Positions 1 through 64,000 of a DNA stretch of 64,000 nucleotides are shown here, piece after piece. A model generated the notes under the pieces. The model worked only from the letters and a program-made list of their open reading frames with translations. It did no database searches and had not been told where the DNA came from. The translations under genes and the position numbers were made by a program. The stretch is from a virus: positions 1 to 64,000 of IMG/VR virus record IMGVR_UViG_3300044617_001715, one strand, 5' to 3'. The first letter of the stretch is position 1. The number at the start of each line of letters is the position of its first letter.

Positions 1-26
1 ACCCTGCGTTTAGATTTAGTTTTCAT
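1..26 (-). CDS. Start of a gene running off the left edge
   Basis: An ATG at 26-24 overlaps the stop codon of the next gene upstream on this strand (ATGA arrangement). It opens a frame reading MKTKSKRR to the window edge. The overlap is the same coupling seen between the next two genes, which is the only support. No function can be given. Confidence 0.35.
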
Positions 27-352
27 AATGCGTTTACCAGTTTTCCTTTCTTATCTTTGGTGTAAACCTTTCCAGTCTCTTGGTGCATCCAAAATTCTGC
101 ACCTTTAAGTTGCATTTCTATGTAGTGCCTCGGACAATGCTTAAGGTCTTCCAACCTCAGCAACTCCATGTTCTCCATCAAAGGGTCTTTATCATAAGGC
201 TTGATAACAACTTCAGGTGCAGGTGTAGGCAATGGCCCCATAGGTTTAGACCTAATCTCTTTATCTATGGTGTACATTGCGTACATAAACCCAGCGTTCA
301 CAAGCACAAGCCCGCAAACAAAAACAAAAAACCACTTTAAAAATTCTTTCAT
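23..352 (-). CDS. Small membrane-anchored protein, unknown
   Basis: This 109-residue protein starts with a short basic stretch and one hydrophobic helix (about residues 5-27), giving a single N-terminal membrane anchor or uncleaved signal. A Pro-rich stretch (about 37-48) and a hydrophilic C-terminal domain follow. I recognise no family. The start overlaps the stop of the upstream 66-residue gene by four bases (ATGA), so the two are probably translated together as part of the leftward operon. Confidence 0.6.
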   Translation of the reverse strand: MKEFLKWFFVFVCGLVLVNAGFMYAMYTIDKEIRSKPMGPLPTPAPEVVIKPYDKDPLMENMELLRLEDLKHCPRHYIEMQLKGAEFWMHQETGKVYTKDKKGKLVNAL

Positions 353-549
353 CTTGCGTTACTCCGTAAAAGGGTTTCTAAAAACTGAACAAAATTCTCA
401 CTTTCAAAAGTGAAAGTCACAGGTTCGCCTGTGTCAATGGTCACAAACCCCTTGGTCGGAGGTTTCACTGGTACAAATTTGTATTCAACGATAGGGTCTG
501 TTGGAATGCAGACACCTTCTGGCAGCTCGTCTTCGTGTCTATCAAGCAT
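349..549 (-). CDS. Small hypothetical protein (66 aa)
   Basis: This is a short acidic protein of 66 residues with no membrane segment and no motif I recognise. The middle is rich in Pro, Val and Thr. An AAGGAG ribosome binding site about eight bases upstream of the ATG supports translation. Its stop overlaps the start of the 109-residue membrane protein, so the two form a coupled pair. The role is unknown. Confidence 0.6.
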   Translation of the reverse strand: MLDRHEDELPEGVCIPTDPIVEYKFVPVKPPTKGFVTIDTGEPVTFTFESENFVQFLETLLRSNAR

Positions 550-807
550 GGTTCAATCTCCTTAAGAAAGATAATTGGATACGCACAATGCGAACCCCGC
601 ATCTCGACAGGAAGAGCCACCCAAAAAAGTTAAATCCTCTTAGTTACTTGGTTTGAAACCTCGCACCGCGGGCTTAAAAAAAAAGACCCCTTTGTCTGCC
701 CCCACTTAGGAGCGACGAAGGAGCGGATATTTCAAAGTAAGCACGAAGTGCAACAGGATTACTAAGACCTCCACCCTGGTGAGGATGGAGGTAATAGGTT
801 TTGCAGG
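550..807. other. Non-coding, hairpin-containing spacer
   Basis: I see no convincing gene in these 258 bases. The stretch is more G+C-rich than the flanking genes. It contains a run of nine A (676-684), read as nine T on the minus strand just after a weak 4-bp stem (684-697), a possible leftward terminator. It also has a perfect small palindrome at about 741-751 and a 7-bp hairpin at 767-792. The right end is the 3' flank of the next leftward gene and the left end is the leader of the 66-residue gene. Confidence 0.5.
767..792 (-). terminator. Perfect 7-bp hairpin after the 150-aa gene
   Basis: The arms 767-773 (ACCTCCA) and 786-792 (TGGAGGT) are exact reverse complements around a 12-base loop, 16 bases past the stop of the leftward gene at 808. 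No T run follows on the minus strand, so this may be an mRNA-stabilising hairpin rather than an intrinsic terminator. Confidence 0.4.
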
Positions 808-1260
808 CTACAGAGGGAAGAGTTCTTCTTCCTCTGCCACCACAACAGCTTTTGCTTTCTTCTTTGCTTTGGGCTTAGGAGTTTCAATCTCCTTTGCCTT
901 TTCAGCAAACAACTTTGCCAACTCTTCTTTCAAGGCTTTCATGCCTTCAGAAAGCTTCATAAGCTCTGCAAGAATCTCAGGATTCTTTGTAGTCTTTGCC
1001 ACATCTTTCAATGTGGTTACTCCTACTAAAGCTTTCAAGTTATTGCGGAGTCGTTCAAACAAAGCGGGGTGAGTCTTGTCAATAACTTTTACCAATGCTT
1101 TAAACTCTTCTTTATTATCTTGTGACCAATAAGGAAAAGACTTGCACACGGTATCAACATACTGTTCTGCTTTGGGGGTAAACCCCTTAGGAAACTCAGC
1201 CTTGGTCTTAAAAGTAGCCAAGAAGTTTAGACCCTTGATTGCGTTTTCGATTGAATACAT
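808..1260 (-). CDS. Helical, Lys-rich hypothetical protein (150 aa)
   Basis: The start is the ATG at 1260, not an upstream in-frame ATG, because a clear AAGGAG (1272-1267) sits six bases before it. The 150-residue protein appears all-helical: a globular N-terminal part (about 1-95), a heptad-like helix (about 100-125) and a Lys/Pro/Ala-rich tail ending in acidic residues. I recognise no family. A basic, flexible C-terminus is compatible with nucleic-acid binding, but that is inference only. It is separated from its upstream neighbour by the hairpin cluster at 1370-1598. Confidence 0.6.
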   Translation of the reverse strand: MYSIENAIKGLNFLATFKTKAEFPKGFTPKAEQYVDTVCKSFPYWSQDNKEEFKALVKVIDKTHPALFERLRNNLKALVGVTTLKDVAKTTKNPEILAELMKLSEGMKALKEELAKLFAEKAKEIETPKPKAKKKAKAVVVAEEEELFPL

Positions 1261-1369
1261 GATGATCTCCTTGAATATGAAGTTAAAGGGAGCGAAATTG
1301 CTTCCCCGTATCTCATAAGGCCGATACATCTAAGACCTAACACGGATCTTTGGGCACAAATAATAACGC

Positions 1370-1598
1370 GTGAGCGAAGCTCACAACAAGTAAGTGGCTG
1401 TAGACGAGCTTGCGAGGCGGAAGTCCTACCGCTAATAGGGGGAGAGTGCCTGCCATAAGGGTAGCCAAGACAGGCAGAGAGGGTTATCTCTGCACAGGAA
1501 TCATCTCTAGAGGAGAGATTCGTAGCACCCTCTCTTGCGAAAGGGCATTACGAATCCCTCCTAGCACAAAGACTAGGAGGAATACGGATGTTTACATC
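1370..1598. ncRNA. Cluster of perfect hairpins, candidate structured RNA
   Basis: At least five exact stem-loops follow one another in a G+C-rich patch between two leftward genes. They are 1370-1375/1379-1384 (GTGAGC, GAA loop), 1474-1480/1487-1493 (GCAGAGA), 1503-1508/1514-1519 (ATCTCT), 1517-1524/1549-1556 (GATTCGTA) and 1557-1564/1573-1580 (CCTCCTAG). A short GATGT/ACATC palindrome lies at 1587-1598. The pair 1447-1452/1471-1476 (TGCCTG) competes for three bases with the second stem. No open frame explains the sequence. Which strand is transcribed is not determined, though the minus strand would link it to the flanking genes. It matches no RNA class I know. Confidence 0.5.
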
Positions 1599-4126
1599 TG
1601 GTTTCTAACCTTACAGAAGGATTCGAACAGCCATTTGTGACTGATCAAGTTGCCTTTCTCAAGACCCTTGTGTATCTCAAGGTTCTTGATTGGCTTTGCG
1701 TAGTCAGGATTAGCTTGACTAAACAGTTGATGGAGAGCAACAAAGCAAAGAATCTGATCAAAAGTTTCTTTGGAGTAGTTCTTAGGGAACTTTTTCCATA
1801 CATACTTTCTTTGTTCTAAGAGCAGAACTTTCTGCTTTCTTAGTACAAGATCAAACCCCATTGAAGAAAGTTTTGGCAGCTCTCCTTTAGGTGTCCAGCG
1901 AAACAGATTTACATCGTCATCGCTGTAACAGGAAGCCCACCTTGAGAAGGTAAGATTAATCCTGTCAACCATAGTAGAGTAAAAGCTTTCTCCGAAGTCT
2001 TTGCGGATCTTTGCAACAATCCTTTGTAGCTTAGGCAGCTTACGCTTCCAAGCTTCCAAACTTAACTCGTCAGCAACAGTATCAAACCAGTCTAGCTCTT
2101 TCTGAATCCGTTCAGAAGCGGCACGACATAGCTTGCTGTAGTCGCTATCAACTGTAAGGAATTTTACAGTCTTACGAGTTATCTTAATCAACTCCTTGAA
2201 CTCTTCGTCATAGCTACCCGCTACTCCGAACACACTCAAGGCTAGCTTTCTGTCTAGCGTAATTGTCTTGTTCAGAAGATCGTAGTGCATCATCTTGACA
2301 ATCTCTAGACACTTGTCTTCCAACCATTTGATAAGCACTGGATCGCAAGTCTGAGTTGCAAGATCAATACATTGCTCCATCGTTGGTAGAGGGCAGCGGT
2401 TAGCATAGCCTGTGTTCCAGCAGGCAATTATGTTTACTGCCCAACCAGGATTAGCAGAGACTTCCAACTTAGCCAAGAAGTGACTGAAGCCTCTAGATTC
2501 TTCTTTGGCCTTAACAGCCTTAGGAAGAGCAACAACTTCTTCATCAGAAGCAGATGCTTGAAGAGGCCTATCTGCTGGGAAGCTGCAAGGCTCAGACTTC
2601 CAATCGCCTTTCAACTGTGGAAGGTTATCTTCGAAAGCCTCAGCGATTGCATACTCATTCCTATCATTTGGTGTACGATAGATCAAAGCTACAATCCTTT
2701 CAGTAACCTTGTGCTTTCGGAAGATAAGAGCGAACTTATCATCCTGATCACAACCACCCCAATTGACAAGATTGTCTAGCCAATACTTGGTAGATACTAC
2801 AAACATATCGTGGCTCTTGAGATAGACAACCTTGCCGTCATCAATACCTTTGCTGTATAGCTGAGGAGCTACATAGCGTACTGCTTCTAGACAAACGATC
2901 TGAGAGAAGTACGAGCCGGGTATTTCTACCCAAATTTCTTGCTCGTCAACATCTTCAGTCGCCATCCTACGCAACCAGTCCTTGCAACTTCCTTGATACA
3001 AAGCTGGCAACTCTGCCTGCGAACCACCGCACTCGTTCCAAGTAATGGAGCGAAGTCTTTCACCCGTCGAAAAGGAATCCTTGATCCGCTTCTCTACCTT
3101 GAGCATCTGAAGCTCGTGCTTAGATTCTTCCGGTGTCTTGCCAGACTTGATGTCTACAATACCTTTCTTGAGCGTAGAATTAAACCATGACCAGACCCTA
3201 GTCTTAAGACCAAAGAACCAGCCAAAGTTTCTAAGACACTGCTTGTTGGTATAAGCAGAAGGCTTTGCTCCCTGCGGATCGTAACCGAAGAAAGCTACAT
3301 CACCTTTTACCACAACTTCATCTTTGATGTTCTTGCGATGAACATAGATGTTTGCTCCTTGTGGCAAAACTTTGTCTGTAACAATAGCCATAGCTTTGAT
3401 CTGACCAAGACCAGGTATCCAACCTCTAAAGTTTAGAGTCTTGATATCCAAGATAGAATCATCTAGCTTGATCTGAGGGTTTGCTAAAGCCCACTGATTT
3501 CTCAAGATGAGCATGAACTCTCTTGAGATTGTGATAGTTCCATCACAAGGAATATCCAAGTCAGACGATTCTGCAATGAACAACTTGACTTCACTTGCAG
3601 GCAGACAAGCTGCTACTAGGAAGTTTCTTTCAGTCTGTGATCCGCGTTTCTCTACCTTGCCACCAGTGAAGTGGAAGATGTTGAGATTCTTGGCGGTACA
3701 GTCGAAGTCTACTTTACATCCGTCTACCACAGTAAAGGTGTTAAGAACACCTTTGGCCCAAGCAGAAGCAAGGACTTTCTGTTTTTCTAGCAAGTTAAAG
3801 AGACTAATAACAATCTGAGGATTGCTGTTAGAGATAAAAACATCTTGCTTTTTCAGCAAAGCACTAGCTTCTACCAAGCTAGTAGCCTTAGCATCTGTGC
3901 AAAGACTGTACTGTTTCCATCTTTTACCGGCTAGACTCCACTTAACCAAGTAAGGAAATCCACCTTCGTTGGGTACACTTGCAGAGGTGTACAACAATTC
4001 AACTGCAATTTTCCAGCAGTCTTCGTACTTGTTGACTTTAGAACGAAGAAAGTTCTTCAAGGAGATGCAACGCAAGCCTCGAGACTTATCTTTATTTGCA
4101 GCCTTTGGAATCAAAAATAGATACAT
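1592..4126 (-). CDS. Large protein, possible divergent two-barrel RNA polymerase
   Basis: An 844-residue protein with an AGGAGA ribosome binding site eight bases before the ATG at 4126. Two segments recall the double-psi beta barrels of YonO/QDE-1-type RNA polymerases and in the same order. The first is DG-x-I-x-IS near D195, followed by a Gly-rich strand with a conserved-looking Lys (GQIKAM, K244). The second is a late barrel with an Asp cluster, NWGGCDQDDK (D460, D462, D463), followed by alternating hydrophobic strands. In the known families the metal-binding motif is DxDGD; here the fifth position is Lys (K464), so activity is uncertain. Known: YonO is a phage-encoded single-subunit RNA polymerase. 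Inferred: this could be an early or virion transcription enzyme. It may equally be an unrelated phage protein. Confidence 0.35.
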   Translation of the reverse strand: MYLFLIPKAANKDKSRGLRCISLKNFLRSKVNKYEDCWKIAVELLYTSASVPNEGGFPYLVKWSLAGKRWKQYSLCTDAKATSLVEASALLKKQDVFISNSNPQIVISLFNLLEKQKVLASAWAKGVLNTFTVVDGCKVDFDCTAKNLNIFHFTGGKVEKRGSQTERNFLVAACLPASEVKLFIAESSDLDIPCDGTITISREFMLILRNQWALANPQIKLDDSILDIKTLNFRGWIPGLGQIKAMAIVTDKVLPQGANIYVHRKNIKDEVVVKGDVAFFGYDPQGAKPSAYTNKQCLRNFGWFFGLKTRVWSWFNSTLKKGIVDIKSGKTPEESKHELQMLKVEKRIKDSFSTGERLRSITWNECGGSQAELPALYQGSCKDWLRRMATEDVDEQEIWVEIPGSYFSQIVCLEAVRYVAPQLYSKGIDDGKVVYLKSHDMFVVSTKYWLDNLVNWGGCDQDDKFALIFRKHKVTERIVALIYRTPNDRNEYAIAEAFEDNLPQLKGDWKSEPCSFPADRPLQASASDEEVVALPKAVKAKEESRGFSHFLAKLEVSANPGWAVNIIACWNTGYANRCPLPTMEQCIDLATQTCDPVLIKWLEDKCLEIVKMMHYDLLNKTITLDRKLALSVFGVAGSYDEEFKELIKITRKTVKFLTVDSDYSKLCRAASERIQKELDWFDTVADELSLEAWKRKLPKLQRIVAKIRKDFGESFYSTMVDRINLTFSRWASCYSDDDVNLFRWTPKGELPKLSSMGFDLVLRKQKVLLLEQRKYVWKKFPKNYSKETFDQILCFVALHQLFSQANPDYAKPIKNLEIHKGLEKGNLISHKWLFESFCKVRNQM

Positions 4127-4143
4127 GTGAAAAATCTCCTATA

Positions 4144-4177
4144 TAAATGAAACAAGCCCCTGCTACACGCAGAGGCT
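4144..4177 (-). terminator. Terminator-like hairpin before the 844-aa gene
   Basis: On the minus strand a 9-bp stem (4177-4169 with 4163-4155, one G-T wobble) of the form AGCCTCTGC/GCAGGGGCT is followed by TGTTTCATTT. It lies just after the 61-residue gene and 4-14 bases upstream of the ribosome binding site of the 844-residue gene, so it may act as an attenuator rather than a full stop. Confidence 0.5.
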
Positions 4178-4201
4178 TTAAGAATTAACAAACACATTTG
4201 T

Positions 4202-4387
4202 TTATTTTTCGATGTTGATTACTAGCTCATCGTTGTGCAAAACTCGAATTGTAGTTCTATCGATTGATACAATTGTGCTAGTGAACGAGTCTTTGCCGTT
4301 CACGCTAATTAAAACATCCCTTGCAGAGATGAAAGTTTCATCAGCACCAACAAAGAAAGAAACGATTGCAAAGATAAAATTAACCAT
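4202..4387 (-). CDS. Small protein with N-terminal hydrophobic segment (61 aa)
   Basis: This 61-residue protein begins MVNFIFAIVSFFVGA, a likely signal or membrane segment, followed by a small beta-rich domain. The AGGAG (4400-4396) and the first codons closely resemble those of the 179-residue gene upstream (MANF...), including the hairpin leader. The two therefore probably share a duplicated expression cassette. The function is unknown. Confidence 0.55.
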   Translation of the reverse strand: MVNFIFAIVSFFVGADETFISARDVLISVNGKDSFTSTIVSIDRTTIRVLHNDELVINIEK

Positions 4388-4401
4388 AACTAAAACTCCT
4401 T

Positions 4402-4436
4402 AAACAAAAACAGCCACACTCAAAGCGAGCATGGCT
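4402..4436 (-). terminator. Terminator-like hairpin before the 61-aa gene
   Basis: On the minus strand AGCCA...TGGCT arms (4436-4432 and 4416-4412), extended by further partial pairing, are followed by TGTTTTTGTTT, directly upstream of the AGGAG of the 61-residue gene. Both the sequence and its placement repeat what is seen at 4144-4177 and 5074-5106. Confidence 0.5.
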
Positions 4437-4471
4437 AAACAAAGAACTCTTGAACAACATGAACAAGAGAA

Positions 4472-4515
4472 TGATCTGCAAAGGACTCGAACCTTTGTGT
4501 CTGCCTGTCAGATCA
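4472..4515 (-). ncRNA. tRNA-like minihelix (acceptor stem plus T-arm)
   Basis: On the minus strand the arms TGATCTG (4515-4509) and CAGATCA (4478-4472) form a 7-bp stem. Directly adjoining it is a 6-bp stem CAAAGG/CCTTTG closed by a 7-base loop TTCGAGT, which has the T-loop invariants. Only 11 bases replace the D and anticodon arms, and no CCA is encoded. It begins five bases after the stop of the 179-residue gene. It may be a relic of a tRNA or a tRNA-like processing or stability element. It cannot be a functional decoding tRNA. Confidence 0.4.
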
Positions 4516-4520
4516 AAATC

Positions 4521-5060
4521 CTACACATACAAACGAACCTTCTGAAGAAAGATCATTTGACCAAACCCTGATATCCCTTCATGTGAAGAGTAGGTAACGG
4601 TATTGATGGTTGGGAACAACATTTTGATATTGTTGTTCTTGATAGTTGCGTTTACTTGCGAAGGATAACAGCAGTGAACTTTAACTTCTTGCGTAGAAGT
4701 TAAAACCTTAATACTGATCAATTGTTGAACCAACTCATCCATTGAAACACATCCTTCATAAATCCCAAGCACCTTACCGTTTGAACATCCGTGAGTGCTA
4801 ATGATGACTTCTTTTTCCATCGTTGCGAATACAGTTATGATTGGATAACCGTTTTGCTTTTTGCTGTGTTGATACATAGTCATAGCAACATTACATTCTT
4901 TTAGAAGCGTGTATCCACGACTAGCAAACAACATTGCAGTGCTCAAAGCAGCAACACACATCGCAGCACACAAGAAAAAGAAATTCCAACTTAAATCACC
5001 AACCATAGTGATAACGAAAGAAATCTTGATCAAGAAAATCATGTAAATGAAATTAGCCAT
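4521..5060 (-). CDS. Membrane protein, unknown (179 aa)
   Basis: Two hydrophobic helices (about residues 3-20 and 26-47) form an N-terminal hairpin in the membrane. They are followed by a roughly 130-residue soluble domain with several Cys (HGCSNG, EGCVS, VHCCYP). I recognise no family. An AAGGAG precedes the ATG, and a terminator-like hairpin at 5074-5106 sits just upstream of it. The first gene of the leftward group after the control region at 5107-5221, it may be expressed early, but no direct evidence of timing exists. Confidence 0.6.
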   Translation of the reverse strand: MANFIYMIFLIKISFVITMVGDLSWNFFFLCAAMCVAALSTAMLFASRGYTLLKECNVAMTMYQHSKKQNGYPIITVFATMEKEVIISTHGCSNGKVLGIYEGCVSMDELVQQLISIKVLTSTQEVKVHCCYPSQVNATIKNNNIKMLFPTINTVTYSSHEGISGFGQMIFLQKVRLYV

Positions 5061-5073
5061 AACGAAGCTCCTT

Positions 5074-5106
5074 AAACGAAAACAGCCACCTCAAAGTGAG
5101 ATGGCT
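5074..5106 (-). terminator. Terminator-like hairpin before the 179-aa gene
   Basis: On the minus strand a 10-bp stem with one mismatch (5106-5097 with 5093-5084, AGCCATCTCA/TGAGGTGGCT) is followed by GTTTTCGTTT and then the AAGGAG of the 179-residue gene. This is the third example of the same arrangement in this region. Confidence 0.5.
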
Positions 5107-5221
5107 GAAAACTAGCAGTCTGTATAAGTCAACACACCACGGGGGGTGTCAAATCATATAAAGAAAGGTACATATATATGTACTGTACCCCTCTTTAACG
5201 GAGCTTGATTTTTAAAGTTCG
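5107..5221 (-). promoter_or_regulatory. Control region with -35-like box and 16-bp palindrome
   Basis: On the minus strand a TTGACA lies at 5152-5147, with only poor -10 candidates downstream (for example TTATAC at 19 bases). Upstream of it is the perfect 16-bp palindrome GTACATATATATGTAC (5168-5183), followed by a further TGTACC. A short ACACC...GGTGT inverted repeat (5134-5149) flanks the -35 box. I read this as an operator-promoter region for the leftward genes. The promoter itself is weakly supported. Confidence 0.35.
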
Positions 5222-7702
5222 CTAGCTTTTTGTGCCGGAGTTGTTTAACTCCATCCTTCTGATTTGTATTTGAGTTGCAATAGGAAGTTGATAATCTAAT
5301 AATTCGTACTCAGTTTCGCTCCGATATGAAGTTGCGGTTGTACCCTTTCCGCCTTCGGAATAATATTTTAATTGAGCTTGTTGAAACTTTTCAATAGCTT
5401 TAATACTTTGAGGAGATCCATACTCTCGCATAGTTTTTATTATATCTAAAGTAACAGTAGGCCCAGTATAAAACTCCGGAAGCAAATCTCCGTCTTGTCT
5501 AAATTTTTCTATCTGACTTACATCGATCATTTGTCTTTGTAACACAGGATCAACGACATGAAATCCTTTACTCATATTTTCGTAAATTTTATTTTCTGCT
5601 TTATTTAAAGCCTCATGAGTTTTTGCTTTAGCTATTTTTTCAGAATAGCTTGCTCTTTTTTCTTCAAACTCGAAAGCATAGTTAGAAGAATCTTTTACAT
5701 CGTCCTCATCAAATTGTCTTCGCAATTCATCAGCTTCTTTAGCTTCTAAAGCTTTCCTTCCTTTTATGTCGCCTTTAGCAACGGTTCTCCCTGCTTCTTT
5801 TGCATCTGTAATAAAAGCTACTCTACCTTTAACTTCTCTGTCTCTCGATAAACCTTCCTCTAACATTGATTCTGCAACAAACAAATTAAGTTTTTGTTTT
5901 TCAATTTCTTTTTGTTTAATCCTTGCCAAGCTACCACCTAAAGACTTTCGAGCTTTTGCGTAAATATCGATTTCTTTCCACACAAGCTTTCCATTCCTGT
6001 CGTAATCCATCATTAAACCCAACTTTGATCCTTTTCGCATTAATCGTTGTTCGCCAGTTAAGGGATCGACTATCCATTCTTTAGTTGTTCGTTTTGGCAT
6101 ATTTCTTAAGGTATCTTGCAATTTAGAAAACTTAACTCTATCGTGAGGACTCATACCTTGAATCAAACCCTTCAATATAGAATTTCTTCCCCCTAAACCA
6201 AAATCTTCCTCCCTGCGTTTTTTGCTGACCTCCGCTTCAACAGGATTTTTACCGCCTTTCTTATAAACTCTTTCGCCTCCAAAAGTATCTGAAGGTGCAA
6301 AACCCCCTCCTTCATTCATTCTTGGGGCTTTATATCTAATTACTTCTTTTTTCCTTTGCACCCCATCTCTTCCTACATAAAATTGTGTTAAGGTATAAAA
6401 AGGAGTATCTTCGCGAGAATCTTCTTCTGCTAAAACTTTTCTTTGATTTAAAGCATCAGCTATTAAGCCAGACTCTCTGGCGTATGTGTCAAAACTTTTA
6501 GCGTACATTTTAAACATAGTAGTAAAAGCTTTGTTTCCTTTTATCTGATCTTGAGATAAAGATTTACCAAATTTTGAAGTTACCGCAGTAGGGTTAGCTA
6601 AAATAGTAGCGTGAGTGTTTAAAATCCAATTCATTGCTTTGTTTTGTAAAGACCTCAACCTTAATGATGTTTTTGCTTGTGTATCAGATAAACGAAGATA
6701 TTTATCTCGCACAGCAGTAATTGCAGTTATTCTTTTTTCTTGTGCGATAATTAAAGCTTGTAAAGATACAGGAAAATTACTGTAAAAGTTTTTTATTTGA
6801 TCGTAAGTGTATGTTTTACCTGTAATTGCTTTGACTTGATTAATAATGTAAGTTTCTCTAGTTTTTAAAACTTGATCACCTTTTTGAATTTGGTTTTTCT
6901 TGTTTTCTATTTCTTGATAAAGTTTATTGTTTTCTCTTTTTGCTGTTGGATCACCTTCAAGCATGTAAGCATAAACCTCGTGCAAAGTTTTTCCAGAAAA
7001 CCCGCCTGAAGTTATTATCCAATTACCGGGATCATTATTTGCGATATTCAATAAACTCTGTTGATACTTTGTAGGTTTTGATTTTTCTTCTTTTTTTTCT
7101 TCTCCTATTTGTTTATAAACTTCTCTAATTCTATCTTTATCAAAACCTCCTTCAAAATAAGCATCATTAAATGCAACTGAGTTAAAATGAGCTGCAACAA
7201 TAGAAGCACTCTCATAACCAAAACTCTTATTAACGCTTTTTTCTATTTGATCATTATTAATTCCTCTTGCAGTTAAACCTTCTTTTACTCTAATTTTTAA
7301 TTCTTTTTCAAACTTTCTAATTACTAATGGGCCTACAGTTACACCAAAAGAAGCTGATGTAAGCTCATTTACTTTTATAATTTTCCGAATTTCGGGGTAT
7401 TCTTTAGAAAGCTCTGCTAATAATTTTGTTCGATAATCTGTATAGAATTTTGATTTAACCTTTTCTTTTTCTTTTTCTGAAAGGCCTTCTAAGGGTTTAT
7501 CTAATTTTGGTTTGTTTATTTTTACAGAATTAGTTATTCGATTTAAATTTTTTCTCAATTCCTCGTGATAAGAATGAACTAATTTAGGAATAAAATTTAA
7601 ATCAAGCGTTTTTTCCGGCTCATCTTCATCGTCATCAAACTTAAACCTTTCGGTTAATTCTTTATTTATCCCATCTATTATTTTTTTAAAGTGTGCAGCC
7701 AT
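5222..7702 (-). CDS. Large helical protein of unknown function (826 aa)
   Basis: An 826-residue protein, rich in Lys and Glu, predicted by eye to be mainly helical with long coiled-coil-like stretches and no membrane segment. It is divergent from the portal gene, only 60 bases away, in a position where many phages carry terminase or head genes. I see no Walker A motif or nuclease motif, so it is not a terminase. A Gly-rich stretch about residues 465-500 (EGGGFAPSDTFGGE) separates two helical halves. It could be an internal virion or ejected protein, but this is a guess from size and context. Codon use looks like that of its neighbours. Confidence 0.6.
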   Translation of the reverse strand: MAAHFKKIIDGINKELTERFKFDDDEDEPEKTLDLNFIPKLVHSYHEELRKNLNRITNSVKINKPKLDKPLEGLSEKEKEKVKSKFYTDYRTKLLAELSKEYPEIRKIIKVNELTSASFGVTVGPLVIRKFEKELKIRVKEGLTARGINNDQIEKSVNKSFGYESASIVAAHFNSVAFNDAYFEGGFDKDRIREVYKQIGEEKKEEKSKPTKYQQSLLNIANNDPGNWIITSGGFSGKTLHEVYAYMLEGDPTAKRENNKLYQEIENKKNQIQKGDQVLKTRETYIINQVKAITGKTYTYDQIKNFYSNFPVSLQALIIAQEKRITAITAVRDKYLRLSDTQAKTSLRLRSLQNKAMNWILNTHATILANPTAVTSKFGKSLSQDQIKGNKAFTTMFKMYAKSFDTYARESGLIADALNQRKVLAEEDSREDTPFYTLTQFYVGRDGVQRKKEVIRYKAPRMNEGGGFAPSDTFGGERVYKKGGKNPVEAEVSKKRREEDFGLGGRNSILKGLIQGMSPHDRVKFSKLQDTLRNMPKRTTKEWIVDPLTGEQRLMRKGSKLGLMMDYDRNGKLVWKEIDIYAKARKSLGGSLARIKQKEIEKQKLNLFVAESMLEEGLSRDREVKGRVAFITDAKEAGRTVAKGDIKGRKALEAKEADELRRQFDEDDVKDSSNYAFEFEEKRASYSEKIAKAKTHEALNKAENKIYENMSKGFHVVDPVLQRQMIDVSQIEKFRQDGDLLPEFYTGPTVTLDIIKTMREYGSPQSIKAIEKFQQAQLKYYSEGGKGTTATSYRSETEYELLDYQLPIATQIQIRRMELNNSGTKS

Positions 7703-7762
7703 TGAGAAAACTCCTTTTTTAGTCTAGTATTTTCGCCTCAACCTTAACATGGATTCAAAATT

Positions 7763-9274
7763 ATGGCAAAACAGCCGGGAAAAAAAGCAGCAACTCCAAG
7801 ACCATCCCCAAGAAAGCCTGGGGGCAAGAAGCCTTCACCGCTTGATAGAAACTCTTTGCAAGGAATTGCTCCGTACCCCGATATCAAAGATCCTAAAGAC
7901 TTATCAAGTCTTGTAAGCTTTAGCCCTACTGGTACACCATTTATTAATTCATGGACTGATTATCGCATTGAACAAGTGCGAAACTACAAGCATTGGGTTT
8001 ACATTGCTATTCGAGCTATAGCTCAACAAATAGCTTCAACTGTTCCGAATATTTCTTGGGTTAGCTATGATGCCTACGAACAAAAACAATTTCGTCATAT
8101 TAAAAATAAAGCTTTAATTCCTCTTTTAGCCCATGAATCTTTAAAACCTGTTCCCGACAAACACCCTCTACTACGGCTTATTAAAGATCCTAACGAACCT
8201 GACACTTCATACGATCTTTGGTACGAAACTGTAATGTTCTTTAAGCTGACAGGATCGGCTTATTGGTGGACTCCTAAGAACGCTCTTGGTCTGCCTACAG
8301 CTATATGGGTTGTTCCCTCTCATTGGATGTGGCCTGTTCCGGGTGTTGATCAAGCGGTGATTGGATGGGAAGTCCGTCCAGTTGAAGGTATCTACAAAAA
8401 AATATTCCTTCCCGCAGATGAAGTAACTGTCTTTAAAGATAAGTCACCTATTTCAAAGATTGATGGGTTTGGCCCCTTGACCGCTGGAAATCAATGGGTT
8501 GACACAATGGATATGATTAATCGATCACGATGGTATGCTTATCGTAACGGAACATTTCCTACTGTAGCTGTAGAATTTGATGGCAAATATCAAGATCCTT
8601 CAGACGAAGCTTTAAGAAGAATTGAAGCAAAATTTATCAACAGGTACACAGGTGAAACCAAAACAAATAAACCTCTCTTCGTTCCTCCGGGGGCAAAAGT
8701 GACTCCTTTGTCTTTAGGAATTAACTCTATGCTCTTTGGGGAAACTGCATCAGAAACAAGAGACAATATTCTTGCACTCTTTGGTGTACCGTCTAGCGTA
8801 GTAGGTCTTTCAAAAGATAGTAGTTATGGATCGCTTATCGCATCTTACATTGCATTTATGCAAATGACAATAAATCCGCTTATGAGGTATATGGGTCAAG
8901 TCTTAACAGAAAAAATAGCCAAACAATATGACCCTTCTCTTCGTGTTTGGTGGGAAGATGTTACTCCTCTTGATCCCGAACTTACAGAAAGACAGATTCA
9001 AACAGACTTAATGTGTGGAGCAATCACACCAAACGAGGTAAGGCTTATGCGTGGACGCGAACCTTACCCCGACAAATGGGGTGATCAACCTATTGTTCCG
9101 CTAAATATGACTTCGGGGCCTCCGATAGAAGCAAGTACAGAGCTTCATAGTACCCCTAAAGATACAAATTACCCAGGTTCAACCTCTGTAGGTGGTACAC
9201 ATTTGCCTGTTCCAGAGCCAATGTCAGCCCCTTCAGACAATAAAAACACACAAGGAGCATCCCATGAGGCTTGA
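7763..9274 (+). CDS. Portal protein (HK97-type)
   Basis: A 503-residue portal protein: it forms the dodecameric ring at one capsid vertex through which DNA is packaged and ejected. The family signature is visible throughout. There is an N-terminal WVYIAIRAIAQQIA helix (about residues 72-85), a PLLRLIKDPNEPD segment (about 133-145), an FFKLTGSAYWW strand, and the FGVPSSVVG segment about residue 340 that is typical of HK97-like portals. The C-terminus is low-complexity Pro/Ser/Thr. No good ribosome binding site is visible before the ATG. The next gene starts within the last codons, showing tight coupling to the prohead protease. First gene of the rightward morphogenesis operon. Confidence 0.9.
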   Translation: MAKQPGKKAATPRPSPRKPGGKKPSPLDRNSLQGIAPYPDIKDPKDLSSLVSFSPTGTPFINSWTDYRIEQVRNYKHWVYIAIRAIAQQIASTVPNISWVSYDAYEQKQFRHIKNKALIPLLAHESLKPVPDKHPLLRLIKDPNEPDTSYDLWYETVMFFKLTGSAYWWTPKNALGLPTAIWVVPSHWMWPVPGVDQAVIGWEVRPVEGIYKKIFLPADEVTVFKDKSPISKIDGFGPLTAGNQWVDTMDMINRSRWYAYRNGTFPTVAVEFDGKYQDPSDEALRRIEAKFINRYTGETKTNKPLFVPPGAKVTPLSLGINSMLFGETASETRDNILALFGVPSSVVGLSKDSSYGSLIASYIAFMQMTINPLMRYMGQVLTEKIAKQYDPSLRVWWEDVTPLDPELTERQIQTDLMCGAITPNEVRLMRGREPYPDKWGDQPIVPLNMTSGPPIEASTELHSTPKDTNYPGSTSVGGTHLPVPEPMSAPSDNKNTQGASHEA

Positions 9275-11087
9275 TACAACCGCAGATATCTTATCTTTCA
9301 TCCGAAAAAGAAGAGAAATTCTTCTGACTCAAGGTAAAAATATGGGTTTTAGTGGCTTAATTACGGCTTCTAGAAACCTTGTGCATACTTTAGAGAACCA
9401 TGATTCTGTTTTAGCAATGGATTCTCAGTCAGATACAGCTCCCGAAATTGATACAAGCAAGATGTCAGCAAAGTTTATTGTCTCAACTTCATGTAAAGAT
9501 CGTCATGGCGACATCGTAGAACCCGAAGGTTGTCTGCCACACATTAAAAATTACACTCGCAACCCTCGGATTTTCTTTGCACATCGTACTGATGATCTTC
9601 CCATTGCTTCTGCAAGGGATGCGGAAGGAAATCTTTGTCTGGAAGTAGACAAAGAAAACGGACTAATACGATCCACAGCTTGGTTTCATGGAGAGACACC
9701 AGAGTCAGAACTTATCTTCCGGCTTATAGCTCGCAAAGAATTGCAAGCAGCTTCCATAGGTTTTCTTCCGGTAAAAGCTGCTGTAATTCATACAGATAAC
9801 ACAAGCGAAAAAACTTCAGAAGGTGATGAGGTTTTAGATTTCCGAAACATGGGTCACCCCATCATGCAGTTCCTTGAATGGGATATGATCGAGTGGAGTG
9901 TAGTACCTATACCTGCAAACCAAGAAGCTCTTGCAGCTCACCTTGGACGCGGACACATTGAAGGAGAAAAAATAACTCCCGCTGTTCGCAGAGCTTTGGC
10001 TGCATGGGTTCCACCGTCAGGAAAAATAATTGTTCCGGTATCTGCTCCCGCCTTAACCGCTTTAAAACAAGAACCTGTTGCAATCGAAACCAAAAAAGTT
10101 GTTAAAGAAAATATCGTTTCTAACGCTGTAGATAAAGAAGAACTTGACGAAGTTTATTTCAAATACAAAAAAGAAACCAACATGTCTTACAAAGAATTAA
10201 AAGCTTGGAGCAATCATCCTTGTTCAAAAAAAGCTTCTCTAAGTTCTGGCCCAATAAAAAGAAATCTTGAATTGCTTTCTACAGAAAAAAGTTCTTGGAC
10301 ACAAAAACATATTACATGGGCAAATAAAACAATTGCCTTTAATTCTCGAATGAGAGAGATGCCAAAAGGTAAACCAGCTTCTAAAGAATGCCCTTGGTCT
10401 AAGCGAGATATCTCACTTAAAAATTGGGCTTATGATCCAAATAAAAAATCAAACGACAAAGACCTTGATGCTCTCATTCCTCCGCCTAAACAACCTTCAG
10501 ACAAAAAGTCTGTAATCCCTTCCGTAAATTCTGATTCTGCTGTAGTTTCCCAAAAAGAAAATGGCAGTAAGGATAAGAAAGTTAAAAAATTATTCCCTGA
10601 CAGTAAGGAGCTTCTAATGGCTTATGAAGATGAAGATAAAAAGAAAAAGAAAAAACCGTCTGATGAAGACGAAGTAAAGGACATCGACCAAGAAGATGAA
10701 GACGAAGAAAAAGAAGTCGATGACGAAGATGAAGAAAACAAAGCCATTGATGACGATGAAGAAAAAGATGGCGATGAAGATGAAGAAGAAAAAGATATAG
10801 ACGAAGAAGATAAAGATGCCGAAGAAGAAGACACTACAAAAATTCTTAAAGGCATGTCTGAAGTAATGAACAATATGTACGACTGTGCTATTGCTCACAC
10901 TGACATCTTAAAAAGTCTTCACGAAAAAGTGGACGAAATGTACAAGTCCAAAAAAGCTCAAGAAGAAGAAGAAGCTAAAAACGAAGAAGAAGAAGAACGA
11001 AAATCTATCCTTAACGCTTTAACTATTCTTAAGTCCAACCAAGATTCTTTAAACAAGAAGTTGTTTGAACTCACAGGAAGAAAATAA
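9264..11087 (+). CDS. Prohead protease fused to an acidic scaffold domain
   Basis: The start at 9264 follows AAGGAG by eight bases and overlaps the portal stop, giving 607 residues. Residues about 67-235 match the HK97-type (S78/U35) prohead protease, with the catalytic His in FFAHRTDD (H107) and Ser in QAASIGF (S164). Such proteases cleave scaffold and capsid delta domains during maturation. A second conserved-looking domain (about 290-400: MSYKELKAWSNHPC, then Trp-rich helices) recalls a small domain I have seen in phage prohead-core proteins. The C-terminal part (about 450-607) is Asp/Glu/Lys-rich coiled coil, fitting a scaffold. An internal start at 10617 probably gives the scaffold alone. 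Confidence 0.85.
   Translation: MRLDTTADILSFIRKRREILLTQGKNMGFSGLITASRNLVHTLENHDSVLAMDSQSDTAPEIDTSKMSAKFIVSTSCKDRHGDIVEPEGCLPHIKNYTRNPRIFFAHRTDDLPIASARDAEGNLCLEVDKENGLIRSTAWFHGETPESELIFRLIARKELQAASIGFLPVKAAVIHTDNTSEKTSEGDEVLDFRNMGHPIMQFLEWDMIEWSVVPIPANQEALAAHLGRGHIEGEKITPAVRRALAAWVPPSGKIIVPVSAPALTALKQEPVAIETKKVVKENIVSNAVDKEELDEVYFKYKKETNMSYKELKAWSNHPCSKKASLSSGPIKRNLELLSTEKSSWTQKHITWANKTIAFNSRMREMPKGKPASKECPWSKRDISLKNWAYDPNKKSNDKDLDALIPPPKQPSDKKSVIPSVNSDSAVVSQKENGSKDKKVKKLFPDSKELLMAYEDEDKKKKKKPSDEDEVKDIDQEDEDEEKEVDDEDEENKAIDDDEEKDGDEDEEEKDIDEEDKDAEEEDTTKILKGMSEVMNNMYDCAIAHTDILKSLHEKVDEMYKSKKAQEEEEAKNEEEEERKSILNALTILKSNQDSLNKKLFELTGRK
10617..11087 (+). CDS. Nested scaffold protein from an internal start
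   Basis: Inside the protease gene, in the same frame, TAAGGAG (10604-10610) lies six bases upstream of an ATG at 10617. This would give a 156-residue acidic coiled-coil protein identical to the C-terminus of the longer product. The arrangement parallels phage lambda C/Nu3, where an in-frame internal start yields the scaffold. It supplies scaffold in excess of protease. The ribosome binding site is as good as that of the full-length gene; expression is inferred. Confidence 0.6.
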   Translation: MAYEDEDKKKKKKPSDEDEVKDIDQEDEDEEKEVDDEDEENKAIDDDEEKDGDEDEEEKDIDEEDKDAEEEDTTKILKGMSEVMNNMYDCAIAHTDILKSLHEKVDEMYKSKKAQEEEEAKNEEEEERKSILNALTILKSNQDSLNKKLFELTGRK

Positions 11088-11090
11088 AGC

Positions 11091-11396
11091 ATGAAGGATA
11101 AAAGAAACTCACCTTCTTTGCTTCCTGTTATACAAGCAAGCAAAGAAGTAGGGACTAAACAAAACCAATGTTCTAACTGTTTACATTGGTTTAAATATCC
11201 CCAAGAGTTAGCGGGGCCTGTCGGAATAGTTAGCGGGATTCCGCAAATTGAAGAGATGGGCGATTGCCGAAGGTATCCACCAGTAATCGCTGGCTCGCAC
11301 CCTGGGTTTCAATTGCAAATGCAAGGAAGACTAGGGCATTTTCCGGCTACTAGCAGTTCAAACAGTTGTGGCGAATATGTGCAAGTTTCTTCTTGA
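11091..11396 (+). CDS. Small putative zinc-binding protein (101 aa)
   Basis: A 101-residue protein starting four bases after the scaffold stop, between the protease and the major capsid gene. It has CSNC (residues 27-30), then GDCRRYPP and a late CGEY, an arrangement of four Cys that suggests one zinc site. I recall similar short CRRxPP...CGE proteins in phages, without a known role. Its place suggests a head-assembly or capsid-associated function, but nothing in the sequence shows that. Confidence 0.6.
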   Translation: MKDKRNSPSLLPVIQASKEVGTKQNQCSNCLHWFKYPQELAGPVGIVSGIPQIEEMGDCRRYPPVIAGSHPGFQLQMQGRLGHFPATSSSNSCGEYVQVSS

Positions 11397-11428
11397 ATGG
11401 TTTAATCTACGAAAGGAAATAACCAATC

Positions 11429-12841
11429 ATGGCGGAGAAAAAAAACAAACCAGTTTTGGACGCTATTCAAGGCATCCAAGACAATCAGGCAAAGCTTCAA
11501 ACCAAGCTAGAAGAGATTGAAACCACTAGCAAATCTGCAAGAGGAAACCTACCCGGTGCATCCCCTGCGGTTCGCAAAGGTGAAGACTCTATGTCTAGCC
11601 GTGGCTACAGCTTTGTAAAACTCTTTGGTCTTCTTCGTGGCGAACTTTCTCCTGAGAATGCTCGGGTTGAATGGGAAACCGCAAAGAAACTTCAAAACCT
11701 TTATGTTGATCGTCTTGGATTTAACAAGGCTTCAACTAACACAATCATGGCTCCCTTCGGCTCTGACTACATCGCGGAAATTCCCGGTGAAGAAGGTTTT
11801 GCAAGGGAGATTAAGCAAGTTGTTCAAGCAGGCGTATCTGGTGTTGATCGTGATGAAGTATTTGCACTTCGTCAGAAACACTGGGGTCAAACCAAGGCTT
11901 TGTCGTGGATCGATGAAGGTCAAGGCGGATCGCTTGTAGCTCCCCCTATTCAAGGCGAACTTATTGACCTCCTTAGGAACAATGAAGTTTTCATGCAAGC
12001 CGGGGCCAGAACTATAGCCATGCCACCCAATGGCCGAATCACCTTCCCAAGACAGACCAATGCTGGTACTGCTTACTGGGTAGGCGAATCCAATGCCATC
12101 ACGGAATCTCAACCAGAAACCGGAGATGTACTCTTGCAGGCCAAGAAACTTGGCATTCTTTGCAAAGTACCTAACGAGCTATTTCGCTTTAGCTCTATCT
12201 CTGTTGAGATGTTCTTGCGTGAAGACATTAGTCGTGTTCTGGCCTTGCGATTGGACAAGTCGCTTCTTGAAGCGGCTGGTTCAAGCAATGAGCCTAAGGG
12301 TCTTATCAACTACGCTGGTATCACAAGGCACACTGCTTCTACTGTTGCTGCTAACGGTAACACTTTAGAACCAGAAGATATTGCTCAAATGATCGGCAAA
12401 GTTGAAGAACAAAATGCTCAGTTCAAAGCCTTTGTAATGCGTCCTCTTATGTACGCAGCAATTTCCAACAGAAGGGCTGATGCCGTTACTGCTGGTGATA
12501 AGAAAGGCCCATTTGTATTTAACATGTTCCGCGAAATGAATGCTAACATTGATTTCAGCCGAGCAACCGCAGGCAACCTTTACGGAAACCCTGTTTACAA
12601 GTCTACCCAAATCAGCGGTGCTCGCACCAAGGGTAGTGCTTCTAACTTGTCTTATGTGCTTGGTGGTGACTTTACTGATTACCTTGTTGCGATGAGCGGA
12701 GCTATTGAGTTCCAAATTTCAACACAAGGTGACACACCTTTCACGACCGACCAAACGTGGTATCGTGGCATTATGTACACCGATGGTGCACCTCGCCATG
12801 AAGCATCCTTTGTACTTTGTGACAACCTTGTTAATGCGTAA
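11429..12841 (+). CDS. Major capsid protein (HK97 fold)
   Basis: A 470-residue capsid protein that forms the icosahedral shell. About the first 100 residues are helical and probably a delta domain removed by the prohead protease. The remainder follows the HK97-type family pattern: an E-loop/P-domain stretch around AARTIAMPPNGRITFPRQT, a spine helix region, and the late A-domain FVMRPLMYAAISNRR. AAAGGAAAT upstream gives a reasonable ribosome binding site. A strong hairpin at 12854-12881 directly follows the gene, as is common after highly expressed capsid genes. Confidence 0.9.
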   Translation: MAEKKNKPVLDAIQGIQDNQAKLQTKLEEIETTSKSARGNLPGASPAVRKGEDSMSSRGYSFVKLFGLLRGELSPENARVEWETAKKLQNLYVDRLGFNKASTNTIMAPFGSDYIAEIPGEEGFAREIKQVVQAGVSGVDRDEVFALRQKHWGQTKALSWIDEGQGGSLVAPPIQGELIDLLRNNEVFMQAGARTIAMPPNGRITFPRQTNAGTAYWVGESNAITESQPETGDVLLQAKKLGILCKVPNELFRFSSISVEMFLREDISRVLALRLDKSLLEAAGSSNEPKGLINYAGITRHTASTVAANGNTLEPEDIAQMIGKVEEQNAQFKAFVMRPLMYAAISNRRADAVTAGDKKGPFVFNMFREMNANIDFSRATAGNLYGNPVYKSTQISGARTKGSASNLSYVLGGDFTDYLVAMSGAIEFQISTQGDTPFTTDQTWYRGIMYTDGAPRHEASFVLCDNLVNA

Positions 12842-12853
12842 TTAGTATTGATA

Positions 12854-12887
12854 ACCCAGAGAAAATAAAACTTCTCTGGGTATCTTT
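12854..12887 (+). terminator. Hairpin after the major capsid gene
   Basis: The 9-bp perfect stem ACCCAGAGA/TCTCTGGGT (12854-12862 and 12873-12881) is followed by ATCTTT. The T run is short, so it is likely a partial terminator or mRNA stabiliser that raises the dose of capsid transcript relative to the genes beyond. Confidence 0.6.
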
Positions 12888-12912
12888 AAAATCTAAAATA
12901 AAGGAACAATTC

Positions 12913-13344
12913 ATGCCAGCTACTTTCATTGGTGATTTGAAATTGCAAGCATTTGGAGATGCCTCCATTGCTCCTGTAACCTCGCCCGCTAGCACAGTAA
13001 CAGGCTCTTCCATCGACATGCAGTTGTCTGACGGAAGTGTCAACGCTATTGTTATTGTTGGTGCAGGCACTACAGCTTCCTCTGCTACCTTGGCTGTTAA
13101 AATCCAAGAAAGCACAGACAACAGCACTTGGACTGACCTTAAAATTCTTTCTACTCTTACCTCAACTTCAGCTACTGGTACTGGTATCACTGGCTTGACC
13201 CACAGTGGTAAGATTTTAAGGAACGCTCGTTACCTTCGGGCTGTTGCTACCGTTGGTGGCTCACCTGCTACCCTTCCTCTTTCTGTACTGATTCTTGGTT
13301 CCAAGAAGATTGCAGGCGACGGTAATGGTGCTCTTGCTAGTTAA
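12913..13344 (+). CDS. Probable head decoration or capsid-associated protein
   Basis: This 143-residue protein is Ser/Thr/Gly/Ala-rich and beta-strand rich. It has the phrase IQESTDNSTWTDL followed by RNARYLRAVATVGGSP, a pattern I know from phage virion proteins encoded just after the major capsid protein. Such proteins often cap or decorate capsomers. It lies between two transcription hairpins (12854-12887 and 13365-13399), which fits separate dosing with the capsid. The role is inferred from position and composition. Confidence 0.6.
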   Translation: MPATFIGDLKLQAFGDASIAPVTSPASTVTGSSIDMQLSDGSVNAIVIVGAGTTASSATLAVKIQESTDNSTWTDLKILSTLTSTSATGTGITGLTHSGKILRNARYLRAVATVGGSPATLPLSVLILGSKKIAGDGNGALAS

Positions 13345-13364
13345 TTTTTTAATTACAAATGAAT

Positions 13365-13399
13365 GCCTGCTCTTTTATTTGAGGGCAGGCTTTTATTTT
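13365..13399 (+). terminator. Terminator or attenuator before the connector gene
   Basis: The stem GCCTGC/GCAGGC (13365-13370 and 13385-13390) is followed by TTTTATTTT (13391-13399). It ends immediately before the GGAGGTG ribosome binding site of the connector gene, so readthrough must supply the downstream genes. Confidence 0.6.
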
Positions 13400-13413
13400 G
13401 GAGGTGCTTGTTT

Positions 13414-14091
13414 ATGTCTTATGTACCTCTTTCAAAGTTTAAAACCTTTTCAAAAATCTGTTCAGATGATGCTACGCAAGATGACTTTTTAAACATGATC
13501 TTAATTTCTTCTGAAGCTGTTGTTCAAAACTGGCTTGGAAGAAAACTCGAACAAAATACTACAACCGAATATTTAACAGGTACTGGAAAACGATCCTTAA
13601 TCTTAAGACATCGCCCAGTGCTATCTATTGTTTCTGTTTACGAAGACTTTAACGGACACTTTGGTACATCTCCCGGCTCTTTTAGTTCTAGCCAACTATT
13701 AGCTTCTGGAAGAGATTACATGCTAGATTTAGATACAAACGGAACATCATCTTCAAGTGGAATACTTTATCGTATTAACAGCAATTGGTTAGAGCTTGGA
13801 CGCGAATTTGTTCCAGGCAAGCTAACTCCTGAGACGGGATCTCCTTATGGAAACATTAAAGTAACTTACACACACGGTTATGCTGCTGTTCCTGACGATA
13901 TAATCTTTGCTACTTGCATGGTTGCATCTTATATGAAACGAAATATAGGCATTGGTGGTGATATTAAATCAGAAAAATTAGGCGATTACTCTTATACTTT
14001 AGGGGGAAACGGACTAGATTCCCGTTCTTCTATTCCCGAAATAGCGTCTGCAATGGCAATACTCTCTCGATATAGGGAGTGTGCATGGTAA
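13414..14091 (+). CDS. Head-tail connector (gp6-like adaptor)
   Basis: The start is set at 13414 by GGAGGTG eight bases upstream; an in-frame upstream ATG lies inside a terminator and is unlikely. The 225-residue product has an N-terminal helical part (VPLSKFKTF...SSEAVVQNWLGRKLE), a central beta segment, and a late YTHGYAAVPDDI stretch typical of head-tail adaptors of the HK97 gp6 type. These form a ring beneath the portal. Its place after the capsid genes and before head closure and tail terminator genes supports this. Confidence 0.7.
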   Translation: MSYVPLSKFKTFSKICSDDATQDDFLNMILISSEAVVQNWLGRKLEQNTTTEYLTGTGKRSLILRHRPVLSIVSVYEDFNGHFGTSPGSFSSSQLLASGRDYMLDLDTNGTSSSSGILYRINSNWLELGREFVPGKLTPETGSPYGNIKVTYTHGYAAVPDDIIFATCMVASYMKRNIGIGGDIKSEKLGDYSYTLGGNGLDSRSSIPEIASAMAILSRYRECAW

Positions 14092-14420
14092 TAGAACACC
14101 TTTGTAACTTTTCAATCACTGTTGAACGAGCAAAAATTACAAAAGATATTACTGGCGGAGCTAAAAGGGAGGTGTGGGAAGTTGTTTACAGCAACATTTC
14201 TGCTGCTATACAACCTATTAACAGTGCAATTCAGCATCAATTTGGTCAAAGACAGATGATTAACTCTCATCGTATCTACACTTCTTGTTATTTAAACATT
14301 CAACGAGGCGACAGAGTTCGAACTTTTGGCCCTCCACGAATGTTTGTTGTAACAGGGATTTTAGATCAAGGTGGTAGACAAAGAGTTTTCTCCATTGATG
14401 TAAGGGAGCAAATGGATTAA
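14085..14420 (+). CDS. Head closure / head-tail joining protein
   Basis: The start at 14085 has AGGGAG five bases upstream; the GTG at 14079 is less likely. The 111-residue product is a small beta-barrel-like protein with VERAKITKDITGGAKREVW near the N-terminus and a C-terminal strand-rich section, fitting the phage head-tail joining family (SPP1 gp16-like stopper). It overlaps the connector gene at its start and the tail terminator gene at its end. Assignment rests on size, gene order and weak sequence resemblance. Confidence 0.6.
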   Translation: MVIEHLCNFSITVERAKITKDITGGAKREVWEVVYSNISAAIQPINSAIQHQFGQRQMINSHRIYTSCYLNIQRGDRVRTFGPPRMFVVTGILDQGGRQRVFSIDVREQMD

Positions 14421-14914
14421 TGGAAACTACTCCCCCAGAACCACTTGGATTTAGATCTCGAAGGCATCCATCTTCTATTTTGGAAGCAGTACAAGACCTT
14501 TGGAATTCTTGCCCAATTCTACTTGAACATTTTCCGGGCGGATTATTTGTATCAGAAGTTCCCGAAAGACTTGACGGTGAAGAGCTAGTAATACCTTACG
14601 CATATGTAAACAAAACTCAATCTGATTTTACATGGACAATGACTTCACAATACATGGAAACATGCGACTTAGATTTTTTCCTTTATGCTCCCGGATCTGA
14701 AGCTGTAGAGAATTGCTTAAAATCGATTCGTGGTGTATATGATTGGTTAGATTTACGGTTCAGTGACAACTCTAGTTCTGTGATCTACATAAGACCAGAC
14801 TCAGAAGATGTCAATTCGGAAAGTACCCGGTACAAGGATGGAAGACTTTTGTATCGAGGACATATTAGGTATGCGGTATGTGTTAATCGATTTACAGTAA
14901 ATAGAAGAGATTAA
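14420..14914 (+). CDS. Probable tail terminator (tail completion) protein
   Basis: A 164-residue alpha/beta protein overlapping the previous stop. Segments such as FPGGLFVSEVPE, PYAYVNKTQSDFTW and LDFFLYAPGSEAVENCLK resemble the tail completion/terminator fold (lambda gpU, SPP1 gp17), which caps the tail tube and joins it to the head. Gene order, just before the tail-tube genes, agrees. Sequence similarity alone is weak. Confidence 0.55.
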   Translation: METTPPEPLGFRSRRHPSSILEAVQDLWNSCPILLEHFPGGLFVSEVPERLDGEELVIPYAYVNKTQSDFTWTMTSQYMETCDLDFFLYAPGSEAVENCLKSIRGVYDWLDLRFSDNSSSVIYIRPDSEDVNSESTRYKDGRLLYRGHIRYAVCVNRFTVNRRD

Positions 14915-14915
14915 A

Positions 14916-15452
14916 ATGCCAGCCAATATCCCTTCATCCGTTTCACTTAATGTAAGCAATATTGTTGCGGGATTGTCTTGGACATACAGCGGAACTACAT
15001 CAACAGATTTTTCAGTTAACACCTCCGGTAATTTTAATTACGGAAGAAACTTTGGTAATGGATATTTAAGTAATCAAACAGCAATTTATATTGCAAATAC
15101 AATTACAATCCCTACCCAAAGTAATGTTCAAATTAATCTTTTAACACCCTCTGATGACGCATTTGGTAATTCGTTTTATTTTACAACAGTTCGAGTTATC
15201 TACATAGAAGTAGCTGAAAACTCCGCAGACGTTATTATTGGTGGAGGCCAAAACAACACAGGCCTAAACGCATTCTCGACCTTTATGGGCGATTCCACAG
15301 ACAAGATTAAAGTAACTGCCGGTAGCGTATTTCAGCTAACCAATCCTAGTTTAACCGGATACACCGTTGGCGGATCAACTTCTGTTTTAAGGTTTTCAAA
15401 CACAGATGCCGTGAAATCTGCTGTTATTAGATATTTCATAGCAGGCTCTTAA
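14916..15452 (+). CDS. Virion protein of unknown role (178 aa)
   Basis: A 178-residue, Ser/Thr/Asn/Gly-rich, beta-rich protein with no signal peptide, lying between the tail terminator and the tail-tube genes. Its composition resembles tail-surface or head-decoration proteins. A stretch reading SVFQLTNPSLTGYTVGG is Gly/Ser-rich. I recognise no family. A structural role is likely from the context only. Confidence 0.5.
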   Translation: MPANIPSSVSLNVSNIVAGLSWTYSGTTSTDFSVNTSGNFNYGRNFGNGYLSNQTAIYIANTITIPTQSNVQINLLTPSDDAFGNSFYFTTVRVIYIEVAENSADVIIGGGQNNTGLNAFSTFMGDSTDKIKVTAGSVFQLTNPSLTGYTVGGSTSVLRFSNTDAVKSAVIRYFIAGS

Positions 15453-15472
15453 CCCCCAAGGAGATTATTAAC

Positions 15473-16135
15473 ATGCCAGCAATTTCAGGACATAACGGAA
15501 GAGTTTTAGTTTATCCACAAAATAGAGATGCAAATCAAGGTGATGAAGATTATGCAGGTACAGTACCTGTAGCTTTGATGGCTAATCGATGGCAGTTTAG
15601 TTACAAAACTGAACTTCTTGAAACTACTTCTTACGAAAACCCAAGAGCACCGCTTGTTACTCCGTTATCTTCAAGGGTTGCAGGACTTACTGATATTGAT
15701 TTTAGTTTTGACGCTTACTGGGATACAGTAAGCAAATATGCTCACCCTTTGGGTTGGCCCGATCTTCGTCCGGGTAGTCGCCCTGCTATTGCTCTTGAGA
15801 TTAAAAAAGGTCTTAATAAAGCAACAGGGTTTCCTCACATTAGTCCTCCGTCTTCTGGTCTTGAAGACGCATTACAACCAGAAGGTAAACTTGGTGATGT
15901 TAATCCTATTGGACAATTTTTTTACTTTGTAGCGTTAATTACAGAATGTCAAATTAGCACTGAAGTAAAAGGTGTTGTAACTTACTCTGTAAGTGGAAAA
16001 GCTACTCCTTATGTTACAAATACCACTGGAGGGCTTCACGAACTTCGCACAGGAACCTTTCTTCCTGGTTACAACAATGGAGGTATGCCTTTCTCAAGTC
16101 AAGACTACTTCTATCAAGATGTTGTTACTGATTAA
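15473..16135 (+). CDS. Major tail protein, copy 1
   Basis: This 220-residue protein is paralogous to the following one. Both open with MP-x-I-x-GHN-x-RV-x-PQN, share RWQFSY/TYRTE, TSYE/TFEAPR, VTP and a DAYWDT/DALWDT...YPDLRPG-x-RP block, and end with SSQ-YF/MY. The size and repetition fit tail-tube subunits that polymerise around the tape measure. A GGAGATTA ribosome binding site precedes the ATG. Which copy forms the tube and which may be a minor or decorated variant cannot be told from sequence. Confidence 0.6.
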   Translation: MPAISGHNGRVLVYPQNRDANQGDEDYAGTVPVALMANRWQFSYKTELLETTSYENPRAPLVTPLSSRVAGLTDIDFSFDAYWDTVSKYAHPLGWPDLRPGSRPAIALEIKKGLNKATGFPHISPPSSGLEDALQPEGKLGDVNPIGQFFYFVALITECQISTEVKGVVTYSVSGKATPYVTNTTGGLHELRTGTFLPGYNNGGMPFSSQDYFYQDVVTD

Positions 16136-16188
16136 GCAGATTAAAATTTTAGCATTCATTCCTCAAAAAAATTTAGGAGATCAAAACT

Positions 16189-17052
16189 ATGCCAGGTATA
16201 GCAGGACACAACTCAAGAGTAAGAATTTGGCCACAAAATAATCCGTATAATCAAGGAAATTCGGGAACGACTTTCCCCGATGACTATGTAGATATGTTTG
16301 CAACAAGGTGGCAGTTTACTTACAGAACTGAAGCTGTAGATGCAACTACTTTCGAAGCACCAAGAGTTCCTTTTGTAACCCCAATGATGACATATATTGG
16401 TGGAGTTACAGATATTGAATTTACAATTGATGCTTTGTGGGATACAGACACTAAATCAGGAAGTCCTTTTGCTTACCCTGACCTTCGTCCGGGAACTCGA
16501 CCTGTGATTGATTTGTACATTAAAAAAGGGCCTAATGATACTACTACTCAAATAGCGAATGTTCCGCTTAATCCGGGTTTACAAGGTACACCAAACCCTA
16601 TTGAACAGTGTATTCGTTTTACAGCCGTTATTGCAGATTTAACAACAGACTCTGAAGTTCGAGGATTAGTTAAATATACTTTTTCCGGCTCTGCTGATCC
16701 TTACATTCTTGATGCAAATGAAGGAGGCGGATTAAACGGCCCCGGCGAATACTTTAGCACAGGTATTTGGTTACCATCGTTTGATGGTTCTTCTGCTGGC
16801 CCAGCATTCTCTTCTCAGAATATGTATCATTCTGTTTCAAACGGAGTGGAAGATCCTTACGAATGGAATGGAGAAGATGCTTCTGTAGCTAATGATCATA
16901 AACCTACAGTTTATTCTGGTAAAAACCCTAACGAAAAAGAACCTGTTGTTCAAGAAGTTAAAAAAACTTCAGAGGCAAAAGCAAAGGTTGATATCAAACC
17001 AGAAATCAAAGCTGAAGTTAAAACACCCCCACCCAGCGATCCGTTAAAATAA
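16189..17052 (+). CDS. Major tail protein, copy 2 with C-terminal extension
   Basis: This 287-residue paralogue of the 220-residue protein upstream shows the same blocks (GHNSRV, RWQFTYRTE, DALWDTDTK, YPDLRPGTRP). After the shared domain there is an extra stretch of about 55 residues rich in Lys, Glu, Val and Pro, a flexible tail such as some phages add to tube proteins. GGAGATC lies before the ATG. Tandem duplication with later addition of the tail is the simplest origin. Confidence 0.6.
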   Translation: MPGIAGHNSRVRIWPQNNPYNQGNSGTTFPDDYVDMFATRWQFTYRTEAVDATTFEAPRVPFVTPMMTYIGGVTDIEFTIDALWDTDTKSGSPFAYPDLRPGTRPVIDLYIKKGPNDTTTQIANVPLNPGLQGTPNPIEQCIRFTAVIADLTTDSEVRGLVKYTFSGSADPYILDANEGGGLNGPGEYFSTGIWLPSFDGSSAGPAFSSQNMYHSVSNGVEDPYEWNGEDASVANDHKPTVYSGKNPNEKEPVVQEVKKTSEAKAKVDIKPEIKAEVKTPPPSDPLK

Positions 17053-17065
17053 GGAGATTAAATTA

Positions 17066-17500
17066 GTGGCTGAAATTTCAAAGTCGCTTGGTCTAGGTAG
17101 TGTGTTTGAATATCAAGGTAAGACTTACACCTGTTCTCCTTGGACATTTAAAATCCAAGGAGAATTTGAAAGATACCTTGAAGAACACGCAATTCAAAAA
17201 GTAAAGCTAATGAAGCCTAGTCTAAACGAAGAAGAGTATCGTTTCCTTGTATCTTCTGTTCACAAAGATATTGCAAGCGGTGCGTACTCTTTTGGTGGGG
17301 AAGCGGTTTCTAAAGCTATATCAACCATGGTTCACTTTAGGGTACTTCTTTTCTTGTGCCTTAGGGTTAACCATAAAGATATTACAATGAATGTTGTTGA
17401 CGAGCTTGTAAAAGAACGTCTTGAAGAGATGATGGCTAAAGTGTCAGAGGCGAACTCCGACCCAAACACCGAGAGCCTGGACTCTACGATGACCGAATAA
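17066..17500 (+). CDS. Tail assembly chaperone, short form (G-like)
   Basis: The start codon is GTG at 17066, with AAGGAG upstream. The 144-residue product is a helical protein placed between tail-tube and tape measure genes, the position of lambda G. Within its last codons is the slippery heptamer C-CCA-AAC (17461-17467), in the correct register for a -1 shift into the next frame. Translation without shifting ends at 17500. These chaperones coat the tape measure protein before tube polymerisation and are not normally found in the virion. Confidence 0.75.
   Translation: MAEISKSLGLGSVFEYQGKTYTCSPWTFKIQGEFERYLEEHAIQKVKLMKPSLNEEEYRFLVSSVHKDIASGAYSFGGEAVSKAISTMVHFRVLLFLCLRVNHKDITMNVVDELVKERLEEMMAKVSEANSDPNTESLDSTMTE
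17461..17467 (+). promoter_or_regulatory. -1 ribosomal frameshift site (CCCAAAC)
   Basis: CCCAAAC follows the X-XXY-YYZ rule, and its codons CCA and AAC are in the frame of the upstream gene. The -1 frame is open from 17440 to the stop at 17877. Slippage would join the first 134 residues to 136 more, a 270-residue product equivalent to lambda gpGT. Confidence 0.75.
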
Positions 17501-17877
17501 AGTCCAGGCCTAAAATGGCTGAAGTTATTTCTGCGTTGGTTAATGAACCTTATTGCCTAAGCATTGAGGAAATTGGCAATCTTACACCTTATCAAGTACG
17601 CAACTTGTACTTTAGGGAAAAAGAAACACCAGAGTCTGAAGTGCCTTGGTTCTTTAAAGGTCAGCCAGCACCTAATCAACCAGCAGTAGATAAGGATAAA
17701 GAATTGTTTTGGAAGGTTAATAAAGAGTGGCGAAACCTTCCGGAAGAGCAAGTTGAAGCTTTGTGGCAGCAGCAGTTAAAAGCTAAAGCCCCAAAGAAAG
17801 AAACTCCAAAAACAAAAACCACTCCAAACTCTAACCCACAAAATAAAGAGAAATCTAATGGCAAGATCAAGACCTAA
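17467..17877 (+). CDS. Tail assembly chaperone, T-like extension by -1 shift
   Basis: This frame encodes a domain including SIEEIGNLTPYQVRNLYFREKE, then a Lys/Pro/Thr-rich tail. It has an ATG at 17515, but only a poor CCAGG lies upstream, so the domain is more likely made as a fusion through the CCCAAAC slippery site. Lambda gpGT binds both the tape measure and the tube protein through the T part. The last 20 bases overlap the tape measure gene, which is usual for this gene pair. Confidence 0.7.
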   Translation, partial: HREPGLYDDRIKSRPKMAEVISALVNEPYCLSIEEIGNLTPYQVRNLYFREKETPESEVPWFFKGQPAPNQPAVDKDKELFWKVNKEWRNLPEEQVEALWQQQLKAKAPKKETPKTKTTPNSNPQNKEKSNGKIKT

Positions 17878-20800
17878 GCTTTCTCAATCGCCTTGGAGTG
17901 GGTTGGATGCTGTTCGAAAGATTATGGATAGGTTTGGCGAGTTTGGCGAATCGCTCAATCGTATGGCCGGTGCTCTTCACGGATTAGAAGATTCTATGAA
18001 GCATTTGCTTGGTGTGACCTCACGCGTCACTGCTGCTATGCTTATGCTTCATGGTAGCCTTGCAAATTCTGGCAACTCTCCAAAATATAGCAAATCAAAC
18101 AAAGACGATAAAAATAAACCTGACTGGGATCAAATTTATAAAAATAATAAAGAACGAGATGATAAAGATTACTCAGACAAAAAATTGCGTAAGGCAGTTG
18201 ATGATGCTGAAACAAAATTAAAGTACGACAGGTTAGCCAAAGAAAGACAATACATTGCTAAGTTAAAAGCAATCAACGATCAAAAAATAGTTTTGCAGAA
18301 AAAAGCTTCTTGGTTTAAAGACTCTGCTGAATCTAATGCAATTGAATTTAGAAAATATGGACGAAGAAGTTTTATCAAACAAAGAGCTGATGCACTTAAT
18401 GCATTTGCTAATAAAAAAGTAAATCCAAATAGACTTAATGAAGACGAAACTGTTCAACAATTCAAAGATGCTAGAACTGTACAAAAAGCAGGTGAAGCAA
18501 ATCCTAAAGGTATTACAGATACTGCAATTAAAAAATGGGTTCTAGATACAGAGTATGCGTTTAAGAGTTTAAATACAAATCCAGAAAAGGCTGTAGAACA
18601 ACAGGAAAATTTATCTAATGCAGATAAAAAAGCAAATCGAATCATAACTCAAATATCTTTAGTAGGTGTAAACGAACTAGGCCAAGCAGTTAAAACTTTT
18701 ACTCAAAACATTGAACCCGCTTTAAACCAAAATGAAATTTTATATAACCTAGGAAATAAAACAAAAACTGAACATGATGATTGGAAAAAAAGGGAAGATC
18801 AAAAAACAGGAAAAGTTTCAATTGATGCAGCAGCAGCAAGCTTAATGGCATTCTCTCAAAGAGAAGGAGTTAAAGATGCTGTTTTAAATACAGACTTAAC
18901 CGCACCAAAGCTTGTTGGAAAAAATCTTCTTGAAGCAGATTTGCCTGCTTTGCTTAACTCCTTTAATTCCCCTCTAGGGGATGCATTAGGCATAAAAAAT
19001 ATGCCGGACGCAAATAAAAAGGAAAGTCAATACGATCCTATGACTCTGGCGGCAAAATCGATTCAACGATTGCTTCGAGGGTTTACTGCAGACGAACTAG
19101 AAACTACAGCTAAAAAATACGACTTAGATATTAACGCTTTACATAAATTAGGAAATCAATCACTTGGTGGTTACAAACAAGAAGACCTAATGAAACTTTT
19201 TGGCCACACTTACGGAGGTGCTGGTGCTCACGATGCGACTTCGGATGCTACAGCTTACGGAAGACTAGAAGTTCTTATCAGTAAGTTTTCACAGATTATG
19301 CAGCAAACTATAGATAACCGAAGTGATAGCCAGTATCTAGACGATATAAACCTTGGGGATGAAGCTGAAAGACAATTAGAATCAACCCTTAGAAAAGATT
19401 ATGCGAGCAGTCAAGATGCTATAGATCGACAAAATATCGTAGATGCAGCTCAAAACGCTATTAAAAAATTAGAATTAGAAGCAAGTAACACAGCGTTAAA
19501 CATTGCTGCAAGCAGAAACGGTATTGAAATACCAGATGGCCCGCGAGCAAATGTTTCTCCTTTTAGTTTAAAATCATCCGGAGATTGGGATACTCAACCT
19601 ACTCTTACGGTAGATGGCGAAGAGATAATGTCTTCTGCTAAAACACCTAAAGCAACTCCTGCAGATTACATTAAAAAACTTAAAGAACTAAAAGACTCAA
19701 ATGCAACAGGTTTAAGCGGTGACACTTCAGAATTTGATAAAGCTATTGATGCTTTTTACACAGCAAGCAAAGCTGACCCTTTGTCACCTTTATCCGACAC
19801 TCAGTATGCGGGATTTAAAAACGAAGAGCTTACAGCAACACCTGCCCCTCACAGACCTCGCGTTGATATCTCTGCTTTTGAAACCACAGGAACAGGAAGT
19901 TTTAAAAAACGACCAGAATTAAATGTAGACCGTTTGCCTGCTATGACAGGCCCTTATGCCGATGATGAAGCTTACACTCAAGACATGATTACTAAGTTAG
20001 ACGAATTAATTGCTTCTGACGCTACCAACATGCAAGGCAACACCGATCAGCTAAAAGCTCTTCAAGACATTTTAAAAACAGTTTTAACTGAACTTAAAAC
20101 TTTTAAAGCTACACCTATATTAGCCCCCGGAGTACCAATCACGTCTGTATTGCCTCCACCAGCTTTACCGCCATTACCACCTACACCACCTGCTCCTAAT
20201 CCTTTAGACCCTAAAGCTAGAAGAACTTTTTCAAGTTCTTTAAGTGGAGTAGCAGAATCGATTGTTAAATCTTTACGAGTGTTTGCAAAAAAATTAAATG
20301 ACGGAAAAAATATTAACTTTAAACAAATTTTTGGGAGCGGAGAAGGAAACCTTAAAGAAGCTTTTGGTTCTTTAGCTAAAAGTATGTTTGTTACAGCAAC
20401 CGCAGCTTCGGGAGCTGTTGTAGGTCTTGCCCAGTTAGCATCTGCCGATACTTTTGCAACCTTTCAAAACTCTTTACTTATGTTGGGCATGACCGTAGGA
20501 TCTTCTTTTGTAAAACCTATACTTAAACTCTCTTGGCACATACAACAATTAGCCGATTGTTTTGCAAACCTTTCTCCCGAATCGACTGCATTTCTTGAAT
20601 CTTTAGCAAGTTGGTCAATTGCTATTGTTGGAGCTTCTATGGCTCTTAAAGGACTTGCCTTTATATTATCTCCGGTAGCTAGTGTAGTAAAAGCTTTATG
20701 GGCCTTAAGTATAGCCATAGGCGGGGTCATTCAAAAAATGGCTGTAAACGGAATAGGTCAAACCCTTTCTGGGGGTGCAGCAGCAGCAGGTGGGATGTTA

Positions 20801-21781
20801 GTAAACACTTTAAAATTTGTAGGAGTGTTAGGAAAATTAGTTGGTATTACATTTGGGCTTTACGAAGCATTTGCAATCTTATCCGATACTCTTTTTCGTA
20901 CAAACGCGTCATTTACTAAAGGCTTAGTTTTAAGTCAAAAGAAAAAGTACGAAGAAGAAGAAAAAAGAATTATGGAAGAGTCAGGTGATAAACCCAAAGA
21001 CAAAGAAGAGGCTGAAAGACAATTTAAAAGTTACAGCGAAAATAAAAAATACACAGAAAAAATGTTAGAAACAAGTGACGATGTTTCAAATTTATTTGAT
21101 AAAAAAGTGAAAGGTGGTTATGGAAGGGCCTCTACATGGGATACTGATTTAAATAAAACAAAACATCCACTTCACGAGTTACTGCAAGAAAATTATGTTG
21201 GACGAAATCTTAGCCACGAAGCGACAGAAGATTATGTAAAAAGATACAACATGCACGAACAGCTTTATAAAAAATTAAAAAAAGAAGGAAACGAATCTGG
21301 GGCTGATTTTAATTTAGGACAGATGGCAAAAATATATTCCGATATTGATAAAAATGCTAGAAGTAAAAGTTGGTTTGGGGTAGAAAAAAACGAAAAAGCA
21401 GAAAAGTTTTACGACATGTATCATGGCGGAACCATGCAAGAAGGTCGATTAAATGCAGACAGAACTACAAAAAATGATACTAGATCACAAAAAGACAAAG
21501 CTAAAGATAAGTTTGATTCTTCGGGAGGCTATCAAGGGCTACTAGCATCTTTTCAATCGTTTCGTTCCCAACCTTCTTACATGGGTGTAGAAGAAGCTCA
21601 TCGTAGAGTTCAGATAGCAGCGTTAGGTTCAGATCCTTTAGAGCAAAAGATAAACGAGATACGATCTAACGAACTTGCAAAAATGGTTCAAGCTTTAGGC
21701 GAGATGGCACAAAACTCTGGCGATAAAAAAGATGCTGCTATATATCAATTTATGACACCTTTTTTAAGACCTGGGTATTAA
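17858..21781 (+). CDS. Tape measure protein with embedded DEDDh exonuclease-like domain
   Basis: A 1307-residue protein, by size and position the tape measure that sets tail length and helps DNA ejection. The N-terminus is amphipathic helical. Residues about 220-480 resemble a DnaQ-type 3'-5' exonuclease: ExoI VLDTEYAF (D230, E232), strands RIITQISLVGVN, ExoII LVGKNLLEADLPAL (D361), then YKQEDLMKLF and ExoIII AHDATSDATAYGRL (H458, D463). All five residues of the DEDDh site are present in order, with longer spacers than usual. Two tandem roughly 80-residue repeats follow (about 562-640 and 665-745). Then come a Pro-rich linker (about 765-785), a hydrophobic helical block (about 840-1020) typical of tape measures, and a Lys/Glu-rich C-terminus. 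Confidence 0.75.
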   Translation: MARSRPKLSQSPWSGLDAVRKIMDRFGEFGESLNRMAGALHGLEDSMKHLLGVTSRVTAAMLMLHGSLANSGNSPKYSKSNKDDKNKPDWDQIYKNNKERDDKDYSDKKLRKAVDDAETKLKYDRLAKERQYIAKLKAINDQKIVLQKKASWFKDSAESNAIEFRKYGRRSFIKQRADALNAFANKKVNPNRLNEDETVQQFKDARTVQKAGEANPKGITDTAIKKWVLDTEYAFKSLNTNPEKAVEQQENLSNADKKANRIITQISLVGVNELGQAVKTFTQNIEPALNQNEILYNLGNKTKTEHDDWKKREDQKTGKVSIDAAAASLMAFSQREGVKDAVLNTDLTAPKLVGKNLLEADLPALLNSFNSPLGDALGIKNMPDANKKESQYDPMTLAAKSIQRLLRGFTADELETTAKKYDLDINALHKLGNQSLGGYKQEDLMKLFGHTYGGAGAHDATSDATAYGRLEVLISKFSQIMQQTIDNRSDSQYLDDINLGDEAERQLESTLRKDYASSQDAIDRQNIVDAAQNAIKKLELEASNTALNIAASRNGIEIPDGPRANVSPFSLKSSGDWDTQPTLTVDGEEIMSSAKTPKATPADYIKKLKELKDSNATGLSGDTSEFDKAIDAFYTASKADPLSPLSDTQYAGFKNEELTATPAPHRPRVDISAFETTGTGSFKKRPELNVDRLPAMTGPYADDEAYTQDMITKLDELIASDATNMQGNTDQLKALQDILKTVLTELKTFKATPILAPGVPITSVLPPPALPPLPPTPPAPNPLDPKARRTFSSSLSGVAESIVKSLRVFAKKLNDGKNINFKQIFGSGEGNLKEAFGSLAKSMFVTATAASGAVVGLAQLASADTFATFQNSLLMLGMTVGSSFVKPILKLSWHIQQLADCFANLSPESTAFLESLASWSIAIVGASMALKGLAFILSPVASVVKALWALSIAIGGVIQKMAVNGIGQTLSGGAAAAGGMLVNTLKFVGVLGKLVGITFGLYEAFAILSDTLFRTNASFTKGLVLSQKKKYEEEEKRIMEESGDKPKDKEEAERQFKSYSENKKYTEKMLETSDDVSNLFDKKVKGGYGRASTWDTDLNKTKHPLHELLQENYVGRNLSHEATEDYVKRYNMHEQLYKKLKKEGNESGADFNLGQMAKIYSDIDKNARSKSWFGVEKNEKAEKFYDMYHGGTMQEGRLNADRTTKNDTRSQKDKAKDKFDSSGGYQGLLASFQSFRSQPSYMGVEEAHRRVQIAALGSDPLEQKINEIRSNELAKMVQALGEMAQNSGDKKDAAIYQFMTPFLRPGY

Positions 21782-21806
21782 AACTACATTTAATTAAGGA
21801 TTACTT

Positions 21807-23903
21807 ATGTCGTTACTTCCATTTAGAGAACCAACGCATCAAGACGATGGCAAGCCTTATGTTTCAGAATTAATAACAAACGCATTAGGAATAGATTATA
21901 TTCCTTATGCTGAAAGACCTAATTCACCAACAGAGGGTTTCCAAAATAATGTCTTTAGAGCAAAAAGAACATTTGATGTTCCTTGGCATTTAAGATGGCA
22001 TTTTATGTACGCTATGATTGGAGATCACAGTAGTAAAGACGGAAATATAAAACGAAGGCTACCGTTTGGTTATAACATTAGAGGCTTTACTAGCATTTAC
22101 GACAGAAGAGGGGATGCTGATGATTTCAATCCCATAGATAACCCATGGCTTTTTGCGACCAGTATAGATTCCGTAGAAGGAATTGGGTTTGACGGAAAAG
22201 ATAGTTTTTATATAGGCCTTACAAACAATCAACTTTTTGGAGATATACATAACGCTAATAAACCTTTACCTGACGCGGTAAACCCTGTTAACGAACAAAA
22301 ACCAAAAAACAGATATAACAAAAGATCTAAAACAAGTAATCCTCGTTTACGTTTAAAAAACACTTATGAAGATTATATAAATGCTGAAACAAGCTCTAAC
22401 GAAAATGAACGAGCTGAAACAAGTATTAATAAATTAAGATTTGTTAGAGAAAAATTAACTAAACACGAAACAAGTATTGTTTACAAAGATGTTATTAAAG
22501 AATTAAAATTAGAAGAAAAAGAAAGATTACAAAAAGAAAAAGAAACCAAGGAAGAACAAAAAAAAGCATATAAAACTTTTTTAAAACAAATAAAAGAAGA
22601 AAACAAAAAACCTCTTACTACAAACTTTAATGCTTTAAAAAAAGGCAATCTCCCTGTATTTACGACAGCATCAGAAAATGCAGAAGTTCCGGGAGCTTTC
22701 CCCGAAGGAACGCTTGATACGTTATTAAAGAACTATAACAATGTAGACCCTACTTCTACTTGTAAATATAAACTTGCAAGAATAACTGTTTCTTTTGAAA
22801 ATGTTCAATATAGAATTATTTCAAAACTTGCAGAAAAAGCTGGGCAAGGAAATACAGGAGAAGAAGAACTTTTAAACGATATCTTTACCACATATTTTCG
22901 TATGCCTACTGCGGAATTTTTAAGCTTACCTTTTGGTGCATATCGTTATGTTGATTTAGATGATTCAAAACGTCATGTAGTTCAAGGAAGCAACATGCGT
23001 TTAATCGCTCAAGAAGAAATTCTTCTTACTTGGAGTAAAGTTCCATACATTCCAGATGCAGTACGAACAGCTATAGGGTCTGTTAATGATGATTGGTTTC
23101 CTATAAGTCATCTTGCAATCGAAGACAAGCTACCGCCAGATTTAGATAATAGGCTTTGGGCAGCTCCCGGAACTTTGTTGTGTACTAATATTGAAATAAA
23201 ACCATACAAAGGTTTTTTTTCTCGTAGAAATTATGACATCAATTTTAAATTTAAATACTTTCACGCAACTGAACCTAATTCAGAAGGTAAGTTAGAACAA
23301 GCATACTCAAACACTATTGTTACAATAGCCAGTGATCCTTGTAAACCTTCTGGCGGAGATAGGAAAGTTTGTCAAAAACAAGCAAAAGGTCATAACTTTT
23401 TTTTAAAATATTTATTTGTAAATGTAACAGGCAAAACAACTAACGATGTAAAAACTACTACAAACAATAGCGGAGAAATTACCACAACAACAACAGCACC
23501 CGGAAATCCATATAGCGGAGATACCCAAAGTCCTTGTTCTTTTGATGGTAAATCGTTTACATATAAAAAATGTGACCCTCAAAAAAACACATCTCTTTTT
23601 GTTTATGAATATATTACGCACGATGGATGTCCAACAGGAAAACCTGTTTATCCTTCTAGCAATTTTCGTTTATTATTTTTAGCCCCAAGTAGGGCAGATA
23701 ATAATTGTGGTGGCTCAAGCACAAAAAACCATCCAGCTTTAGGTACGGGAACTATTATTGCAGGCGAAAATAGTGGAGGAGATTCTTTTGCTTCTTTGCC
23801 TTCACATTCTTATTTAAATTTTTCAACTCCAGTCAATAATGTTGCCCCTGTTATGGGGTCAGTTACAAAACCTATAACAAAAAACAATCGATTAAGGAAA
23901 TAA
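21807..23903 (+). CDS. Probable distal tail or tail-tip protein (698 aa)
   Basis: A 698-residue protein directly after the tape measure, where distal tail and baseplate hub genes usually lie. It has an N-terminal globular domain (about 1-150), a Lys/Glu-rich helical insert (about 170-270), a second domain with aromatic-rich strands (about 310-520), and a Cys-containing C-terminal section (CSFDGKSFTYKKCDP, GCPTGK). No known domain can be named with confidence. The insert looks like a coiled coil. The context makes a tail-tip role likely. Confidence 0.5.
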   Translation: MSLLPFREPTHQDDGKPYVSELITNALGIDYIPYAERPNSPTEGFQNNVFRAKRTFDVPWHLRWHFMYAMIGDHSSKDGNIKRRLPFGYNIRGFTSIYDRRGDADDFNPIDNPWLFATSIDSVEGIGFDGKDSFYIGLTNNQLFGDIHNANKPLPDAVNPVNEQKPKNRYNKRSKTSNPRLRLKNTYEDYINAETSSNENERAETSINKLRFVREKLTKHETSIVYKDVIKELKLEEKERLQKEKETKEEQKKAYKTFLKQIKEENKKPLTTNFNALKKGNLPVFTTASENAEVPGAFPEGTLDTLLKNYNNVDPTSTCKYKLARITVSFENVQYRIISKLAEKAGQGNTGEEELLNDIFTTYFRMPTAEFLSLPFGAYRYVDLDDSKRHVVQGSNMRLIAQEEILLTWSKVPYIPDAVRTAIGSVNDDWFPISHLAIEDKLPPDLDNRLWAAPGTLLCTNIEIKPYKGFFSRRNYDINFKFKYFHATEPNSEGKLEQAYSNTIVTIASDPCKPSGGDRKVCQKQAKGHNFFLKYLFVNVTGKTTNDVKTTTNNSGEITTTTTAPGNPYSGDTQSPCSFDGKSFTYKKCDPQKNTSLFVYEYITHDGCPTGKPVYPSSNFRLLFLAPSRADNNCGGSSTKNHPALGTGTIIAGENSGGDSFASLPSHSYLNFSTPVNNVAPVMGSVTKPITKNNRLRK

Positions 23904-23904
23904 A

Positions 23905-25182
23905 ATGAGAGACATTCCTTTTCCTGAGTTTAGAGGCGGAGATACGGTACTCGCTTCTGATTTTGATCGATTGGCTAAAACAACCAATAATCTATCTTCG
24001 TCAAGTACCGGCAAAGGTATTCACTCTTTAAAAAGTTCTGCTGGTACTTTTCATATACAAGAAAATCCAAGACCTTATATCTATGCCAAAATATTAAAAA
24101 AAATTGAAGTAACAGAATCGCCTTTACTTGATTCGGGTTCAGGATCTGGATCTGGATCAAACAATTGTCCTGACAATAGCTCAGGGGAATCTGGAAATTC
24201 TGGAAGCGGTTCGGGATGTAAGCCAACAAGTACAATTATTCACAAATACAGTTGGAGGCAGATGTATGAACAAGACGGAACGCTTTATGACCCTATAAAT
24301 GATTCAACGGTTTATTCTCCGACTATGGCGGGATCAGCAGACAGGTTGGAAGAACCACAATACTATTGGCCTGCTTACGAACTAAACAACCGCGATGTAG
24401 ATATAGGAACGATTGTTCAATTGTACTTTGGATGGGGCCCTTGGTTGTATTTTAACCTTGGAGGGTTTGGTGTAGGAGGCCCAGCTTACATCGATGTCAT
24501 AACTAACATATGCCCTATTTATGAAGAGGTTGAGCCTTCAATCGGACTTACCCGCTTAGATACAGAAAACGGAATTGAAGGCGGGCCTATTACAGCAAAC
24601 GGAACTATAAGACTTCAAGACACGATTAGCTCTGCCGGAACACCTCTTTCTGGAGTATCACAAGGGAACTTATTTAAAACTTATGATAACTCTTTACAGC
24701 TTTGGATTAACACTCAAGGAAGGATAACTAAAGTTCTTTCTACCGCTAACGCAATGCCTCCAAAAACCATTTCGGAATTAAACAAATTAACTTTTCAAAT
24801 TCCCGAAATGGCTTCACATAAAAGCTTTTCTTTAATGGAAGTAAAGCCAGGTTGCTGGGAAACCTTTGAAGTCCGCTGCGACGATTTTGCCGCAACTTTA
24901 GAAATTCGTTGCTTAGACAATTCTAATTTTGGTTCGTTAAGTTTAAAAGGTTTATGTTTTAGTCTAGAAAGTTCTTCCTTGTTCGAAATACGCTTAGATA
25001 AACAAACCCAAACTTTAAATCTTTGTTACAGACCAATTACTTTTTCCGCTCACTCTTTAAGCATTAAAGCAAAATACGAGCTAGAAACTTCTCTGTTTAA
25101 TGAAACACCAATCGAAATAAACACTAAATTAATTGGATTTGTTTCCAACTTTAACCCTGAGTTGCAGTGGAGAATACAATGA
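23905..25182 (+). CDS. Tail-tip associated protein with Gly/Ser linker (425 aa)
   Basis: AAGGAAAT precedes the ATG, two bases after the previous stop. Residues about 75-110 hold a low-complexity Gly-Ser linker (GSGSGSGSNNC...) with two Cys, separating a small N-terminal part from a beta-rich body. The middle is rich in aromatic residues (YFGWGPWLYFNLGGFG), and DTENGIEGGPITANGTI recalls strands found in phage fibres. The stop overlaps the ATG of the next gene (ATGA). Probably a structural tail component; no firm family. Confidence 0.45.
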   Translation: MRDIPFPEFRGGDTVLASDFDRLAKTTNNLSSSSTGKGIHSLKSSAGTFHIQENPRPYIYAKILKKIEVTESPLLDSGSGSGSGSNNCPDNSSGESGNSGSGSGCKPTSTIIHKYSWRQMYEQDGTLYDPINDSTVYSPTMAGSADRLEEPQYYWPAYELNNRDVDIGTIVQLYFGWGPWLYFNLGGFGVGGPAYIDVITNICPIYEEVEPSIGLTRLDTENGIEGGPITANGTIRLQDTISSAGTPLSGVSQGNLFKTYDNSLQLWINTQGRITKVLSTANAMPPKTISELNKLTFQIPEMASHKSFSLMEVKPGCWETFEVRCDDFAATLEIRCLDNSNFGSLSLKGLCFSLESSSLFEIRLDKQTQTLNLCYRPITFSAHSLSIKAKYELETSLFNETPIEINTKLIGFVSNFNPELQWRIQ

Positions 25183-25565
25183 ACACAGCAAAAATAGATA
25201 GCTGTAATGAATTATCTTTTTCCATGACTAAAGGAACTACTTGGTCTTGGGATGTTTTTGTTCAAAGCACTAAAAATAAAATTCAAACTTTAGTTAATTT
25301 AACTAACTACACAGCAAGAATGGATATAAAAAATTCTGATGGAGTTCTTTTGTATCGCTTATCTTCTACTCTTGCTCCGGGTCAAGGTACGCTTACTATT
25401 ATGCCTTTAGATGGCAAAATAACAATGAACATACCTATTGCCGACTCTGCTGCTTTTCCTGAGGGTTGTTATATTTACGACCTTATGATAAGTTCTTCTA
25501 CCTCACAAGTGTATCAAATATTAAAAGGCAATTTTACAGTACACTCAACGGTGACCGACTTATGA
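25179..25565 (+). CDS. Small beta-sandwich tail protein (128 aa)
   Basis: The ATG at 25179 overlaps the previous stop as ATGA and is preferred to a slightly earlier in-frame ATG. The layout resembles small immunoglobulin-like baseplate domains: TKGTTWSWDVFVQ near the start, LTNYTARMDIKNSDG, then a late YIYDLMISSSTSQVYQILKGNFTVHSTVT. That pattern is seen in BppU-type N-terminal and similar proteins that position receptor-binding modules. Coupled translation with both neighbours suggests a complex. Confidence 0.5.
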   Translation: MNTAKIDSCNELSFSMTKGTTWSWDVFVQSTKNKIQTLVNLTNYTARMDIKNSDGVLLYRLSSTLAPGQGTLTIMPLDGKITMNIPIADSAAFPEGCYIYDLMISSSTSQVYQILKGNFTVHSTVTDL

Positions 25566-25864
25566 CTTTTAATGCAAATGAAATACTTAACAACGAAAAC
25601 AATGCACCCAAAACAATAATTGTATCTAGTGAAAGCTACAAAGTAGTTGTTAATTCTGAAAGTTATTCGGTAACAATAAGTACAAACGGAATTACTTCAA
25701 GCGGAACAGGAGATATTAGTTTTACTTCTGGTGGTATGGTGTTTGGGAACGGAACACCTGTTCTTGCGTCTACAAGCAGATCAACGCAAAACAGTTCTGT
25801 TTTAATGGAAAACGCAACAGGAAATCCTTTTTTTACTAATGTTTTAGATGGCGGAGTTTTTTAA
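25562..25864 (+). CDS. Small tail protein ending in DGGVF (100 aa)
   Basis: The ATG at 25562 overlaps the previous stop (ATGA), giving 100 residues. It is Asn/Ser/Thr-rich with alternating strands (SSESYKVVVNSESYSVTIST) and ends VLDGGVF. Two later fibre proteins, ending at 35905 (ILDGGNF) and 37361 (DIDGGTF), share this C-terminal signature. It is therefore probably a fibre-linked module, perhaps a tip or attachment peptide. No function is proven. Confidence 0.5.
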   Translation: MTFNANEILNNENNAPKTIIVSSESYKVVVNSESYSVTISTNGITSSGTGDISFTSGGMVFGNGTPVLASTSRSTQNSSVLMENATGNPFFTNVLDGGVF

Positions 25865-25878
25865 CAAAGGTTTCTTAA

Positions 25879-28800
25879 ATGGATGATGTAAACAAAAGAG
25901 TAGATAATGTCGATAAAAGTTGTTGCGGTTGTGAAGAAACAGTTAATCCGGCTATAAGCGGGGATTGCCCCGGCTCTCTGGAGCACATGACAAACTGGCG
26001 AACAGAGCATACTCGAATCCGGTTACCCGAAGATAACTTTGCTTTTCCTGTTGAAACACAAAAAATAAACCCAAACGATTGCAATTGCGATCCTGTTGTT
26101 GAATCTTGCTGCACAAATCTTGATGATCTTCCCGATAAAATATACGCAAATTTTTATGTAGATACCGCAATAGGGAACCAATACCCTTTGCTTAAACCAC
26201 AAGAGGGTCGTTTAGGTCAATTTCATTTTTACTCCCCAACCGCAGTAGGTGGTTTTGGGGGGCCACTCCAAAGATATTTTAGTGAACAAGGTCGTATTGC
26301 TCCTAGTTGTTTTGTTTTTAGTTTAGACGCAGAAAGAATAGATTTAGGCGAAGAAAGGCAAGGCATAAACAGAGGCGTAAAGTTTGATTTAAAACAAATT
26401 CTTGAAACTGTTGGTGGATCTTTAGATGAAGACTTAAGATACTGCGATAAATTTACCGTAGAGCTTTTAAGAGATCGAACTTTTGATAGTAGTCGTTTAC
26501 CTCAGAACATATCTGATGTAAGGCATATACATGACTTAAAAGAACAGTTAGGGCGAGAAGCAGCAAATTATAGGGAATATTATTTAGCAGAATGTCCTCC
26601 AACAGGAACTGTAATATCAAAAAAACCTTACTTAGATATTATTACAGATACAGATCCTTGTGCTTACGCTCAACTAAGGGCGGTTGATTGTGTACCTAAA
26701 ATGGTCTGGACAGCAAAGGTAAGAACACCTGGCGATAGAGAAATACAAATAGTTTATTTTTGTGACGGAAAAGATTCTGCCACAGGTGCAAATACTTTTA
26801 AAACAATGATTTTTCATTTAGACTCAATCAAAAACGAATGGGGTAGCTTTAAAGAAAGGGATTTTTGGAATCTGTTTGAAAAGTTTGAACCGGATTACGA
26901 TGAAACCGATTGGTGGCTTTGGCATAAAGAGAGAGACTGGTCTAGGTTTTTAGGGTGGGAACTTTACGGAGATCAGTGGTATTTAGATCCTAATCAAGAC
27001 TATCGTGTCTTGCAAGACATTAATTATATATTTACCGTAGGCTACATAGAATGGATCTGGGATGAAACCGTTGACTATTATTATCTAATGGGATTACTTT
27101 GCAAACATTTTTATGCAGAGTATTGTTCTCCTCGTGGGTTTTTTGTTCCACCCGGAGGATCATTTCAATTAGATGCTCCGTTTCAAGCAACGACTGTAAG
27201 ACAAGCTTCACCCTTTTTTGAAGTAGATCAATCTGGGGTTTATAACCCATTAGATTCTAATGGAAAAGTATTAGTAAAAACCAGTTTTGCGGGAATAGGT
27301 GGCGAAACTTATTTAGGCAGATGCAACTATCATACTCTACTAAACCCTTCACTCCCTATTAACGGTATAAAGTTTCCGCCTCATCCTTGGGTTTGGGATG
27401 ATGATTGGCAGGCGGCTAATTACCCTCAAGGGTATCCTTATCCTTATATTAATTCGGAAGGATTTACACAATGGAGTTTTGAATCTTTAGCAAGGTTTAG
27501 CAAAGGGCCTAAACTAGGAACAGTGAAGTCTTCTGGGTTTAGAACTTTTAACCCGTACCCTACAAGTGCTGATGATTATAAATGCGAATGGGATGTTAGT
27601 TGGACAAAATCAGAAAGAATAGATACGGTTTACAAATTGTTTGCATCTACGCATAAAAGAGCCAACTATCCTTTTGGAGTATTATACCCAGAAAAAGCCC
27701 CGTTACTTTTAAAACTATATGGAAACGGTAATTGTCCTTACATTCAACCTTCTAAGTTTAGAGGTTTTTCTAAAGCTAATAAAGTTGATTTTACGATTCA
27801 CAGTGCAGTTAATGGCGTATTGACTTCTCATAAAGCTCATGCAGAGTGTGTTGTATACAAACCTTACTACCCTCCTGCATTTTGGAAGTGTGATATTCGT
27901 TACACCTTGAATGATTTGCCTGTAGAAGAACAACCAGCCAGAGCAAAAATACATTGTCCAAAATTACCAGAAGAATTTTTAGATGCAAACCATAAACCAA
28001 TTGCGGAGTTTCCTAATGGTAAGTATCCTATGCACTTGTTTGCAACAGTAAGCAAAGACTTTATAAAAGCTTCCGGTAGAAATAATCAACGACACAAATA
28101 TTTTGCAGACGATTGGGATCCTTATAACAAAAATTTTCCACCTAACGAAAAGACTCCTCTTAACCGTGTTCTTAATGATTTTTATACACCAGAGATATTA
28201 GACAATGTTAGTGAGTCTGGCGGAGCTGATTACTTTACTCCAAAAGAATTAAGAGGTAAATACACAGATTTATTTTATCGTTTAGATTTTCTTGGTGCAA
28301 AAGGCCCGCCAGAAAATTTATCTTTACATTATGGAAAATGGTACAATGACGAACAGTCAAGGTGGGAAACAGCTCGGTTTTATTACAACACACCTTCCCA
28401 CTTACTTTGGACAAACACTCCGCAATTGTTTGACGATATAGAAGTTATTATAAATGTAACTGCAACAAACTCTGCCGGAACTATAAGTGTTTATTCCCCT
28501 TCAGAAACAAAAACAGGATATCCGGGAGGTCATAGATTTACAGGGCAAGATATAGAATGCCCTTATATTAGTTTTCCTTTAATAGTAAATAAAGACTGCG
28601 ATACCTACACAGGGCCTGACTGTGATTACTTTCCTTACTACAGCCCTATCGGAGAACTAAGCACTATTGACACAGGTAAGTATGCTCCGGGTGTTATAAC
28701 CCTTGCTCCTAAAGGCGGATTTCAATTAGTAATAAAAACTCATTCTGATTCGTGGTCTAGAATTAGGGAAGGAGAATTTGAATCGGGGTGGGATTATATT

Positions 28801-29829
28801 AAATGTGGATTTAACAATCCTTATTATGGTACTTATATAAACGGAACAATGTATGACGGAGCCCTTGGTGTTCTTGGAGGCCAATTACGATTTAGGGGAG
28901 TTAATTCCGATACCCCTAACATAGAACCACCTAGATTAGATGTTTTTGATTGTGATGAAAGTGATCTTCAAGCTCTTTTTTTAGAAGGTTCAGCAACCTT
29001 CCCTTATTCGCAAGCTCCTTTCCCTAACTTAAATCCTCCACCAGATTATTGTAATGGAAGTACGAAACCTTTTTATGCCAATTATGTTGACGGTTTATAC
29101 CCAAATGCAGATTCTTATGCTGCGGCGGGTGGATCTTTATTCCCTTTTAGGAAGCAACTTAACTTTTGGCCGTCACCATCTGTGCCCTGCCGTATACAAG
29201 CAATTAAAAACCTTTGGTTTGGGGAACAATTTTATCAACACGCAAATCCTAATGACAACGTAACCTTTAGCGTTACATACGCACACTGGAGTATAAAAAA
29301 TACTTCAGCGGTTTATTCCGATTTCATTTATAACGATGTAGAATCTCCACCAGGATTATACTATGTATGGAACGCAGCTCGTACTCTTGTAACGACTATA
29401 ATCTTAAAAGCTCCAAACATTACTCAAGCCACAGAAATGTACTATGGTCAAGCTTATTGGGAAAATTTAGTTGCAGATAACATTGCGTATGTAAAAGCAA
29501 ATTTTGAAGAACCTTTCATCCGGGGTAATGTTGATACAGAAGGAACAATGCCCCCTCTTTATCATCAAGTAAATTATGGTGCTCAAGCACCTAGCTCTTT
29601 AAAACAAATACAAACTTACGATACCTGTGAAGGTTATGTCACAGGCGGAGATGGGCAGCCTCATCCATACACAAGAGAATATACCGTTTTAAATGGATAT
29701 GACCCTATCACATTAATACCGTCACAAAACTGGACTTATGTAAACGAGACTCGTACCCTATCGGAAATTACAGTTCCTAAGTACATTTACCCCCACGAAT
29801 ATTATTTCAAATGCACTATTTCATCTTAA
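25879..29829 (+). CDS. Very large tail or baseplate protein (1316 aa)
   Basis: A 1316-residue protein, second in length only slightly to the tape measure, rich in Tyr, Trp, Pro and Cys. The N-terminus has several Cys motifs (SCCGCEE, CNCDP, SCCTN) that could bind metal or form cross-links. The rest is aromatic and beta-rich, without transmembrane segments or repeats I can define. Size and position, after the tail-tip genes, suggest a central fibre or baseplate component. I recognise no family, and no enzymatic motif stands out. Confidence 0.5.
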   Translation: MDDVNKRVDNVDKSCCGCEETVNPAISGDCPGSLEHMTNWRTEHTRIRLPEDNFAFPVETQKINPNDCNCDPVVESCCTNLDDLPDKIYANFYVDTAIGNQYPLLKPQEGRLGQFHFYSPTAVGGFGGPLQRYFSEQGRIAPSCFVFSLDAERIDLGEERQGINRGVKFDLKQILETVGGSLDEDLRYCDKFTVELLRDRTFDSSRLPQNISDVRHIHDLKEQLGREAANYREYYLAECPPTGTVISKKPYLDIITDTDPCAYAQLRAVDCVPKMVWTAKVRTPGDREIQIVYFCDGKDSATGANTFKTMIFHLDSIKNEWGSFKERDFWNLFEKFEPDYDETDWWLWHKERDWSRFLGWELYGDQWYLDPNQDYRVLQDINYIFTVGYIEWIWDETVDYYYLMGLLCKHFYAEYCSPRGFFVPPGGSFQLDAPFQATTVRQASPFFEVDQSGVYNPLDSNGKVLVKTSFAGIGGETYLGRCNYHTLLNPSLPINGIKFPPHPWVWDDDWQAANYPQGYPYPYINSEGFTQWSFESLARFSKGPKLGTVKSSGFRTFNPYPTSADDYKCEWDVSWTKSERIDTVYKLFASTHKRANYPFGVLYPEKAPLLLKLYGNGNCPYIQPSKFRGFSKANKVDFTIHSAVNGVLTSHKAHAECVVYKPYYPPAFWKCDIRYTLNDLPVEEQPARAKIHCPKLPEEFLDANHKPIAEFPNGKYPMHLFATVSKDFIKASGRNNQRHKYFADDWDPYNKNFPPNEKTPLNRVLNDFYTPEILDNVSESGGADYFTPKELRGKYTDLFYRLDFLGAKGPPENLSLHYGKWYNDEQSRWETARFYYNTPSHLLWTNTPQLFDDIEVIINVTATNSAGTISVYSPSETKTGYPGGHRFTGQDIECPYISFPLIVNKDCDTYTGPDCDYFPYYSPIGELSTIDTGKYAPGVITLAPKGGFQLVIKTHSDSWSRIREGEFESGWDYIKCGFNNPYYGTYINGTMYDGALGVLGGQLRFRGVNSDTPNIEPPRLDVFDCDESDLQALFLEGSATFPYSQAPFPNLNPPPDYCNGSTKPFYANYVDGLYPNADSYAAAGGSLFPFRKQLNFWPSPSVPCRIQAIKNLWFGEQFYQHANPNDNVTFSVTYAHWSIKNTSAVYSDFIYNDVESPPGLYYVWNAARTLVTTIILKAPNITQATEMYYGQAYWENLVADNIAYVKANFEEPFIRGNVDTEGTMPPLYHQVNYGAQAPSSLKQIQTYDTCEGYVTGGDGQPHPYTREYTVLNGYDPITLIPSQNWTYVNETRTLSEITVPKYIYPHEYYFKCTISS

Positions 29830-29844
29830 CCTTAATGGGATGCC

Positions 29845-32280
29845 ATGAATTCAGTTTTAGGGATACGTGTTGACCGAACCAGAATTTTTGTTTCACCCAC
29901 ATTTATGCAAGACCCTTTTTGTTGCGATTCTAAAAGGTGTGATGAAAATCCCAATGACAAACACAACTCTGTCGTAGCAGCAAGCATTTTTAGTTTAGAA
30001 CTAACCGGACAAAAAATTGTAGACGGCGTAATTTTATCTCCGGGTGATAGAGTTTTAGTCAAAGACCAAACTGATAAAAAAGATAACGGAATTTATATTG
30101 TTGAAGACGATTCTTGGACTCGTGCAAGTGATGCGTCTGTAGATGGGCAATTAAAAAAAGGTTCTTATGTTTATGTTGAAAGAGGTTCAGTAAATAAAAA
30201 TACAACTTTTTCTTTAATAACCGAAGGCATTATAAATATAGGAACAACACCTAACGAATGGGCAAGTTTTTTATCTTCAGCAGACGACGAAGAAGCTTTG
30301 TCTACAACCAAAGTAGTCAATTCTGTTTACGAAGGTGTTGAAAGTGTCGAAATATTAATGAACCCAGATTATTTTTTTAAACAATTTACTCGTCCAGTAA
30401 GTTGGCTTTATTTATTAATTAAAGCAAAAAAAGAAAATTATGATCCATTAGCAGTTAATCATTTTACAAATTTTGTAAGACCTAATCGATTTAGAGAAGT
30501 TTTGTATGGGCCAAGAGCAAGTAACTGGATTGTTTTATTAAACGAAGACGGAACAGACGAAAAAGTCGGAAATGTTTTTTCACGCAGATTTCCTGAGAAA
30601 ACTTCAATTGTTCTTAGATATTGGCCCGTAATTGGAACAGAACCTTTTTTCTTGTTCTTAGATTACTTAGCAATGCCTAACAGCGAATATGGAGGTAAAC
30701 GATTACCCGACGGTTATTGTGGATTTGGTTATAAATGGGTTTTCAATCACAATCGAAATTACCACGATTTAGTTTTTTCTTTTGGAGATTCCAAAGTACC
30801 CGCAGGTACAGAGCTTACACCTCACGGAGCTTTGAACATTTCATCTTTTCCTACGACTCCTGACGATTGGTACATAACTCTTTTAGTAAAAGATAAAGTT
30901 AAAAACCTAACTTATGAAGGAAGGTTTGATATAAAAAGCCGAACTCCTGTTATTCCCATACAAGAAGAGCCATCGCCTTTAGACATCAAACTTGAAAAAT
31001 ACGCTTTTGGTAGTTGTGAAAATGTTCGCGTTACGGCTAACTTTGAAGTTAATTACAATTACTCTGCAACTAGAATTATTAGTGTTACGGGAGGAACACC
31101 ACCGTATCGGTTTAATTTTTACACAGAGTCTGACAATTTATATAAACCTGCTTCTTTTCATACGCCTGCAAACAACAATCCAGATTGGTTTGGTTTTTGG
31201 AAACTAGAAGATTCTATTGCTCCGCCCACTCCTACTCCACCTTCTCCTACTCCACCTTCTCCTACTCCAACACCTCCGTCACCCACTCCTACTCCTACCC
31301 CTGCGTTTGCTGTAGCTAGCACTACACCTAATGCTCAATACTATACCTCAGGAGACGGATCATCTTCTCCTTTAAACGGATCTATATATGGAGGTGGTGG
31401 AAATACAAACATTGTTTACACTGCAAACAGAAGCGGAATTTTATCTTACAACGCTACACTAAACGATTATATGTATGTAGGAGCTAGTGGTTATGTTGAA
31501 CTTAACGGAAACTTGTTAGGAGATATTTTAACTAATTACGGAACAAATAACATTTCTGGAACAACAGCCATATCTCAAGGCGATTCTGTATTAGTAAATT
31601 TTAATCCAGGTAACGACCAATATAACATGGCTTATTTAAATTTTGGTATGTCTATTGCATCAGCAGATTCTCCTTTAAAACCTAGATCAAAACTTACTCC
31701 TACACCAAAACCTCGCGTTATAAAAAGTACATCTTGGGTTATAGATCAAGGTAATAAAATTAAAGACTTTACAAATGTTGATGTAAATTCTTACAAAACA
31801 GATTATGCCAATGATAATACCGCAGGCATAATTCAAACTATAGACGATCAAAACTATGGTTTAAAACCAAAAGCTTTTACTTTCATGCAAATTAACGATA
31901 ACACCATATTTTTTATTATGGACGAAAGAGGATTTTATTCTTACGGCTACGAAGAAATAGATAAATACTCTGGTGAAATACGTTGGGCAAAACAAGCTTT
32001 AAAACTTCGAGTTGAAGATAGTGCAGGCAATCGAGATGAAATAGAAATCTTTATTAACAACTGTTCTAAATACGAAAAAGTTTGGACTTTAGACGAAACC
32101 TATTACCAAGACGCAAGTACAGAAACAGAAGTTAGAATTGACCGAGTAAGCACTAGAGACTTTATCAACGCATACGGAACATTTTATTTTTCTGATACAT
32201 TAAAACCTCAGCTAAATAATGAATATTTAAGGTATAACAATTGCGGTATAGGTGCAAAACCAAACGAAATTAATCGATGA
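29845..32280 (+). CDS. Tail fibre/tip protein with a common fibre domain (811 aa)
   Basis: An 811-residue protein. Residues about 45-140 match a recurrent phage fibre domain, visible as LTGQKIVDGVILSPGDRVLVKDQTDKKDNGIYIV and SWTRASDA, then LITEGIINIGT-x-PNEW. A central beta-rich part is followed by a Pro/Thr/Ser linker (about 458-490, PTPPSP units) and a Gly/Tyr/Asn-rich segment. The stop overlaps the start of the next gene. Such proteins project from the tail and may touch the host surface; receptor specificity is unknown. Confidence 0.6.
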   Translation: MNSVLGIRVDRTRIFVSPTFMQDPFCCDSKRCDENPNDKHNSVVAASIFSLELTGQKIVDGVILSPGDRVLVKDQTDKKDNGIYIVEDDSWTRASDASVDGQLKKGSYVYVERGSVNKNTTFSLITEGIINIGTTPNEWASFLSSADDEEALSTTKVVNSVYEGVESVEILMNPDYFFKQFTRPVSWLYLLIKAKKENYDPLAVNHFTNFVRPNRFREVLYGPRASNWIVLLNEDGTDEKVGNVFSRRFPEKTSIVLRYWPVIGTEPFFLFLDYLAMPNSEYGGKRLPDGYCGFGYKWVFNHNRNYHDLVFSFGDSKVPAGTELTPHGALNISSFPTTPDDWYITLLVKDKVKNLTYEGRFDIKSRTPVIPIQEEPSPLDIKLEKYAFGSCENVRVTANFEVNYNYSATRIISVTGGTPPYRFNFYTESDNLYKPASFHTPANNNPDWFGFWKLEDSIAPPTPTPPSPTPPSPTPTPPSPTPTPTPAFAVASTTPNAQYYTSGDGSSSPLNGSIYGGGGNTNIVYTANRSGILSYNATLNDYMYVGASGYVELNGNLLGDILTNYGTNNISGTTAISQGDSVLVNFNPGNDQYNMAYLNFGMSIASADSPLKPRSKLTPTPKPRVIKSTSWVIDQGNKIKDFTNVDVNSYKTDYANDNTAGIIQTIDDQNYGLKPKAFTFMQINDNTIFFIMDERGFYSYGYEEIDKYSGEIRWAKQALKLRVEDSAGNRDEIEIFINNCSKYEKVWTLDETYYQDASTETEVRIDRVSTRDFINAYGTFYFSDTLKPQLNNEYLRYNNCGIGAKPNEINR

Positions 32281-34385
32281 AAAAAACTTATATTATAAAA
32301 CCTGATATGACTTTGGAGTCGCCTCCCGCAGAGTCTTGTCCTCTTAGGATTAGAGTGATTCGTGGGTTTCATTTAATAAAACGCAAAGTGTTTTTGCGTA
32401 AATTTAAAACAATTTACAAACAAGCTACTGATCAAGGTTGTACGGGTTTAGTAACAAACCTATCAACAAGCCCTTTATTAACCGCTAATATTAATGCGTC
32501 AAACTTTAATTCTATAAGAAGCGTAACAGTAAAAAATTCTGGATTAGGTTTTACAAAAGTACCTTTAATTACAATTAAAGATACTTTTATAACAGGCAGA
32601 AACGCAACAGCTTTTGCTCGTCTTGGTATTCAAATGATTGACATAAGAGAACCAGGGTCTGGTTATAGCAACAGCCCTGTTTTGACTTATACTGTAAACG
32701 TAGGCATTAATCTTTTATCTCCTCCTGTTTTAGAACCTGTAATTACAAACGGAAAGTTTACTTCTGTTCGTGTTTTAAACCCAGGAATATTTCAAAACGA
32801 AGTTGAATCTTACAGTGCACCAATTGGGTTAGTAATTAAAATTACAGATGCTACTGGAACTAAAGCTACTCTTAAAGCGTACTTAGGTATTACTGAAATT
32901 ATAATAAGTAATGGTGGTGTAAACTATACAAACCCAGAAGTGATCTTTGACTCTACAGCTTTGACGGATACCCCCGAACAAAAAGCTAAAGGAGTTGCAA
33001 ATTTAAATTCGGGATCACTTGAAAGCTTAACTTTACTTCATGGTGGATTTGGATACACATCAAACCCAAGCGTGACTTTTCAAGATACTGCGGGAATTAA
33101 CGGATTAGCATCTTCGGATTTAGAAGTTTTACAAATAGCTATTACAAACGCAGGTCAAGGTTACAACCAACCAATGGTTACTATTGAAAACGGTGGTGGT
33201 AATCAAATCATCTTTGGGAACGAAACAAGTTCAAACGCTGGGAAGTTAGATACTGTAGTGGTAACAAAAGCAGGTTCTGGCTACGACGAACCACCTTTAA
33301 TTACAATTGAAGGCCGAGCAATATTAGGTATGCCTATACAAGCAAACGAAACTATCGTTTCTATACCTATTTTAAATAGAGGCTACGGTTATAATAGTGT
33401 TCCCAAAATAACAATCAGTTCCAGAGAAGGTCACGGAACAGGTGCAGAAGCTGTTGCAACTATTGGTCAAGCTGTAAAAGGTTATATCACAAAAGATTCA
33501 AACGGTGTTTTAACTTCTATAGCAATCTATGATCGAGGAGAATTTTTAAGTAAACCTACAATAACTATACGCGATAATAGCGGAGGTGGCATAAACGCAA
33601 AAGCTGATCTTTCTTTAACCGTAAAAAAATTAAAAGTAGAAAGCCAAGGAAGTAAATACGAAAAGCCTTTTGTTATAATAGACACCGCTTCTGAAACCCT
33701 TTTTAAAGAAGATGCAAGCAGAGAATTTCTTATTAAATACAACGGGTACAGCAAACGCTATCCTGAGCTTACACGGCTTTTTGAATTACCTTTTTATGGT
33801 AGTTCAACTATGTCGCAAGGAGTGTTAAAAAAAACTGTAGGCAATATTCAAACTTACGAATTTACAGGAACTTGTAACGCATCTTTTTATCATCACACTG
33901 TAGCTTACGATATTGTAGGGTACGCTACTGCTACGTATGTAGTAGAAGGAACGTGGGATACAGACCAAAAAACTTATACAAGTGCTGTCCTCAAATCTTT
34001 TGAATTTGAAACCAATGTTGGATTATACGATAATCTAAATGGAACTTTTGTAACCTTTCAATATTATCTTCCAAGAAATTTAGGTAAAGGTGCTGTTGAT
34101 AGTTACAACGATGACTTAGCATTTCTTGATTTAGATTTTGGAATTCCCGCAGTTAAATGCGTAGACATCTTTATTCTTACGGATTATTGTTTTCATTTTT
34201 ATCCTAAGCCTGTTCAAAAAGGTAATAAGCAAGATCCTAACTATATTGAAAATCAATTCATTCCTCAAAACTATAGACCAGTTTTGATTGTAGGAAAGCT
34301 TGTTCCTAATCAAAAATTTTTAGGAATTTTTAAAGCTATTTACGGAATAGATTCAATAGAGATTAGAGAAAGGTATTCAATATGA
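32277..34385 (+). CDS. Repeat-rich tail fibre protein (702 aa)
   Basis: The start overlaps the previous stop (ATGA). Residues about 80-490 contain some ten degenerate copies of a 40-60 residue unit whose core is G-x-GY-x2-x-P-x-I/VTI. Examples are GFGYTSNPSVTF, GQGYNQPMVTI, GSGYDEPPLITI and GYGYNSVPKITI. Such units are common in fibres of marine and other environmental phages and are thought to form elongated beta structures. The last 200 residues form a separate domain. The stop overlaps the following Cys-rich gene. Confidence 0.6.
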   Translation: MKKTYIIKPDMTLESPPAESCPLRIRVIRGFHLIKRKVFLRKFKTIYKQATDQGCTGLVTNLSTSPLLTANINASNFNSIRSVTVKNSGLGFTKVPLITIKDTFITGRNATAFARLGIQMIDIREPGSGYSNSPVLTYTVNVGINLLSPPVLEPVITNGKFTSVRVLNPGIFQNEVESYSAPIGLVIKITDATGTKATLKAYLGITEIIISNGGVNYTNPEVIFDSTALTDTPEQKAKGVANLNSGSLESLTLLHGGFGYTSNPSVTFQDTAGINGLASSDLEVLQIAITNAGQGYNQPMVTIENGGGNQIIFGNETSSNAGKLDTVVVTKAGSGYDEPPLITIEGRAILGMPIQANETIVSIPILNRGYGYNSVPKITISSREGHGTGAEAVATIGQAVKGYITKDSNGVLTSIAIYDRGEFLSKPTITIRDNSGGGINAKADLSLTVKKLKVESQGSKYEKPFVIIDTASETLFKEDASREFLIKYNGYSKRYPELTRLFELPFYGSSTMSQGVLKKTVGNIQTYEFTGTCNASFYHHTVAYDIVGYATATYVVEGTWDTDQKTYTSAVLKSFEFETNVGLYDNLNGTFVTFQYYLPRNLGKGAVDSYNDDLAFLDLDFGIPAVKCVDIFILTDYCFHFYPKPVQKGNKQDPNYIENQFIPQNYRPVLIVGKLVPNQKFLGIFKAIYGIDSIEIRERYSI

Positions 34386-34816
34386 GTAATAAAGCTCGAC
34401 CTTGCACATGCGATAATGTTCCTCCTAACGGAAGATTTGTTTTGGGTTATTGTCGTGCTTGTTATCTTTATTGGTTTGACGAAGATTACGGTTTAAAATG
34501 GGGAAGAAAAGCTGGCGAACAACTTGACACCAACCCCGAACGAAAAGGTATTACGATTCGATCTTTGCAATCAAATCAAGGAAACTTATCTTTTCATTCT
34601 TCAGCCCCGAATGCTAAACCTACTCTTCATTTAAATCGATCTTTGCCTTGTATTCATTTAGGTAATGTTAAAGACAGAAGTTCTTGCAATTGCCCTATGA
34701 AATTTATACATCATTGTGACATTCATCAATTTTGTCATAGAGGTTCACACTATTCTACTGTGGCATCTTGTCTTACGTGTAAAGACTACAGCCCCGATTC
34801 TCCAACCGAAGGTTAA
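34382..34816 (+). CDS. Cys/His-rich protein beside a glycosyltransferase (144 aa)
   Basis: A 144-residue protein whose start overlaps the previous stop. It has an N-terminal CTCDN...CRAC pair and a C-terminal block with at least six Cys and several His (CIHLG...CNCPMKF...CDIHQFCHRG...CLTCKDY), likely one or two zinc sites. I recall similar CIHLG...CxxC modules encoded beside glycosyltransferases in planctomycete genomes. Here a glycosyltransferase-like gene follows five bases later. A shared role in surface glycan work is plausible but unproven. Confidence 0.55.
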   Translation: MSNKARPCTCDNVPPNGRFVLGYCRACYLYWFDEDYGLKWGRKAGEQLDTNPERKGITIRSLQSNQGNLSFHSSAPNAKPTLHLNRSLPCIHLGNVKDRSSCNCPMKFIHHCDIHQFCHRGSHYSTVASCLTCKDYSPDSPTEG

Positions 34817-34820
34817 AAGC

Positions 34821-35558
34821 ATGGCTATAAAATCATGCGGTGTTGTTTTAGGGTGTTATGCTTACCCTAAATTAGCTGAAATACAAATAAATCTTATACG
34901 ATTTCACTGTGGCAACATTCCTATTTTAATTTCAGACGATTGCACACCTGGATATAACACCCAACAACCCTTTAATGAATTTGTTCGCATAGCTAAAACC
35001 TACCGAAATGTTTTTCTATGGTCAAATCCTATACGACTCGGACATGGTGGAGGCGACTTAACTGCTTTTTACGCAGGCATTCAGTGGGCAAAGATGAATA
35101 AATTGTCTTGGTTAGTCAAACTTTCTCAACGATTTTTGTTTGATATGCACAATTGGACTGATCGATGGATAGAAGAAGTTGAAAATACAGGGTTTAATTT
35201 GTCTACTCAAGATTGTTTTCAAGGTAAAAGAGATTTTAAAATCAGATCAGAAGCTTGCCTTCTTCGCGTTGACCCTTGGTATGACGCAGAAATTTTAAAT
35301 AGCATGTACCCTTTTGCTATGAACGAATCTCAAATGCTAGAGTTTTTCTTTTTAAGCCTTTATAATAAATACTTTGGATCAGTATTTCACCACACCTCTT
35401 TGTTTGGATCTCAAAGGTACAATAAAGATCCAGACATAGTATGGCATTGTTCTAGCCCAAAAGAAGAATACGTTAAGATAGGTCAAAGATTTGGCTTAGA
35501 ACTTGACGCTCATTTTGATTGCGAAGGCTGGCAAAACTGGAAAGATTACCTTCGCTAA
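34821..35558 (+). CDS. Glycosyltransferase-like protein (GT-A fold candidate)
   Basis: The start is the ATG at 34821, five bases after the upstream gene; the in-frame extension to 34716 lies inside that gene. The 245-residue product begins with strand-loop elements VVLGCYAYPKLAEIQINLIR and PILISDDCTP, typical of the nucleotide-sugar binding half of GT-A enzymes. Then comes HGGGDLTAFYAGIQWAK and a possible metal-binding DMHNW. Lying among fibre genes, it may modify virion or host glycans. The acceptor is unknown, and catalytic residues are not certain. Confidence 0.5.
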   Translation: MAIKSCGVVLGCYAYPKLAEIQINLIRFHCGNIPILISDDCTPGYNTQQPFNEFVRIAKTYRNVFLWSNPIRLGHGGGDLTAFYAGIQWAKMNKLSWLVKLSQRFLFDMHNWTDRWIEEVENTGFNLSTQDCFQGKRDFKIRSEACLLRVDPWYDAEILNSMYPFAMNESQMLEFFFLSLYNKYFGSVFHHTSLFGSQRYNKDPDIVWHCSSPKEEYVKIGQRFGLELDAHFDCEGWQNWKDYLR

Positions 35559-35626
35559 GGCTTGATAAAAAACGGTTTAAAACTTATAGTTACTGCCCCA
35601 ACTTAAGAATTTAACCAAGGTGAAAT

Positions 35627-35905
35627 ATGTCGATCATATTTAAACCCAAGCGTACTAATATTTCTGGACGATTACCTTCCTCGTTAGAAGAAGGTGAATT
35701 AGCCGTAAATGTAGCTGACCGTCTTTTATGGGTGGCGGACAGCTATAATGTACCACGATTAATAACAGGAAGTTCTGCACCAACATCTCTTAGTGCTTTA
35801 ACTGATGTTATAAATATAAATCCATCTAACAACCAATTTTTAAAGTACATCAACGGATCTTGGACAAACGTAAATACCGAGATTTTAGATGGCGGTAATT
35901 TTTAA
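35627..35905 (+). CDS. Short fibre protein with Mtd-like N-terminal domain (92 aa)
   Basis: AAGGTGA precedes the ATG. The 92 residues begin FKPKRTNISGRLPSSLEEGELAVNVADRLLWV. This is the pattern of the small N-terminal domain found in many phage fibres, including the major tropism determinant (KRS...P..L..GELAVN..D..L). The protein ends ILDGGNF, the C-terminal signature shared with two other proteins here. It may be a truncated or accessory fibre that trimerises with the longer ones. Confidence 0.6.
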   Translation: MSIIFKPKRTNISGRLPSSLEEGELAVNVADRLLWVADSYNVPRLITGSSAPTSLSALTDVININPSNNQFLKYINGSWTNVNTEILDGGNF

Positions 35906-35924
35906 ATTTTAAGGAACAACCAAC

Positions 35925-37361
35925 ATGGCTAATACAATTCGCATTAAACGAAGATCAGCAGCAGGTGCTATAGGTTTACCGCCCGAACTTGCACCTGCCG
36001 AGCTGGCGTATAACGAAGCAGACAATACGTTGTATTATGGATTTGGCGATGTTGGTGGTATGAAATCTTCTTCTGTAATTGCTATTGCAGGTACTGGTGC
36101 GTTTATGACCACCGGAACCACTCAAACAATCTCTGCATCAAAAACCTTTTCTAATATTACTATCACAGGCGGTTCAATCTCTGGCATCACAGACCTTGCC
36201 GTGGCTGATGGTGGTACGGGAGCTTCTTCAGCTTATTCAGCTAGATCAAACCTTGGTGCTGCTGCTTCTGGTGCAAACAGTGATATTACTTCCATAACTG
36301 GGTTAACTACTGCGTTAAGCCTAGGTCAAGGTGGAACAGGTGCAACTACAGCTTCAGGAGCAAGATCAAATTTATCTGCTGCTTCTTCGGGTGCAAATAG
36401 TGACATAACTTCTATTACTGGACTAACCACAGCTTTAACTATTACCCAGGGTGGTACTGGCTCAAGTACAGCTTCTGGTGCACGATCAAACTTATCAGCA
36501 GCAGCAAGCGGAGCTAACTCTGACATTACTTCTATTACTGGTTTAACAACAGCACTTACAATAGGTCAAGGCGGAACAGGTGCAACGTCTGCATCTGCTG
36601 CTAGGTCTAATTTATCAGCAGCAGCAAGCGGAGCTAACTCTGACATAACATCTATTACCGGATTAACAACTGCTCTTACTGTGGCTCAAGGTGGAACAGG
36701 AGCAACAACAGCATCTGCAGCAAGAACAAACCTTCTTCCTTCTTACACGGGAAATGCGGGAAAAGTCATTGCTGTTAACAGTGCGGGAACTGATGTTGAG
36801 TATGTAGCTGCAAATACAGGAAGTGGGTCTGTAACAAGTGTTGCACTTACAGTACCTAATATTATGTCTGTAGCTAACTCCCCGATAACATCTTCTGGTA
36901 CACTTGCAGTAAGCTTAGCGACTCAATCGGCAAATGTTATTTTTGCTGGCCCCTCAACAGGATCTGCTGCTGTTCCAACCTTTAGGTCTTTAGTAGCTGC
37001 TGATATTCCATCACTTTCTTATCTATCAACATCTGGTGGAACAGTAAGTGGCTCGGTAACAATTACTGGCGACTTAACAATTTCTGGTACAACCACTACA
37101 GTTTCATCCAGCACATTACTTGTTGCAGATAAAAACATCGAGCTTGCAACAGGGTCTACTACTGATGCGGGAGCAAGTGGCGGGGGTCTAACCCTTCACG
37201 GTCTTACAGATAAGTTGTTTACTTGGGTATTAAGCACATCTTCTTGGACTAGTAGCGAAAATTTAGACCTTGCTTCTGGCAAAGTTTTAAAGATTAACGG
37301 CACAACTGTACTTTCTGCAACAGCACTTGATGGTGTCGATATTGACGGGGGCACATTTTAA
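35925..37361 (+). CDS. Tail fibre with 40-residue repeats (478 aa)
   Basis: A 478-residue fibre. It begins with the same KRRSAAGAIGLPPELAPAELAYNEADNTLYYG domain as the neighbouring fibres. It then contains four nearly identical 40-residue repeats (SGANSDITSITGLTTAL...GQGGTGATTASGARSNLS) preceded by a partial copy, a common elongated-shaft element of phage fibres. A Ser/Thr-rich strand region (TITGDLTISGTTTTVSSST) and a C-terminal IDGGTF follow. The last base of its stop is the first base of the next start. Confidence 0.75.
   Translation: MANTIRIKRRSAAGAIGLPPELAPAELAYNEADNTLYYGFGDVGGMKSSSVIAIAGTGAFMTTGTTQTISASKTFSNITITGGSISGITDLAVADGGTGASSAYSARSNLGAAASGANSDITSITGLTTALSLGQGGTGATTASGARSNLSAASSGANSDITSITGLTTALTITQGGTGSSTASGARSNLSAAASGANSDITSITGLTTALTIGQGGTGATSASAARSNLSAAASGANSDITSITGLTTALTVAQGGTGATTASAARTNLLPSYTGNAGKVIAVNSAGTDVEYVAANTGSGSVTSVALTVPNIMSVANSPITSSGTLAVSLATQSANVIFAGPSTGSAAVPTFRSLVAADIPSLSYLSTSGGTVSGSVTITGDLTISGTTTTVSSSTLLVADKNIELATGSTTDAGASGGGLTLHGLTDKLFTWVLSTSSWTSSENLDLASGKVLKINGTTVLSATALDGVDIDGGTF
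36258..36737 (+). repeat. Four 120-bp tandem repeats in a fibre gene
   Basis: Four units of 120 bp encode 40 residues each. The third and fourth share a stretch of over 30 identical bases around 36491-36525 and 36611-36645, pointing to recent duplication or conversion. A half unit precedes them. Confidence 0.75.
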
Positions 37362-40012
37362 TGCCAAGTTACTGCGTTTCTGGTGCTGGTAGCTCACAAG
37401 CTAACGGGACATACAGCTATAATAGCGTTAATGGTAGTTGGGAAAAAGTTGGAAACACTTCCATATATTTCAGCTATGATTATGATTACGACAGTTTTAG
37501 ATTGATAGATGGCACAATGGGAAATATGCCCCTGTATGCAGGAACTTTTTATCAAACTAATCCATCCTTAATAACTTGGGCAACTATTTATGGAACATCA
37601 CCAGCCCCAACAATGGCATCGGGAGAATGTACTGTTACTTTAGTTGACCCTTATTGCGTAGCTGGGGCAGATAATGCAGCAGTCAACGGAACATACACCT
37701 ATAATGCTGGCACTTTTAATTATTATATGTCCGACGGGTACTGGGAGTTGGTTGGCAGCTCAATTAAAATGGGCTACGACTCCATGATGTCGACTTATAC
37801 GATTTCACTTGATTACTCAGTCTATTACACCGCAGCATCTTTAACTGGCCCTTGGTCTGTAGCCTTTGGGGGGTCTGGAACAGCACCAACAGTTACAGCG
37901 GGTGCGTGTGGTGCAACATCAACTCCAACAGTCACTTCTATTTCTCCATCAACAGGAACAACAGCGGGGGGAACAAGTGTTACTATAACCGGCACAGGCT
38001 TTACCGGAGCAACAGGAGTAACAATAGGGGGCACAGCAGCGACTAGCATTACAGTCGTTAGCTCAACAAGTATTACTGCAACTACACCAGCAAAAACCGC
38101 TGGTACGGCAAGCGTTTTAGTAACTACAGCAGGGGGAACAAATACTGCTAACACTTTATTTACTTACACTACACCGACCCCTACACCAAACACAATAAGA
38201 ATTAAAAGAAGCAGTACAACTACAGCAACTCCTACTAGTCTTTTAGAAGGAGAACTTGCAGCTAATATTTCTGATCTTAAATTATGGATTGGTAATTCAA
38301 GTAAAACTCCTGTTCTTATTTCAGATTATAAAGCAACGGGAACTGTTACTTCTGTTGCAATGACAGTTCCAACAGGCTTATCTGTAACAGGAACTCCTGT
38401 TACAACTTCTGGTACATTAGCAATAACATTAACTTCGGGTTATTCAATCCCAACAACATCTTCTCAAACAAACTGGGATAGTGCTTTTACGCAAAGGCTT
38501 CAATGGGATGGTGGATCTACTAATCTTAATGCAGCAACTGGTAGAACCTCTTTAGGTGCAACTACTGTTGGTAGTAACTTGTTTACGCTTACTAATCCTT
38601 CAGCGGTAACATTCCCAAGATTCAATGCAGATAATACGGTATCAGCGTTGACGGCAGTTAATTTTAGAACGGCAATTGGTGCTGGAACATCTTCTACTAC
38701 CGGAACAGTTACATCAATTGCAACCACATCACCAATAACAGGTGGAACTATAACTCAAACTGGCACAATCGGAATAAATGCAGCAAGTGCAAACACAGCT
38801 TCTTTTGTTGTTCAAAGAGATGCTTCTGGAAACTTTTCTGCTGGTACAATCACTGCAACATTATCTGGTAACGCAACATCTGCTACTTCTGCAACTACAG
38901 CAACATCAGCTACCACAGCTACAACCGCAACTAATCTTGCTAGTGGTGGTGCAGGGCAGCTACCATATAACACAGCATCTGGTGCAACTAGCTTTCTTGC
39001 TGCTGGAACAGCGGGACAAGTATTACAATCAAATGCAACATCTGCTCCTTCATGGTCTAGCAGAGTTAAGTACACAGCTAGTTCATCTGCACCTTCAAGC
39101 CCTGCTGTTGGAGATCATTGGTACGATACAGATGATGCAGCTTTATTGGTTTACATAAATGATGGAAACACCTCTCAGTGGGTAGAAGCGGGAAGTCCTA
39201 GTGTTGGTGCTGCTGCTATACAATCTAATGGTAGGCTTACATTAGAGTCTGGTGTTCCTGTTTCATCAACAGATCAAACAGCTAAGACTACCGTTTACTA
39301 CACTCCATACGATGGAAACATTCTTAGCCTTTATAACGGTACAAGTTGGAACGCTTATACCTTTGCTGAATTATCATTAACAAATTCAGGTTTATCCGCT
39401 AACGCAAACTACGATATATTTGCCTATGTAAGCGGATCAACAGTTACACTAGAGTATAGTTCAGCGTGGACTAACGACACTACTAGGGCTAATGCTTTAT
39501 CATTGCTTAATGGTGTTTATGTTAAGAGTACAGATACTACTCGAAGATACTTAGGAACAATAAGAAGCAACGCTTTTGCTCAGTTTACGGATTCCTTAGC
39601 AAACAGACTTGTTTGGAACTTTAATAACAAAGTTTTAAGATCAATGTTTGGTTATATTTATCTTAGTAGCCATTCTTATAACGGTCCTGTTCGAGAATAC
39701 AACGGTGGAGTAAATGTTACTAGATTGTATTTTATAACAGGTATAAACGGAGAAACATATTCAGCTAATGCAACTGCACCTGTAACTAGCACTGGAACTT
39801 CGTGTAATGTTTTGTTTGCAATTGATTCAACAACGGTTCAATTTGGAGCATGCGTTTCAGATGACAGAGCTGCTACTTTTACTAGAAGATCAATATCTTC
39901 TGTAGGCCAAGTCAATCAAGGATTTCATTATTACACTGCATTACAAAATACAGAGTCAGCAGGGGCTGCTACTTATTTTGATTTTCAAGCTAGTGGTTCT
40001 TTGTTTTGTTAA
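37361..40012 (+). CDS. Large tail fibre with IPT/TIG and fibre domains (883 aa)
   Basis: An 883-residue fibre. It starts with two related CVSGAGSSQANGTYSYNS / CVAGADNAAVNGTYTYNA modules. Next is an IPT/TIG immunoglobulin-like domain (about 188-268: VTSISPSTGTTAGGTSVTITG), then the Mtd-like IRIKRSSTT...LLEGELAANISDLKLWIG element (about 277-315), shaft repeats, and a C-terminal domain (about 620-883). That C-terminal domain is paralogous to the 296-residue protein encoded next. A Thr/Ala-rich stretch near 515-530 is low-complexity. It probably includes a receptor-binding tip. Confidence 0.7.
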   Translation: MPSYCVSGAGSSQANGTYSYNSVNGSWEKVGNTSIYFSYDYDYDSFRLIDGTMGNMPLYAGTFYQTNPSLITWATIYGTSPAPTMASGECTVTLVDPYCVAGADNAAVNGTYTYNAGTFNYYMSDGYWELVGSSIKMGYDSMMSTYTISLDYSVYYTAASLTGPWSVAFGGSGTAPTVTAGACGATSTPTVTSISPSTGTTAGGTSVTITGTGFTGATGVTIGGTAATSITVVSSTSITATTPAKTAGTASVLVTTAGGTNTANTLFTYTTPTPTPNTIRIKRSSTTTATPTSLLEGELAANISDLKLWIGNSSKTPVLISDYKATGTVTSVAMTVPTGLSVTGTPVTTSGTLAITLTSGYSIPTTSSQTNWDSAFTQRLQWDGGSTNLNAATGRTSLGATTVGSNLFTLTNPSAVTFPRFNADNTVSALTAVNFRTAIGAGTSSTTGTVTSIATTSPITGGTITQTGTIGINAASANTASFVVQRDASGNFSAGTITATLSGNATSATSATTATSATTATTATNLASGGAGQLPYNTASGATSFLAAGTAGQVLQSNATSAPSWSSRVKYTASSSAPSSPAVGDHWYDTDDAALLVYINDGNTSQWVEAGSPSVGAAAIQSNGRLTLESGVPVSSTDQTAKTTVYYTPYDGNILSLYNGTSWNAYTFAELSLTNSGLSANANYDIFAYVSGSTVTLEYSSAWTNDTTRANALSLLNGVYVKSTDTTRRYLGTIRSNAFAQFTDSLANRLVWNFNNKVLRSMFGYIYLSSHSYNGPVREYNGGVNVTRLYFITGINGETYSANATAPVTSTGTSCNVLFAIDSTTVQFGACVSDDRAATFTRRSISSVGQVNQGFHYYTALQNTESAGAATYFDFQASGSLFC

Positions 40013-40021
40013 AGGAGCTTT

Positions 40022-40912
40022 ATGCCAGTTGACTTTCCAGCATCCCCTGCAACAAACCAAATCTATTCTTATAACAATAAGTCGTGGACATGGAATGGTA
40101 CGGCATGGCTTTCAACACAACCTTCTACTTCAATTGGCAACACTTTTTCGTCTGGTAGATTAACTCTTAGTTCTGGTGTTCCTGTTACTACATCAGATGT
40201 AAGCTCTACCGTTATTTACTACACTCCTTACAATGGTAACATGATTAGTCTTTATGACGGATCAAGTTGGACTTCTTTTGCTTTTACAGAAAGAACTTTG
40301 TCTTTAAGCTCATTAACAACCAATGTGCTTTACGATGTGTTTATATATAACAATGCTGGAACATTGACATTAGAGCTAACTGCATGGTCTTCTAGCACAG
40401 CAAGAGCCACCGCTCTAGTTTTAACTAACGGAGTGTATTTAAAATCTGGTGCTTTAACAAGAAGGTACTTAGGCACTTTTAGAGCTACTGGTTCAAACAC
40501 TACTGCAAGCAGTAAAAACAATAGATTGTTATGGAATTTAAATAATCAAGTAGAGCTTGTAGTTCATCAAGATACTTTTAACACTTACGGTTACGGTGGG
40601 CACACTTACACCGCAGGTGCATGGAGAGCGTGGAACAACGATGCTAACCAAAGAATTGGTTATGTAGTTGGGTTGGACCGTGGAATATCTGTTGGGTTTG
40701 GTTGTGGTTCAAGCGGAGCAGCTACTAGCCAAGGTGCTGCGTGGGATGGTGGCACTCCCGGTTATGACACAATAGATGTAGCGAGCAGGGCTGGCAGAAC
40801 TTATTCAACTAGAGGTATGGTGTTAGGATACCATTACATAACTATGATGGAATACGGTCAAGCTTCTTCTAATTATATTCAAGGGATTCTTGAAGGTACT
40901 TTTTGGTGTTAA
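40022..40912 (+). CDS. Receptor-binding fibre paralogue (296 aa)
   Basis: AAAGGAG precedes the ATG. The N-terminal 40 residues (FPASPATNQIYSYNNKSWTWNGTAW) are a common fibre attachment motif. From about residue 45 the protein parallels the C-terminal domain of the 883-residue fibre: GRLTLSSGVPV, YYTPYNGNMISLYDGSSW, NGVYLKSG, TRRYLGTFR, NRLLWNLNNQV. The tips then diverge, so the two could give different receptor specificities or form one complex. This is inferred from sequence parallel only. Confidence 0.6.
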   Translation: MPVDFPASPATNQIYSYNNKSWTWNGTAWLSTQPSTSIGNTFSSGRLTLSSGVPVTTSDVSSTVIYYTPYNGNMISLYDGSSWTSFAFTERTLSLSSLTTNVLYDVFIYNNAGTLTLELTAWSSSTARATALVLTNGVYLKSGALTRRYLGTFRATGSNTTASSKNNRLLWNLNNQVELVVHQDTFNTYGYGGHTYTAGAWRAWNNDANQRIGYVVGLDRGISVGFGCGSSGAATSQGAAWDGGTPGYDTIDVASRAGRTYSTRGMVLGYHYITMMEYGQASSNYIQGILEGTFWC

Positions 40913-40933
40913 GCTAATTTAAAAGGAATCAAA

Positions 40934-41434
40934 ATGCTAATTGTATTACACGAAAAAATTAACTCTATTGTTCCCATACAAGGAATCTCCGACAACGGAG
41001 ATGGAAGTTACCGTGTAGATTATCTTGCAGAGCCAACAACAGAACAATTGAGTTTAGTTAATCAAGCAATTGCCGACTACCCTTTGCTTATTGAAAAAGA
41101 TAAAAAACTACAGCAGATTAACAACCAATGGATTGCTTTAGAACAAACAGGCTGGAACTCTGGTCAAGGATTTAACTTAGGTATAACCCCTTCTGATGTA
41201 GCTCTTTTAGTTGGGGTATACACTCTCGCTAAAGAAGCTTCTGTCCTAGGCTTACCTATCCCTGCTATCATTGCAATAGACAACTCTAGTATTCAATTTG
41301 CAACCTTTGCTGAGATGACCACACTTATGTTACGCTACGGGGCAGCCCGTTCTGAGATGTCTAGTTCTTTTGCTCAAAAGCGTAAAAATGTTGAAGCTGC
41401 AACAACTATCGAAGAATTGGAAGGTATAGTTTAA
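40934..41434 (+). CDS. Tail fibre accessory protein, DUF4376-like (166 aa)
   Basis: A 166-residue protein. The N-terminal part is a small beta domain (MLIVLHEKINSIVPIQGIS). The C-terminal two thirds is helical with GFNLGITPSDVALLVGVYTLAKEA. This looks like the DUF4376-type domain found in fibre assembly or fibre-tip proteins of many phages. Its place directly after the fibre genes supports a chaperone or accessory role. Confidence 0.45.
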   Translation: MLIVLHEKINSIVPIQGISDNGDGSYRVDYLAEPTTEQLSLVNQAIADYPLLIEKDKKLQQINNQWIALEQTGWNSGQGFNLGITPSDVALLVGVYTLAKEASVLGLPIPAIIAIDNSSIQFATFAEMTTLMLRYGAARSEMSSSFAQKRKNVEAATTIEELEGIV

Positions 41435-41436
41435 AA

Positions 41437-41658
41437 ATGAGTATTAAGCATTTAACTGTTTTATCTTTTCCTTATGCTTTTAAAGGTAAACAAAAACCTA
41501 GTTACAACATAGATACTTCGTATCTTTATAAAGGATCTACGGTTCATCACAACATTATGGTTGAAGAAGATTCTGAATTAGGAAGCTTGTTTAAAGACCT
41601 TACAGAGTTAATTCAAGAATACATGGAAAAACAACCACAACCTCCTTCTGACAGTTGA
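41437..41658 (+). CDS. Small hypothetical protein (73 aa)
   Basis: This starts two bases after the previous stop. The 73-residue protein has a short basic N-terminal part, then an acidic C-terminal helix (EEDSELGSLFKDLTELIQEYMEKQ) and a Pro/Ser tail. No membrane segment or motif is visible. The close spacing suggests it is co-translated with the fibre accessory gene. The function is unknown. Confidence 0.5.
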   Translation: MSIKHLTVLSFPYAFKGKQKPSYNIDTSYLYKGSTVHHNIMVEEDSELGSLFKDLTELIQEYMEKQPQPPSDS

Positions 41659-41685
41659 GTAAAATAACCTCTTGGTATAGGATCA

Positions 41686-41702
41686 CTTCTCTTAAGGAGA
41701 AG
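41686..41702 (+). promoter_or_regulatory. Hairpin sequestering a ribosome binding site
   Basis: CTTCTC (41686-41691) pairs exactly with GAGAAG (41697-41702) around a five-base loop. The AAGGAG (41694-41699) of the following gene is partly inside this stem, so the hairpin could limit its translation. The stem is short. Confidence 0.3.
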
Positions 41703-41706
41703 ACCT

Positions 41707-42393
41707 ATGAAACTTTTTTCTTTTTTTGTTTTGTTATTAACCCCTTTAGTTGCATTCAGTGCTGACATAGATTTACCCAAAGAGGTAAAAGGTAAAGTTG
41801 GCGACTTTATTCAGATTAACTCTAAAGCAATAACTGATGTTGAATGGTACATTGTAGACGCAGGTATTCAATTTCTTCCTTTTGATTTACTTAAAGATAA
41901 AAAAACAGCAATTTTATTTACTTTAAACCCAGGCAAATACAGAGTATTAGCTTGGACAGCTAAAGACAGTAAGCCCTCCCCTGCATATTTATGTTTAGTA
42001 ACAATTGAACCAAACGATTTTATTCCTACACCAACACCTGTTCCTGTAGAACCTACAGTTCTAGAAAAAAGGCTCAAGCCTTTTTATATTAAAGACACCA
42101 GTCCAGATAAAAAAATACAACTTAATCAATTAAAGACTTTATTTGGAGAACTCCAAAAACTTTCTTTAGATGCAAACATAACAACTATTGGGGAATTGTT
42201 TAAAGCGGGTGCTGAAATATCCACAACACTTTTAGCAGATAAAATTCTTTCAGAATTAAGAGCAGAGTTAAACGCTTACATGGATGAAACTTTGCCACGA
42301 GTTTCAAGTCAAGCCTTAGATCAAAAAACAAAAGAATTATGCTTTTCCGTTTTTGGGGAAATAAAGAAAACTCTAGATAAGTTAGGAGAGTAA
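41707..42393 (+). CDS. Secreted protein with Ig-like N-terminal domain (228 aa)
   Basis: Residues 1-19 form a clear signal peptide (MKLFSFFVLLLTPLVAFSA) without a lipobox Cys. A small beta-sandwich follows (IDLPKEVKGKVGDFIQINS...PGKYRVLAWTAKDS), then a Pro-rich linker (PTPTPVPVEP) and a helical C-terminal domain. I recall similar YRVLAWTA proteins in planctomycetes. It lies at the head of the presumed lysis or host-envelope segment. An export role is shown by the signal; the target is not known. Confidence 0.55.
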   Translation: MKLFSFFVLLLTPLVAFSADIDLPKEVKGKVGDFIQINSKAITDVEWYIVDAGIQFLPFDLLKDKKTAILFTLNPGKYRVLAWTAKDSKPSPAYLCLVTIEPNDFIPTPTPVPVEPTVLEKRLKPFYIKDTSPDKKIQLNQLKTLFGELQKLSLDANITTIGELFKAGAEISTTLLADKILSELRAELNAYMDETLPRVSSQALDQKTKELCFSVFGEIKKTLDKLGE

Positions 42394-42394
42394 C

Positions 42395-43399
42395 TTGAAT
42401 CTTTATACTGAAGAAGAAATTGAAATGTTAAAAAGTGTTGGTGGCAAAATAGCTATTAACGGAAATGAATCTTATTGGAATTTTGGTTGGATTTCATCAG
42501 AAGAAAGATCAGAAGAGCAAACAAATCTTGACGCAACGTATCAAAGGGAAATGCCTTCGTTTAGTATTGAAGGAGAAGAAGAACCTAAAGACCGAGCATT
42601 CTTATGGGATTTTTCTTTAAAAGCAAACAACGGAAAACACTTTACAGTATTTCATCAACAAACAGGATCTTGCGTTGGTAACGGATTAGGGCAAGCTCTC
42701 TGGTATCTTTCAGCCGTAGAAGTCCATCGGTTAAAAGACCCTGAACAAGTTTTAATGCCTTTTTGGTTACTGCCTTACGGACGTTCGCGTATGTATGCTG
42801 GTATGGACAATCATGGAGAAGGTTCTTTTGGTTCTTCAGCAGCGTTAGCTATATCTAAAGATGGAGTCATACCATTTAATCTAGAAGGTTTACCTCAACC
42901 TACAAATCGAGATGGTTTAACTTGGGGAAAAGAAGCTGAGTTAGAATGGTCTCGTGGAAGCAAAATAGATGAAAAATGGTTAAATCTTAGTAGAAAACAT
43001 CTTGTTAAAACAACAGCAAGGATAAGAAGTGCAGACGACGCAATTGCTGCATTAAGAAATTACTATCCTTTGACATGTGCTTCTATGTTTGGTTTTACTC
43101 CGATGATTCCAGAAGTTTCTGGTACACCTCCTGTACGAGTTGTTCAACGAAGAAATGATTCATGGGGGCATCAAATGTGTTGTATTGGATGGATAAAGCA
43201 TCCTGAGCATGGTGATATATTTTACATTTTAAATAGCTGGGGAAAAGAACTTCACGGAGTTCCTGCAGGTTCATTTAACGAACCGCCAGGAGGATTTTGG
43301 ATTAAAAAGAAAGAAATGGAATTTATCTGTAGAGATGAAGTCTTTGCTTTTTCTCAGTTTCAAGGGTTTCCAGCTCAAACCATATCTTGGAATTTCTAA
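42395..43399 (+). CDS. Papain-like cysteine peptidase (C1 fold)
   Basis: The start is TTG at 42395 with AGGAG six bases upstream. The 334-residue protein has a papain-type triad: Cys in QQTGSCVGNG (C93, with preceding Gln for the oxyanion hole), His in WGHQMCCIGW (H259) and Asn in ILNSWG (N280). No signal peptide is visible. Such peptidases cleave proteins or peptide cross-bridges. Beside holin-like genes it may act in lysis or in modifying the host envelope, replacing a classical endolysin, which I do not see. It could also be a virion peptidase. Confidence 0.7.
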   Translation: MNLYTEEEIEMLKSVGGKIAINGNESYWNFGWISSEERSEEQTNLDATYQREMPSFSIEGEEEPKDRAFLWDFSLKANNGKHFTVFHQQTGSCVGNGLGQALWYLSAVEVHRLKDPEQVLMPFWLLPYGRSRMYAGMDNHGEGSFGSSAALAISKDGVIPFNLEGLPQPTNRDGLTWGKEAELEWSRGSKIDEKWLNLSRKHLVKTTARIRSADDAIAALRNYYPLTCASMFGFTPMIPEVSGTPPVRVVQRRNDSWGHQMCCIGWIKHPEHGDIFYILNSWGKELHGVPAGSFNEPPGGFWIKKKEMEFICRDEVFAFSQFQGFPAQTISWNF

Positions 43400-43410
43400 A
43401 GGACTACTTT

Positions 43411-43674
43411 ATGGACTGGGGTTTAGTAGCAGAAAAACTTGGATTACCCGGCTTTATTATAATCCTTTTACTTTTTGGATTATGGAAAAGCATTGCGTGG
43501 GCTGGATCAAATATTTTTATGCCTATTACAGAAAGGCATATTTGTTTTTTAGAAAAGCTTGAAAAGAATTTTGACCAAATAGATTCTGCGATACAAAAAA
43601 TTGCAGACTGCCAACAGCGTATGGTTACGAAAATAGTTTGCATTAATAACAAGGAGAATAACCCTAATGATTAA
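43411..43674 (+). CDS. One-TM coiled-coil protein A (holin-like)
   Basis: The start at 43411 has AAAGGA seven bases upstream. The 87-residue product has MDWGLVAEKLGLPGFIIILLLFGLW, one transmembrane helix, then NIFMPITERHICFLEKLEKNFDQID, a coiled coil. It is a clear paralogue of the gene at 44321. A small membrane protein beside a peptidase gene is typical for a holin or spanin partner, but the topology alone does not prove lysis. Confidence 0.55.
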   Translation: MDWGLVAEKLGLPGFIIILLLFGLWKSIAWAGSNIFMPITERHICFLEKLEKNFDQIDSAIQKIADCQQRMVTKIVCINNKENNPND

Positions 43675-44011
43675 TTATCCAAACACACTTCCTACAGATG
43701 CAGTTCTAATAATTGTCGACAAGCTACGAGGAAAAACATCAAACTGGTCTGATGTTATGCTTGCAGGCTGGAATTTATTAGGTTACGCATTATCTCAAAT
43801 ACCTTCAAACTCTCCTGACCGTATTTTAGAAGCGTACACGCAGCTAACAAATATTTCTATTAACACTGAAGAAGATGCTGCAACTTTTCTTGAAACTAAT
43901 GTTCTTGCAAATCAAGGATCAATTGAAGGTAAAGATCCAGCTAAAATGTCTGGTGTTGTTTTGTTAGTAATTATAAACATAATAACCAAGTTTATTATAA
44001 ATGTACTTTAG
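43667..44011 (+). CDS. Small protein with C-terminal membrane segment (114 aa)
   Basis: AAGGAGAAT precedes the ATG, which lies within the last codons of the previous gene. The 114-residue protein is soluble for about 95 residues and ends with a hydrophobic helix (SGVVLLVIINIITKFIINVL). It overlaps the following HNH gene by 11 bases. It could belong to the same membrane-acting set as its neighbours. No family is recognised. Confidence 0.5.
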   Translation: MINYPNTLPTDAVLIIVDKLRGKTSNWSDVMLAGWNLLGYALSQIPSNSPDRILEAYTQLTNISINTEEDAATFLETNVLANQGSIEGKDPAKMSGVVLLVIINIITKFIINVL

Positions 44012-44315
44012 TAAACCGAAGTTTAAAAGATCGGGTTTATGGACTAAAGTAAGGAACGATTTTTTAAAATTGCATCCCGTATGTGCGGTGTGCGGAATTA
44101 AAGATCGCCTTGAGATACATCATTGCATACCAGTGCATTTAGATAGAGATTTAGAACTTTGCCCAAATAATTTAATTACCCTTTGTGAAGGGCCTTGTAA
44201 TTGTCATTTTGTTTGGGGGCACTTGCTTAATTGGCGTTCTTATAATCCAACAGTAAGACAAGATGCACAAAATTTTTCAGAGAAAGTATTAAAAAGACCT
44301 TTTGGGCGAAGGTGA
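44001..44315 (+). CDS. HNH endonuclease
   Basis: A 104-residue HNH nuclease: CAVCG (C28, C31), LEIHHCIPVH with the catalytic His pair (H40/H41), NNLITLC (N57) and a closing CNCHFVWGH. These pack as a zinc-stabilised beta-beta-alpha metal site that cuts DNA. Phages use HNH proteins in packaging beside terminase or as mobile genes. Here it interrupts a pair of paralogous membrane-protein genes, far from any terminase, which favours a mobile or accessory gene, although HNH packaging cofactors are also known. Confidence 0.8.
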   Translation: MYFSKPKFKRSGLWTKVRNDFLKLHPVCAVCGIKDRLEIHHCIPVHLDRDLELCPNNLITLCEGPCNCHFVWGHLLNWRSYNPTVRQDAQNFSEKVLKRPFGRR

Positions 44316-44320
44316 TTATT

Positions 44321-44674
44321 ATGGAAGACTTTCAATCTTGGATAGTGATTGCAGAAAAAATTGGAATTCCAACTTTTATTTTAATGAGTTTTGCAATAGC
44401 TTCTTACAAAGTAATCATTTGGCTTGGAGAAAATATACTAATTCCAGTTACAACTAAACACATTGAATTTCTAGATAACATTGAAAAAAGTTTAAAAGCT
44501 GCGGACAAATTTAGTCAAGATTTAATGACGCTTCAAAAAAGCACATTCAAACAAATTGACAATATATCAGAGACTCAAGAAAATATTGAAAAATGTCTTA
44601 AAGCAATTACGCAGTGTGAAGAAAAGATTATTTCTTATGTTCAGGTCATTCAAGAAAGGATGACTAAGGAGTAG
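44321..44674 (+). CDS. One-TM coiled-coil protein B (holin-like)
   Basis: The start at 44321 has AAGGTG six bases upstream. The 117-residue product repeats the layout of the gene at 43411: WIVIAEKIGIPTFILMSFAIASYKVIIWLGENILIPVTTKHIEFLDNIEKSL, one transmembrane helix and a long coiled coil. The shared pattern is W-x4-AEK-x-G-x-P-x-F...W-x-G-x-NI-x-P-x-T-x-H-x-FL. Gene duplication followed by insertion of the 114-residue and HNH genes explains the arrangement. Confidence 0.55.
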   Translation: MEDFQSWIVIAEKIGIPTFILMSFAIASYKVIIWLGENILIPVTTKHIEFLDNIEKSLKAADKFSQDLMTLQKSTFKQIDNISETQENIEKCLKAITQCEEKIISYVQVIQERMTKE

Positions 44675-44706
44675 TAGTTACCCCAGTAGTTTTTAAGGAG
44701 TCGGTT

Positions 44707-44925
44707 ATGATTTCAGTTTTAGTTTCGGTGGCGATGATGGCAGCAGAACCCGCAGATCTATTTAGACGCGGTGGCTCTTGCCCCTCAGGTTCTTGTTCTG
44801 CACCCGCTTCTGTAACCAAAGAAGTTACAAAAGAAAAGAAAGTAGAAGTATCTACTGGCCAATTGTGCGGAAAAACCAATTGCTGTTTTCATAAAGCAAA
44901 ACGCTTTAAGAAATCTTGCCGATAA
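44707..44925 (+). CDS. Small secreted Cys-rich protein (72 aa)
   Basis: AAGGAG precedes the ATG. A short hydrophobic N-terminus (MISVLVSVAMMAAEP) looks like a signal peptide. The mature part has CPSGSC, CGKTNCC and a final basic stretch with Cys (KRFKKSCR), so disulfides or metal binding are possible. Short Gly/Ser/Cys-rich exported proteins of this kind occur in planctomycetes, from memory. A strong terminator follows at 44941. The function is unknown. Confidence 0.5.
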   Translation: MISVLVSVAMMAAEPADLFRRGGSCPSGSCSAPASVTKEVTKEKKVEVSTGQLCGKTNCCFHKAKRFKKSCR

Positions 44926-44940
44926 TCAATAAGGTAGTTT

Positions 44941-44984
44941 GCCTTTAGGTTAGGATTAACGCTTAACCTAAAGGCTTTATTTCT
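44941..44984 (+). terminator. Strong intrinsic terminator
   Basis: A 12-bp perfect stem GCCTTTAGGTTA/TAACCTAAAGGC (44941-44952 and 44964-44975) is followed by TTTATTTCT. It closes the long rightward late operon. The stem is equally stable on the other strand, but only the plus side has the T-rich tail. Confidence 0.8.
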
Positions 44985-44994
44985 ATGAGGACTT

Positions 44995-45354
44995 ATGAAT
45001 ACTCAACTTCTTGGCGAGTATTATAAATCAGATGTAGATTTAAGCCCTGGCACAGAAGTGCTAGATATGTTTACTGCGGTTAAATATACAATCAAAGAAT
45101 ACATAAGAGTTAAAGTGTATTACCGAGAAGTCTTTGAGCTTTGGCGGTACGGTTGGATTAAAGCAGATAACACCTTATGGAAAATTGAAAACAAAAACCT
45201 AATACTACTTAACAAAATACCAGTAACAAAAGACGAATTACCTACATACCCTCAGCCCAAAACCCCAATACCCAACAAACCACAAACCGAACCACCCCCA
45301 GAAGAACGAACTCATCAAATCCTAAAAGCGTTTTTAAAACTAAATCAACTTTAA
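44995..45354 (+). CDS. Hypothetical protein with Pro-rich tail (119 aa)
   Basis: This starts 11 bases after the terminator, so it needs its own promoter or readthrough. The 119-residue product has a compact N-terminal domain, then a long Pro/Lys/Thr-rich stretch (TYPQPKTPIPNKPQTEPPPEERT) and a final helix. No motif is recognised. It lies between the late operon and a glycosyltransferase gene beside the integrase, a common place for lysogenic-conversion genes. Confidence 0.45.
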   Translation: MNTQLLGEYYKSDVDLSPGTEVLDMFTAVKYTIKEYIRVKVYYREVFELWRYGWIKADNTLWKIENKNLILLNKIPVTKDELPTYPQPKTPIPNKPQTEPPPEERTHQILKAFLKLNQL

Positions 45355-45367
45355 ACTAGAGTGCAAT

Positions 45368-46060
45368 ATGTTTTATAATAAGTTTAGTGATATACCTAAA
45401 TCTCTTATAAAAGCAAAACCACCTCTTATAATCCCAATGTTTAATCAGCTTTTTTATTTAACAAACACCATCAAACAAATGGATAAGTTTAATTTAAACA
45501 ACATAATAATATTAGACAATGGCTCAACGTATCCACCACTTTTAGAGTGGTATAAAACAACAACTCTTCCTATAGTTTGTTATCCAGAAAATCCTGGGCC
45601 AAGGGATTTCTTTTTGCGTAGTGAAATATGGAACAACTTACCAACTTATTTTTTTGTGTCTGATCCCGATTTAGAATTCCCTGACAAAGTACCTAATACT
45701 TTAGTAAAAGACTTAATAGATTTATCAGAAAAAAAAAGATGGAAAAAAATAGGATTAGCTTTAGACATTAAAGAAAAAGATAAAATTTGCCCTACTATTA
45801 ACATTCACGAACCTTCTTATTGGAAAATCATATTAGATACAACAGACGGTGGTGATCCCATATACGAAGCTTTAACAGATACTACTTTTGCTTTTTACAA
45901 CAAAAAATACTTTGATGACGAATTCTTTATAGCTCCGCGTCTAGCTGGACGTTACACCTGCAAACATCATGGCTGGTATTACAACAGACCCGAGCCAAAA
46001 GAAGAAACAGAATATTACAGACAAACACAAAAATTTTGTTCTACTATTGATCGATCATAA
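45368..46060 (+). CDS. GT-A type glycosyltransferase (230 aa)
   Basis: A 230-residue protein with the hallmarks of family-2-like glycosyltransferases. An N-terminal strand-helix IPMFNQLFYLTNTIKQMDK is followed by NNIIILDNGSTYPPLLEWY. A DxD-type metal motif in FFVSDPDLEFPDK (about residues 97-109) comes next, and then a late acceptor region. It would transfer a sugar from a nucleotide donor. It converges on the integrase gene and overlaps it by six bases. A gene in this place may alter the host surface during lysogeny, but that is inferred. Confidence 0.65.
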   Translation: MFYNKFSDIPKSLIKAKPPLIIPMFNQLFYLTNTIKQMDKFNLNNIIILDNGSTYPPLLEWYKTTTLPIVCYPENPGPRDFFLRSEIWNNLPTYFFVSDPDLEFPDKVPNTLVKDLIDLSEKKRWKKIGLALDIKEKDKICPTINIHEPSYWKIILDTTDGGDPIYEALTDTTFAFYNKKYFDDEFFIAPRLAGRYTCKHHGWYYNRPEPKEETEYYRQTQKFCSTIDRS

Positions 46061-47284
46061 AAACAAATTAGTTTCAAACAAAGTTGCTACACTTTTGTAT
46101 TGGTCAGGATTTAGTTTTAAATAATGAGTGTTAGTTATATTTAAGTTTTCATGTTCTCCAATATCTTGCAATAGCTTTCCTTCTACTCCGTTTTGACCTA
46201 AAAAACTAATAGCAGAAGTTTTTAAAGCGTGAATATCAATGCTACTTCCGTCAGGATATCTTCTAGGTATACCTGCAAAGGCTAAATCTTTATGAAAATC
46301 TCTAGTTAAAATTTTTCCTAAATTAAATATTCGTTCTTTAGCTTTTATTTTTTTCTCTTTGATCCAGCTTTTTAACATTACTGCCATACTTAAAGGTAAA
46401 GGTTTAGATAGTATCTTTCTTTTTTTAACCCTATCGGCAGAAAAGTTTGCACAAGGATAAGGCCCATCTAATTCTAAATCTTGTGGAGTTAAAGTTAAAG
46501 CAGCTCCTAATCTGGATACGCTGGTAAAAAGATAATAATAAAGGAGAGCACGACAACGAGATTTAGTTTTTAAGTAAGCTGTATACTTAGGAGTAAACTT
46601 AATTAACTTACCTGTTCGGCTGCGTTGAAAGAAAGGTCTTAGAGTAGTTGCTCGTATAAGCTTTTTAATTTGATATACATTAAGAGCTTTTCTAGATTTG
46701 ATTTTTACTCCGCTAAACCTTTCAATAGATTTAAATTTGTTTTTTAACCAGTACCCTTCTTTTTTACACCAAGCTCCAAAGACTTTCAAATATCTCCTAC
46801 ATACATTCTTCGTTGTAGCCGACCAAATATTTCCTTTTTTTGATTGTTTTTTATCTAATAATTGAAAAATTTTATTGGTGTTTATTTCAGAAAGAAATGT
46901 AATTGAAGGATGCTTTAAAAAACAAGTTAAGATGTAAGTCACATCTCTTACATATTTCTCACTACGGCTTTCTCTTTTAAATGACTCTAAAAATAAAGCT
47001 AGCAACGCATCAATATTGTAATTTTCTGAATCAGGTCTTAAGGAATTTAAACCCAACGCTTTGTTTTCTTGTTGTTTATTATATCGTTGCAAGTAAAGGT
47101 ACGCAGCTTCTTTTGAGGTAACCCCTTTAAGTGTAATAAACTGCTTTCTTTTATCGGGCAAACCTGTACCTAAAGAATAAAAAGGGGATTTCTCTACCAC
47201 CTTTTTTGCCCCTTTTGTTTTAGCTGCAACCCTTTTGCCGTTTAACACCCATCTAATCCTTGTTCTGCGTATGATGTAAGCCAT
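46055..47284 (-). CDS. int: Tyrosine integrase with HxLK in place of HxLR
   Basis: A 409-residue tyrosine recombinase with an N-terminal arm-binding part, a core-binding domain (about 70-180) and a catalytic domain. Visible active-site residues are R258 (SVSRLGA), H352 (DIHALKTS), H378 (GEHEN) and the nucleophile Y388 (NTHYLKL). The second catalytic Arg, normally in HxLR, is Lys (K355), a rare substitution that may slow or weaken catalysis. Directly upstream lies a site with a half tRNA and arm-type repeats, which fits attP. It is probably the enzyme that inserts the phage at a host tRNA-Gln gene. Confidence 0.9.
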   Translation of the reverse strand: MAYIIRRTRIRWVLNGKRVAAKTKGAKKVVEKSPFYSLGTGLPDKRKQFITLKGVTSKEAAYLYLQRYNKQQENKALGLNSLRPDSENYNIDALLALFLESFKRESRSEKYVRDVTYILTCFLKHPSITFLSEINTNKIFQLLDKKQSKKGNIWSATTKNVCRRYLKVFGAWCKKEGYWLKNKFKSIERFSGVKIKSRKALNVYQIKKLIRATTLRPFFQRSRTGKLIKFTPKYTAYLKTKSRCRALLYYYLFTSVSRLGAALTLTPQDLELDGPYPCANFSADRVKKRKILSKPLPLSMAVMLKSWIKEKKIKAKERIFNLGKILTRDFHKDLAFAGIPRRYPDGSSIDIHALKTSAISFLGQNGVEGKLLQDIGEHENLNITNTHYLKLNPDQYKSVATLFETNLFL

Positions 47285-47305
47285 AAATACTTTGCCTTGA
47301 ATTAA

Positions 47306-47332
47306 GTTTTGGGTTACCTAATGGGTTACCTA
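47306..47332. repeat. attP left-arm integrase-binding repeats
   Basis: GGGTTACCTA occurs at 47311-47320 and 47323-47332, a 12-bp period, within a 27-bp block that is repeated exactly at 47602-47628. The paired direct repeats flanking a tRNA-derived core are typical of arm-type sites for the integrase N-terminal domain. Confidence 0.7.
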
Positions 47333-47423
47333 CAATCGGTAAAACAGTCCTTCATTGGCTATTATGGTACTTAGGCAGGCAAACGCCAAGTCAACCTTTA
47401 AAGCTCAAGCAAACGGCTTTAAA

Positions 47424-47558
47424 GGCTTATATTAAAGGAGTATTGGCTTATATTGGGTGTTAAGGTTTAACTAAAAAAAGAACTGGGGAACTAGGATTCG
47501 AACCTAGACAAACTGCTCCAGAGGCAGGTTGTCGTGCAAAAAATTATTATCATAAGCC
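47424..47558. repeat. Accessory repeats around the attP core
   Basis: GGCTTATATT occurs at 47424-47433 and 47445-47454, 21 bp apart (two helical turns). A shorter inverted copy, ATAAGCC, lies at 47552-47558 beyond the core. They may bind an excisionase or a bending protein. No host factor can be named. Confidence 0.4.
47481..47537 (-). other. attP core: 3' half of a tRNA-Gln(CTG)-like gene
   Basis: Read on the minus strand, this holds a 4-bp anticodon stem CTGC/GCAG with loop CTCTGGA (anticodon CTG, Gln), a 5-base variable region, a T-arm CTAGG-TTCGAAT-CCTAG, and the 3' acceptor strand TTCCCCA plus G, ending at 47483. The 5' half (acceptor strand and D-arm) is absent, so it is not a functional tRNA. 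Phages that insert into a tRNA carry just this 3' part so that the gene is restored on integration. Identity to the host may extend to about 47537. Confidence 0.75.
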
Positions 47559-47601
47559 TATATATTACAATAACTTAAGTGTACTCATTATTAAAACTTG
47601 C

Positions 47602-47640
47602 GTTTTGGGTTACCTAATGGGTTACCTATAGGGTGACCTA
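47602..47640. repeat. attP right-arm integrase-binding repeats
   Basis: GGGTTACCTA occurs at 47607-47616 and 47619-47628, with a variant GGGTGACCTA at 47631-47640. All three keep the 12-bp period of the left arm. The last overlaps the stop codon of the adjoining leftward gene. Confidence 0.7.
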
Positions 47641-47916
47641 CTTAACAAACTCTGGTTCTTCTTCTATGCTTTTAACAAAGCTAATAACTTCTTCTACCTC
47701 TACGGCATCAAGATACATTTCAACAGGGCTATTATCAAACGCTTCTCCGCATTCTTCGTAGTAAGCGGGAGCATAACCGTCTTTAGATTTTCTAAGTAAT
47801 GTTACTGTGTACAAAACTTCTTTTTTATCTTGTCCACCAACAGAAAGGTTTGTTGGTGACTCTACAATTTTTAAAAGAATATTTGGTTTTACATAAGTCA
47901 TTTCTGAAAATCGCAT
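47638..47916 (-). CDS. Small acidic hypothetical protein (92 aa)
   Basis: The start is the ATG at 47916, with AAGGAG (47928-47923) six bases upstream. An earlier in-frame ATG lies inside a terminator hairpin and is rejected. The 92-residue product is acidic at its C-terminus (LDAVEVEEVISFVKSIEEEPEF). No motif is recognised. Its stop overlaps the attP arm repeats, so integration-related DNA and coding sequence are interlocked. Confidence 0.55.
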   Translation of the reverse strand: MRFSEMTYVKPNILLKIVESPTNLSVGGQDKKEVLYTVTLLRKSKDGYAPAYYEECGEAFDNSPVEMYLDAVEVEEVISFVKSIEEEPEFVK

Positions 47917-47932
47917 AAGTAACTCCTTATAT

Positions 47933-47962
47933 ATAAAAAAAGGAAGCCCGAAAGCTTCCTTT
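47933..47962 (-). terminator. Strong intrinsic terminator after the nuclease gene
   Basis: On the minus strand a 9-bp perfect stem AAAGGAAGC/GCTTCCTTT (47962-47954 and 47947-47939) is followed by a T run to 47934. It closes the leftward recombination operon just before the 92-residue gene. Confidence 0.8.
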
Positions 47963-48012
47963 AATCTCATCTTCTTGATGAACGAAATTATTAATTAAAT
48001 ATCTATTTTTTA

Positions 48013-48885
48013 CTAGGGTTCAGCGTGATTTGATTTCTCTTGTTTGTATTGGTCGCAAAATTGTTTTACAGAACAATAAGCTTCACACCGAGTTTTTTCT
48101 CCTGGCCTTTTAACAATGAATACTTTTTTGCTTCCTTGTTCTTTTTCAAACAAAGCTTTATCTGTAAGAGCTTGATCTTCAGTTAAAGCCAAAGATAATG
48201 CTCGTTTTTGACCGTCTTTCATTACAGCAAAAACAGCAGGTTTCTCCCATTGTTCTTCTGGTGTACATAAAGGTAAAGCTTGTTTAGCATCACTATGTTT
48301 TTTGACGCGATCTTCTATTGCAATTTGAGCTTCTTCTTTACTCCACAAATTTAAAGTAACAACTTGAACTGGACTTTGTGGATAAGTAGGTTTCATTCTA
48401 GCTTCTTTAGCTTGCCAATCTCTAAGGATTGCAACAACTTCTAATCTATTTACTTCGTGCCCATGCCTCCTAAGCAAGTGAGCATAAGTATTTAACTGAT
48501 TAGTCCAGTCTTTATGTTTAGAATCAAAAACCATAGACCACGCAGAAGTTACTTTGTAGTCCTGAAGCAAGCCTTGGCTCTTTACAAACCTGTCAAACTG
48601 TCCACTAATTTTATAACCAAGAATATCATCTACCAATCTGGTTTCTGTAATAGCTTCTGTATCAGATCGTCTTAGAATTTCGTGAATACATTTACCTAAA
48701 AGAACCCAAATTCTATCAGAGGCATCTTGTGATATTTGATCTTGGTATTTGTTTTCTAAACTTAACAGTCTTGGCGATTTCCATAAATCTGTAACGCTTA
48801 AATCTGAAGACCCTTTAGAATAGTCGTCAAAAGTAATTGCATTGACCAAAGATTCTGGAAGGTTTTTAACATTAGTTATTTTCAT
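48013..48885 (-). CDS. PD-(D/E)XK nuclease, RecB/Cas4-like
   Basis: A 290-residue nuclease. The core motifs are GKCIHEIL (H68), GQFDRF (D98), LLQDYKVTSAW (D109-x-K111) and a following QLNTYAHLL (QxxxY), the arrangement of RecB-family and Cas4-like nucleases. The C-terminal CEAYCSVKQFC gives three closely spaced Cys, reminiscent of the iron-sulphur cluster of Cas4/AddB, with C at LPLCTPEEQ as a possible fourth. Metal binding is not proven. It probably resects DNA ends in recombination or degrades host DNA. Its start overlaps the upstream gene. Confidence 0.75.
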   Translation of the reverse strand: MKITNVKNLPESLVNAITFDDYSKGSSDLSVTDLWKSPRLLSLENKYQDQISQDASDRIWVLLGKCIHEILRRSDTEAITETRLVDDILGYKISGQFDRFVKSQGLLQDYKVTSAWSMVFDSKHKDWTNQLNTYAHLLRRHGHEVNRLEVVAILRDWQAKEARMKPTYPQSPVQVVTLNLWSKEEAQIAIEDRVKKHSDAKQALPLCTPEEQWEKPAVFAVMKDGQKRALSLALTEDQALTDKALFEKEQGSKKVFIVKRPGEKTRCEAYCSVKQFCDQYKQEKSNHAEP

Positions 48886-49372
48886 ATCGACCTTTCATTT
48901 GATTGTATTCTCGAAAAGAAGAAACCATTTTTGTTACAAGTTTTAAATCTCCAATAGACTTATACAAATCGTCTACTATTTGATCTGACATTCGATCTGT
49001 TATGCTAAAATCTAAATGCTTAAGAAGATGATCGCCTTTATAAAGAAAAAGAATAGGTATACCTAAATTTTGTTTACGGCTTTTTACTTTGTTATTAGTA
49101 AGCTTTAAGTACATTTCTTTTATATTTTCTTTTTCAATTCCGATAAGTACCGCTTCTTCTCTTGCAAATTGTTTATCACATAACTCTCTGTATTTTGCTG
49201 CAAGTAAAGAATCTCCACTTACAATAAGAAACCCTTCTAGCTCTCCTTTTAAAACCCCTGACAGCTTGTATTCATCCATTGCTTTGTCTACATGTGCAAT
49301 GTAAGCACAGTAAACACTAGATGAAAGCTGTTCTAAAATACGCGAAGAGTAATCTTCAATGTTGCTATCCAT
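48872..49372 (-). CDS. Hypothetical protein (166 aa)
   Basis: A 166-residue, mostly helical protein whose start overlaps the stop of the HTH gene (TAATG) and whose stop lies within the nuclease gene. It has a negatively charged N-terminal half and a C-terminal RMSDQIVDDLYKSIGDLKLVTKMVSSFREYNQ helix. No motif is recognised. Coupled translation with the nuclease suggests the two products act together. Confidence 0.55.
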   Translation of the reverse strand: MDSNIEDYSSRILEQLSSSVYCAYIAHVDKAMDEYKLSGVLKGELEGFLIVSGDSLLAAKYRELCDKQFAREEAVLIGIEKENIKEMYLKLTNNKVKSRKQNLGIPILFLYKGDHLLKHLDFSITDRMSDQIVDDLYKSIGDLKLVTKMVSSFREYNQMKGRYENN

Positions 49373-49548
49373 TATTGAGTTTTATCCTTTATTAATTTTT
49401 GAAGATTTTCCACTGGAATTCTTACGCACTTTCTTGAAAGTTTTATTACTTTTAATTGTTTTGCAAGAATCATACGGTCTATCGTTTTTGGGTTTACTGC
49501 TAACCAATCGGCTGCTTGTTGCCTTGTTAGCATTACTTTTTCTACCAT
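49372..49548 (-). CDS. MerR-type HTH DNA-binding protein, excisionase candidate
   Basis: The start at 49548 is fixed by a TAATG overlap with the stop of the small membrane protein upstream; an upstream TTG in the same frame is less likely. The 58-residue protein is one winged-helix domain: MLTRQQAADWLAVNPKTIDRMI, then KVIKLSRKCVRIPVENLQKLI. This is the excisionase/HTH_17 pattern. Small proteins of this type bind attP to direct excision or regulate early promoters. The nearby integrase supports the first reading. Confidence 0.7.
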   Translation of the reverse strand: MVEKVMLTRQQAADWLAVNPKTIDRMILAKQLKVIKLSRKCVRIPVENLQKLIKDKTQ

Positions 49549-49670
49549 TAGTTTTCTTCTTTCTTTTTTCTGCAAAAGGTACTCGAAATAAATTCTTGAA
49601 CTCCTTTTGCAAATAAATCTGAGATTGTATCTACAACTACAATAGCCAGGGTTAAGATAACTTCGCCCAT
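49548..49670 (-). CDS. Tiny membrane protein (40 aa)
   Basis: ATG at 49670, with AGGAG eight bases upstream. The 40-residue frame starts MGEVILTLAIVVVDTISDLF, one hydrophobic helix, and ends with a basic-acidic KKKEEN tail. Its stop is coupled to the start of the HTH gene (TAATG), which is good evidence that it is translated. The function is unknown; a toxin-like, regulatory or lysis role is possible. Confidence 0.5.
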   Translation of the reverse strand: MGEVILTLAIVVVDTISDLFAKGVQEFISSTFCRKKKEEN

Positions 49671-49681
49671 AACGGATGCTC

Positions 49682-49978
49682 CTACTTTAGCCAAAACCAT
49701 GTTTTGCCTCCCGTTCTTTTAGTGAATGAATCCTTTACTTGAGCAATAAACTTTTCAATATCTTGTTTTAACTTTTCACATTCTTTTTCGCATAATTTTT
49801 GAATGTCTGTTTTTATTTTTTCTGTAAGCTTTGTAGATTCTAAAAGCAATTGCAGGCTAATCTTTTCAGACTCTTCGTCTAATTTTTCTAAGTTGTTTTT
49901 AACTTCTAAAGACATTTTGTCTGACGCATCTTTAACATAAGTACCAACAACTCGTTTAATCTCATCTTCAATAGCCAT
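49682..49978 (-). CDS. Coiled-coil hypothetical protein (98 aa)
   Basis: A 98-residue protein that is almost entirely helical, with Lys, Glu, Leu and Ser in heptad-like spacing (SEKISLQLLLESTKLTEKIKTDIQKLCEKE) and no membrane segment. No family is recognised. It lies inside a run of closely spaced leftward genes. An oligomeric structural or adaptor role is plausible from composition only. Confidence 0.5.
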   Translation of the reverse strand: MAIEDEIKRVVGTYVKDASDKMSLEVKNNLEKLDEESEKISLQLLLESTKLTEKIKTDIQKLCEKECEKLKQDIEKFIAQVKDSFTKRTGGKTWFWLK

Positions 49979-49990
49979 ATCAAAATCCTT

Positions 49991-51085
49991 TTATAAAGTG
50001 GCCACTAATTCCTTTGCAGGCACAGTGCTTGCAATTTCTTCTGAACAATCCGTGTCAAACGGAACAGGACTTAAACCTCTAAAAAGTGAACGAAATGTCG
50101 GAGGTTTTTCTTTAGTAATTAAAGCTAAAGTTTCAGAAGCTATAAGACCTTTAACCTTTTGAACAGTTGTTTTTACAAAAGAAGAAAGGTCAATCTTTGA
50201 AGTGTCAGGATAATTTAAACCATAACAAAAATTATTAGACGCAAGTTTAACTAATAAAACCCTTACGCTGCGTAATCCGTTAGCTACTTCATTTGGGTCT
50301 GGTCGATAAATATTTTTGCGTAAACAAACACCTGTTTCGCTTACATCTAATTTTTCTTTAGTTGCAAGAAGTACCCAACCTTCATAAATATCAATCTGAT
50401 TTCCTTCCATTGGTTCGGTGTGTACATGATTTATAATGTGTGTAACAAGATAGTCTTCTTTTTGAAAACCAGAAAAAAGACCGCAGACAGCTAAACCTTT
50501 TAAATAAATATTTTTAAACCAATTTGCTGCAATAGGTATGTTCACAACATTTACTCCATGAATATGTTTAAAACTTTTTTGCGGAGAAGCGGGAATAAAT
50601 CTAACTGTTATTTTTGACAACGATCTATTCTGTTCAAAAAAATAAAGCAAACCTTCTTTTTTCCATTCGGAAACTAAATTTCCAACATTTTTTAATTCAA
50701 CCTTGTTTCCACTCCAAGACAGTTTAAATACACTAGATAAAAATCGATTTGCTATCGAAAGAGCATTACCGTATTTGCAAATTCTGTCTAATTTATTAGC
50801 ATCAAAAAAAGAAAATTCTTTGTACTTAAAATAAGTTTCTAAACATTTATAAGAAACATTTTTAGTAGAAAGAGAAATAAAAGAATTTTCAATTGCTAAC
50901 GAGTGCTTTGCATATAAATAAGGTGCAGAATAAATTTTTTGTTTTTTCTCTTTTTTATTTTTAGTTTTAAAAACTAAATTTTTCTTTGAATTAATCCTTA
51001 AGCAAGCTCGTAAAGCTTTAAATCCAGTATAAGTTTCGTCAGGAAGTTCTTTACAAGTTTGCATTGCTTTTTCTTTAAGATTCAT
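49991..51085 (-). CDS. Hypothetical protein (364 aa)
   Basis: A 364-residue basic protein with GGAG upstream of the ATG, which lies one base after the stop of the VWA protein gene. The N-terminal third has several Lys-rich stretches, and the C-terminal third is helical. It shows no known motif. Its place directly after the MoxR and VWA genes suggests a substrate or cofactor of that system, but nothing in the sequence shows this. Confidence 0.5.
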   Translation of the reverse strand: MNLKEKAMQTCKELPDETYTGFKALRACLRINSKKNLVFKTKNKKEKKQKIYSAPYLYAKHSLAIENSFISLSTKNVSYKCLETYFKYKEFSFFDANKLDRICKYGNALSIANRFLSSVFKLSWSGNKVELKNVGNLVSEWKKEGLLYFFEQNRSLSKITVRFIPASPQKSFKHIHGVNVVNIPIAANWFKNIYLKGLAVCGLFSGFQKEDYLVTHIINHVHTEPMEGNQIDIYEGWVLLATKEKLDVSETGVCLRKNIYRPDPNEVANGLRSVRVLLVKLASNNFCYGLNYPDTSKIDLSSFVKTTVQKVKGLIASETLALITKEKPPTFRSLFRGLSPVPFDTDCSEEIASTVPAKELVATL

Positions 51086-51086
51086 T

Positions 51087-52439
51087 TTATAGCTCCATGT
51101 CTATTGTTGTTCCCCAAGCTGGGGCAGTTCCTTGACCATACCGTAGAAACAATGTATCTACACCCGGATCAGCGGGGTATTGACTATAGCAATCAGTTAA
51201 GCACACAATTAAATCAGGTTGATAATCTAAAGCTTTTCCAATAACCTCAATGTGGCATGTGCCTCCGCCACCTTTAACTTTTGGTTCCCATAAGTCATCG
51301 GGTTCTAAAATTTCTTCTTTGTATACTTTTACATCGTGCCACAAAATTGCTGTGTTCTTTTTGTGTTGCGATCTAAAGTCGTTAACTTCTGCAGCAAAAG
51401 CAGACAACAAATTCGTATTAATACTTCCAGAAGTATCAATGAGAAAAACAATTGTTCCTAGTTCTTTTCCACCCAATGATGGAAGATGATACTTTGGATA
51501 AAATCGTTTGTCTGGTTTAGTCCAAACAGTTTCGCTTTTAGAAAACTTAAGAAGATATTCTTGAAGCAAATGCTTCCAATCAACTTTAGGTTTTTTTTGT
51601 GCTAATATTCTTGATAAAGATCCCGGTAAATCTCCCCGCATTTGTGCAGTTTGTTTTGCCATCTCTGTCATAAGTTCGGTATCAGATTCGGCTTCTCGTA
51701 ATTCTTCGGGTGTAGCTTTGCCTGGAGGCATAACTTCACCAAAAGTTTGAGGACATTTATACTTAATTGTTTCGTTAGGTGCATTTGTTTTTGTAGGAGT
51801 CTCTTCCGCGTCTTCTTCAAAATCGTAATCAGAAGTCGAATCAGAACCAAAGTCTGAATCAAAATCTGAGTCAGATTCTGAAGACGAATCAGAAGAATCA
51901 TTTTCTTCAAAACAAGAATCAGAGTCATCATCTAAATCTTTGTCAGGATTAGAACCATTACCATTAGATGGAATAGGATTGTCGTTAGTCTTTTCTTGAG
52001 GAATTCCATTCTTAGGGTCTTTTAGTAACTCATAATAAGCTTCTGCGGTAAGATCTTTTGGTAAAGTTTCAAACGGTTTTACACCCGGAACACATACTCC
52101 CTGAGGTAATAGAAAATTTTGCTCTAAGCAAATAGGATTGATAGCTAAATCCGCAGCAATATTCCAAAGCTCTGGGTTCCTTGCTCCCATTCGAGTGTGA
52201 TGAAAAAATAGTATATGCCAGATTTCGTGACAAAGAGTACCAATCAATTCTTCATCTGACAATTTTTCTACAAACTCTGAATTATAATAAATATTTTTCC
52301 CGTCTGTACTCATTGTTTTAGCAGAAGCTTTTTCTTCTATGTCTAATTGCATAACGCAGCTACTGAAAAACGGAGCTTCCGGTTTTGGACTTAACAATAA
52401 TTTTGTTAATGCCCTACTTATCTTTTGTTTTACATCCAT
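51087..52439 (-). CDS. Metallopeptidase-VWA fusion (DUF2201-like)
   Basis: A 450-residue protein combining two modules. The N-terminal half carries a zinc metallopeptidase motif, LCHEIWHILFFHH (H71, E72, H75), followed by NIAADLAIN. A low-complexity acidic Ser/Asp linker (about 165-215) leads to a C-terminal von Willebrand A domain with the MIDAS motif LIDTSGS (D335, S337, S339). This combination is known as DUF2201 and is usually encoded beside a MoxR-type ATPase. Together they are thought to assemble or remodel protein or metal complexes. Here the ATPase is two genes upstream. Confidence 0.75.
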   Translation of the reverse strand: MDVKQKISRALTKLLLSPKPEAPFFSSCVMQLDIEEKASAKTMSTDGKNIYYNSEFVEKLSDEELIGTLCHEIWHILFFHHTRMGARNPELWNIAADLAINPICLEQNFLLPQGVCVPGVKPFETLPKDLTAEAYYELLKDPKNGIPQEKTNDNPIPSNGNGSNPDKDLDDDSDSCFEENDSSDSSSESDSDFDSDFGSDSTSDYDFEEDAEETPTKTNAPNETIKYKCPQTFGEVMPPGKATPEELREAESDTELMTEMAKQTAQMRGDLPGSLSRILAQKKPKVDWKHLLQEYLLKFSKSETVWTKPDKRFYPKYHLPSLGGKELGTIVFLIDTSGSINTNLLSAFAAEVNDFRSQHKKNTAILWHDVKVYKEEILEPDDLWEPKVKGGGGTCHIEVIGKALDYQPDLIVCLTDCYSQYPADPGVDTLFLRYGQGTAPAWGTTIDMEL

Positions 52440-52447
52440 GATTACTC

Positions 52448-53305
52448 CTAATTGTTTTGAGTCTGAAGTTCTTTATGTGTAGACTGCGTGTCCAACATAA
52501 GAATTGCACTGGTGATTGTGCATTTTGTTTTGTTAATAAGGTCTTTAGTAGCCATTAAAGTCATATCTAAAATGTTTTCGTAATGGCTTGCTTTGTTTTC
52601 AATATGATCTAAAGCTTTTAATTTACTTTGCAAAGCATGATTCTTTAAATCGCCCGAATAGACTTCAGTAGATATTGTGTTAATCTTCTGAGCAAGCTCG
52701 TCCAAAATACCTTCAAGTACCACTTGTTTTTCTTTTTCACCCAATTCGTGGTTTACATGATAGATTCGAACAGGACTTTGCTTTTCAAGTTTTTCTGAAA
52801 GAATCCTAAAGATAGTCATAGAGCTTTCGGCTAACCAATAGATACCACCACAAGAACGCAAACTTGTACCGTACAATCCATTTGGAACAGACATGATGAT
52901 ATTTTTAAGAGTTCTAGAAACATCATTAGGTGTGAAGTATTTATTTAGTCCTTCATACATGTTGTTTACAAAACTTAATTCTTTTTCATTTACATTTGTC
53001 ATTATGACTTTATCTAAAGAAGCACTGATAAAATAAGAACAAATGTATTGTCGTTCATTTTTCTCAAGGCCTTTTTGTTCTCTAAGGATCTCGTAACCTT
53101 GAGCATTTAATTGACGAATTAAATATCCATCTTTTTCTGAATAAACAGTCTTAAGAGAATCGTACAACACGGTAAGATTAGTTCTCCCTTTAGGGGTGAA
53201 CTCTTTTAATCCACATTCAATTAGCAAATCTGTTAAAACTTTCTTATCAACATTTGCTGAATCCCAAAAAATCAATGAACCTTTTCCTGTGGTGGTAGTT
53301 ATCAT
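52448..53305 (-). CDS. Protein between MoxR and VWA genes (285 aa)
   Basis: A 285-residue alpha/beta protein with an N-terminal IFWDSANVDKKVLTDLLIECGL segment and later helices rich in Lys and Glu. I recall similar proteins beside MoxR/VWA pairs in phages and planctomycetes (possibly the DUF6744 type), but this is uncertain. Spacing of 12 bases from the ATPase and 8 bases from the VWA gene fixes the three as one operon. It may be the adaptor or target of the ATPase. Confidence 0.5.
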   Translation of the reverse strand: MITTTTGKGSLIFWDSANVDKKVLTDLLIECGLKEFTPKGRTNLTVLYDSLKTVYSEKDGYLIRQLNAQGYEILREQKGLEKNERQYICSYFISASLDKVIMTNVNEKELSFVNNMYEGLNKYFTPNDVSRTLKNIIMSVPNGLYGTSLRSCGGIYWLAESSMTIFRILSEKLEKQSPVRIYHVNHELGEKEKQVVLEGILDELAQKINTISTEVYSGDLKNHALQSKLKALDHIENKASHYENILDMTLMATKDLINKTKCTITSAILMLDTQSTHKELQTQNN

Positions 53306-53317
53306 TTTAATTACTCC

Positions 53318-54340
53318 TTAAATAGTACATACACTTTTGACAAACGAAGAATTAGCTTGTAACCAATTGACAAATTCTGGAACTTTAAGCAGAGCAATTT
53401 TTTGATATTCTTTATCAGAAGTCTGATAGCTTCTAATAGATGCTACACTCATTTCGTTGCAACCTTCTTGAGCATAACGAAGAGCGATTTTGGTTGCAGG
53501 TATTGCGTATTGTTTGCAATCTTTATTAACTCGACTAGAAAATCCAGCCATAAGTGCGTAACGAGCATCTTGTTTTTTAGGCAAAACACAAGTGTCAGGG
53601 TTAGCCATGATGTCGTTAAAGTTAATTTCATTAAGCAATCGATGAAACGCTAAGAACGCTGGAGCAATTTCTTTACCTACTAAGCCCGATACAATAGAAG
53701 GCAAAACAGACAAAGGTGCATTTTTATACGAACTAAGCATTTCCCAACTTCGTGGAGAAGCAAAACACTCTTGCTCTTTAGACGGATCAAAAGTTGAAAG
53801 ATGCTGCGGAGCAAAATTAATATAACCTAAAACGGAATCCCATGTTCCTTTAGAGGTTGCGTATTCAATCCAATCTTCGTAATGACTTTCTGCTGTGATA
53901 TGAACCACCCTGTTTTTCATAGCACTAATCATTCTGTTAGCTCCGGTGCGATCTGTAGTTCGATTACCGGCAAGAATTATTCGGGTATCTTCTGGAAGTT
54001 TATGATCGCCAAACTGATAGTCATAAACAGCTTGCAAAGATGCACCTTGAATTTCTGGACGAGCTTGTGAAAATTCATCAAACAAAATTACAGTTTTATC
54101 TGTCGTAGGAAAAAAGCTTGGTTTTAACCAACGCAAAAATCCTCCAACATCTACGGGTAGTCCGCGAAGATCAACAGGATCTAAAGTGGCTAAACGAACA
54201 TCAATCAATGTGTAGCCAACCTTTTCTACAACTTGTGAAATAATTTTTGATTTGCCGATGCCAGGAGGCCCCCAAATCATTAACGGTACTTTGGTCTTTA
54301 GTGATTCTTCAATTGCAATTTCTAAAAGCTTTGGACGCAT
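53318..54340 (-). CDS. MoxR-type AAA+ ATPase
   Basis: A 340-residue AAA+ ATPase. Walker A is WGPPGIGKS (K30), Walker B ILFDEFSQA (D88, E89), then sensor-1 region ILAGNRTTD and an arginine-finger region further on. The general layout is that of the MoxR branch, which remodels or inserts metals into partner complexes together with VWA proteins such as the one encoded two genes downstream. In a phage the partner may be viral or host. It begins two bases after the upstream gene. Confidence 0.8.
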   Translation of the reverse strand: MRPKLLEIAIEESLKTKVPLMIWGPPGIGKSKIISQVVEKVGYTLIDVRLATLDPVDLRGLPVDVGGFLRWLKPSFFPTTDKTVILFDEFSQARPEIQGASLQAVYDYQFGDHKLPEDTRIILAGNRTTDRTGANRMISAMKNRVVHITAESHYEDWIEYATSKGTWDSVLGYINFAPQHLSTFDPSKEQECFASPRSWEMLSSYKNAPLSVLPSIVSGLVGKEIAPAFLAFHRLLNEINFNDIMANPDTCVLPKKQDARYALMAGFSSRVNKDCKQYAIPATKIALRYAQEGCNEMSVASIRSYQTSDKEYQKIALLKVPEFVNWLQANSSFVKSVCTI

Positions 54341-54342
54341 GA

Positions 54343-54840
54343 TTATCGTTTCCTTATTGAGTCTTTGTTTAAGACAGTGGTGTTTGTAAATTCGAGTGCA
54401 ATGTAGCTGTAAGACAATTCAAAACTTGATAGATGAGTAGGTTTTTTGAATAAAAATTTGTTAAAGTATTCTTCAATAATTTCGTACAATTTGAATTCTT
54501 CAATCTCTAAACGAACAACAATATTATTTACAGTAATTTGAAATTTAAAATCGGGATTTAAGTTAGCGTACTTTTCAAAAAGTACATCAGCGTTTGTCAA
54601 ACCATTTAAAAACAATTCGTGTTTAGATAACCAGTAAACTAATATGTCACCAAAAATAATTGCTGAATCTGATTCTTTAATTTCGGGGGTTAGTTCGCTG
54701 CTGTATGGTACACGCAAACTAACTTTCTTTAACCCTGTTGGCTCTTTTGCCAAAATTGTTTTTGTTATTTCTGACAACTGAGTTACTGATGCTGGCGGTA
54801 TTGTTTTCCAAAAAACATCTTCGCTAAGACTTACATTCAT
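54343..54840 (-). CDS. First gene of the MoxR/VWA operon, unknown (165 aa)
   Basis: A 165-residue alpha/beta protein whose start is preceded by AGGAG and by a long A+T-rich non-coding stretch that probably contains the operon promoter. It ends two bases before the ATPase start. A segment with regular hydrophobic spacing (KFQITVNNIVVRLEIEEFKLYEIIEEYFNKFL) suggests a beta-alpha domain. No motif is recognised. Its place at the operon head makes a regulatory or recognition role possible. Confidence 0.5.
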   Translation of the reverse strand: MNVSLSEDVFWKTIPPASVTQLSEITKTILAKEPTGLKKVSLRVPYSSELTPEIKESDSAIIFGDILVYWLSKHELFLNGLTNADVLFEKYANLNPDFKFQITVNNIVVRLEIEEFKLYEIIEEYFNKFLFKKPTHLSSFELSYSYIALEFTNTTVLNKDSIRKR

Positions 54841-55385
54841 AACTAGACTCCTATGTACCTAAAGGTACTATGAGATAATAATTAGTCAATACTTTAGTAA
54901 TAATTATTCCTACCTCCTTTCTAAAAATTTCCATTTAAAGAAAAAAATAACTTTTAAAAATAAGGTTTAACCGCAAAGCTATATTTAACAAGGACTTACA
55001 AACTAATTAAATCTTGAAAACAAACAAAATAACAAAGTTTAAATTTAAAATTTAATTACAAACTGTTATGTACAAACAACTTAGGTTAAATAAAAAGTTT
55101 AAATTTGAGGCATTTCTTTAAAAAGCAAACATTGGTTTAGATGTAACTATATACAAGATAATACTTTACATTGTTTTTTAAGTGTATTTTTTAAAAATAA
55201 CAAGTGTTTAAAAAAAACCTAAAACTGACCCTTGGTATAAATCACAAATAATTTTATGATGACTTTTTATGTTGAGGTCTATAACTTACCCCAACGATTC
55301 TTTATTTAAAAAAAAAATAAGGAAGGGCGATCTATTTATATTAGACCTAATAGAATTGCAGTAAATTTTTAAAGAGTAGTCTTAC
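54841..55385. other. A+T-rich non-coding region, candidate origin
   Basis: Some 545 bases with no open frame of note, very A+T-rich. Next to the MoxR operon start is a GTACC/GGTAC inverted repeat (54855-54868). AAGTTTAAATTT appears twice (about 55035 and 55097), and ATTCCTACCT (54906-54915) matches motifs upstream of two other genes. Such a region between divergent replication genes is a natural place for an origin or promoters, but no iterons are evident. Confidence 0.35.
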
Positions 55386-55438
55386 TGATCGCTCAAGGTG
55401 TCGGCCCGCCCTGACGGGCGGCCTCCACCTTTCGATCA
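55386..55438. other. Large G+C-rich inverted repeat at the end of the exonuclease gene
   Basis: Within the A+T-rich surroundings, nested arms TGATCG/CGATCA (55386-55391 and 55433-55438), AAGGTG/CACCTT and a central CCGCCC-TGAC-GGGCGG make a long cruciform with short internal loops. It ends on the stop codon of the YqaJ gene. On the minus strand it could terminate transcription, although no T run follows at once. A protein-binding or origin role is also possible. Confidence 0.5.
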
Positions 55439-56050
55439 ATAAAACATATGGTCGGCAGGCTCGACACCAGACACTACACAGCCCCAAAATATTTCTTCAA
55501 AGAGTTCTAATTTTAAAATGTCTTCTTTTTCGGGTTTATAAGAAACCAAAGCATATCGATCCACCTTAGGATAGGTAGGATTATAACTAAGATAGTGGGC
55601 TTGTTTTGCTCCGGTTACTAAGATTTGATGTTGTAACTGAGGCAGATACTTTTCTGGAATTGAATTGTTTAATGCAGAATCATGGTCTTTTTTGCCTGGG
55701 CATTTGATCTCTAAAATAGTTCGAGAGTACGGCTCCCACCCATCAAGACTTGCTTTGATATAATTTTTTGTAGAATGAAAAGCACAAAGCGGTGTTACAG
55801 ATTTTTTAATCCACCCAGAATACCATCGTCTTACATCACCTTCTAATACTTGACCCCGCCTCATTCGTTCATTAATCCAAACTGATCTTTCTTTTTGCTC
55901 TGCTTCCCCGCGTTTTTCTTTCCAAAGGTCGTACCGATTACGATCAAAGTGCTTTCCTTTAACAATTACGGGGGCATCAGAGCTACCTATACCGTAAGTT
56001 CGCCAGCTTAACCATTCAGTAGAACCTTGTTCGAGAGTTATTTCTCTCAT
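55436..56050 (-). CDS. YqaJ-family (lambda Exo-like) recombination exonuclease
   Basis: A 204-residue PD-(D/E)XK exonuclease: RRGQVLEGDVRRWY (E70), the catalytic KASLDGWEP (D103), ILEIKCP (E114-x-K116) and YLPQLQHQILVTG, the typical YqaJ order. It digests one strand of double-stranded DNA so that an annealing protein can load. Its usual RecT/Red-beta partner is encoded on the opposite strand at 56860. Together they would form a phage recombination pair, split here across a divergent promoter region. Confidence 0.85.
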   Translation of the reverse strand: MREITLEQGSTEWLSWRTYGIGSSDAPVIVKGKHFDRNRYDLWKEKRGEAEQKERSVWINERMRRGQVLEGDVRRWYSGWIKKSVTPLCAFHSTKNYIKASLDGWEPYSRTILEIKCPGKKDHDSALNNSIPEKYLPQLQHQILVTGAKQAHYLSYNPTYPKVDRYALVSYKPEKEDILKLELFEEIFWGCVVSGVEPADHMFY

Positions 56051-56373
56051 AGTTTTTTATTCAAATCTGAAAGAGCTTGTTTTTTTAAAACAATTTTTTC
56101 AACTAATTGTGGAATTGCCAATTCAAAACATTGTTTAAGGATATCTTCTTTAGAAATCTGTAAACCCGCTGAAACTTTATTTAGTAAAGATAGTTCTTCT
56201 GTACTAAAATCTAAAACAAGACCTGCCTCACCTGGGTTAACACTAGACAAAAGCTTTTCGCAAGCAAATCGAATAGCAGAAGAGAATGAAATGTGCTGGT
56301 TTAAAGCATATTTATCCATCTTTTTTGCAATGTCTTTAGTTAAAACTATTGATCGTTTTTCTATTTCGCTCAT
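56047..56373 (-). CDS. Small helical protein, possible ribbon-helix-helix regulator (108 aa)
   Basis: A 108-residue protein overlapping the exonuclease start by four bases. The N-terminal part, RSIVLTKDIAKKMDKYALNQHISFSSAIRFACEKLL, is like a ribbon-helix-helix DNA-binding motif, followed by helices and a Lys-rich C-terminus. Inverted repeats lie just upstream (56405-56464). The gene may thus regulate its own promoter. This rests on a short, low-specificity resemblance. Confidence 0.45.
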   Translation of the reverse strand: MSEIEKRSIVLTKDIAKKMDKYALNQHISFSSAIRFACEKLLSSVNPGEAGLVLDFSTEELSLLNKVSAGLQISKEDILKQCFELAIPQLVEKIVLKKQALSDLNKKL

Positions 56374-56404
56374 CTTTTTTTCTCAACATATTTTCTTTTT
56401 TGAG

Positions 56405-56464
56405 TTTGTGTGTTAGATTCTTAAAAGAAAAACACACAAATTCCGACCTATTATTCTTAATAGG
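56405..56464. promoter_or_regulatory. Divergent operator region with two inverted repeats
   Basis: Two exact inverted repeats lie between the divergent operons. One is TTTGTGTGTT/AACACACAAA (56405-56414 and 56431-56440), the other CCTATT...AATAGG (56447-56464, six-base arms). GTGTGTTA recurs at about 56483. They are candidate operators, possibly for the adjacent ribbon-helix-helix-like protein. The remaining bases to 56570 hold no gene. Confidence 0.45.
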
Positions 56465-56570
56465 TTTAAAGAATTATTACAAGTGTGTTACCTAATTATT
56501 AACAAAGTAATAAGCAAATCGTTAAAAATTAAAAAAAATTACAAATTCCTACTTTATCAATAATTTATTA

Positions 56571-56598
56571 TTGACAAATTATTACCGCAGTATATATT
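56571..56598 (+). promoter_or_regulatory. Sigma-70-like promoter of the replication operon
   Basis: TTGACA at 56571-56576 and TATATT at 56593-56598 are 16 bases apart in A+T-rich DNA, upstream of the rightward replication genes. The -35 box is a perfect consensus. Confidence 0.65.
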
Positions 56599-56654
56599 TA
56601 TATCATCGCCCAATAAACCATTCCTCACACACGAAATGAGAGAGAGAGCGAACA

Positions 56655-56867
56655 GTGCCCAGCTTAAGCAAATCCAACGTACTAGAAAATTTAGACAAAA
56701 AAAGTTCTTCCAACACGGCAACGGTTGTAGAAATTCCAAACGAACTTTGGGAAAAAGTACAAGAGTGGTATTTCGCCTCTCTTCCCGAATCGTCTCGCAT
56801 GGAACTTCTATCAAATTACATTTTATCGTTAGCCTTAATCTTGGAAGGGAATGAAAGCCATGAGTAA
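56655..56867 (+). CDS. Small hypothetical protein, first gene of the replication operon (70 aa)
   Basis: The start is GTG at 56655, about 57 bases after the -10 box, with GAGAGAG as a ribosome binding site. The 70 residues include TATVVEIPNELWEKVQEWYFASLPESSRMELLSNYILSLALIL, mostly helical, and the stop lies inside the next gene. Another frame starting at 56636 covers the same DNA but lacks coding character (Arg/Lys/Phe-rich). No family is recognised. Confidence 0.5.
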   Translation: MPSLSKSNVLENLDKKSSSNTATVVEIPNELWEKVQEWYFASLPESSRMELLSNYILSLALILEGNESHE

Positions 56868-57567
56868 CATTATTACAACAAACGGAGAAGGTGAAGAAAA
56901 CTTTTTCGGAGAAATTGAAAATATTGCAAATCACTTTGTGCAGTCTGGATATTTTAAAGACTTAAGAAGTGTGTCACAAGCAGTCGTAAAAATTCTTAAG
57001 GGCCGAGAGTTAGGCATTGGGCCATTTACAGCCATTGACCAGATAAATATGATTCAAGGTAGACCTAGCCCTAATGCAAACCTTATTGCAGCCCTTATTC
57101 GAAAATCAAAAGATTATGATTACGAAATACTAGAGCACACAGATCAAGTGTGTCGATTACAAATCCTTCGACACGGTAAACCCTCTGGCCCTCCAGTTGA
57201 ATTTACTTACGAGAATGCAAAAAAAGCTGGCTTAACTCGCAATGCAACTTATCAGGCATATCCCCGCAATATGTTGTTTGCAAGAGCTATTAGTAATGCT
57301 GCTAAATTTGGTTGCCCCGATGTTACTACAGGGCTTTACGTTCCAGAAGATTTTGAAGGTACTCCTGTTATAGACATTATCGAAAGTAAAAAACCTTCTA
57401 ATGACGTAACAACATTGCTTAGGCTGTCAATGGAAACCGGAACAACTCTTGAGGACATCAATATAACTTTTGACACTACCTTCACGGAATGGAGTTCGGT
57501 ATGCAAAGACCCGGAAATGTTGGTGCAAATAATGAAATTCCTAAACACCAAAAAAGAGACTCAATAG
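56860..57567 (+). CDS. RecT-like single-strand annealing protein
   Basis: A 235-residue protein if it starts at the ATG at 56860; an ATG nine bases earlier is an alternative (238 residues), and GGAAGG sits between the ideal spacings for both. The segments VVKILKGRELGIGPFTAIDQINMIQGRPSPNANLIAALIR, TYENAKKAGL, YPRNMLFARAISNAAKFGCPDV and GLYVPEDF match the RecT-type annealing proteins of phages. It binds single-stranded DNA and pairs complementary strands, acting with the YqaJ exonuclease. It also fits replication-coupled repair. Confidence 0.75.
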   Translation: MSNIITTNGEGEENFFGEIENIANHFVQSGYFKDLRSVSQAVVKILKGRELGIGPFTAIDQINMIQGRPSPNANLIAALIRKSKDYDYEILEHTDQVCRLQILRHGKPSGPPVEFTYENAKKAGLTRNATYQAYPRNMLFARAISNAAKFGCPDVTTGLYVPEDFEGTPVIDIIESKKPSNDVTTLLRLSMETGTTLEDINITFDTTFTEWSSVCKDPEMLVQIMKFLNTKKETQ

Positions 57568-57983
57568 TAAAAGTTTGGCAAAATCAATTTGGATCTGGTG
57601 TAGCACCATTGAAACAAAACAAAAGAAAACAAGAAAAGTTTTCTACCGGAGCAGTAAGAGATAGTCGCAAGGCAAAAGGAAGATACGATCTTCTTCCGTG
57701 GTCAGTATTGCAGTTGTTAGCAGAACGGTTTGAGGAAGGTGCGGTTAGATACGGAGAAAGAAACTGGGAAAAAGGACAACCTCTTTCCCGCTATCTAGAC
57801 TCTTGCCTGCGACATCTCTTTCAGCACTTAGAAGGAAGAACAGACGAAAAACATAGTGTAGCTGCTTTGTGGAATCTTATGGCTTTTGTTTGGACACAAG
57901 AATCAATTAAAAACAAAACACTACCAAATACATTGGACGATCTTAAAAAGAAAAGTCCATCTCGAAACATTCGGGGAAAGTGA
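57501..57983 (+). CDS. dATP/dGTP diphosphohydrolase domain protein (DUF5664/MazZ-like)
   Basis: The start at 57501 has GGAG six bases upstream and lies inside the end of the RecT-like gene. The 160-residue product carries FSTGAVRDSRKAKGRYDLLPWSVLQLLAERFEEGAVRYGERNWEKG and then SCLRHLFQHLEGRTDEKHSVAALWNLMAFVW. This is the PF18909-type dATP/dGTP diphosphohydrolase domain also known from MazZ. Family knowledge: such enzymes adjust purine deoxynucleotide pools, in some phages for diaminopurine DNA. No PurZ is in this window, so its purpose here is open. Confidence 0.75.
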   Translation: MQRPGNVGANNEIPKHQKRDSIVKVWQNQFGSGVAPLKQNKRKQEKFSTGAVRDSRKAKGRYDLLPWSVLQLLAERFEEGAVRYGERNWEKGQPLSRYLDSCLRHLFQHLEGRTDEKHSVAALWNLMAFVWTQESIKNKTLPNTLDDLKKKSPSRNIRGK

Positions 57984-58058
57984 AGGGGGCGAATCGTGTC
58001 GTACCTTTCAAGTTTTGCTGGGGCTTTCCCCGAATAACTATACGCAACACCCAGCAAA
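57969..58058 (+). ncRNA. H-type pseudoknot leader of the SSB-like gene
   Basis: Two exact inverted repeats interlock: stem 1, ATTCGGGGAAAG (57969-57980) with CTTTCCCCGAAT (58024-58035), 12 bp; stem 2, TTTGCTGGG (58014-58022) with CCCAGCAAA (58050-58058), 9 bp. The order 1-2-1'-2' with a single base at the junction is that of an H-type pseudoknot. A small bulged stem is possible in loop 1 (about 57981-58010). It spans the stop codon of the dNTPase gene and ends 25 bases before the ATG of the next gene. Confidence 0.65.
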
Positions 58059-58083
58059 GTTGCTCTAAAACAAAGGAAAAACA

Positions 58084-58602
58084 ATGAGCGAAAGATTGTA
58101 CAAAGAAAACAAATTCTACCAAGCAACTGTTGTTGGGCAATTGCTTACCACTTCTAAAAGTGGTGATCCTCAATTCCGTTTGGAAATTGAGCTTGCTGGG
58201 ATTTTGAAAAGCAAAACTGTGGAAGAAGGTGTAGAAGAATTAGCTGACGAGCTTAAAGCTAATAAAGTTATATTCTTTACTTTTAATCCAGAACCTTCAC
58301 GCATGGCTCGCTGCTTCCGTGACCTTGCAATTATTGGTTTGAACTCTATGGACATTGGTTTGCTTGATCCTGACAACGCAAAAGGATTAAAGCTTATTGG
58401 TAAGTCTGTTTTGGTTCGACCAAGATATTCTACTGATCCAACAACTGGTGGCGAAAACGATTGGTGGAATCTTTGCACACCTGCACCAGTTCCTAAAAAG
58501 ATTTCAGCCGATGTTCTTAAACGCTTTAAAGAAGATCACTCAGAAGCTTTGATCGAAGCGTTTTCAAACAAAGACAAAAAAGCAGAGGCTCTACCTTTTT
58601 AG
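58084..58602 (+). CDS. Putative single-stranded DNA-binding protein
   Basis: AAAGGA lies seven bases before the ATG. The 172-residue protein begins with a beta-rich segment (YQATVVGQLLTTSKSGDPQFRLEIELAGIL), fitting an OB-like fold. It continues with FFTFNPEPSRMARCFRDLAIIGLN and ends in KKAEALPF. SSB proteins end with a similar hydrophobic Pro-Phe tip that recruits partners. Phage proteins of this type occur beside RecT and polymerase genes. The leader pseudoknot recalls T4 gene 32. The family is not certain. A terminator at 58624 follows. Confidence 0.5.
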   Translation: MSERLYKENKFYQATVVGQLLTTSKSGDPQFRLEIELAGILKSKTVEEGVEELADELKANKVIFFTFNPEPSRMARCFRDLAIIGLNSMDIGLLDPDNAKGLKLIGKSVLVRPRYSTDPTTGGENDWWNLCTPAPVPKKISADVLKRFKEDHSEALIEAFSNKDKKAEALPF

Positions 58603-58623
58603 TATAATTGTCTAAACATTAAG

Positions 58624-58656
58624 CAGCGGGAACAGAAAAACTCCCGCTGTTTTTTT
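58624..58656 (+). terminator. Intrinsic terminator after the SSB-like gene
   Basis: An 8-bp perfect stem CAGCGGGA/TCCCGCTG (58624-58631 and 58642-58649) is followed by seven T (58650-58656). It separates the recombination genes from the primase-helicase and polymerase genes, so the latter depend on readthrough or an unseen promoter. Confidence 0.85.
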
Positions 58657-58699
58657 GTCTCTAAAAATAAAAAATACCCAAGCAAAGGTGCAGCTTATC

Positions 58700-61255
58700 A
58701 TGGATGAAAGCTATTTTTCTGACGATTTAGATCCCGCAGATTTTCCCTATCTTTACAAAGTCTTACAATCTTTTCCTAAATGCACACGCTCTGGAAACGG
58801 ATGGAAGGCTTGCTGCACAAGTGCATCACACAACGGAGGCAAAGGGGATAACAACCCCAGCCTGTCTATATCAATAGGCCCTAATGGAAAAATATTAGTC
58901 TTTTGTTTTAGTGGCTGCACTACAGACGAGATTGTTTACGGTGCGGGGCTAGAACTCTCCGACTTATTTCGACCATCATTTGAAGATCCCTATCCGCAAC
59001 AAAGCACATCTTCAGAAAAAATTCCTTACAACCCAATGATTACTTTGGTGTACGAAAAGCTTTTAGAACTAGCACCCATTGATCAATCAAAAATTCAAAG
59101 CCTTTATGAACGCGGATTTAATAAAGAGTCATGCAAGACTTTAAATTTTGGAACAATTCAAAGCACACAAAAACTTTCAAGTTTGCAAAACAAATTAGTA
59201 GAACTCTACGGAGATAAACTTGCGGAAGTGCCAGGGTTTATAAAAAACAAAGCAGGCATTACTTTTGTTGGCAGTGATCTTAAAGGATTAATAATACCTC
59301 TTAGAGATATTCAAGGCAGAATAGTTGGATTAAAAACCCGCAGACCTCATGGCGACCCTAAGTATCTTTTATGGTCATCACCATCTGCCAGAGCATTTAC
59401 AACGCTTCATTTTCCTTTAGGGTTTAAAGCAGCTAATCTGATCCGTATAACAGAAGGCGAACTCAAAGCTGACCTAGCTCAAGAAAAAACTAAAGTACCT
59501 ACTATATCTATTTCCGGTGTAAATCAATGGCGAGCCGTATTAGATTGTCTTGATGAAATCAAACCTAAACAAATCTTAATTGCTTTTGACTTTAAAGATG
59601 TGTTGGAAAAACCTCAAATTAAACACACCCTTTGGGAATTCGGAAACGAGCTTATGGGCCGAGGTTTTCAAGTTGGCATTGAAACTTGGAAAGACACTTC
59701 TTGCAAAGGTATTGATGACGCATTAATGGAAAGTCAAGAAATTGTTCCAGACTGGAACTACTTCTCTCAACCTATTTATGTTTGTCCTTCTATCGAAGAA
59801 ATGAACTTTCCAAAAATACCTGATGTAGTTTCTTTTCCTTTAGAGATTTTTCCAAGTTACCTACAAGACTTTGTAAAAACCCAATCACAACTAATAGGAT
59901 GCCCACAAGACTTTATCATTGCCAGCTTGTTTTGTTCTTACGCAAGAAGCCTTGGTAGCTCAAGAGCTGTTAGCTTTCGTCCTGGTTGGCTTCTTTTAGC
60001 AAATCTTTACATGTGTGTTGTTGGCGATCCTACTACGGGAAAAACTCCCGGAACACAGGTAGCTTTAAAACCTTTGTTTAATTTTCAACAACGAGAAAGA
60101 AAACGATACAGAGAAGATGTTGTTAAATACGAAGATGCAATGACACTATACAAAGCCGAACTAACTGAATCAAAAACAAAAAAAGCTGTACCTAAAAAAC
60201 CAAACAAACCAAAAAACAAATTACGAATTTTTACTACGGATGTGACTACAGAAACTCTTACCAAATACCTTTTTGAAAATTACGAATCTCGCGGCAACGC
60301 TTCGATGCTTATTTTTATTGATGAGCTTGTTGCGTGGTTAGACAAAATGAATAAGTACACTGGTGGTGTTGGATCTGACCGACAGTTTTATATGTCTACT
60401 TACTCTAACTCACCAATCGACTACGGTAGAAAATCGACAGAAGAAGATTTCTCTATCCCCTACCCTTCTCTTACGGTGTTAGGCGGAACTCAAAAAGCAA
60501 AGCTTCATCATTTATCTTCAGACATCAAAGAGGAACTAGGCAATGATAACCTTGATGACGGATTTTTTAGTAGAATGCTTTTTGTCTATCCTACTTTTGT
60601 AAGAACAAAAAGAGTTAATCAAACCCCTGCTCCATTTAATTTTGAACCTTTGTATCAAAGCCTGCAAAAAATCCTTATGCTTCGTCCGGTGTTAGGAGCT
60701 GGTGTAGATACTGATGAATACATTCCTGTATCAGTACCGATTGAAAAAGATGCTCTTGATGCTTTTTGTAATTTTATAAACGCAGACATCGAAGAAATGG
60801 AACAAAAAAGAATTCCATATAAATTAGAATCATCTTGGTCAAAACATGAAGCTACTTTGGCAAAGCTGATTTTAATACTTCACAACATGCACTTAAGCTT
60901 TGAACCTACAGCCGACTTAGACAGTCCAATTAAACTTCAAACCGTTCTCAACGGAATTAAAGCTATACAATATTTTCGAGCACATTTGCTAAAAGTTTAT
61001 CAAGTAGTTAATCACGGACATATTGAAGAAAAAATTGAACAGTTTATAAAAAGTGCTATTACAGATTACGAAGGTAAGTTCCCGTTCCACGACCTTTATC
61101 GAAAAAGATTGTTTGGGGTAAAAGATAAAGAGGACGCACTCAAACTTTGCAAGCTTGCAGAATTGCGAGGCTATGGAAAACTAATTTACCACCGTTCTAA
61201 AAACTCAAAAGAACCTCATGTGTTTCAATTACCACAAAGCAGGGTGAGAGCATAA
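58700..61255 (+). CDS. Primase-helicase (zinc-Toprim-like-DUF3987)
   Basis: The start at 58700 has AAAGGTG upstream; an in-frame TTG at 58655 lies in the terminator T run and is rejected. The 851-residue protein has a zinc-binding primase-like head (CC..H and CFSGC: C39, H44, C69, C73). A DUF3854-like Toprim region follows (about 170-345: GLIIPLRDIQGRIVGLKTRRP, ITEGELKADLA, ISGVNQWRAVL). Next is a DUF3987-type helicase with Walker A GDPTTGKTPG (K448) and Walker B LIFIDEL (D541, E542). It would prime and unwind DNA for the polymerase encoded next. Confidence 0.8.
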   Translation: MDESYFSDDLDPADFPYLYKVLQSFPKCTRSGNGWKACCTSASHNGGKGDNNPSLSISIGPNGKILVFCFSGCTTDEIVYGAGLELSDLFRPSFEDPYPQQSTSSEKIPYNPMITLVYEKLLELAPIDQSKIQSLYERGFNKESCKTLNFGTIQSTQKLSSLQNKLVELYGDKLAEVPGFIKNKAGITFVGSDLKGLIIPLRDIQGRIVGLKTRRPHGDPKYLLWSSPSARAFTTLHFPLGFKAANLIRITEGELKADLAQEKTKVPTISISGVNQWRAVLDCLDEIKPKQILIAFDFKDVLEKPQIKHTLWEFGNELMGRGFQVGIETWKDTSCKGIDDALMESQEIVPDWNYFSQPIYVCPSIEEMNFPKIPDVVSFPLEIFPSYLQDFVKTQSQLIGCPQDFIIASLFCSYARSLGSSRAVSFRPGWLLLANLYMCVVGDPTTGKTPGTQVALKPLFNFQQRERKRYREDVVKYEDAMTLYKAELTESKTKKAVPKKPNKPKNKLRIFTTDVTTETLTKYLFENYESRGNASMLIFIDELVAWLDKMNKYTGGVGSDRQFYMSTYSNSPIDYGRKSTEEDFSIPYPSLTVLGGTQKAKLHHLSSDIKEELGNDNLDDGFFSRMLFVYPTFVRTKRVNQTPAPFNFEPLYQSLQKILMLRPVLGAGVDTDEYIPVSVPIEKDALDAFCNFINADIEEMEQKRIPYKLESSWSKHEATLAKLILILHNMHLSFEPTADLDSPIKLQTVLNGIKAIQYFRAHLLKVYQVVNHGHIEEKIEQFIKSAITDYEGKFPFHDLYRKRLFGVKDKEDALKLCKLAELRGYGKLIYHRSKNSKEPHVFQLPQSRVRA

Positions 61256-61256
61256 A

Positions 61257-63407
61257 ATGAGCAATCTATTTTCCCAAGCAATTGAAATTAATTACAATGG
61301 AACACCTTTAGAAAAAGGAATAATTTCTTTTGATACCGAAACAGTTCTAATAGAAAACAATGGCAAAGTTCCTGAGTTAGTTTTGTGTTCTGCATCTGAC
61401 GGAAACCGAACTATTGTTTTTTCTAGAAGTCAAATGGTTCAATTCTTAGATGATCATTACACCTGCACTTTAGCTTTTCATAATGCAGCGTTTGATGTTT
61501 TGGTTATTGCTCCGTATTATCCTAAGATTTTTCATTTTGTAGATGCCAATCTTGTTGGCGATACAATGATCTTAGATATGCTTTTAAGACTTTCAGTAAA
61601 AAAAGGAGAACTAGACACAACAGACTCTGCTGTGTTTCCTAGAAGCTTAGACAAAGTTACAGCAACTTTTGGTAAAGAGCTTTCTATTACAGAACTTCCA
61701 GATAAGTCCTCACCGTATAGAATTCGGTTTGGAGAACTTCTTGGTATAAATGATCTTAATTTAGCTCCCCGTGGATTTTTAGAATACGCAGCAACAGACG
61801 CGTCAACCACCGTAGCTCTTTATAAATTAATGAATCAAAAAGCTTTAACTCTTAGCAAAGAGTTTGGTGTAACAGAAGAAATAGTAAACACCTATGGGCC
61901 TCTTTCGCACTTCTTACAAGTTAAGGCTGCTATAGCTCTTTATCAAATTTCTCTTAATGGAATTCCTTTTGACAAAACTACAGCTCAAAACATTGAAGAA
62001 AATCTAAGAAAAAGTTTACTCTCCGACATTTCTTGGATGGATGAAAATTATCCAGGTCTTTTTAAAAGACAAAAAAAAGGAGAACAAAACTTTATTGTTG
62101 CATCAAAATCGCAGTTGCCTGCAATGAATACTAATATGCTGCGTAAAGAGCTAGATAAAATTTGCGAAGAGTTAGACATTGTAACCCCAAAGTCTGACGG
62201 CAAAAATCCCGAACTAATCACAGTCAAAGGTGCTGCATGGCAAGAGTTTAGGGAACAAGATTTATTAATAGACAAGTTTGTACACTTTAAAGAAAAATCA
62301 AGAATCATTGCATTCTTTGATATGTTTAAAAACGAAGACATTAAAGACAATCGCATTCGTTCTCGTTACGGAATTCTTACTAGAACTGGAAGAACTTCTT
62401 CTTCGGATGTTAATTTACAAAACATTCCTAACAAATATGAATTCAAAACAATATTCAAACCCACTTCAAAATACCTAGTTACTATAGATTACAGTGCAAT
62501 TGAATTAAGAACCTTAGCTTACATATGTGAGACTATGTATGGTCATTCAGTTATGGGAGAAAAAATTAGAGCCGGAGTTGATTTACATTCTTACACGGCA
62601 GCAAGCATTAACAGCATTCCTTACGAAGACTTTATAAACAACAGCTCAGACAAGAAATACAAAAAACTTAGGCAAGAAGCAAAAGCTGCAAACTTTGGAT
62701 TCCCCGGTGGTTTAGGTATTGATACTTTTATTGTTTACGCTGAAACAAAATACGGAGTAGTTTTTACTAAAGATCAAGCGGTTAAGTTTAGAAACAATTT
62801 CTTAAAGAATGTTTTCCCCGAAATAGGTAGATACCTTCAAGAAGATTTGCTTACAGACTTAAGTCAAAACTTAGCTGTACCTTTTGAAACTTGTGCTAAA
62901 GTAATAGCTCAAATTTCTATTACCCCTAAACTTGCAGCTAGCACTATTGCTTCTGTTCTTAAAAACCCAGGCACAGCCAGTGCAGGCAATCGCAATAAAG
63001 TTCATGCTGTATTAGAACAGCTTTTGTTTTGTTCGTTAAATCCTCCTGCAAAAATAAAACAATTAATTAAAGAAGATAAACTTAACCCTGAGCTATACGA
63101 TTTACTGTTTTGTAAAAACGCAATAACAGCAACAGGAAGAATTCGTTCAGGTTGTGCCTACACTCAATCTAAAAATACACCATTCCAAGGCCTTGCTTCT
63201 GACGGAGCTAAACTAGCTTTATACAAACTAATTAAAAACGGTTATAAAGTTTGTGCTTTTGTCCATGACGAAGTAGTTGCAGAAGTTAATTCTCAAGAAG
63301 AAGCTTATGCAATAAAGAAAATTATGGAAGAAGAAATGTCTGTTGTTATGAATAACACTATGCCTGTTGAATGCTCTTTAAAGCTTTCTACTTGCTGGGA
63401 AAAATAA
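61257..63407 (+). CDS. Family A DNA polymerase with 3'-5' exonuclease
   Basis: A 716-residue replicative polymerase starting one base after the helicase gene. The exonuclease motifs are SFDTE (D26, E28), FHNAAFD (D80) and YAATD (Y177, D181). The polymerase motifs are A IDYSAIELR (D411), B RQEAKAANFGFPGG (R472, K476) and C FVHDE (H670, D671, E672). No 5'-nuclease domain is present, which is typical of phage enzymes. Motif B has Phe-Pro-Gly where bacterial Pol I has a Tyr-Gly, as in several phage relatives. Catalytic residues are complete, so it should be active. Confidence 0.95.
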   Translation: MSNLFSQAIEINYNGTPLEKGIISFDTETVLIENNGKVPELVLCSASDGNRTIVFSRSQMVQFLDDHYTCTLAFHNAAFDVLVIAPYYPKIFHFVDANLVGDTMILDMLLRLSVKKGELDTTDSAVFPRSLDKVTATFGKELSITELPDKSSPYRIRFGELLGINDLNLAPRGFLEYAATDASTTVALYKLMNQKALTLSKEFGVTEEIVNTYGPLSHFLQVKAAIALYQISLNGIPFDKTTAQNIEENLRKSLLSDISWMDENYPGLFKRQKKGEQNFIVASKSQLPAMNTNMLRKELDKICEELDIVTPKSDGKNPELITVKGAAWQEFREQDLLIDKFVHFKEKSRIIAFFDMFKNEDIKDNRIRSRYGILTRTGRTSSSDVNLQNIPNKYEFKTIFKPTSKYLVTIDYSAIELRTLAYICETMYGHSVMGEKIRAGVDLHSYTAASINSIPYEDFINNSSDKKYKKLRQEAKAANFGFPGGLGIDTFIVYAETKYGVVFTKDQAVKFRNNFLKNVFPEIGRYLQEDLLTDLSQNLAVPFETCAKVIAQISITPKLAASTIASVLKNPGTASAGNRNKVHAVLEQLLFCSLNPPAKIKQLIKEDKLNPELYDLLFCKNAITATGRIRSGCAYTQSKNTPFQGLASDGAKLALYKLIKNGYKVCAFVHDEVVAEVNSQEEAYAIKKIMEEEMSVVMNNTMPVECSLKLSTCWEK

Positions 63408-63417
63408 CAATTTGTTA

Positions 63418-63446
63418 TTGACTTATTCCTACCTTATTCTTACCAT
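63418..63446 (+). promoter_or_regulatory. Possible promoter for the right-edge gene
   Basis: TTGACT (63418-63423) and TACCAT (63441-63446) are 17 bases apart, just after the polymerase gene. The -10 box ends eight bases before the next ATG, so the transcript could be leaderless. Between them is ATTCCTACCT, which recurs upstream of two other operons. Confidence 0.4.
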
Positions 63447-63454
63447 CTACATAG

Positions 63455-64000
63455 ATGGATCTACTACCCTTGAATGGAATCTGTTACGCAGGGGAAACTA
63501 AAGCTATAACATCTCGCGGTGCTATAGCTTTAGAGCTATTGACTGGAAAAAACAAACTTGAATTCTTAACACCTTGGGGTTTAAAGCCGGGCAAAGTAAT
63601 AGCTAAAGGGCCACAACGATGCAAGACTCTTGTTTTAAGAAGAGCTGGTTGTCATTCACAATACAATCCATTTAGACCCGTCATTCGTGCTGCTCCTGTT
63701 TCTCACGACTTTAATGAATCAGATGAAATACAAACTTCTTGCAATTTATACAAAGAAGATTTTGATCACGGTTTTGTTCACGGAATGACTTTTCGCTATG
63801 GGATTCAATACGAACCTCATAACGAACATGCAAACATTCGAAAGTTTAGTTTTGGTTATAAGGTAAAGCAAAAACATATTCTTACACTTCTTCCTTTTCT
63901 TAATGCTAGACAAGGAAGAGAATGCGTTATTGATAGTCACTCTTCAACTGAAGTTTTTTTTAGAACAAGCTTTGATGCAAAACATTTTCCAAATGAATTT
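63455..64000 (+). CDS. Partial gene beginning with an intein (Hint) domain
   Basis: An open frame of 182 residues runs to the window edge. An in-frame stop lies directly before the ATG, and there is no ribosome binding site. After only nine residues (MDLLPLNGI) comes CYAGETKAITSRG, which fits intein block A (C-x-A-G-D/E-T...T..G). Strand patterns LEFLTPWGLKPGKVIAKG and TLVLRR follow, then a degenerate block B (VIRAAPVSHDF, Ala in place of the usual Thr). DHGFVHGMTFRYG about residue 107 may be a LAGLIDADG-like endonuclease motif. The host protein is unknown because its C-terminal part lies beyond the window. Confidence 0.6.
   Translation, partial: MDLLPLNGICYAGETKAITSRGAIALELLTGKNKLEFLTPWGLKPGKVIAKGPQRCKTLVLRRAGCHSQYNPFRPVIRAAPVSHDFNESDEIQTSCNLYKEDFDHGFVHGMTFRYGIQYEPHNEHANIRKFSFGYKVKQKHILTLLPFLNARQGRECVIDSHSSTEVFFRTSFDAKHFPNEF

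Follow-up and report, generated by a model that had tools for sequence, protein, structure and literature searches.

The window, i.e., the whole stretch of 64,000 nucleotides of viral DNA analyzed here (bases 1-64000 of a virus record of 67,326 bases), encodes on its plus strand what is, judged from its predicted structure, a papain-fold C1A cysteine peptidase with predicted proteolytic activity. This enzyme probably serves a planctomycete phage as its lysis effector, replacing the usual endolysin; from sequence comparisons, gene neighborhoods and structural models the probability of this reading is put at about 0.58. Late in infection the soluble peptidase would accumulate in the cytoplasm, and meanwhile a partner consisting of a signal peptide, an Ig-like domain and a helical bundle would be exported. 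Small transmembrane (TM) proteins encoded nearby would act as holins and release the peptidase, which would then join its partner and cleave peptide bonds in the envelope, causing the cell to burst. In relatives with an N-terminal TM segment the enzyme would span the membrane directly, perhaps with no need for a holin. If this is true, a phylum once thought to be protein-walled is opened by a protease, which would suggest that envelope proteins bear load, or that the enzyme belongs to a new family of peptidoglycan peptidases; it would also offer a marker of lysis in many uncultured viruses and a means to open planctomycete cells.

Active site, fold and known relatives

The peptidase ORF (42395-43399, plus strand) comprises 334 codons and starts with TTG one base past the stop codon of the upstream gene; a Shine-Dalgarno-like GGAGAG (42385-42390, plus strand) precedes both this start and that stop codon. 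The encoded xylellain-like protein of 334 aa contains Q88, C93, H259 and N280, which do not vary across 26 aligned sequences that include the window protein and extend down to 25% identity to it. In a wider set of 67 rows (thinned at 90% identity) the Gln and Cys occur in every row because the rows were selected for them, the His was found in 64 rows by pattern and in the remaining three by eye, and six of the 67, all of them divergent members (L134, L135, L138, L139, L142 and L143), have Gln in place of the active-site Asn. In L250 the peptidase (5814-6977) is broken across two reading frames, the cassette being otherwise typical.

Searched alone, the window peptidase remained without a hit in Pfam or PHROG at E ≤ 1 and had no credible match among PDB sequences, and with Pfam and PHROG no known peptidoglycan-hydrolase catalytic domain was found in it. 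Among the 26 aligned sequences, 17 match Pfam Peptidase_C1 (PF00112) at E ≤ 0.1 (best 3e-11), and the family profile finds xylellain (3ois, E 3e-8) together with plant and animal papains. The AlphaFold2 model of the window peptidase (mean pLDDT 88.9) was assigned a papain fold by Foldseek (1e-12), and xylellain is the best structural match (VIA Z 23.5, rmsd 3.1, 240 aligned residues, 21% identical). The original prediction had named a papain-type enzyme with C93, H259 and N280; the residues are as it had stated, and the fold was confirmed by profile, AlphaFold2 model and structure comparison. A chance ORF was ruled out by the conserved active site and the cassette.

The presence of C1A peptidases in phages is already known, and the acquisition of xylellain-type C1A genes by Myoviridae and Siphoviridae (Caudoviricetes) is described in passages of one study (PMC10380794). 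The window peptidase shares the papain fold and the Q-C-H-N site with xylellain and further short C1A peptidases of bacteria (PF00112); unlike these, it is encoded in a cassette that also holds genes for small TM proteins and for an exported Ig/helical partner. Papain-superfamily domains also occur in phage endolysins, for which CHAP, NlpC/P60, amidases and N5 of mycobacteriophage Lysin A are mentioned in two sources (PMC10318531, PMC3314691); these are likewise cysteine hydrolases of the wider superfamily that are used for phage lysis. In contrast to these domains, the window peptidase has a C1A fold and is without a Pfam wall-binding domain. Structural matches were found to C1-like phage proteins in BFVD, among them 'Peptidoglycan binding-like' (E 2.6e-9) and 'N acetylmuramidase (Fragment)' (6.8e-8), these wall-related names being deposited names only. 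The titles of the best literature matches and the passages obtained, a scope that mostly leaves out subscription papers and preprints, contain no description of the cassette.

Composition of the cassette

All genes of the window cassette lie on the plus strand. The exported Ig/helical partner (41707-42393), which has a signal-peptide-like N-terminus, is encoded directly upstream of the peptidase and is followed, after the peptidase, by a holin-like protein with one predicted TM segment (residues 18-36; gene 43387-43674, its start overlapping the 3' end of the peptidase gene), a recurrent 114-aa protein with a predicted C-terminal TM segment (residues 96-114; 43667-44011), a recurrent HNH endonuclease (44001-44315) and a second holin-like one-TM protein (residues 11-29; 44312-44674) that is 33% identical to the first. 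The peptidase thus adjoins small one-TM proteins, and it lies downstream of tail-fibre-like genes. Two small ORFs flank the cassette (41437-41658 and 44707-44925), and look-alikes are found in the same places in L004 (9024-9248 and 12314-12523).

The collection comprises 214 sequences (213 loci and the window), of which 211 contain the peptidase, 133 of these being distinct. Relative to the 133 distinct peptidases, the Ig protein is encoded directly upstream in 108 cases, fused in one and oddly placed in three, and was not found in 21. Using iterated models, the Ig protein was detected within 4.5 kb of 116 of the 133, a holin-like protein of 79, the HNH endonuclease of 70 and the 114-aa protein of 54; for the 86 loci flanked by 3 kb or more on either side the respective numbers are 77, 51, 45 and 38. 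The gene order within the cassette varies among loci, i.e., the cassette is shuffled but cohesive. Cohesion was also seen from the side of the neighbors: the peptidase is present in 78 of 80 loci retrieved via the Ig protein, all 30 loci retrieved via the holin-like protein alone carry both Ig protein and peptidase (12 contigs new to the collection account for 13 of them), and all ten loci retrieved via the 114-aa protein are on peptidase-bearing contigs (eight known; L222 and L223 new). No usual endolysin was found in place of the papain in these 30 holin-like loci and ten loci of the 114-aa protein. In L071 and L106 the Ig protein occurs without a papain in the stretch at hand; the sequence of L106 ends there.

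The exported partner

The model of the partner (mean pLDDT 88.0, pTM 0.52) consists of an Ig-like sandwich (residues 26-101), a Pro-rich linker and a helical bundle (118-227). In a whole-protein Foldseek search it matched mainly Ig-like domains, the best being that of the lambda tail tube protein (3.5e-4); other rows include cystinosin (rmsd about 25 over about 240 columns) and a pair of putative alpha-galactosidases (about 88 columns). Its invariant columns are V45, D51, G53, G76, R79, P90, P102, P116 and F216. By a hydropathy rule, a signal-peptide-like protein is encoded just upstream in 56 of the 67 thinned peptidase rows compared with 17 of 245 background anchors. A similar rule finds such an upstream protein at 90 of the 112 loci where the Ig protein was matched and at 14 of the 21 where it was not, one of these 14 (L122) resembling the holin-like protein itself. 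When the window partner was considered as a spanin, inspection by eye showed a signal peptide without a lipobox cysteine, and neither a lipobox nor a TM tether was found; some distant partners resemble lipoproteins.

In L222 the helical part of the partner seems to be kept and the Ig part differs (by eye). The locus L095 contains a natural fusion that places the Ig protein with its signal peptide ahead of the peptidase domain, and in which about 30 of the usual N-terminal peptidase residues are missing (by eye), so that the fusion is not obviously a mere frame error. In this fusion the helical part is located between the Ig domain and the peptidase, a pro-domain-like position, and our guess is that it acts as a pro-domain. 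A wider generalization would make this a split papain lysis system of phages across the whole phylum Planctomycetota, working without any wall hydrolase, in which the signal-peptide Ig/helical protein would be export partner in trans and pro-domain, the holin-like protein would free the peptidase, and the fusion and N-TM versions would be one-chain forms of the same system; in this full extent it is doubtful.

Holin-like proteins

In the holin-like family one TM segment was called in 65 of 81 members and none in 16, and in the 114-aa family a TM segment was called in 31 of 54; signal peptides and TM segments were called throughout by simple hydropathy rules and not by a trained predictor. The homology of 11 aligned holin-like members to known holins is only marginal: one of them, the second holin-like protein of the window, matches PHROG 1625 (E 0.006), and two match PHROG 18771 (function unassigned) at E 4e-4. 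The holin-like genes originally described in this segment are real as short one-TM proteins by hydropathy, and their homology to a known holin family is marginal.

Membrane-anchored relatives

Phage lysis enzymes include signal-anchor (SAR) endolysins and holin-dependent endolysins. The peptidase family, too, is found in N-TM and soluble forms, with the soluble ones usually next to a small TM protein. Unlike SAR endolysins, the window enzyme has no called TM segment, nor was a signal peptide called in it by the hydropathy rules; an N-terminal TM segment is present in 18 distinct relatives, 16 of which are encoded on bacterial contigs. On the tree the TM state changes six times, at least three of these changes being forced by well supported branches. 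The gain of a membrane or export signal on more than one occasion supports, at the level of sequence, that the peptidase works outside the cytoplasm, at least in the N-TM relatives. Just 3' of the N-TM peptidases of L112, L114, L121, L225 and L227 an exported thioredoxin-like protein is encoded (by eye; with CPYC in L227).

For loci with 2.5 kb on both sides, a holin-like gene accompanies none of 13 N-TM peptidases compared with 55 of 79 soluble ones, numbers that omit 41 of the 133 distinct loci (39 without flanks, and L130 and L051 without the motif). After thinning at 90% identity the contrast is 0/10 versus 32/54 (p 0.00085), at 70% it is 0/8 versus 23/43 (p 0.0057) and at 50% it is 0/2 versus 5/13 (p 0.52); the independent tree pairs number three to four, too few for a test. 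If any small TM protein is counted irrespective of HMMs, it is found with 5 of 10 N-TM and 46 of 54 soluble peptidases (p 0.023; p about 0.08 at two stricter thresholds). As 16 of the 18 N-TM forms are on bacterial contigs, the contrast is confounded by source, and split by source it reads 0/12 versus 2/9 on bacterial contigs (p 0.17) and 0/1 versus 53/70 on viral contigs (p 0.25). A mutual exclusion, as between signal-anchored and holin-dependent enzymes, was therefore given no independent standing in view of the source confound, the thinning and the few pairs.

Distribution and likely hosts

Scans of viral contigs yielded 6, 12 and 28 loci, and a scan with eight GC-richer relatives yielded 250 coding stretches in viral contigs, 80 of which were retrieved. 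Among 50,697 annotated phage records no tblastn match was found to the window protein or to one GC-richer relative, among 72,556 plasmids none to the window protein, and bacterial genomes scanned with close relatives of the window protein gave none. The bacterial scan with the GC-richer set returned 33 loci, of which 28 are titled Planctomycetota (eight 'Gemmataceae'), titles with 'Candidatus Kuenenia' and Singulisphaera being counted among them as planctomycetes; the remaining five are titled Bacteroidales, Sphingomonadaceae, Proteobacteria (two contigs of one MAG) and 'bacterium'. Judged by their titles, all bacterial loci are from MAGs except for that of Limnoglobus roseus, a member of the Gemmataceae. 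Matches at E ≤ 1e-10 were obtained in 5 of 294 genomes from the phylum of Limnoglobus, Limnoglobus included. The peptidase loci of L112, L114 and L116 are located downstream of phage-tail-like genes (by eye). The peptidase-bearing viruses thus seem to infect planctomycete bacteria, and we infer a planctomycete host for the window's own AT-richer branch as well.

Two different peptidase loci per record were observed in the 206- and 221-kb records (L020/L028 and L022/L024), and in L020 and L023, the latter near-identical to L024, another exported-looking protein is encoded upstream. On the Limnoglobus roseus chromosome (L121, 9246-11298) the Ig protein, an N-TM peptidase and a small exported protein are encoded amid housekeeping-like genes, with no obvious phage genes across 20 kb (by eye), which suggests a remnant or a domesticated copy.

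Such a retained pair of Ig protein and N-TM peptidase would suit a function other than lysis, i.e., in lysogeny, takeover or non-lytic release, where the peptidase would mediate surface exclusion, cleave host proteins or loosen the envelope for chronic exit. The exported thioredoxin-like neighbors (by eye) would also be compatible with this, and, according to passages of one report, a planctomycete phage of 21.9 kb leaves its host without lysis by chronic release (PMC10945688). However, the peptidase follows the tail genes in prophages as well as in viruses (by eye), which is the usual place of lysis genes, and it is also carried by large records of 107-221 kb, so that a function of this kind is considered unlikely. 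Among the literature matches listed, no account of tailed phages lysing planctomycetes was found.

The host wall and the search for usual endolysins

The original prediction, that a protease could take over the lysis role where an endolysin is expected, had been reasoned from host envelopes with little peptidoglycan. This reason was not upheld, as Gemmata obscuriglobus and P. limnophilus possess lysozyme-sensitive peptidoglycan sacculi according to one study (PMC4432640). The proposed substitution itself keeps its support, since the peptidase occupies the slot of lysis genes in a cassette found throughout the family and none of the seven endolysin families searched was found above cut-off. As the likely hosts have sacculi, a protease has either to get through the peptidoglycan or to cleave the peptides in it. 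The host peptidoglycan would stay intact under the action of a pure protease, which counts against lysis by the peptidase. Either the stem peptides would be cleaved, or tethers made of protein would be more important than assumed, or host autolysins would finish the process. With regard to the substrate, our guess is that proteins holding the envelope together are slightly likelier than peptidoglycan stem peptides, the two being close to evenly placed.

That the segment lacks a recognizable muramidase, amidase or transglycosylase was found to apply to the entire record, where no peptidoglycan hydrolase is present among the 25 families listed of 33 with matches in its 69 ORFs (Pfam E ≤ 0.01) and where six families searched individually are nil. 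The search for an endolysin outside the window likewise gave none of the seven families above cut-off in the 67,326-base record or in 49 related ones. Amidase_2 was found in 0 of 49 related records, a set that does not contain the window's own record, and Phage_lysozyme, SLT, M15_3, CHAP and NlpC/P60 were each found in 0 of 50 records (the set for NlpC/P60 including the Limnoglobus genome and leaving out G049), and M23 was matched in one of 50, below the cut-off. The virus records in this search are peptidase-bearing and at least 30 kb in length, include near-duplicates and possible fragments, and omit L005, L025 and L075 (records of at least 30 kb). Seven families were covered across the records, with GH19, GH25, glucosaminidase, Amidase_3 and M15_4 outside this set. 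As controls served 12 phages of other hosts, which we picked among 40 listed out of 141 whose capsids are distantly related and which were run with Phage_lysozyme, Amidase_2 and M15_3: Phage_lysozyme was found in seven, M15_3 in three and at least one family in nine of the 12, and Amidase_2, found in 0 of 12, is uninformative as a control. In G009 a Pfam scan (62 ORFs, 12 families, E ≤ 0.001) showed no hydrolase, and the scan of G019 and G040 covered 101 ORFs with 25 families listed of 50; in both scans weak matches were possibly missed.

With none of the known hydrolase families searched found above cut-off in the records, the actual wall hydrolase might be hidden in the helical domain of the Ig protein or in the 114-aa protein, and the peptidase would then be an accessory that, e.g., clears envelope proteins. 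Both proteins are recurrent neighbors without an assigned activity, and the helical part is seemingly retained in L222 despite the differing Ig part. But the invariant columns of the Ig protein are unlike an enzyme site, its Foldseek rows from the whole-protein search are mainly Ig-like domains, and the 114-aa protein is near only 54 of 133 peptidases, which makes a hidden hydrolase quite unlikely compared with the peptidase itself as lysis effector.

Neighboring structural genes and further features of the records

It is very unlikely that the peptidase is instead a virion component, either part of the tail or ejected, that breaches the envelope when the phage enters. Its position adjoining tail-fibre-like genes and the further structural-looking genes after the cassette in L009-L014 (by eye) could point to such a role, but the exported partner upstream, the N-TM versions and the holin-like neighbors are ill-suited to it, and the peptidase is encoded by a stand-alone ORF and does not form part of a tail protein. 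A role as prohead protease is unnecessary, since a separate Peptidase_S78 match (E 6e-5) is present in the same record.

Several other features of the records were observed. A tail-fibre-like protein of the window (35925-37361) contains repeated 'GANSDITSITGLTTAL' units. A DUF2201 metallopeptidase/VWA protein is encoded at 51090-54340 of the window near an AAA protein, and G009 likewise shows a DUF2201 and a MoxR-like match. In L002 a protein encoded at 1455-3389 (record position 63455 onward) has stretches that, judged by eye, resemble a Hint/intein domain.
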